From: Candidatus Pacearchaeota archaeon
GTDB lineage: Archaea > Nanoarchaeota > Nanoarchaeia > Pacearchaeales > GW2011-AR1
Assembly: GCA_002690445.1 (NCBI GenBank)
Contig: NZER01000460.1
Location: forward strand, 1-16,440
Reading direction: 5' to 3'
Length of the DNA stretch: 16,440 nt
Made by a program: the position numbers and the translations under genes. Below the pieces are notes generated by a model. The model saw only the letters and a list, made by a program, of their open reading frames with translations, made no database searches and was not told the DNA's origin. Positions 1 to 16,440 of the stretch are shown piece by piece (position 1 is the stretch's first letter; each line of letters begins with the position of its first letter).

Positions 1-1
1 A

Positions 2-865
2 AAAACAGGACTAGAACCGATAGATAATTATCCAGTATGGCTTCAAAAACAACAATTTGTGGGCATATTGGCAGATACAAAGATTGGAAAGAGTTGGATC
101 GCACTTAGATGCGCTGCTCAGGCCTTTAGTGAGGGAAAGAGAGTTCTAATAATCTCTCCAGAGCTTAATCAGTCAGAGATGGATATGAGATCAGATACTA
201 TTCTGGCTCGTTCGTTAGGATATGATATTTCTTACAATGCTTTACAGCTAGGAAAGCCACAGGTTAAGGAAGAATATCGAAGATTTTTGGATACGGTTGA
301 AGATGACAAAGATGAGCGTTGGATTACATATGATGCTCTTCCTGCATCCCGCCCCACGCCTTCTTTAATAGGCAATGTAATTACTCAGGAAAAGCCTGAT
401 GTTGTGGTGGTAGATGGTATCTACTGTCTCAAGGATGATGATAGGCATACGGCTTCGTGGGAAGAAATTCGCTCTATTAGCGTTGGTCTAAAGGAACTTG
501 CAGTGAAACATAACTGTCTTCTTTACTGTACAAATCAGACAAACAGGGAAATAGGTAAAAATCAAGCATATGAGGCAGGAAACAGGCGACGATCCAACAA
601 CGATGATGAGAATAATGAGCCCAATTATCTTCCTGCTCCGCACCATACGGCGTACGGTTACGATTTTGCGAGAATGGTTGATCTTCTTATGGTTGTGGGT
701 GCCAGATCGTATGACGATCAAGTTAGACAGGTTGCTGTCCCTCTTGTTCGTAGTGGCAAAAGCTTTAATTCTCCCGCTTGGATTAGCTTTGTCCCTGATT
801 CGGGGGATATTGGTCGCTCCTCTACTTCAGAAGCTGAGAATCTTATTGCTACTCTTGATTGGTAG
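2..865 (+). CDS. DnaB-family replicative helicase, C-terminal RecA-like domain (5' partial)
   Basis: The reading frame is open to the left window edge, so the true start lies outside; a GTG at 59 is internal because coding continues upstream of it. The visible 287 codons match the DnaB/gp41 helicase core. Seen: a Walker A variant ADTKIGKS (visible residues 24-31); an H1a-like segment (ISPEL) with the conserved Glu; a Walker B strand VVVVDG followed by the helix in which DnaB proteins carry EI..IS..LK.LA; an H3-like TNQTNRE motif; an H4-like segment around ARMVDLLMVV; and a basic arginine-finger-like VRSGKS near the end. Role (family knowledge): ATP-driven 5'-3' unwinding at the phage fork. 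A primase follows immediately, as expected for a helicase-primase pair. A RadA/AAA_25-type ATPase is the alternative, but the H3/H4 layout and the neighbours favour the helicase. Confidence 0.82.
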   Translation, partial: KTGLEPIDNYPVWLQKQQFVGILADTKIGKSWIALRCAAQAFSEGKRVLIISPELNQSEMDMRSDTILARSLGYDISYNALQLGKPQVKEEYRRFLDTVEDDKDERWITYDALPASRPTPSLIGNVITQEKPDVVVVDGIYCLKDDDRHTASWEEIRSISVGLKELAVKHNCLLYCTNQTNREIGKNQAYEAGNRRRSNNDDENNEPNYLPAPHHTAYGYDFARMVDLLMVVGARSYDDQVRQVAVPLVRSGKSFNSPAWISFVPDSGDIGRSSTSEAENLIATLDW

Positions 866-1034
866 CCTTTATTTACTAATAGATGCAATTATTTACTGGG
901 GTTCATATCAAATTTGGCAAACATACGATCCATTCTTGGGAATATGGACAGGAGCATTCCTTTTGGCAGTGTTTACAACAGGGTGTGTTTTGTTATCCAT
1001 ATCGATATTGGGCAGAGTGACTAATGGAAATTAG
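855..1034 (+). CDS. Possible small two-TM membrane protein
   Basis: The 158-nt gap between helicase and primase has no stop in one frame. It encodes about 60 residues rich in Leu, Ile, Trp and Tyr, with two hydrophobic stretches (roughly LYLLIDAIIYWG and FLLAVFTTGCVLLSISIL) separated by a short polar linker, ending RVTNGN just inside the primase start. The start is unresolved: TTG at 855 is listed, but TTG codons at 846 and 810 are also in frame, and none has a convincing Shine-Dalgarno. An ATG at 570 in this frame lies deep in the helicase gene and is probably a shadow. No family is recognised. The case rests on hydrophobicity, on the otherwise unused gap in a very compact genome, and on overlap with both neighbours. 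Confidence 0.4.
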   Translation: MIGSLYLLIDAIIYWGSYQIWQTYDPFLGIWTGAFLLAVFTTGCVLLSISILGRVTNGN

Positions 1035-1944
1035 AGAATTTCTTAGTGAAATAGCTCATCTTCGGGTTCACAATGCCTCTGGCGATGAGGTTATGGTTTA
1101 TTGCCCTTGGCATGATGATCAGAATGCGAGCCTTGCTATTAACTATAAAAAAGGAGCCTACCATTGTTTTAGTGGCTGTGTGAAAGGTTCTGGTGGTCTG
1201 AGACCTTTATTTAAAGAGCTAGACCCATCCGGAAATGTAGAGCAACGGTTTATGTCTCTGTTCGTAGGACATACTCTTTCTATGTTTGCAAAGATAGAGA
1301 AGTTATCTGATACTCAGACATCTACTGCCGATGGATATGCAATCGAAGAGTTACCTCTTGCTATAGATAATGACTATCTGGGCAAGCGTGGTATTACCAA
1401 TGAGACAGTACAGCGATTTGGTCTTCGGTATCATGCTCTAGACGACTGTATAGTGATTCCAGTTGATATAAAAGGTGAGTCTTTTGGCTATATTAGAAGG
1501 AATATATCCAGTAATCCGAAGTATTTAAACTCAAAAGACATGAGGAGAGACATAATTGTCTATCCATATGACCTTTTTGAGGCCAAAGATAATACCGTTT
1601 TTGTCTGTGAGGGTCCATTTGATGCGATTAAGGCCCATCAGTTGGGTCTTAGGAATACTATTTGCACTCTTGGTGGGACTATTTCTGACAATCAGGCTAG
1701 ATTGATCGGAGAGTTAGGTAGTCGAGTAGTGCTATGTGTAGATAAGGATGATAGTGGAGTTCGTATAACTGAGAATAATGCTAAGAAGTTGACTAGTAAG
1801 TTCGGCTTTTGGGTGGAGTACACATGTGCCCCTGGATTAGCAAAAGATTTTGGTGATTCGGACGATTTAACTTCTTTAGAAATAGTAAGCCCTTATAGGC
1901 TTAAGGCGATAAACAGAGATTTATCATATTTGATACAAAATTAG
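1024..1944 (+). CDS. DNA primase, CHC2 zinc finger plus TOPRIM
   Basis: A 306-residue primase of the DnaG/phage type that makes RNA primers for the lagging strand. The N-terminal zinc-binding motif is C27-x2-H30 and C48-x3-C52 (CPWHDD... and HCFSGC). The middle (about 110-180) is the RNA-polymerase-like linker region with the phage-typical YLGKRGIT stretch. The TOPRIM core is visible as CEGPFDA with catalytic Glu196, and as the metal-binding VDKDDSG with Asp240 and Asp242. There is no helicase domain, so primase and helicase are separate polypeptides, unlike T7 gp4. The ATG at 1024 follows directly on the helicase/membrane-ORF region. A C-terminal helicase-interaction domain is short or absent: only about 60 residues follow the TOPRIM DxD. 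The gene sits between helicase and ssDNA-binding protein. Confidence 0.92.
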   Translation: MEIREFLSEIAHLRVHNASGDEVMVYCPWHDDQNASLAINYKKGAYHCFSGCVKGSGGLRPLFKELDPSGNVEQRFMSLFVGHTLSMFAKIEKLSDTQTSTADGYAIEELPLAIDNDYLGKRGITNETVQRFGLRYHALDDCIVIPVDIKGESFGYIRRNISSNPKYLNSKDMRRDIIVYPYDLFEAKDNTVFVCEGPFDAIKAHQLGLRNTICTLGGTISDNQARLIGELGSRVVLCVDKDDSGVRITENNAKKLTSKFGFWVEYTCAPGLAKDFGDSDDLTSLEIVSPYRLKAINRDLSYLIQN

Positions 1945-1956
1945 GAGATTAACGTA

Positions 1957-2973
1957 ATGCCTTTAATGAATGAGTTTAAAAGTGGAAGTACATCTAGGGG
2001 TAGTGGTGGAGGTGGTAATCAGTTATGGAGAAATAAAATCCGTCTGAGGAATGTGGATGAATATGCCATCATTAGATTTATAAGTCCATTTGGAAATGTG
2101 GACAATATACAACCTAATTTACTGGCTGATGAGAGTTGGTTCTATTATCACTCTGCCAAGACTGCACAGGGTCAGAATTTCACAAATTATATCTATTGTG
2201 CTGACTTAAATAAGACAGCTGAAGGGAATATAGTTCAGGAATCAAATTGTGAGTGTCGGCAGTTCTATCCAGACAGTCCACCTTGCTATACAGAAGGTCA
2301 GCCCGCTATTGATGGATGGAAGAGTCCTGCCAAATTGCGATATCACTACTGGGTTCTCCATTACTACACAATGCATCTAGAGCCTAATCCGATTCTAGAT
2401 ACTAATTCTAGTGTTTACGATGCCTCGTGGGCACAGAGTCGGAGAGAGTCTGGTGAGGCAGTGGCTTGGGATCAAGTGAAGATGGGAAATAAGACTTATT
2501 ACAGAGAATCTGTAATGAAGCCTCAAATTCTAGAGATGGCTCGTCCCACAAGAGAGACTTTGAAGTCTTATGCAGAGAGGCATGGTGATATCACTAATCG
2601 GACGTATGAGTATATAAAGACTCAAGCCGATGGTGGGTTTATTAATTACATTTTTATGCCATCAGATATGGAAGTTCCCAAGTTTGGCAGAGAAAGGACT
2701 ATGGCAGTTCTAGGTACTTTGCCTCGCTTGGATAGGATATCTGCAAAGTTGGTAGATGGAATAGATATAGAGCCTTTTGGTTCGATTGATAAGCAAGCTG
2801 ATAAGAAAGCTGTTGAAGGTGCTGTAGAAGATATTGAATCTGAGGCCGAAGTGCAGAAAGAAGAGCCTGTGAAGAAAAAAGAGAAGAAACAGCCTGTGGC
2901 TGTGAATGGTGAGGATACTGTTGATGATGCTTTTTCCTCTCTTGCTAATTTTGATGATGAGACAGACTTTTAA
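1957..2973 (+). CDS. gp32-like single-stranded DNA-binding protein
   Basis: 338 residues with the layout of a T4 gp32-type SSB. The N-terminus is flexible and Gly/Ser rich with basic residues (about 8-32). The central part is rich in aromatics (WFYYH, YHYWVLHYYTMH), consistent with base stacking in an OB fold. A long charged linker (about 280-320) leads to an acidic tail ending FDDETDF that would recruit replication partners. Cys81, Cys98, Cys100 and Cys110, with His65 nearby, could bind zinc as in gp32. A Shine-Dalgarno AGGAG lies about 9 nt before the ATG at 1957, 12 nt after the primase stop. Function is inferred from architecture and position in the replication operon; I cannot confirm the fold by eye. 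Confidence 0.62.
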   Translation: MPLMNEFKSGSTSRGSGGGGNQLWRNKIRLRNVDEYAIIRFISPFGNVDNIQPNLLADESWFYYHSAKTAQGQNFTNYIYCADLNKTAEGNIVQESNCECRQFYPDSPPCYTEGQPAIDGWKSPAKLRYHYWVLHYYTMHLEPNPILDTNSSVYDASWAQSRRESGEAVAWDQVKMGNKTYYRESVMKPQILEMARPTRETLKSYAERHGDITNRTYEYIKTQADGGFINYIFMPSDMEVPKFGRERTMAVLGTLPRLDRISAKLVDGIDIEPFGSIDKQADKKAVEGAVEDIESEAEVQKEEPVKKKEKKQPVAVNGEDTVDDAFSSLANFDDETDF

Positions 2974-2984
2974 AGGAGTTATAA

Positions 2985-3326
2985 ATGCCACGTATTGGAG
3001 TAAAGCTAGGCTTGACCTTAAAAATGAGTTCGGGGGACGGATTTAACTTTTTCCGTCCTGAGGTGTCTATAGATGACATAGATACTGATACGGACATTGA
3101 TCCACAGATAGAGGCCGCTCTACAGGCTGTTCATGAAGTCTATAAAGCTGCTGAAATGGCTGTATCGGACATTGTTGACACTTCAGAGATAGCTGACCAT
3201 ACCAGTGTTGTACAGGAGATGAGGGAACGCATGACTTCAATGGAAGCGGACCTTCAGAAACTTAAGACCAGTGGGCCTACCTCTGGAGATTTTGAACTTT
3301 CAGTAGGAGATGATGAAGATTGGTAA
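2985..3326 (+). CDS. Hypothetical small acidic protein
   Basis: 113 residues, not recognised. The N-terminus is short and basic (MPRIGVKLGL), followed by a strongly acidic stretch (about 27-43, with repeated D-I/T-D), a helical segment predicted as possible coiled coil (about 45-95) and an acidic end DDEDW. The start is an ATG with a strong AAAGGAG Shine-Dalgarno just upstream, and the SSB gene ends 11 nt before it. Its last codons overlap the TTG start of the clamp gene, so translation is probably coupled. The acidic tail resembles that of the preceding SSB, which suggests a replication accessory protein, but no function can be assigned. Confidence 0.72.
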   Translation: MPRIGVKLGLTLKMSSGDGFNFFRPEVSIDDIDTDTDIDPQIEAALQAVHEVYKAAEMAVSDIVDTSEIADHTSVVQEMRERMTSMEADLQKLKTSGPTSGDFELSVGDDEDW

Positions 3327-4420
3327 ATATATCTCGCAAAGCATTAGATCAGAGTCTTTCTTTTATATCATCTAATGCAAAGACTATAGGAGAGGCATCC
3401 CTTCTCGGTGTTGCTGAGGGAGATTCTCTCCGTTTTTGGCAATCTGGGTTTGTTCAGGTATGGGATTCGGTTCCATTGGAGAAATCCGGAGACTTCTCTT
3501 GCTCGGTAAGAGGGGTGAAGTTTGGGCAGATAGTATCTGCTTGTAATACAGAGACTATTTCTCTTTCCTCAACTGATAGAGGAGTCACTATTCGTAGTGG
3601 CAAGTCTCGTGTCAGGGTTCCTACGTTCGTAGGGGCATGGGATTCTATACAGGAGCCTCCTAAGGTCGATTCTTTTATTACCGTTAGCGGAGAACTTGTT
3701 ACAGCATTTACAAAAGGTCAGCCTTTTCTTGCAAAAGAAGAGTCTCAACCATCCTTGACGTGTTTTGCTTTGCGAATTGAGGATGGACAATTGCGCCTTT
3801 CTTCCACTAATGGAAGCAATATGTATAGCCACGTTGTTGATTATGAAGGAGAGCCGAACTTCTCTGAGATTATTGTTAGTAAGGAAGTAGCACAGTCTGC
3901 TACAAAGGTTTTTGGGAGTGGGGATTCTATACAGCTTGGTGTGGATTCCAATGGAATTATTGTCATGATGAATATGGAAGGGACGAGAATTCTTTCCGCA
4001 CCCCAATTTGCAGGGGTATTTCCCGACATAAATCGTATTATTAAGGCTCCTTATAACCCGTTATTCAAATGTAAGAAAAGTATCATGGTGGATATGTTGA
4101 AATTATCTTCACATATGACTGATTCCAAGGCCTCATACATGAGATTTGAGTCAGTGGAGGATGATATACAGGTTTATTTTCCAGAAACAGATATGGAGTA
4201 CGATCTATATCTGGAAGGAGCAGAGATCATAGCTCCTTTTGAGAAGATTTTTCTAAATCCAGGGTATTTATCAGATTGTATTTCCACAGTTGCGGGTGAC
4301 GAAATAGCTGTTGGATTAGGAACTAGTGGAACTACGTTGTCACCATTGGAGATAAAAGATGACTCAGACGGAAACAAATCCTGTTCTATTATCCAACAGA
4401 TATATTATTCAGGAACTTGA
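3320..4420 (+). CDS. DnaN-like beta sliding clamp
   Basis: 366 residues, the same length as the E. coli beta clamp. The second-domain signature appears as LRLSSTNGSNMY (about 158-169), equivalent to the clamp 'ATDGHRLA' region. The third-domain entry appears as GVFPDINRII (232-241), equivalent to the beta-clamp 'GKFPDYRRVIP' segment. The C-terminal part (about 305-345) follows the beta-clamp pattern of a FL.PGYL-type helix and then VGLG. Role: processivity ring on duplex DNA. The start must be TTG at 3320 because an in-frame TGA precedes it at 3314; AGGAG at 3304-3308 is suitably spaced. The 3' end overlaps the polymerase gene by 62 nt. Sequence similarity is distant, so assignment rests on these motifs, the length and the context. 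Confidence 0.72.
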   Translation: MVNISRKALDQSLSFISSNAKTIGEASLLGVAEGDSLRFWQSGFVQVWDSVPLEKSGDFSCSVRGVKFGQIVSACNTETISLSSTDRGVTIRSGKSRVRVPTFVGAWDSIQEPPKVDSFITVSGELVTAFTKGQPFLAKEESQPSLTCFALRIEDGQLRLSSTNGSNMYSHVVDYEGEPNFSEIIVSKEVAQSATKVFGSGDSIQLGVDSNGIIVMMNMEGTRILSAPQFAGVFPDINRIIKAPYNPLFKCKKSIMVDMLKLSSHMTDSKASYMRFESVEDDIQVYFPETDMEYDLYLEGAEIIAPFEKIFLNPGYLSDCISTVAGDEIAVGLGTSGTTLSPLEIKDDSDGNKSCSIIQQIYYSGT

Positions 4421-6137
4421 TTCTCTATTAAGAGACATTCTCCAGAGTAAGGATGACTTTGTAGCAGTTGATACAGAGACTACTGGTCTGCGTTGGACAA
4501 AGGATCGTGCTTTTGGAGTTGCTGTTGCTTGGGATAACTACTCTACATTCATTAGAAATGAGGTGTGGGGTATTGAAAACCTAAGCAGGTTCATGCAAGA
4601 CCTTTTTTCTAATACTTCAAAGCAATTTGTTTTCCATAATGCGGAATTTGATCTTCATATGATTCGAGAAACATATGGTGCAGAGGCTCCTGAGAAGATT
4701 ATTGATACTCTTAGGGTTGCTCATCTTTATGATGCTTCTGCAAGGCATAGTTTAAAGGATTGGGGAGAAGAAAACTTTGGAGAATCCGCCTCATACTATG
4801 AAGAAGTCATACATAGGTACATGAAAGCCTATAATATAAAGAATTATAGTCTTGTTCCTGCTGATATTATGGACGATTACGCCTCTAATGACGTAGTTTT
4901 AACCAAAGCTCTTGCATATAAGTACGTTCCGCTTGTTAAAAAGGAGTTTGGAGGACTTTTTAACCTTGAACATTCCCTTATTCCTGCAATATTGGACATG
5001 GAACGTCAAGGAATTGCTATAGATTTAGATTATATAGACAAACTTCATGGGACAATCGTCAAACGAAAACAGAAGTTAGTAACTGCCATTCAATCTATTG
5101 TTGGAAAGCCTATTCAGGTGGGTTCTAGTAAGCAAATAGGAGATTATCTATGGGATAGACTCCAAATCAAGCCTCCTATTACCAATATGGAGTTTATAGA
5201 TGGTCGTCCCCACTACAAACCCAGTCGATCTACCAATGAGAAGGCGTTGAAATCTATTGACCATCCAGTTGGATCAAAGGTTGCTAAGCTAGTTCTGAAA
5301 TGGCGTGAATTGGAGAAGATAGACAATACTTATTTGAATTCGTACATCAAGATTCACAAGAATGGTCGAATTCATCCTCGTTTTAATGCCTGTGGGACCC
5401 TCACAGGAAGATTCTCAGGGTCTGACCCCAATATGCAGAATATTCCGAAGGATAATTCCATACGTCGGATATTTACTCCTGATACTGAGTTTATTGATAT
5501 GGACTTTAGTCAGTTAGAGCTGAAATTAATGGCCCATGCCAGTGATCAGAATAATATGATTGAGGCTTTTAATGATGGGGCTGATCTTCATTCATATACT
5601 GCCGCTCTTCTAATGAATAAGACCATCGATCAGATTGATCCAAAGGGTAGGGAGCGGAAGATGGCTAAATCTCTTAATTTCGGTGTTATTTATGGCATTG
5701 GAACAAAGGGATTGGCTGATTATGCAGGAATTCCAGAAAGAGATGCTCGAAGGTATCTACGAGACTACTGGAAACGGTATCCGAAGATAAGAACCTATTT
5801 TCGTAAGCAGAAAAGGTTTGCTGAGGAAAATGAGTACATACGAACTATGTTCAATAGACGGGTTCCACTGACTGATCGATTTTATGCCAGTCCCAATTAC
5901 GCAATTCAGGGTACTGGTGGAGATATGATAAAGATATCTATGTTGAAGACATGGAGATTTGTGAAAAGTATTGGTGGTAGCTTAAGAAATACTGTTCATG
6001 ATCAGATTCTTTTTGACAATGTAGATAAGAAATATATTCCTGATATTAAGGCATTAATGGAAGATTTTTCTTTCAAGATGCCTATTACTGTGGATGTACA
6101 AACATCAGATAAGAGTTGGGGAGATTTACATGAGTAA
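4359..6137 (+). CDS. Family A DNA polymerase with 3'-5' exonuclease
   Basis: 592-residue replicative polymerase, PolI-like but without the 5' nuclease domain. Exonuclease motifs: Exo I VDTETTG (Asp38, Glu40), Exo II N94AEFD98, Exo III Y174-x3-D178. Polymerase motifs: A, DFSQLELK with catalytic Asp382; B, R433...K437..NF441G..Y445G; C, H547-D548-Q549. Motif C is normally HDE, so Gln549 is unusual. Phe441 corresponds to E. coli PolI Phe762, a position whose residue (Phe/Tyr/Leu) has been linked to phage lifestyle in virioplankton studies. The start is the ATG at 4359, inside the clamp gene, with GGAG upstream; no later in-frame start precedes the exonuclease motif, so the 62-nt overlap looks real. 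It acts with the neighbouring helicase, primase and clamp. Confidence 0.95.
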   Translation: MTQTETNPVLLSNRYIIQELDSLLRDILQSKDDFVAVDTETTGLRWTKDRAFGVAVAWDNYSTFIRNEVWGIENLSRFMQDLFSNTSKQFVFHNAEFDLHMIRETYGAEAPEKIIDTLRVAHLYDASARHSLKDWGEENFGESASYYEEVIHRYMKAYNIKNYSLVPADIMDDYASNDVVLTKALAYKYVPLVKKEFGGLFNLEHSLIPAILDMERQGIAIDLDYIDKLHGTIVKRKQKLVTAIQSIVGKPIQVGSSKQIGDYLWDRLQIKPPITNMEFIDGRPHYKPSRSTNEKALKSIDHPVGSKVAKLVLKWRELEKIDNTYLNSYIKIHKNGRIHPRFNACGTLTGRFSGSDPNMQNIPKDNSIRRIFTPDTEFIDMDFSQLELKLMAHASDQNNMIEAFNDGADLHSYTAALLMNKTIDQIDPKGRERKMAKSLNFGVIYGIGTKGLADYAGIPERDARRYLRDYWKRYPKIRTYFRKQKRFAEENEYIRTMFNRRVPLTDRFYASPNYAIQGTGGDMIKISMLKTWRFVKSIGGSLRNTVHDQILFDNVDKKYIPDIKALMEDFSFKMPITVDVQTSDKSWGDLHE

Positions 6138-7065
6138 AACAAGTGTTAAGAGGATTGTCGATACTATAAATAAGAAACTTAAAACCAATATTTCGATTGG
6201 TAGTGAAGATGCACTCGAAATAAAGAGGATTTCTACTGGAATACCTTCTTTTGATCAAGCTTTAGGCGGAGGGATTCCACGGCAATCAGTGACTGAGTTT
6301 TATGGATATCAATCATCTGGAAAAACATTTGTTGCCCAGAGAATTATGGCCCATGCACAGTCTCAAGGAATGCAATGTGCCCTCATAGATGCAGAGTTTA
6401 GTTATGATCCTATCTGGGCAGAGAAGATTGGGATGAATGTTGAGGAACTTATTGTTTCGAGGCCTGATACAGGAGAGGTAGCTCTAGATGTTCTTCTTGG
6501 TTTATGTGATGCGGGAGTGGATATTATAGTTTTGGACTCCATAGCGGCTCTTCTTCCCACAGCAGAGGCAGCGGGCGGAATGGACGATATGCAGATGGGC
6601 TCACAGGCCAGATTAATGAATAAACTCTTTCGTAAGTTGCCAATTGTTAATAAGAAAACGGCTGTGATTATGATTAATCAGATTAGGGCAGGGATTGGCG
6701 GTTATGTCACTAGAGAGGCTCTGCCAGGTGGTAAGGGACAGGAGTTTTTCTCTCGAATAATGGTTCGAGTAAAGAAGAGTGAGAGTATTGGTGACAAGGG
6801 TTTCTATATCGATATGAGGTGCGATAAGAATAAAACTCATCAGCCAATGTTGGAGTGCCGTATACCATTTTATTATTCAGGTGAGTCTGATCCTGTATAT
6901 GAATTATTTACAACAGCGATTGATTTAGAGATCGTAGAGCGTAGGGGAGCAACGTATCAGTTTGAGGGTGCAAAGGCTGTAGGTAAGGATAACTTTGTTT
7001 CTCTTATGAAAGAGAATAATGAGCTTTTAACGAATGTTACTGACAAGGTAAGGAGTCTGGTATGA
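6130..7065 (+). CDS. RecA/UvsX-type recombinase
   Basis: 311 residues from the ATG at 6130. This start is preferred over an in-frame ATG at 6094 because GGGGAG lies 7 nt upstream and it overlaps the polymerase stop in the usual way. Motifs: Walker A G59YQSSGKT66 (RecA GPESSGKT); Glu89 in DAEF, equivalent to the RecA catalytic Glu96; Walker B IIVLDS with Asp136; the MGSQARLMNK helix and the INQIR strand as in RecA; and a PGGKG stretch where RecA has its DNA-binding loop 2. Role: ATP-dependent strand exchange for recombination-dependent replication and repair. It is slightly shorter than bacterial RecA (about 350), mostly at the C-terminus, like many phage recombinases. Confidence 0.93.
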   Translation: MSKTSVKRIVDTINKKLKTNISIGSEDALEIKRISTGIPSFDQALGGGIPRQSVTEFYGYQSSGKTFVAQRIMAHAQSQGMQCALIDAEFSYDPIWAEKIGMNVEELIVSRPDTGEVALDVLLGLCDAGVDIIVLDSIAALLPTAEAAGGMDDMQMGSQARLMNKLFRKLPIVNKKTAVIMINQIRAGIGGYVTREALPGGKGQEFFSRIMVRVKKSESIGDKGFYIDMRCDKNKTHQPMLECRIPFYYSGESDPVYELFTTAIDLEIVERRGATYQFEGAKAVGKDNFVSLMKENNELLTNVTDKVRSLV

Positions 7066-7547
7066 CAACAGAAAGAGACGTACGTAGTTTAGGCGATGAT
7101 ATCTCTAAGATGATTTTAGGAGGCTACACCTCTTTTATTGAGGGAATAGCTCTTCAGGATGAAGATTTGGCTTGGGAATTGGCTGATAAATATGCCAATG
7201 CCCTCAGAGATTCTGTTAGGGCTACATTTGCTCAGCTTGCCAAGGATGCTAGCGAGGGTTTAATGAAGCCTCCTAAGAAGAAAAGGACTCGAAGAAAGGC
7301 CAAAGTGGAGTCTGTTGTAGCGACTCCTGTTCAAAATGAGATTCCTGCCGATTCTATTATCGGAGCGGAAGAACTACCGGACAATGCTGGTTCTTTGCTA
7401 TCTCAGTTAACTAGTCCAGAGGATGCTGACCTTGCTCTAGAGAATGCTTTGAGGGGTGAAGTTGTGACGAATCGTCGTGACGATAACAGAGAAGGAACTC
7501 GCAGTCGATATGATCAAGATAACCCAACTATGAGAAGAATTCGTTAG
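7062..7547 (+). CDS. Hypothetical protein with basic patch
   Basis: 161 residues, not recognised. The ATG overlaps the recombinase stop (ATGA), so translation is coupled. The first 65 residues look helical and mildly acidic. A strongly basic run follows (PPKKKRTRRKAK, about 70-81), suited to nucleic-acid binding, then a low-complexity acidic linker and a C-terminal tail rich in Arg and Asp (RRDDNREGTRSR). Its position between a recombinase and several nucleases suggests a DNA-binding accessory of recombination, but that is inference only. Confidence 0.72.
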   Translation: MTTERDVRSLGDDISKMILGGYTSFIEGIALQDEDLAWELADKYANALRDSVRATFAQLAKDASEGLMKPPKKKRTRRKAKVESVVATPVQNEIPADSIIGAEELPDNAGSLLSQLTSPEDADLALENALRGEVVTNRRDDNREGTRSRYDQDNPTMRRIR

Positions 7548-7549
7548 AG

Positions 7550-7864
7550 GTGAGAGACGATCCTTTTAAGCAGAACACTCCTCATCAGCTTCTGGTAAAG
7601 AGCTGGATTGAAAATGCTGGTATTGGGACTATTTTAGAGGAAGATTTCGGTAAGTATGTGGTTGATATCTATATACCTGATTTACTTCTAGGAATTGAGA
7701 TAGATGGTCCTTACCATCTAAAGAAACGAGATAGATTAAGGGATGGGTATTTAAAAGAATCCTTCGGAATAGATATCTGGAGGATATCCGATAAGGATAT
7801 AAAAGTTAGTTATCGTGGCGAGCTTATAGATCGTATTATGGCTAGGGTTAAGGAGATGGAATAG
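7550..7864 (+). CDS. Vsr/DUF559-like PD-(D/E)XK endonuclease
   Basis: 104 residues. The core matches the very-short-patch-repair/DUF559 nuclease pattern: Asp39 in VVDIYIP, then IEIDGPYH with Glu50, Asp52 and His56, then a basic helix (KKRDRLRD) and the closing strand GIDIWRISDKDI. These are the usual metal-binding and catalytic positions of this branch. The start is GTG at 7550, three bases after the previous stop, with only a weak purine-rich upstream signal. The protein is about the minimal size of the fold with no extra domain. Likely a phage DNA-processing or nicking nuclease acting in recombination or repair; the substrate is unknown. It could also be a stand-alone homing-type nuclease, but the tight operon fit argues against that. 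Confidence 0.78.
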   Translation: MRDDPFKQNTPHQLLVKSWIENAGIGTILEEDFGKYVVDIYIPDLLLGIEIDGPYHLKKRDRLRDGYLKESFGIDIWRISDKDIKVSYRGELIDRIMARVKEME

Positions 7865-7866
7865 GA

Positions 7867-8553
7867 ATGCCTCTTTTAAAAGATATAGTAGATTCTTATC
7901 AAAAACATTGGGTGGAGTCTGTTCTAGATACTTACGATCAGACTACCCTTCGTGAGCCGAAGAAGCGGGATTATTTCAGTCCTTCTGGTGCCCATTGGTG
8001 TCCACGTGCTATCTGGTATCACAATATGGGGCATGAACAGGACCCTATTGAGTCTCAGTCTTTACGAAGAATGGGAGTTGGGACTGTTTATCATGATTTC
8101 ATTCAAGAGAAATTTGAAAAAGCGGGTATTCTCGTGAGTGCAGAAGAAGAGGTTACTCATGATGATCCCCCCATTCTGGGTCACTATGATGCCATCGTAA
8201 AGCATCCGGAAACTGATGAAGATCATCTAGTGGAGTTGAAAAGTCGGAACAATAATAAAAGGGCTCTTCCATATCTTCCTAGAGCGGAGCATTTGCTCCA
8301 GTGGAATCTCTACTCATTGATGACTGGAGTTGTAAAAGGATTCATTTTTTATATAAATAAAGATAATCAAGAGTACAACATATATGAGACTAAGCGGAAC
8401 GATAAAGTTCTTGAAAAAGTCCTTAGAAAAATGCGAAAGATAAAAGATTATGTAGACAGGGGCGAGATAGTTCCGTATCAGCCCAAGGAGAAGCACGAAT
8501 GGTGTCCGTTCAAGACGACATGCGAGAAGGATTATTACGTGAAGGGCATATAA
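7867..8553 (+). CDS. Cas4/RecB-like exonuclease, PD-(D/E)XK, probable Fe-S protein
   Basis: 228 residues with the Cas4/AddB-type nuclease layout: Cys45 in the WCPRAIWY motif, His76 in GxxxH, Asp108 in GHYDAIV, Glu123-x-Lys125 in VELKS, and Q145-x3-Y149 (motif III). In Cas4 the Fe-S cluster is held by one N-terminal Cys and a C-terminal C-x2-C-x5-C. Here the C-terminal group reads H210-x2-C213-x5-C219, the same spacing with His for the first Cys. Role (family knowledge): ssDNA exonuclease or end resection, here probably feeding the RecA-like protein. AAGGAG lies 11 nt before the ATG. There are no cas1/cas2 or repeats nearby, so it is a phage recombination nuclease rather than CRISPR adaptation machinery. 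Confidence 0.87.
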   Translation: MPLLKDIVDSYQKHWVESVLDTYDQTTLREPKKRDYFSPSGAHWCPRAIWYHNMGHEQDPIESQSLRRMGVGTVYHDFIQEKFEKAGILVSAEEEVTHDDPPILGHYDAIVKHPETDEDHLVELKSRNNNKRALPYLPRAEHLLQWNLYSLMTGVVKGFIFYINKDNQEYNIYETKRNDKVLEKVLRKMRKIKDYVDRGEIVPYQPKEKHEWCPFKTTCEKDYYVKGI

Positions 8554-9029
8554 AGGTCGATAAACTCATAGATCGTTCTCAGCACATAACGGACGATTTC
8601 ATGACGTTTCCAAGACCTGAAACTCCGGAATCTGATGAGGGAACTTATAACTTTCCTTCAAATGCTGACAACCTATCGGATGAGCAATTAGAGAATTGGT
8701 TGGTGTTTTTTGGCTCTTGGAGGGGTTATACGATTAATCGTATTGCTGAGTTAGAGGCTGAAATAGGACTCTTATCAGAGGGATATGACCTGATTATGGT
8801 CACTAAAACATCAGATTTAGAGATTTCTTCTACTAAAAAACTTCTGAAAGAGACTTTAAAGGGCATTGTTCTCAATGAGAACTCCGATTTGTATAAACTC
8901 CATAAGAAATTAATGATTTCTCGATCAGATTTGAAGATTTTAAAGGGACGATTAAGTCTTTATGATGTTCAATTTGAAGCTATTAGTAGGGTTATTACTC
9001 GGAGAGGACAAGAACGGCAGCGAGCATGA
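8499..9029 (+). CDS. Hypothetical coiled-coil protein
   Basis: 176 residues, not recognised. The ATG at 8499 has an excellent AAGGAG at 8485-8490 and lies 55 nt inside the nuclease gene; a second in-frame ATG at 8520 is possible but less well placed. The N-terminal third is acidic and probably flexible (PRPETPESDEG). From about residue 62 the protein alternates charged and hydrophobic residues typical of long helices (INRIAELEAEIGLL and later LKILKGRLSLYDVQFEAI), ending in a basic tail RRGQERQR. Its stop overlaps the resolvase ATG (ATGA). It is flanked by two nuclease genes with overlaps on both sides, so it may be a partner or scaffold for them. No function can be assigned. Confidence 0.75.
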   Translation: MVSVQDDMREGLLREGHIKVDKLIDRSQHITDDFMTFPRPETPESDEGTYNFPSNADNLSDEQLENWLVFFGSWRGYTINRIAELEAEIGLLSEGYDLIMVTKTSDLEISSTKKLLKETLKGIVLNENSDLYKLHKKLMISRSDLKILKGRLSLYDVQFEAISRVITRRGQERQRA

Positions 9030-9496
9030 AAACTATCTATGGGATAGATATTTCAACATCTAAAATAGCTATAGCTTGTCTGGAGAATGGAAGTTTTGAT
9101 GTGGTAGAATTGCGAGCAAAATCTCGTTCGTGGGAAGCTCGTTTATCTCAGCTATATCCACAGTTTTTTGAATATGTGGAGACAAATATTTCCCCTGATG
9201 ATTTTGTCTGTATAGAGGATATTCCTATGGTACAGAATAGGGCGGGTTTGATTAAATTGGTTCATTCTTTGGCTATGTGTCGGGTAGTATTCATACATCA
9301 TGGAATAGACTGTTTTCCTGTCAATGTGAGTAGTTGGAAAAAGGCTGTTGTCGGTGATGGGAGGGCCGACAAAGATAAGGTTCGGGTTATGGCAAGACAG
9401 ATTTTTGGTTCCAGAATTGGACTATTAAGTCAAGATTCTGTTGATGCTTTAATGGTGGCAAAATGGGGACAATTAAGATTACAAGAAACATCGTAA
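9026..9496 (+). CDS. RuvC-like Holliday junction resolvase
   Basis: 156 residues with the RuvC/RNase H-fold pattern. The first strand YGIDISTSKIAIA carries catalytic Asp8; the second acidic residue is Glu64 in CIEDIP; the last pair is Asp137 and Asp140 in QDSVDALMVAKW. The basic helix segment ADKDKVR also fits RuvC. Length is close to bacterial RuvC (about 170). Role: cutting four-way junctions or branched replication intermediates before packaging. It begins with ATG overlapping the previous stop and closes the recombination block. Only 19 nt separate it from the ribonucleotide reductase gene. Confidence 0.84.
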   Translation: MKTIYGIDISTSKIAIACLENGSFDVVELRAKSRSWEARLSQLYPQFFEYVETNISPDDFVCIEDIPMVQNRAGLIKLVHSLAMCRVVFIHHGIDCFPVNVSSWKKAVVGDGRADKDKVRVMARQIFGSRIGLLSQDSVDALMVAKWGQLRLQETS

Positions 9497-9515
9497 ATGA
9501 ATAAAAGAGGTTGAC

Positions 9516-11759
9516 ATGGTCATAGGAAAACTTTCAAATAACGCATTATCTGTCATAGAGAGGCGATATCTTCTAGAAGAAGAGTCACCAGAAGAAATGT
9601 TTGCACGTGTAGCAAAAACTATGGCTTCCATAGATAAAAACTATGGAATCTCTTCAAGTGAGATAGATAGGTTAGGAGAAAAGTTTTTCAATATGATGTG
9701 GGATTTGGATTTCATACCGAATTCCCCTACTTTAATGAATGCGGGTACTGGGCAAGGTACTTTGAGTGCATGTTATGTCATGGATATAGATGACAGCATG
9801 GATAGCATTATGAGTACGGCATATGATCAAGCCATGATTGAGAAGTTTGGCGGAGGGGTAGGATTCTCGTTAAGTGATCTCCGACCTACTGACTCTCACA
9901 TATCATCTACTCAGGGTAAAGCCTGTGGCCCAATAGCTGTTTTAGAGACTTTAAGTCAAGTTGGGACGATGATTACCCAAGGTGGTAAAAGAGACGGGGC
10001 TCATATGGCTATTATTTCTGTTTATCATCCCAATATTATGGATTTTATTACCTGTAAAACTGAAGAGGGCAGAATACATAATTTCAATATCAGTGTTGGT
10101 GCCGATGTCTCATTTATGCAGGCTGTAAAGGATGATGAATATATACATTTGACATGGCCTTTGGACAAAAAATCTTACAGTACTTCTTTTGATGAAAGTT
10201 ATGTAAAAGCCAGAAAGATATTTAGTTCCATAATTGATGGAGCTTGGAAGAATGGCGAACCAGGGATGGTTTGGCTAGATAACATTAATAAGGACAACAC
10301 TACTCCTCAACTGGGCAATATAAATGCTACGAATCCCTGTGGAGAGCAGCCTCTTCTGAGTGGAGAGTCATGTAATCTAGGTAGCATCAATCTTGGTAAT
10401 TTTATTAGTAATGGGGGATTCGATTCCGTTAAATTTGAGTATGTTGTTCGTCTCTGTACTCGCTTTCTAGATAATGTGGTTGATGCCAACCATCATCCTA
10501 CTGACAAAACTACAGATATGAATCGTCAGACACGAAAGATCGGTCTCGGAGTTATGGGATGGGCTGATTTACTTTCCCGTCTAGGTATTCCTTATGATAG
10601 TGAGGATGCTCTTAATCTTGCTGACTTGATTGGAAGTAATTTAAAAGATATTGCTGATAATGAGAGTTCTAAAATAGGTAAAGAGAAAGGTAATTTTCCT
10701 GCGTTTGATAAATCTCCTCTAAACTCAAAAAATGGAGGAGAATGGGACACTATGAGAAATGCTTGGAGATTGTCCATAGCTCCCACTGGAACTATCTCTA
10801 TGATTGCCGATGCTTCGTCTGGAATCGAGCCTCATTTCTCTCTTGCATATAAGAAACAGAATATGTCCTCCCAAATGGAGGGTGTCGAGCTTTTATATGT
10901 AAATAGGGATGTCCGTGATCATATTTCAGATGATATTGACTTAGATGCCCATATTGATGGTGGAAATAAAGTAACTGAGCTTATTCCAGACGAAATTAAG
11001 CCCTACTTTAGAACAAGTAATGAGATAGAACCTTCTTGGCATGTTCGTATGCAAGCTGTTTGGCAGGCTCATGTTGATAGTGGTATATCGAAGACTATTA
11101 ATATGCCTTTTGAGGCCACTGAGAAAGATGTATGGAGTGCCTATGTACTTGCGTGGGAACTCGACTGTAAAGGTATTACGGTCTATAGAAATGGTTCCAG
11201 ACAGAAAGAAGTTCTGGTTTCCATGTCTGATTCTCTAAATAAGTCTGTCGATCAGAAATTCGGTAAGGATTTTAGAAGGGAACAGGAACTAGATGCCAAG
11301 GTAAATAGGATTCGTACCGCTCATGGAAATTTGTATGTAACTACTGCTTTTCAGGACGGGAAACTAATAGAGATATTTACACATCTAGGTAAAAGTGGTG
11401 CCGCTGAGCATGCACAGAGTGAGGCTCTTGGGAGAGTCATCTCCACAGCATTGCAATATGGAGTTCCTGCGTCTGAAATATCCAAACAGTTGAAAGGGAT
11501 TACGTCTCAAGTAAATTGGGATAATGGAAAATTGATACGTTCCGTTCCTGATGCCATATCCCAAGTCATTGCTCAGGTAACTGGCACCACTAGCGATGAC
11601 TCTAGCAGCACTGGGGATGTACAGGTGCAGTTTCAAGAGGAATCTGCCGCTGCTCTTTCTGGTGGGACGTTGGTTTGTTCAGAGTGTGATAGTGAGAATG
11701 TTTCTATGGAAGAGGGATGCATGAAATGTTATTCGTGCGGCTTCTCTAAATGCGAGTAG
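9516..11759 (+). CDS. nrdJ: Class II (adenosylcobalamin-dependent) ribonucleotide reductase
   Basis: 747 residues. Converts ribonucleotides to deoxyribonucleotides using a B12-derived radical. Seen: NSPTLMNAG, the substrate-proximal segment; Cys86 in LSACYV, the first redox Cys; GGGVGFSLSDLRP typical of NrdJ; the thiyl-radical motif N273-P-C275-G-E277; and Cys286 in ESCNLGSINL, the second redox Cys. Downstream are GVMGWADLL and the SIAPTGTISMIAD phosphate-binding region. The C-terminal 30 residues are Cys rich (CSEC, CMKC, CGFSKC), matching the mobile redox/zinc tail of NrdJ. No NrdB or NrdG gene is visible, fitting a one-subunit class II enzyme. Re-reduction needs a redoxin, and a NrdH-like gene lies 2 kb downstream. 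AGAGG precedes the ATG by 5 nt. Confidence 0.93.
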   Translation: MVIGKLSNNALSVIERRYLLEEESPEEMFARVAKTMASIDKNYGISSSEIDRLGEKFFNMMWDLDFIPNSPTLMNAGTGQGTLSACYVMDIDDSMDSIMSTAYDQAMIEKFGGGVGFSLSDLRPTDSHISSTQGKACGPIAVLETLSQVGTMITQGGKRDGAHMAIISVYHPNIMDFITCKTEEGRIHNFNISVGADVSFMQAVKDDEYIHLTWPLDKKSYSTSFDESYVKARKIFSSIIDGAWKNGEPGMVWLDNINKDNTTPQLGNINATNPCGEQPLLSGESCNLGSINLGNFISNGGFDSVKFEYVVRLCTRFLDNVVDANHHPTDKTTDMNRQTRKIGLGVMGWADLLSRLGIPYDSEDALNLADLIGSNLKDIADNESSKIGKEKGNFPAFDKSPLNSKNGGEWDTMRNAWRLSIAPTGTISMIADASSGIEPHFSLAYKKQNMSSQMEGVELLYVNRDVRDHISDDIDLDAHIDGGNKVTELIPDEIKPYFRTSNEIEPSWHVRMQAVWQAHVDSGISKTINMPFEATEKDVWSAYVLAWELDCKGITVYRNGSRQKEVLVSMSDSLNKSVDQKFGKDFRREQELDAKVNRIRTAHGNLYVTTAFQDGKLIEIFTHLGKSGAAEHAQSEALGRVISTALQYGVPASEISKQLKGITSQVNWDNGKLIRSVPDAISQVIAQVTGTTSDDSSSTGDVQVQFQEESAAALSGGTLVCSECDSENVSMEEGCMKCYSCGFSKCE

Positions 11760-11780
11760 TATGTAACTGTAGATTTTGCA

Positions 11781-11788
11781 GAGGAGGT
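11781..11788 (+). promoter_or_regulatory. Strong Shine-Dalgarno
   Basis: GAGGAGGT lies five bases before the ATG at 11794 and is the closest match to the anti-Shine-Dalgarno sequence that I see in the window. It supports that start and suggests high translation of the following small gene, as expected for an abundant (possibly structural) protein. No clear promoter is visible in the 34-nt gap after nrdJ. Confidence 0.7.
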
Positions 11789-11793
11789 CATAA

Positions 11794-12156
11794 ATGGCTC
11801 TACAGAAGAGTATTGTTGATGATTATGGAGCTACCCACGAATCGGCTTACGCCAGGATAACGAGCATAAATTACCGCTCTGTTGAGACAGTTCCTACACG
11901 TGATGAAGCTACTCCAGCAATGAATATAGAGGTAGCGATACATCATGATGCCGCTGCTAGAAGTAAAGGAACGCTGGCTGACCAGAAACCTGCCTTTTAC
12001 ACACGAAGGTATTCTGTCACTGGTAGCGATTTCGATACTTATTTTGCTGAGAGTGTTTTGAATGATGTGGATAAGACTTCAATAACTCAGTCTTACGCTT
12101 ATATAAAAGCACAAACGACACCTATAAACTTTACTACGGGAACAACGGACGTGTGA
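11794..12156 (+). CDS. Hypothetical phage protein, possibly virion-associated
   Basis: 120 residues. The N-terminus MALQKSIVDDYGATHESAYARI resembles a class of short phage proteins, often in tail/structural regions, that begin with a MxLQK...G...AY.RI pattern; this is recollection of a pattern, not a confirmed family. The rest looks beta-rich with many Thr, Ser and Tyr residues, has no Cys, TM segment or signal peptide, and ends in a Thr-rich tail. The very strong Shine-Dalgarno upstream suggests abundant expression. It begins the block of small genes after the replication module. The role is not assigned. Confidence 0.75.
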   Translation: MALQKSIVDDYGATHESAYARITSINYRSVETVPTRDEATPAMNIEVAIHHDAAARSKGTLADQKPAFYTRRYSVTGSDFDTYFAESVLNDVDKTSITQSYAYIKAQTTPINFTTGTTDV

Positions 12157-12157
12157 C

Positions 12158-12688
12158 ATGGATATTAAGAATATGAAGGTATCCATCGGTATTGTTATTG
12201 CCATAGTCGCACAGGCATTCGGGGTTATCTGGTATATAGCTCAGATGGATAGCACAGTTAGAAACTTAGACACTACCGTAGCTGAAATGCAAGAGTCTCA
12301 GGCAACCGTTGATGTTGCTATTCTTCAGACTGATTTTTTAAATTTAAGAGAGAAAGTTGACAAATTGTCATACCAAGAACAAGTTGACTTAGCCCCAATC
12401 GATATAGCTATCAAAGAGTTAGAGACAAAAGTCATGTGGATGATGGATGATTGGGGACCGAAAATCGATGCTGAACAGGAAGAGTTTGATCCCTCTAACC
12501 TGGAAGAGGCCCTAGATAAGATGGAATCTCGCCTAGATGATGTAGAGACTACTAATGCTTTAATAGACAATGAAATGCGTACCATCATGTCTGACCACGG
12601 AGGCTTTGCAGACGTACTCCAGCAAATAAATGCTGCAGGGTTATTACCGTCGGGAGAAAAAAGAACGTACGGAGGATATGGTCAGTAA
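12158..12688 (+). CDS. Membrane-anchored coiled-coil protein
   Basis: 176 residues. One hydrophobic segment near the N-terminus (about residues 7-29, VSIGIVIAIVAQAFGVIWYI) has a lysine before it, predicting N-in/C-out topology. Residues 32-150 are acidic and heptad-like (LDTTVAEMQ, LREKVDKL, EEALDKMESRLDDVE), so a long extracytoplasmic coiled coil is likely. The C-terminus is short, glycine/tyrosine rich (TYGGYGQ). The gene starts one base after the previous stop and ends overlapping the next start (TAATG). The layout recalls an inner-membrane spanin or other lysis/entry accessory, but no lysin or holin family is recognisable nearby, so the role is open. Confidence 0.78.
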   Translation: MDIKNMKVSIGIVIAIVAQAFGVIWYIAQMDSTVRNLDTTVAEMQESQATVDVAILQTDFLNLREKVDKLSYQEQVDLAPIDIAIKELETKVMWMMDDWGPKIDAEQEEFDPSNLEEALDKMESRLDDVETTNALIDNEMRTIMSDHGGFADVLQQINAAGLLPSGEKRTYGGYGQ

Positions 12689-12852
12689 TGAAGCGTCCGA
12701 TTACTTTAGCGATTATTGGAGGAGCAATTGCTGCTTCAACGATTGCTGCCATTAGATTGCTTTATTTGAAAGAAACTAAGGAAATACTTGATGCAATTCC
12801 TTATGAGAAGGAAAAATCACTTAATTGGAAACATTTTTTTAAGAATTATTAA
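12688..12852 (+). CDS. Small single-TM protein (54 aa)
   Basis: An ATG that shares its A with the preceding TAA opens a 54-codon frame ending TAA at 12850. The N-terminus is basic (MKRP), followed by a hydrophobic Ala/Ile/Gly helix (about 5-26, TLAIIGGAIAASTIAAIRLLY) and a charged cytoplasmic-type tail with WKHFFKNY at the end. GGAGG lies about 12 nt upstream, inside the previous gene. Unrecognised; it could be a small holin-like or membrane accessory protein. The case rests on tight start-stop coupling and the clean TM pattern. Confidence 0.6.
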   Translation: MKRPITLAIIGGAIAASTIAAIRLLYLKETKEILDAIPYEKEKSLNWKHFFKNY

Positions 12853-12861
12853 GAGGGAGTG

Positions 12862-13023
12862 GTGAACCTGTTCAAGTTGTTACGAATTAAACTTTTTCCA
12901 CGTGTTGATCATGATCAACACTATGTAACTGAGGAGTTCAGGTCTGTTGAGCAAATTCGTGCTGGCGATTTTATAGATGAGCTTTTTCGGAGAAAATTAG
13001 ATGATAAAATGAAACGGGGCTAG
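12862..13023 (+). CDS. Small hypothetical protein (53 aa)
   Basis: An open frame from tandem GTG codons (12859 and 12862) to TAG at 13021, beginning seven to ten bases after the previous stop. GAGGGA just upstream fits the second GTG best. The product has a basic amphipathic start (NLFKLLRIKLFPR) and a charged helical remainder (EEFRSVEQIRAGDFIDELFRRKLDDKMKRG). Unrecognised. A perfect 20-bp palindrome is embedded in codons about 14-20. It fills what would otherwise be a 236-nt gap (12853-13088); the remaining 65 nt (13024-13088) contain no clear promoter, terminator or RNA gene. Confidence 0.5.
   Translation: MNLFKLLRIKLFPRVDHDQHYVTEEFRSVEQIRAGDFIDELFRRKLDDKMKRG
12902..12921. repeat. Perfect 20-bp palindrome
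   Basis: The half-site GTGTTGATCA is followed directly by its exact reverse complement TGATCAACAC, with no spacer. It includes two overlapping-context GATC sites and TGATCA. It lies inside the coding frame of the 53-aa gene. Dyads of this size are typical of sites for dimeric DNA-binding proteins, but no second copy was noticed in the window. Confidence 0.6.
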
Positions 13024-13088
13024 TCGAGATTTGCAAAGTGACCTCCAAGCACTCCAATTTCTTTCGATTAGTCCCACGAGGACATTAG

Positions 13089-13373
13089 ATGCCAGATCAT
13101 AATACTGAAATATTACCCAATAAGACTGCACAGCAACTTTCAACACATGATGTTGCCCTATCTAGTATTAGTAAGGTAGCTACTGTACGTATTGTGTCTG
13201 AAATGTTTTCTGATGAGGGAAGGCCTATCATAGCTGAAGCTCTAACTTTGTTACAGAAGCAACTAATACACGATGGAATCAGGGAGGAGGATAGGAAGAA
13301 GGTCGAGAGGTTCTTAGACTACTTGTTTGATCCCTGGGCAGAGAAGAGAATGGGCATAACTAGAAAGTCATAG
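13089..13373 (+). CDS. Hypothetical protein (94 aa)
   Basis: 94 residues, not recognised. An in-frame TAG immediately before the ATG fixes the start; GAGGA lies about 6 nt upstream. The protein looks all-helical with a polar N-terminus and a charged C-terminal half (HDGIREEDRKKVERFLDYLFDPWAEKR), with no Cys, TM or signal segment. It precedes the HTH/zinc-ribbon gene by a few bases and is probably co-transcribed with it. Confidence 0.68.
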   Translation: MPDHNTEILPNKTAQQLSTHDVALSSISKVATVRIVSEMFSDEGRPIIAEALTLLQKQLIHDGIREEDRKKVERFLDYLFDPWAEKRMGITRKS

Positions 13374-13386
13374 TTATGGAGTGTTT

Positions 13387-13809
13387 ATGGTTGGAGATAA
13401 TAGAAAACTCGTTGTTGAGATTAGAGAGGAAAGTCCCAATATTCCTGCCATAGAAATCTCTAGAAGGTTAGGTATTACAAGAGAACGAGTTCGACAGATT
13501 TTAAAAAAAGAAGGGTTAGAGACAAGGGTTCCGCCTATTAGAAGAAAATATAGCTGTGTTAAATGTGAAGTAGAGTTTATAAAGACTCCCAATTCTTCCT
13601 ATAAACATTGTGAGTCCTGCCTAGAGAATTTTCATATTAACAATCAAAATAGGATAATAGAGTTTTCGTGCCAGAATTGTGGAAATCTAAGGCGACAGGC
13701 TCGTTCGCAATATATTCTTGCTAATAGGCATTTCTGCTGCCAAGAGTGTGTTGGTGATTATAGGATCGGCAGATATAGAACATTAGAGGATAAAGTTAAT
13801 GGTAGTTGA
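13387..13809 (+). CDS. HTH (sigma-70 region 4-like) protein with two zinc ribbons
   Basis: 140 residues from the ATG at 13387, chosen because GGAG lies 5 nt before it; a GTG at 13381 is the alternative. The N-terminal helix-turn-helix IPAIEISRRLGITRERVRQIL (about 19-39) closely resembles sigma-70 region 4, the part that reads the -35 box. Two treble-clef/ribbon-like Cys pairs follow: C57-x2-C60 with C75-x2-C78, and C95-x2-C98 with C118-x2-C121 (or Cys117). No sigma regions 2 or 3 are present, so it is not a whole sigma factor. It probably binds DNA and may regulate phage late genes or be a HNH-less remnant of a mobile-nuclease DNA-binding domain. Its stop overlaps the redoxin start. Confidence 0.75.
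   Translation: MVGDNRKLVVEIREESPNIPAIEISRRLGITRERVRQILKKEGLETRVPPIRRKYSCVKCEVEFIKTPNSSYKHCESCLENFHINNQNRIIEFSCQNCGNLRRQARSQYILANRHFCCQECVGDYRIGRYRTLEDKVNGS
13785..13790 (+). promoter_or_regulatory. Shine-Dalgarno deciding the redoxin start
   Basis: AGAGGA is spaced 8 nt from the ATG at 13799. It supports translation starting upstream of the in-frame TGA rather than at the ATG at 13844, before which I see no comparable purine-rich site. Confidence 0.65.
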
Positions 13810-14035
13810 AGTATATACATCAAATGGTTGAGGACCCTGCCATATGACGAAAGCGTGGCTTTCGGGTAAAGGGGTTCCATTCACTGAATACAATATATCC
13901 ACTGATTTTGAAGCAGGAAAAAGGCTTCAGGGCATGGGATATCACGTTACTCCAGTGGTTCGGTTGGATACAGAGATTATTGTTGGGTACAGTCCAGCGA
14001 AACTTGAGGCTATATGTAATTCTTTGGGATTATGA
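13799..14035 (+). CDS. Selenocysteine-containing NrdH/glutaredoxin-like redoxin (in-frame TGA at 13829-13831)
   Basis: Read through the TGA, the gene encodes 78 residues with a complete NrdH/glutaredoxin fold: first strand VVEVYTSNG, active site (TGA)11-G12-P13-C14, helix HMTKAWLSGKG, second strand PFTEYNIS, the cis-proline T51-P52-V, and the NrdH-type ending VGYSPAKLEAI. NrdH proteins are about 75 residues. The TGA replaces exactly the nucleophilic first Cys of a CGPC-type site, the position where selenocysteine occurs in known redox selenoproteins. The start is ATG 13799, overlapping the previous gene by 11 nt, with AGAGGA 8 nt upstream. A SECIS-like hairpin follows the TGA. UGA serves as a stop for this gene itself and for at least five others in the window. 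Probable role: electron donor to the phage NrdJ. Alternatives: a Cys-to-stop mutation or sequencing error. Conventional calling would give only an active-site-less fragment from 13844. Confidence 0.82.
13832..13878 (+). promoter_or_regulatory. Candidate bacterial SECIS element
   Basis: Directly after the TGA, the apical hairpin CGAAAGC-GUG-GCUUUCG (13848-13864) has a perfect 7-bp stem. Below it, GGACCCU (13832-13838) can pair with GGGGUUCC (13871-13878), leaving one bulged U (13875), one G-U pair and an internal loop; C13840-C13841 can add two pairs with G13865-G13866. Published bacterial SECIS criteria are an apical loop 16-37 nt after the UGA with a G in its first two bases; here the loop starts 23 nt after the UGA and begins G-U. 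The apical stem lacks the bulged U of E. coli fdhF. In known systems this hairpin binds SelB carrying Sec-tRNA. Confidence 0.7.
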
Positions 14036-16440
14036 CTTTAGAAAAAGAGCATCTATCTGAGCTTCTTACTCTTCTTGAGGCCACAGAATTTCTGCACAAG
14101 CAGCAAGGAGAATATAACCGCATAGAAGGGGGAGGAACGCCTGCGCCTCAAGCAGGCACTCCTGAAGCTGCCCATAGAGGTAAGAATTGGGACTATGTTA
14201 GTTCTACTCCCGCTCCGGAAGGTGCAGAGCGTTTAACAACGCCGCTTCCTGGAGGAAGGGCATGGTGGAGACGCAAGCCGACTGAAGGAGAGGTTGAGGC
14301 AACCGTTCCTCAGACAGAAGCAGAGGCATCAGAACGGCAGATTCCTCAGGAAAGAGTTTCACGAGGGATGCGTACTTTAGATAATCTTGAGGCTATGAGT
14401 GATGAGGAATTAGCTCAAGAGGCTATTGATGTCCGTAAGACTCATATAGCCAATCTAGGTATGGGTCAAAGTGAACTTGAGGGTTCCTATCTAAGTACCG
14501 AAGCTGCCAATAGGTATTTGAAAAGAGGACATCAGCTTCATGTAGCCACCACATCTATTAGTAATCCATATATTTTCAGAAAGGCTTCAGAATATTCTAC
14601 TTTCAGTTATCAGTTTCTACCTGAGGGAAAGACTATAGATGACCCAGATACATCTCCTAAGGATATTGCGGAGGCAGGACGTAAGGCTACTGAGTATTTA
14701 AAGTCTCAGGGATACGATTCTGCATATCTTCCTGAAGCTGAACGCAATGAAGGAATACTTGTCGTATTTGACCGTAACCAAGTGCGTCTTGGGGAAGGAC
14801 AGGAGATCACCTCAGAGCTTATTGCTTCAGAGACGAAGATAGCACGGGATGCTACAAAGACAGAAAAATTCACAAGGGCAATATATGGGGAGGACTGGGA
14901 AGAGAGGGAGAGAGCAGGAAAGCTTCGTCCGAAAGCAGTTCCTTTAACTCCAGAAGAGGAACAGCGACGGGAGAAAAAAGCACTTAAACAGGAAGAAGAA
15001 GAAACGGCAGATTGGGCAAAGAACCAACCTATTGAGGCAAAGAGATTATTCGATGAGTATGGTTTAGACCCCGACACAGGAGCCGCAGAGATTTTGCAAC
15101 TTGTGCGGTCTCACAAAGTTGATCATGGTGATGCCAGAGTGATGCTGAATCTGAGGTCTGGTAATCAGAGACAATATCAACGTGGTAGGTGGTTTGCAGA
15201 TGATCTAGGTCCCCCGAAGAGGGCCCATGCTCCTATTGGTTATATAGATATAGATGCACAGGAAGTACAAAACGCTGCTGCAATGGCAATATTGTCGCAT
15301 ACGTCTCCTGAAGGAATTTCTGGTGAATATGTTGTTTCTCCTGAGGAGGCGGTTAGTGTTACTCCTTTCTGGAGTCCTGGTGATGAGAAATCTGCAAACG
15401 AGTCATTAGAGGACCTTCCTGCCGTAGAAGAAGGTAAAGTTCGATTATTTCGTGGCGGTCACGATATAAAGGTATCTGATGAGCCAAGTGGAGAGATAGA
15501 TCAGGCTGAATTTAAAGTTCATGTGCGACTTGATGATCTTGAAGAATTTGTAAATAACGCTGGGGTTCCCTCTGTAAAACTTCCTTGGGGTGGAGCATAT
15601 AGTGAATTTTCTATTGAAAGAAAGGATCGGGGTAGATATCTAGCTGATCGAAAGGACCTCCCCAGTACTCTTTATCATGTCTCACCAGCGGGACCAGCGA
15701 TAGAATCCACAGGTGCGCTCTTAGCTACGACTCATGATCGCAGTGAAAAAGTTCAAGGAAAGGGTGGTCTTGGGGGCCCTCCCTTGGGAACGGTGTCTTT
15801 TACTGGTGATCGTAAGACAGCGGAGATGATAAGTCGAGAACTTATACGAACAGGAGAGGCGGCCAGGATTACCGATCCAGAGGAATTTAAAGATTTTCTT
15901 ATTCGTTTAGTGAGGGAAGATGAGATAAGTGCGGGGATACCCCAAGGTTCCATAGCAGAAACCGATCTTGGGCCTAATCGCCCTTCATTTGATAGTGTTA
16001 TGGATGTAGATCAGCAAATGTGGGATTTGAGAAGTCCTCTACATTTTCTAACTGAGTATTACTCGTACAGAAGTTCTGTGGCAGGAGAGTTAGCTTTAGA
16101 GAAAGCAGGGATAGCCAAAGACCCTGATGTGCCTTACTGGCGGAGACGGGCACAGTCAATGCCTCTAATTTCGACTTTTTATCCTTCTTTAGAGAATCCT
16201 GTAATTGTGGGTTCTTTACAGTCTCGTGAAGGTTTAGAACGAGCAAAGGAAATAAGACCAGAGAATATAAAGACGTTTACTGTTTCTACGGATAGTCTTC
16301 CTGAAGATGTGGTAATTAGAAGAGCCGATCCTCTAGATGAAATAGAGGTATTTGCTGATATTCCTGTACAGGCTACTCCTAGTTTACGGGAAACAGTAGA
16401 TAACGATCCTGAGTCCAAACATGTTATGGACACTCTGGCT
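14032..16440 (+). CDS. Very large polyvalent-type protein with ADP-ribosyltransferase-like segments (3' partial)
   Basis: From the ATG at 14032, which overlaps the redoxin stop (ATGA), the frame has no stop for 803 codons and runs off the window. Segment 1 (about 150-255) ends in GYDSAYLP (227-234) and LVVFDRNQVRL (243-253), the 'GYDG... VVFdp.QI' ending of ADP-ribosyltransferase-fold domains in phage head and polyvalent proteins. A Lys/Glu-rich coiled-coil-like linker covers about 305-335. Segment 2 has VRLFRGG (470-476). Segment 3 starts LYHVSPAG (547-554) with GTVSFTGDRKTA (586-597) and continues with NP.IVG and ENIKTF, a typical H-Y/S-E ART strand order. The N-terminus is Pro/Glu/Gly rich and probably disordered. 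Likely a virion or injected multidomain protein; whether any ART segment is active is unclear. Confidence 0.8.
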   Translation, partial: MTLEKEHLSELLTLLEATEFLHKQQGEYNRIEGGGTPAPQAGTPEAAHRGKNWDYVSSTPAPEGAERLTTPLPGGRAWWRRKPTEGEVEATVPQTEAEASERQIPQERVSRGMRTLDNLEAMSDEELAQEAIDVRKTHIANLGMGQSELEGSYLSTEAANRYLKRGHQLHVATTSISNPYIFRKASEYSTFSYQFLPEGKTIDDPDTSPKDIAEAGRKATEYLKSQGYDSAYLPEAERNEGILVVFDRNQVRLGEGQEITSELIASETKIARDATKTEKFTRAIYGEDWEERERAGKLRPKAVPLTPEEEQRREKKALKQEEEETADWAKNQPIEAKRLFDEYGLDPDTGAAEILQLVRSHKVDHGDARVMLNLRSGNQRQYQRGRWFADDLGPPKRAHAPIGYIDIDAQEVQNAAAMAILSHTSPEGISGEYVVSPEEAVSVTPFWSPGDEKSANESLEDLPAVEEGKVRLFRGGHDIKVSDEPSGEIDQAEFKVHVRLDDLEEFVNNAGVPSVKLPWGGAYSEFSIERKDRGRYLADRKDLPSTLYHVSPAGPAIESTGALLATTHDRSEKVQGKGGLGGPPLGTVSFTGDRKTAEMISRELIRTGEAARITDPEEFKDFLIRLVREDEISAGIPQGSIAETDLGPNRPSFDSVMDVDQQMWDLRSPLHFLTEYYSYRSSVAGELALEKAGIAKDPDVPYWRRRAQSMPLISTFYPSLENPVIVGSLQSREGLERAKEIRPENIKTFTVSTDSLPEDVVIRRADPLDEIEVFADIPVQATPSLRETVDNDPESKHVMDTLA

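Follow-up and report, generated by a model that had tools for sequence, protein, structure and literature searches.

Background

Selenoproteins have been catalogued in cells and in a few animal viruses. Among the bacterial ones are glutaredoxins with a UxxC active site: ten such sequences were reported from the Sargasso Sea (PMC1088965), and selenoprotein glutaredoxins are listed for bacteria in two other papers (PMC13188914, PMC9312934). The bacterial SECIS element (bSECIS) has been modelled as a stem of 4-16 pairs closed by a loop of 3-9 nt with a G in its first two positions, located 16-37 nt from the UGA and with an energy of at most -7.5 kcal/mol (PMC13188914). On the viral side, poxviruses encode selenoprotein glutathione peroxidases (PMC8310308), and tRNA-Sec genes have been described in Basilisk-like phages (PMC6145125) and in huge phages from wastewater, for which it was proposed by the authors that phages of this kind are able to encode selenocysteine proteins (PMC10747093). 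A study of vent viruses ascribed the selenocysteinyl-tRNA-forming step to viral genes (PMC5513705). Class II ribonucleotide reductase genes of the ocean were reported to be 41.1% viral (PMC9402790).

No phage-encoded selenoprotein gene was found in the literature searched, which lies mainly outside subscription journals and preprints. A term search found neither "phage" nor "virus" in the text of PMC13188914, PMC9312934, PMC1088965 and PMC12013277; in PMC2398784 "viral" occurs once, about viral diversity. Here we analyze a phage redoxin gene with an in-frame UGA. The window is the whole stretch of 16,440 nucleotides that was analyzed.

The redoxin gene

The elements of the gene are the following:

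13785..13790, + strand: purine-rich AGAGGA resembling a ribosome-binding site, 8 nt 5' of the ATG, read from the sequence
13799..14035, + strand: NrdH-like glutaredoxin gene with in-frame UGA, 78 codons and a stop, from frame, profile matches and fold
13829..13831, + strand: TGA codon 11, predicted selenocysteine of U-G-P-C, from the frame and from the same codon in relatives

The frame runs from the ATG at 13799 to a final TGA at 14033-14035 and has one internal stop, the TGA at codon 11. Read as one residue, this codon gives a protein of 78 residues, MVVEVYTSNG-U-GPC..., which agrees with the earlier note in which a complete redoxin with a lone TGA at the first active-site residue had been described. 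The start, the upstream AGAGGA, the length and the strands on both sides of the TGA are also intact, as had been claimed: the Pfam Glutaredoxin profile PF00462 is matched over its whole length by residues 3-61 (4e-12; 46.6 bits for a cut-off of 22.9), which places the protein in this family, and PHROG 22 (thioredoxin domain) matches with 4.9e-18. The finer assignment to NrdH was retained in a weaker form. The score for the NrdH subfamily TIGR02194 (60.4 bits) is under the curated cut-off of 85.75, and we therefore use the name "NrdH-like". Scores were likewise under the curated cut-offs for the Uxx-star (seleno)protein family NF041212 (39.6 bits for 66) and for the NCBIfam YruB model.

AlphaFold2, run on an alignment of 15 rows, gave a confident redoxin fold (mean pLDDT 94) in which residue 11 directly precedes a helix (12-23). 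The top Foldseek matches to this model are the cGrx1 structures 7c12 and 7c10 and several NrdH redoxins. Two traits by which bacterial-type selenoproteins are recognized are found here: the in-frame UGA occupies the position of a redox-active Cys with conserved sequence on both sides, and homologues with Cys at this position exist (the database protein P0003 and the solved NrdH/Grx chains).

Conservation of the UGA among relatives

The closest relatives in IMG/VR (68% identity) share the TGA of codon 11, and so do further relatives at 44-71% identity. Scanning IMG/VR with the TGA form of the active-site motif returned 45 stretches, 41 of which are redoxin frames as judged by eye, several of them near-identical contigs; the four others (L022, L032, L040, L045) are non-redoxin frames and were dropped. 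The same motif with TAA or TAG returned four stretches, none of them a redoxin. A narrower motif, with M-x-K-A-W added downstream, gave six stretches with TGA and none with TGY. The TGY form of the first motif gave 43 stretches, of which 12 (11 distinct) were chosen by eye as redoxins; L139 and L146, which are thioredoxin-like, and L154, whose frame is cut, were left out. For the comparisons below, the 41 viral stretches, the window and L010 were merged by identity of the first 90 nt into 31 distinct viral genes. The bacterial set comprises 62 stretches, 36 of which passed the motif filter; L085 holds a true frame that is truncated by the end of its contig.

A set of 5.8 billion proteins contained 16 relatives. 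Fifteen of them have 62-65 residues and begin at a Met just 3' of the UGA, that is, where gene callers would cut the gene at this codon. The DNA of one of these (P0009) shows the TGA, and the other 14 presumably carry it too. The remaining relative, P0003, is full-length with Cys at residue 11. Both kinds of homologue that the earlier note had envisaged, with UGA and with Cys at residue 11, are thus present, and its view of an intact rather than decayed gene is in line with relatives that keep TGA at the same codon and show no random stops or frameshifts. L010 (1817-2059), like L011 and L012, encodes a redoxin variant in which the site is U-R-P-C and an insertion precedes the GYSP motif; a 7-pair hairpin still follows the UGA.

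A SECIS-type hairpin downstream of the UGA

The following structures are predicted 3' of the UGA:

13848..13864, + strand: predicted bacterial SECIS hairpin, stem 13848-13854/13858-13864, loop GUG 13855-13857, from the fold, stem test, covariation and rule check
13832..13877, + strand: predicted outer helix around the hairpin, 13832-13838/13871-13877, from the centroid fold only

With its GUG loop, 7 pairs, distance of 23 nt after the UGA and energy of -18.4 kcal/mol, the hairpin agrees with every term of the bSECIS model. The geometric rule is unspecific, being also satisfied by 6 of the 11 Cys controls, and the energy limit of -7.5 kcal/mol is missed by 7 of the 31 viral UGA genes. A stem of 6-8 pairs follows the UGA in all 31 distinct viral genes and in all 36 bacterial genes. 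The viral hairpins fall into two registers that differ by one codon; the bacterial genes, all 36 of them, share the register of the window. The search did not select for the hairpin, since the search motif ends 5' of it.

The stems were compared with synonymous shuffles that preserve the protein. The observed stem exceeds the shuffles at p<0.05 in 57 of 67 genes, distributed as follows: 22 of the 31 viral genes, nine being short of this threshold, and 35 of the 36 bacterial genes. The window itself gives p=0.026. None of the 11 Cys-type phage redoxins shows such an excess. Conservation of the residues K-A-W-L-S and T-K-x-W-L accounts for part of the stem; this part is allowed for, since the shuffles keep the protein.

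Covariation was examined separately for each register. In register A (the window, 7 phages and 36 bacteria; 42 distinct rows), 92.6% of the cells are paired, both sides have changed in three pairs, and the covariation score is 0.419, compared with at most 0.117 when the partners are slid. Register B (23 phages) has 89.7% paired cells, two pairs changed on both sides and a score of 0.206, compared with at most 0.133. Pair-shuffle controls in both registers divide these measures: the number of doubly changed cells and the score exceed the shuffles, whereas the doubly changed pairs and the pair types do not.

Whole-fold energy is only mildly low (mean z of -1.1 for viral, -1.5 for bacterial and +0.1 for Cys genes), and the value for the window varies from -1.38 to -2.64 with the cut. 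Synonymous codon identity inside the hairpin does not rise significantly (Fisher test, p 0.24 and 0.17), and Rfam and tRNA scans of the window gave no matches. The loop is UGUAY in most bacterial UGA redoxins, compared with GUG in the window. As it fits the published bacterial model, the hairpin is predicted to act as a SECIS element. This is evidence beyond what the earlier note had put forward; the conserved UGA and the covarying hairpin together support its proposal of a phage-encoded selenoprotein with UGA at the catalytic Cys.

Genetic code and alternative readings of the UGA

The stop codons of 20 genes of the window were checked: 7 are TAG, 7 are TAA and 6 are TGA, the redoxin included. 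These genes contain 59 TGG codons and no internal stop besides the UGA of the redoxin. The window uses the standard code.

Three other readings of the codon were weighed. The TGA could be a real stop or a sequencing error in a frame that is now a relic, and public gene calls do begin after it. Decay or error is nevertheless very unlikely, because the TGA pattern yields redoxins in 41 of 45 stretches and the TAA/TAG patterns in none of four, a result by which a random stop was rejected; the persistence of the TGA in relatives at 44-71% identity and the whole profile preserved on either side of it also speak against a relic. Changes of the genetic code occur in some phages, so that the UGA might be read as an ordinary residue, as Trp under an altered code or by read-through without a SECIS element. 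We give this scarcely more than a nominal chance, as little as we give to decay. An altered code was rejected on the six genes ending in TGA and the lack of any other internal stop, to which the 59 TGG codons can be added; moreover a Trp at the first catalytic position would abolish the redox site, and a covarying hairpin lies 3' of the UGA. The functional product could also be a short protein starting at ATG 13844, with the UGA perhaps serving merely to regulate expression: this ATG opens a frame of 63 codons, and 15 of the 16 database relatives are annotated with such a start. Such a protein would be devoid of the first strand and the active site, and the Met is missing at this place in relatives such as L010, L036, L050 and L057, on which ground the short frame was rejected as main product; the reading as a whole is highly improbable, if by a hair less so than the two preceding ones.

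Selenocysteine decoding of the UGA is thus the reading that we hold with high confidence, on comparative sequence evidence. The locus holds an intact NrdH-like glutaredoxin gene of a phage, in which UGA replaces the codon of the first catalytic Cys, and a selenoprotein is its likely product.

NrdJ and the replication module

The candidate partner of the redoxin lies in the same window:

9516..11759, + strand: NrdJ, adenosylcobalamin-dependent ribonucleotide reductase, likely electron acceptor, from TIGR02504, PHROG 84 and the neighbourhood

Its score for NrdJ_Z (TIGR02504) is 615.5 bits, well over the curated cut-off of 399.95. According to PHROG matches the window is a phage replication module, which contains a helicase, a primase, a DNA polymerase, a RecA/UvsX-like recombinase, a Cas4-type exonuclease and a RuvC-like resolvase, then NrdJ, then the redoxin, NrdJ being about 2 kb upstream of the redoxin on the same strand. 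No match to the window as a whole was found in a near search among GenBank phages. A NrdJ homologue was found in 21 of the 41 viral UGA stretches, near-identical contigs such as L016-L019 included, and in all 21 it shares the strand of the redoxin and lies 240-2531 bases upstream of it. Among the 20 stretches without NrdJ, 13 extend less than 2 kb upstream of the redoxin and seven extend about 2.9-6 kb.

NrdH-type redoxins reduce ribonucleotide reductases, and electron supply to NrdJ is consequently the best-supported role. The constant upstream position in the 21 stretches and in the window makes NrdJ the probable partner, in our estimate with a fair margin of doubt. The phage selenoprotein might instead have another thiol target, for example a peroxidase, a methionine sulfoxide reductase or some protein of the host. 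One subgroup of the viruses (L024, L028, L043, L051, L054, L060) has a DNA polymerase match and no NrdJ in stretches of 3-11.5 kb, and PMC13188914 cites a study whose title concerns a selenoprotein glutaredoxin for a selenoprotein methionine sulfoxide reductase; set against the arrangement with NrdJ, another partner appears possible though rather unlikely.

Neighbouring frames

The stop of the redoxin overlaps the next ATG in an ATGA at 14032-14035, as in L005 and L007, so that translation of the next gene and read-through of the UGA may be coupled. This next frame (14032-16440) is open over more than 803 codons and has no Pfam or PHROG match; L007 and L009 have a stretch 25% identical to it on the downstream side of their redoxin. 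Just upstream, the protein encoded at 13381-13809 overlaps the redoxin start by 11 nt. It has a sigma-70 region-4-like match just under the cut-off (23.2 for 24.1 bits) and, by eye, paired CxxC motifs, and is possibly a phage regulator. Elsewhere in the window, 7550-7864 encodes a small protein of the DUF559 family, over the cut-off and with weaker restriction-endonuclease-like matches, and 3320-4420 a possible DNA polymerase III sliding clamp, just under the cut-off (24.0 for 24.4 bits).

Selenocysteine machinery and host

A search of 14 viral records for selB, and of seven for tRNA-Sec over threshold, found neither, in records that may be fragments. Two weak RF01852 matches in the records searched coincide with ARAGORN tRNA-Tyr calls and were rejected as phage-borne tRNA-Sec. 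From the lack of a viral selB in these records we infer decoding by the host.

According to record titles, the UGA-bearing relatives belong to SAR202 and other Dehalococcoidia/Chloroflexota, Rokuibacteriota, Methylomirabilota, Deltaproteobacteria/Binatia, Bacillota and a Rubrobacteraceae. Of the 37 genomes that contain a true frame we searched 27, namely all 17 Chloroflexota and 10 others picked by hand. A selB over the cut-off is present in 24 of the 27. tRNA-Sec exceeds the gathering score in 26, two of which are borderline (48.5 and 48.7 bits), and we therefore count the 24 with at least 54 bits. Among 14 control genomes, selB was found over the cut-off in 2, tRNA-Sec in 5, selA in 1 and selD in 2. 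Eight SAR202 or related Chloroflexota genomes were also searched for the other genes: selA is over the cut-off in seven and selD in all eight, and selA, selB, selC and selD are all clear in five, the three others having respectively no selB over the cut-off, a borderline tRNA and a partial selA. The earlier note had proposed to look for Sec machinery in related phages and their hosts, and had named a host lineage devoid of it as a refutation; the machinery is present in the bacterial lineages in which this UGA gene occurs, and the viral records gave selB in none of 14 and tRNA-Sec over threshold in none of seven.

The best SelD match of each of these eight genomes (G008, G009, G012, G015, G018, G022, G023, G024) has one in-frame TGA, which makes SelD, too, a probable selenoprotein in these genomes. 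In a larger sample of 201 Chloroflexota genomes, 76 have a redoxin match, the best (49%) being in a SAR202 genome. Inspection by eye of 96 redoxin matches showed 37 with exactly one TGA, counted irrespective of its position, and none with TAA or TAG; redoxins of Sec type may thus be widespread and under-annotated in Chloroflexota.

To assess the host we compared the phage NrdJ with 27 genomes. Identity is best (48-49%) in three Chloroflexota (L093, L111, L115). It is 43% for three SAR202-titled genomes, no closer than Rokuibacteriota, then about 39-45% for Rokuibacteriota, Methylomirabilota and Rubrobacteraceae (one Rubrobacteraceae piece 35%) and 30-35% for Deltaproteobacteria, Binatia and Bacillota. 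These identities do not single out SAR202 as host. The tree of the redoxins is too short for a host assignment; in it the window groups, unsupported, with Chloroflexota rows, and P0003, which has Cys, is paired with L016, which has TGA (93/91). A Chloroflexota host is plausible, with roughly even chances in our judgement, in a sample where phyla are unevenly represented.

Proposed function

In the proposed mechanism, the hairpin 23 nt 3' of the UGA would recruit SelB and the selenocysteine tRNA of the host, and selenocysteine would be inserted at codon 11. The host, perhaps a Chloroflexota of the SAR202/Dehalococcoidia kind, would supply the Sec machinery, and the U-G-P-C site would pass electrons to the phage's own B12-dependent NrdJ. 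The virus of the window and dozens of related ones thus likely make a selenium protein by means of host machinery, and this selenoredoxin probably feeds the enzyme that makes the phage's DNA building blocks. A broader and much more speculative scheme, which we regard as doubtful, is that Chloroflexota phages base their supply of deoxynucleotides on selenium and B12 by hijacking host SelB and tRNA-Sec, with Sec insertion gating the next gene through the ATGA (a part limited to the window's own clade) and host selenium acting as a checkpoint of infection.

If phages do carry selenoproteins, the selenium status of the host becomes a variable of phage replication, and phages can carry Sec genes between hosts. 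Gene calling with UGA as a stop would then have truncated viral proteins, as the 15 of 16 database relatives that start after the UGA illustrate. The dependence of a phage on host selB also becomes directly testable.

Comparison with known systems

Cys-type NrdH redoxins, phage ones included (PDB 4fiw, 4hs1, 1h75), share with the redoxin of the window the fold, the C-x-x-C type of site and the association with ribonucleotide reductase. By protein, 585 GenBank phage records match the redoxin, all below 60% identity. Four GenBank redoxin matches were examined, of which three have no gene listed at that place and one comes from an environmental record. All four have Cys in place of the UGA residue, and the 11 viral Cys redoxins show no excess of hairpin. 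We take the clostridial glutaredoxin cGrx1 to be in nature a selenoprotein. Its structures (PDB 7c10/7c12) are the closest solved ones to our redoxin both by sequence (1.1e-13) and by fold; it differs in being cellular and in having been solved, by title, as Cys or Ser forms.

The phage tRNA-Sec genes (PMC6145125, PMC10747093) suggest a phage part in selenocysteine decoding, as here. These reports concern the tRNA and, in the text available, name no selenoprotein gene, whereas the seven viral records searched here for tRNA-Sec show none over threshold. The poxvirus glutathione peroxidases (PMC8310308) are, as proposed for the present redoxin, virus-encoded selenoproteins decoded by the host, but they depend on a eukaryotic SECIS and host and belong to an unrelated protein family.

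The UGA redoxins of SAR202/Dehalococcoidia (L067, L068, L105, L078, L084 and others) share with the window TSxG-U-GPCHM, the hairpin register and a similar length; they differ in being, by record titles, chromosomal in bacteria and in their mostly UGUAY loop. The described bacterial UxxC glutaredoxins likewise combine a redoxin fold, Sec at the first catalytic position and a bSECIS-type hairpin in the coding region. In the available text of PMC1088965 and PMC13188914 none of them is ascribed to phages, whereas the redoxin of the window lies in a phage replication module, beside NrdJ.
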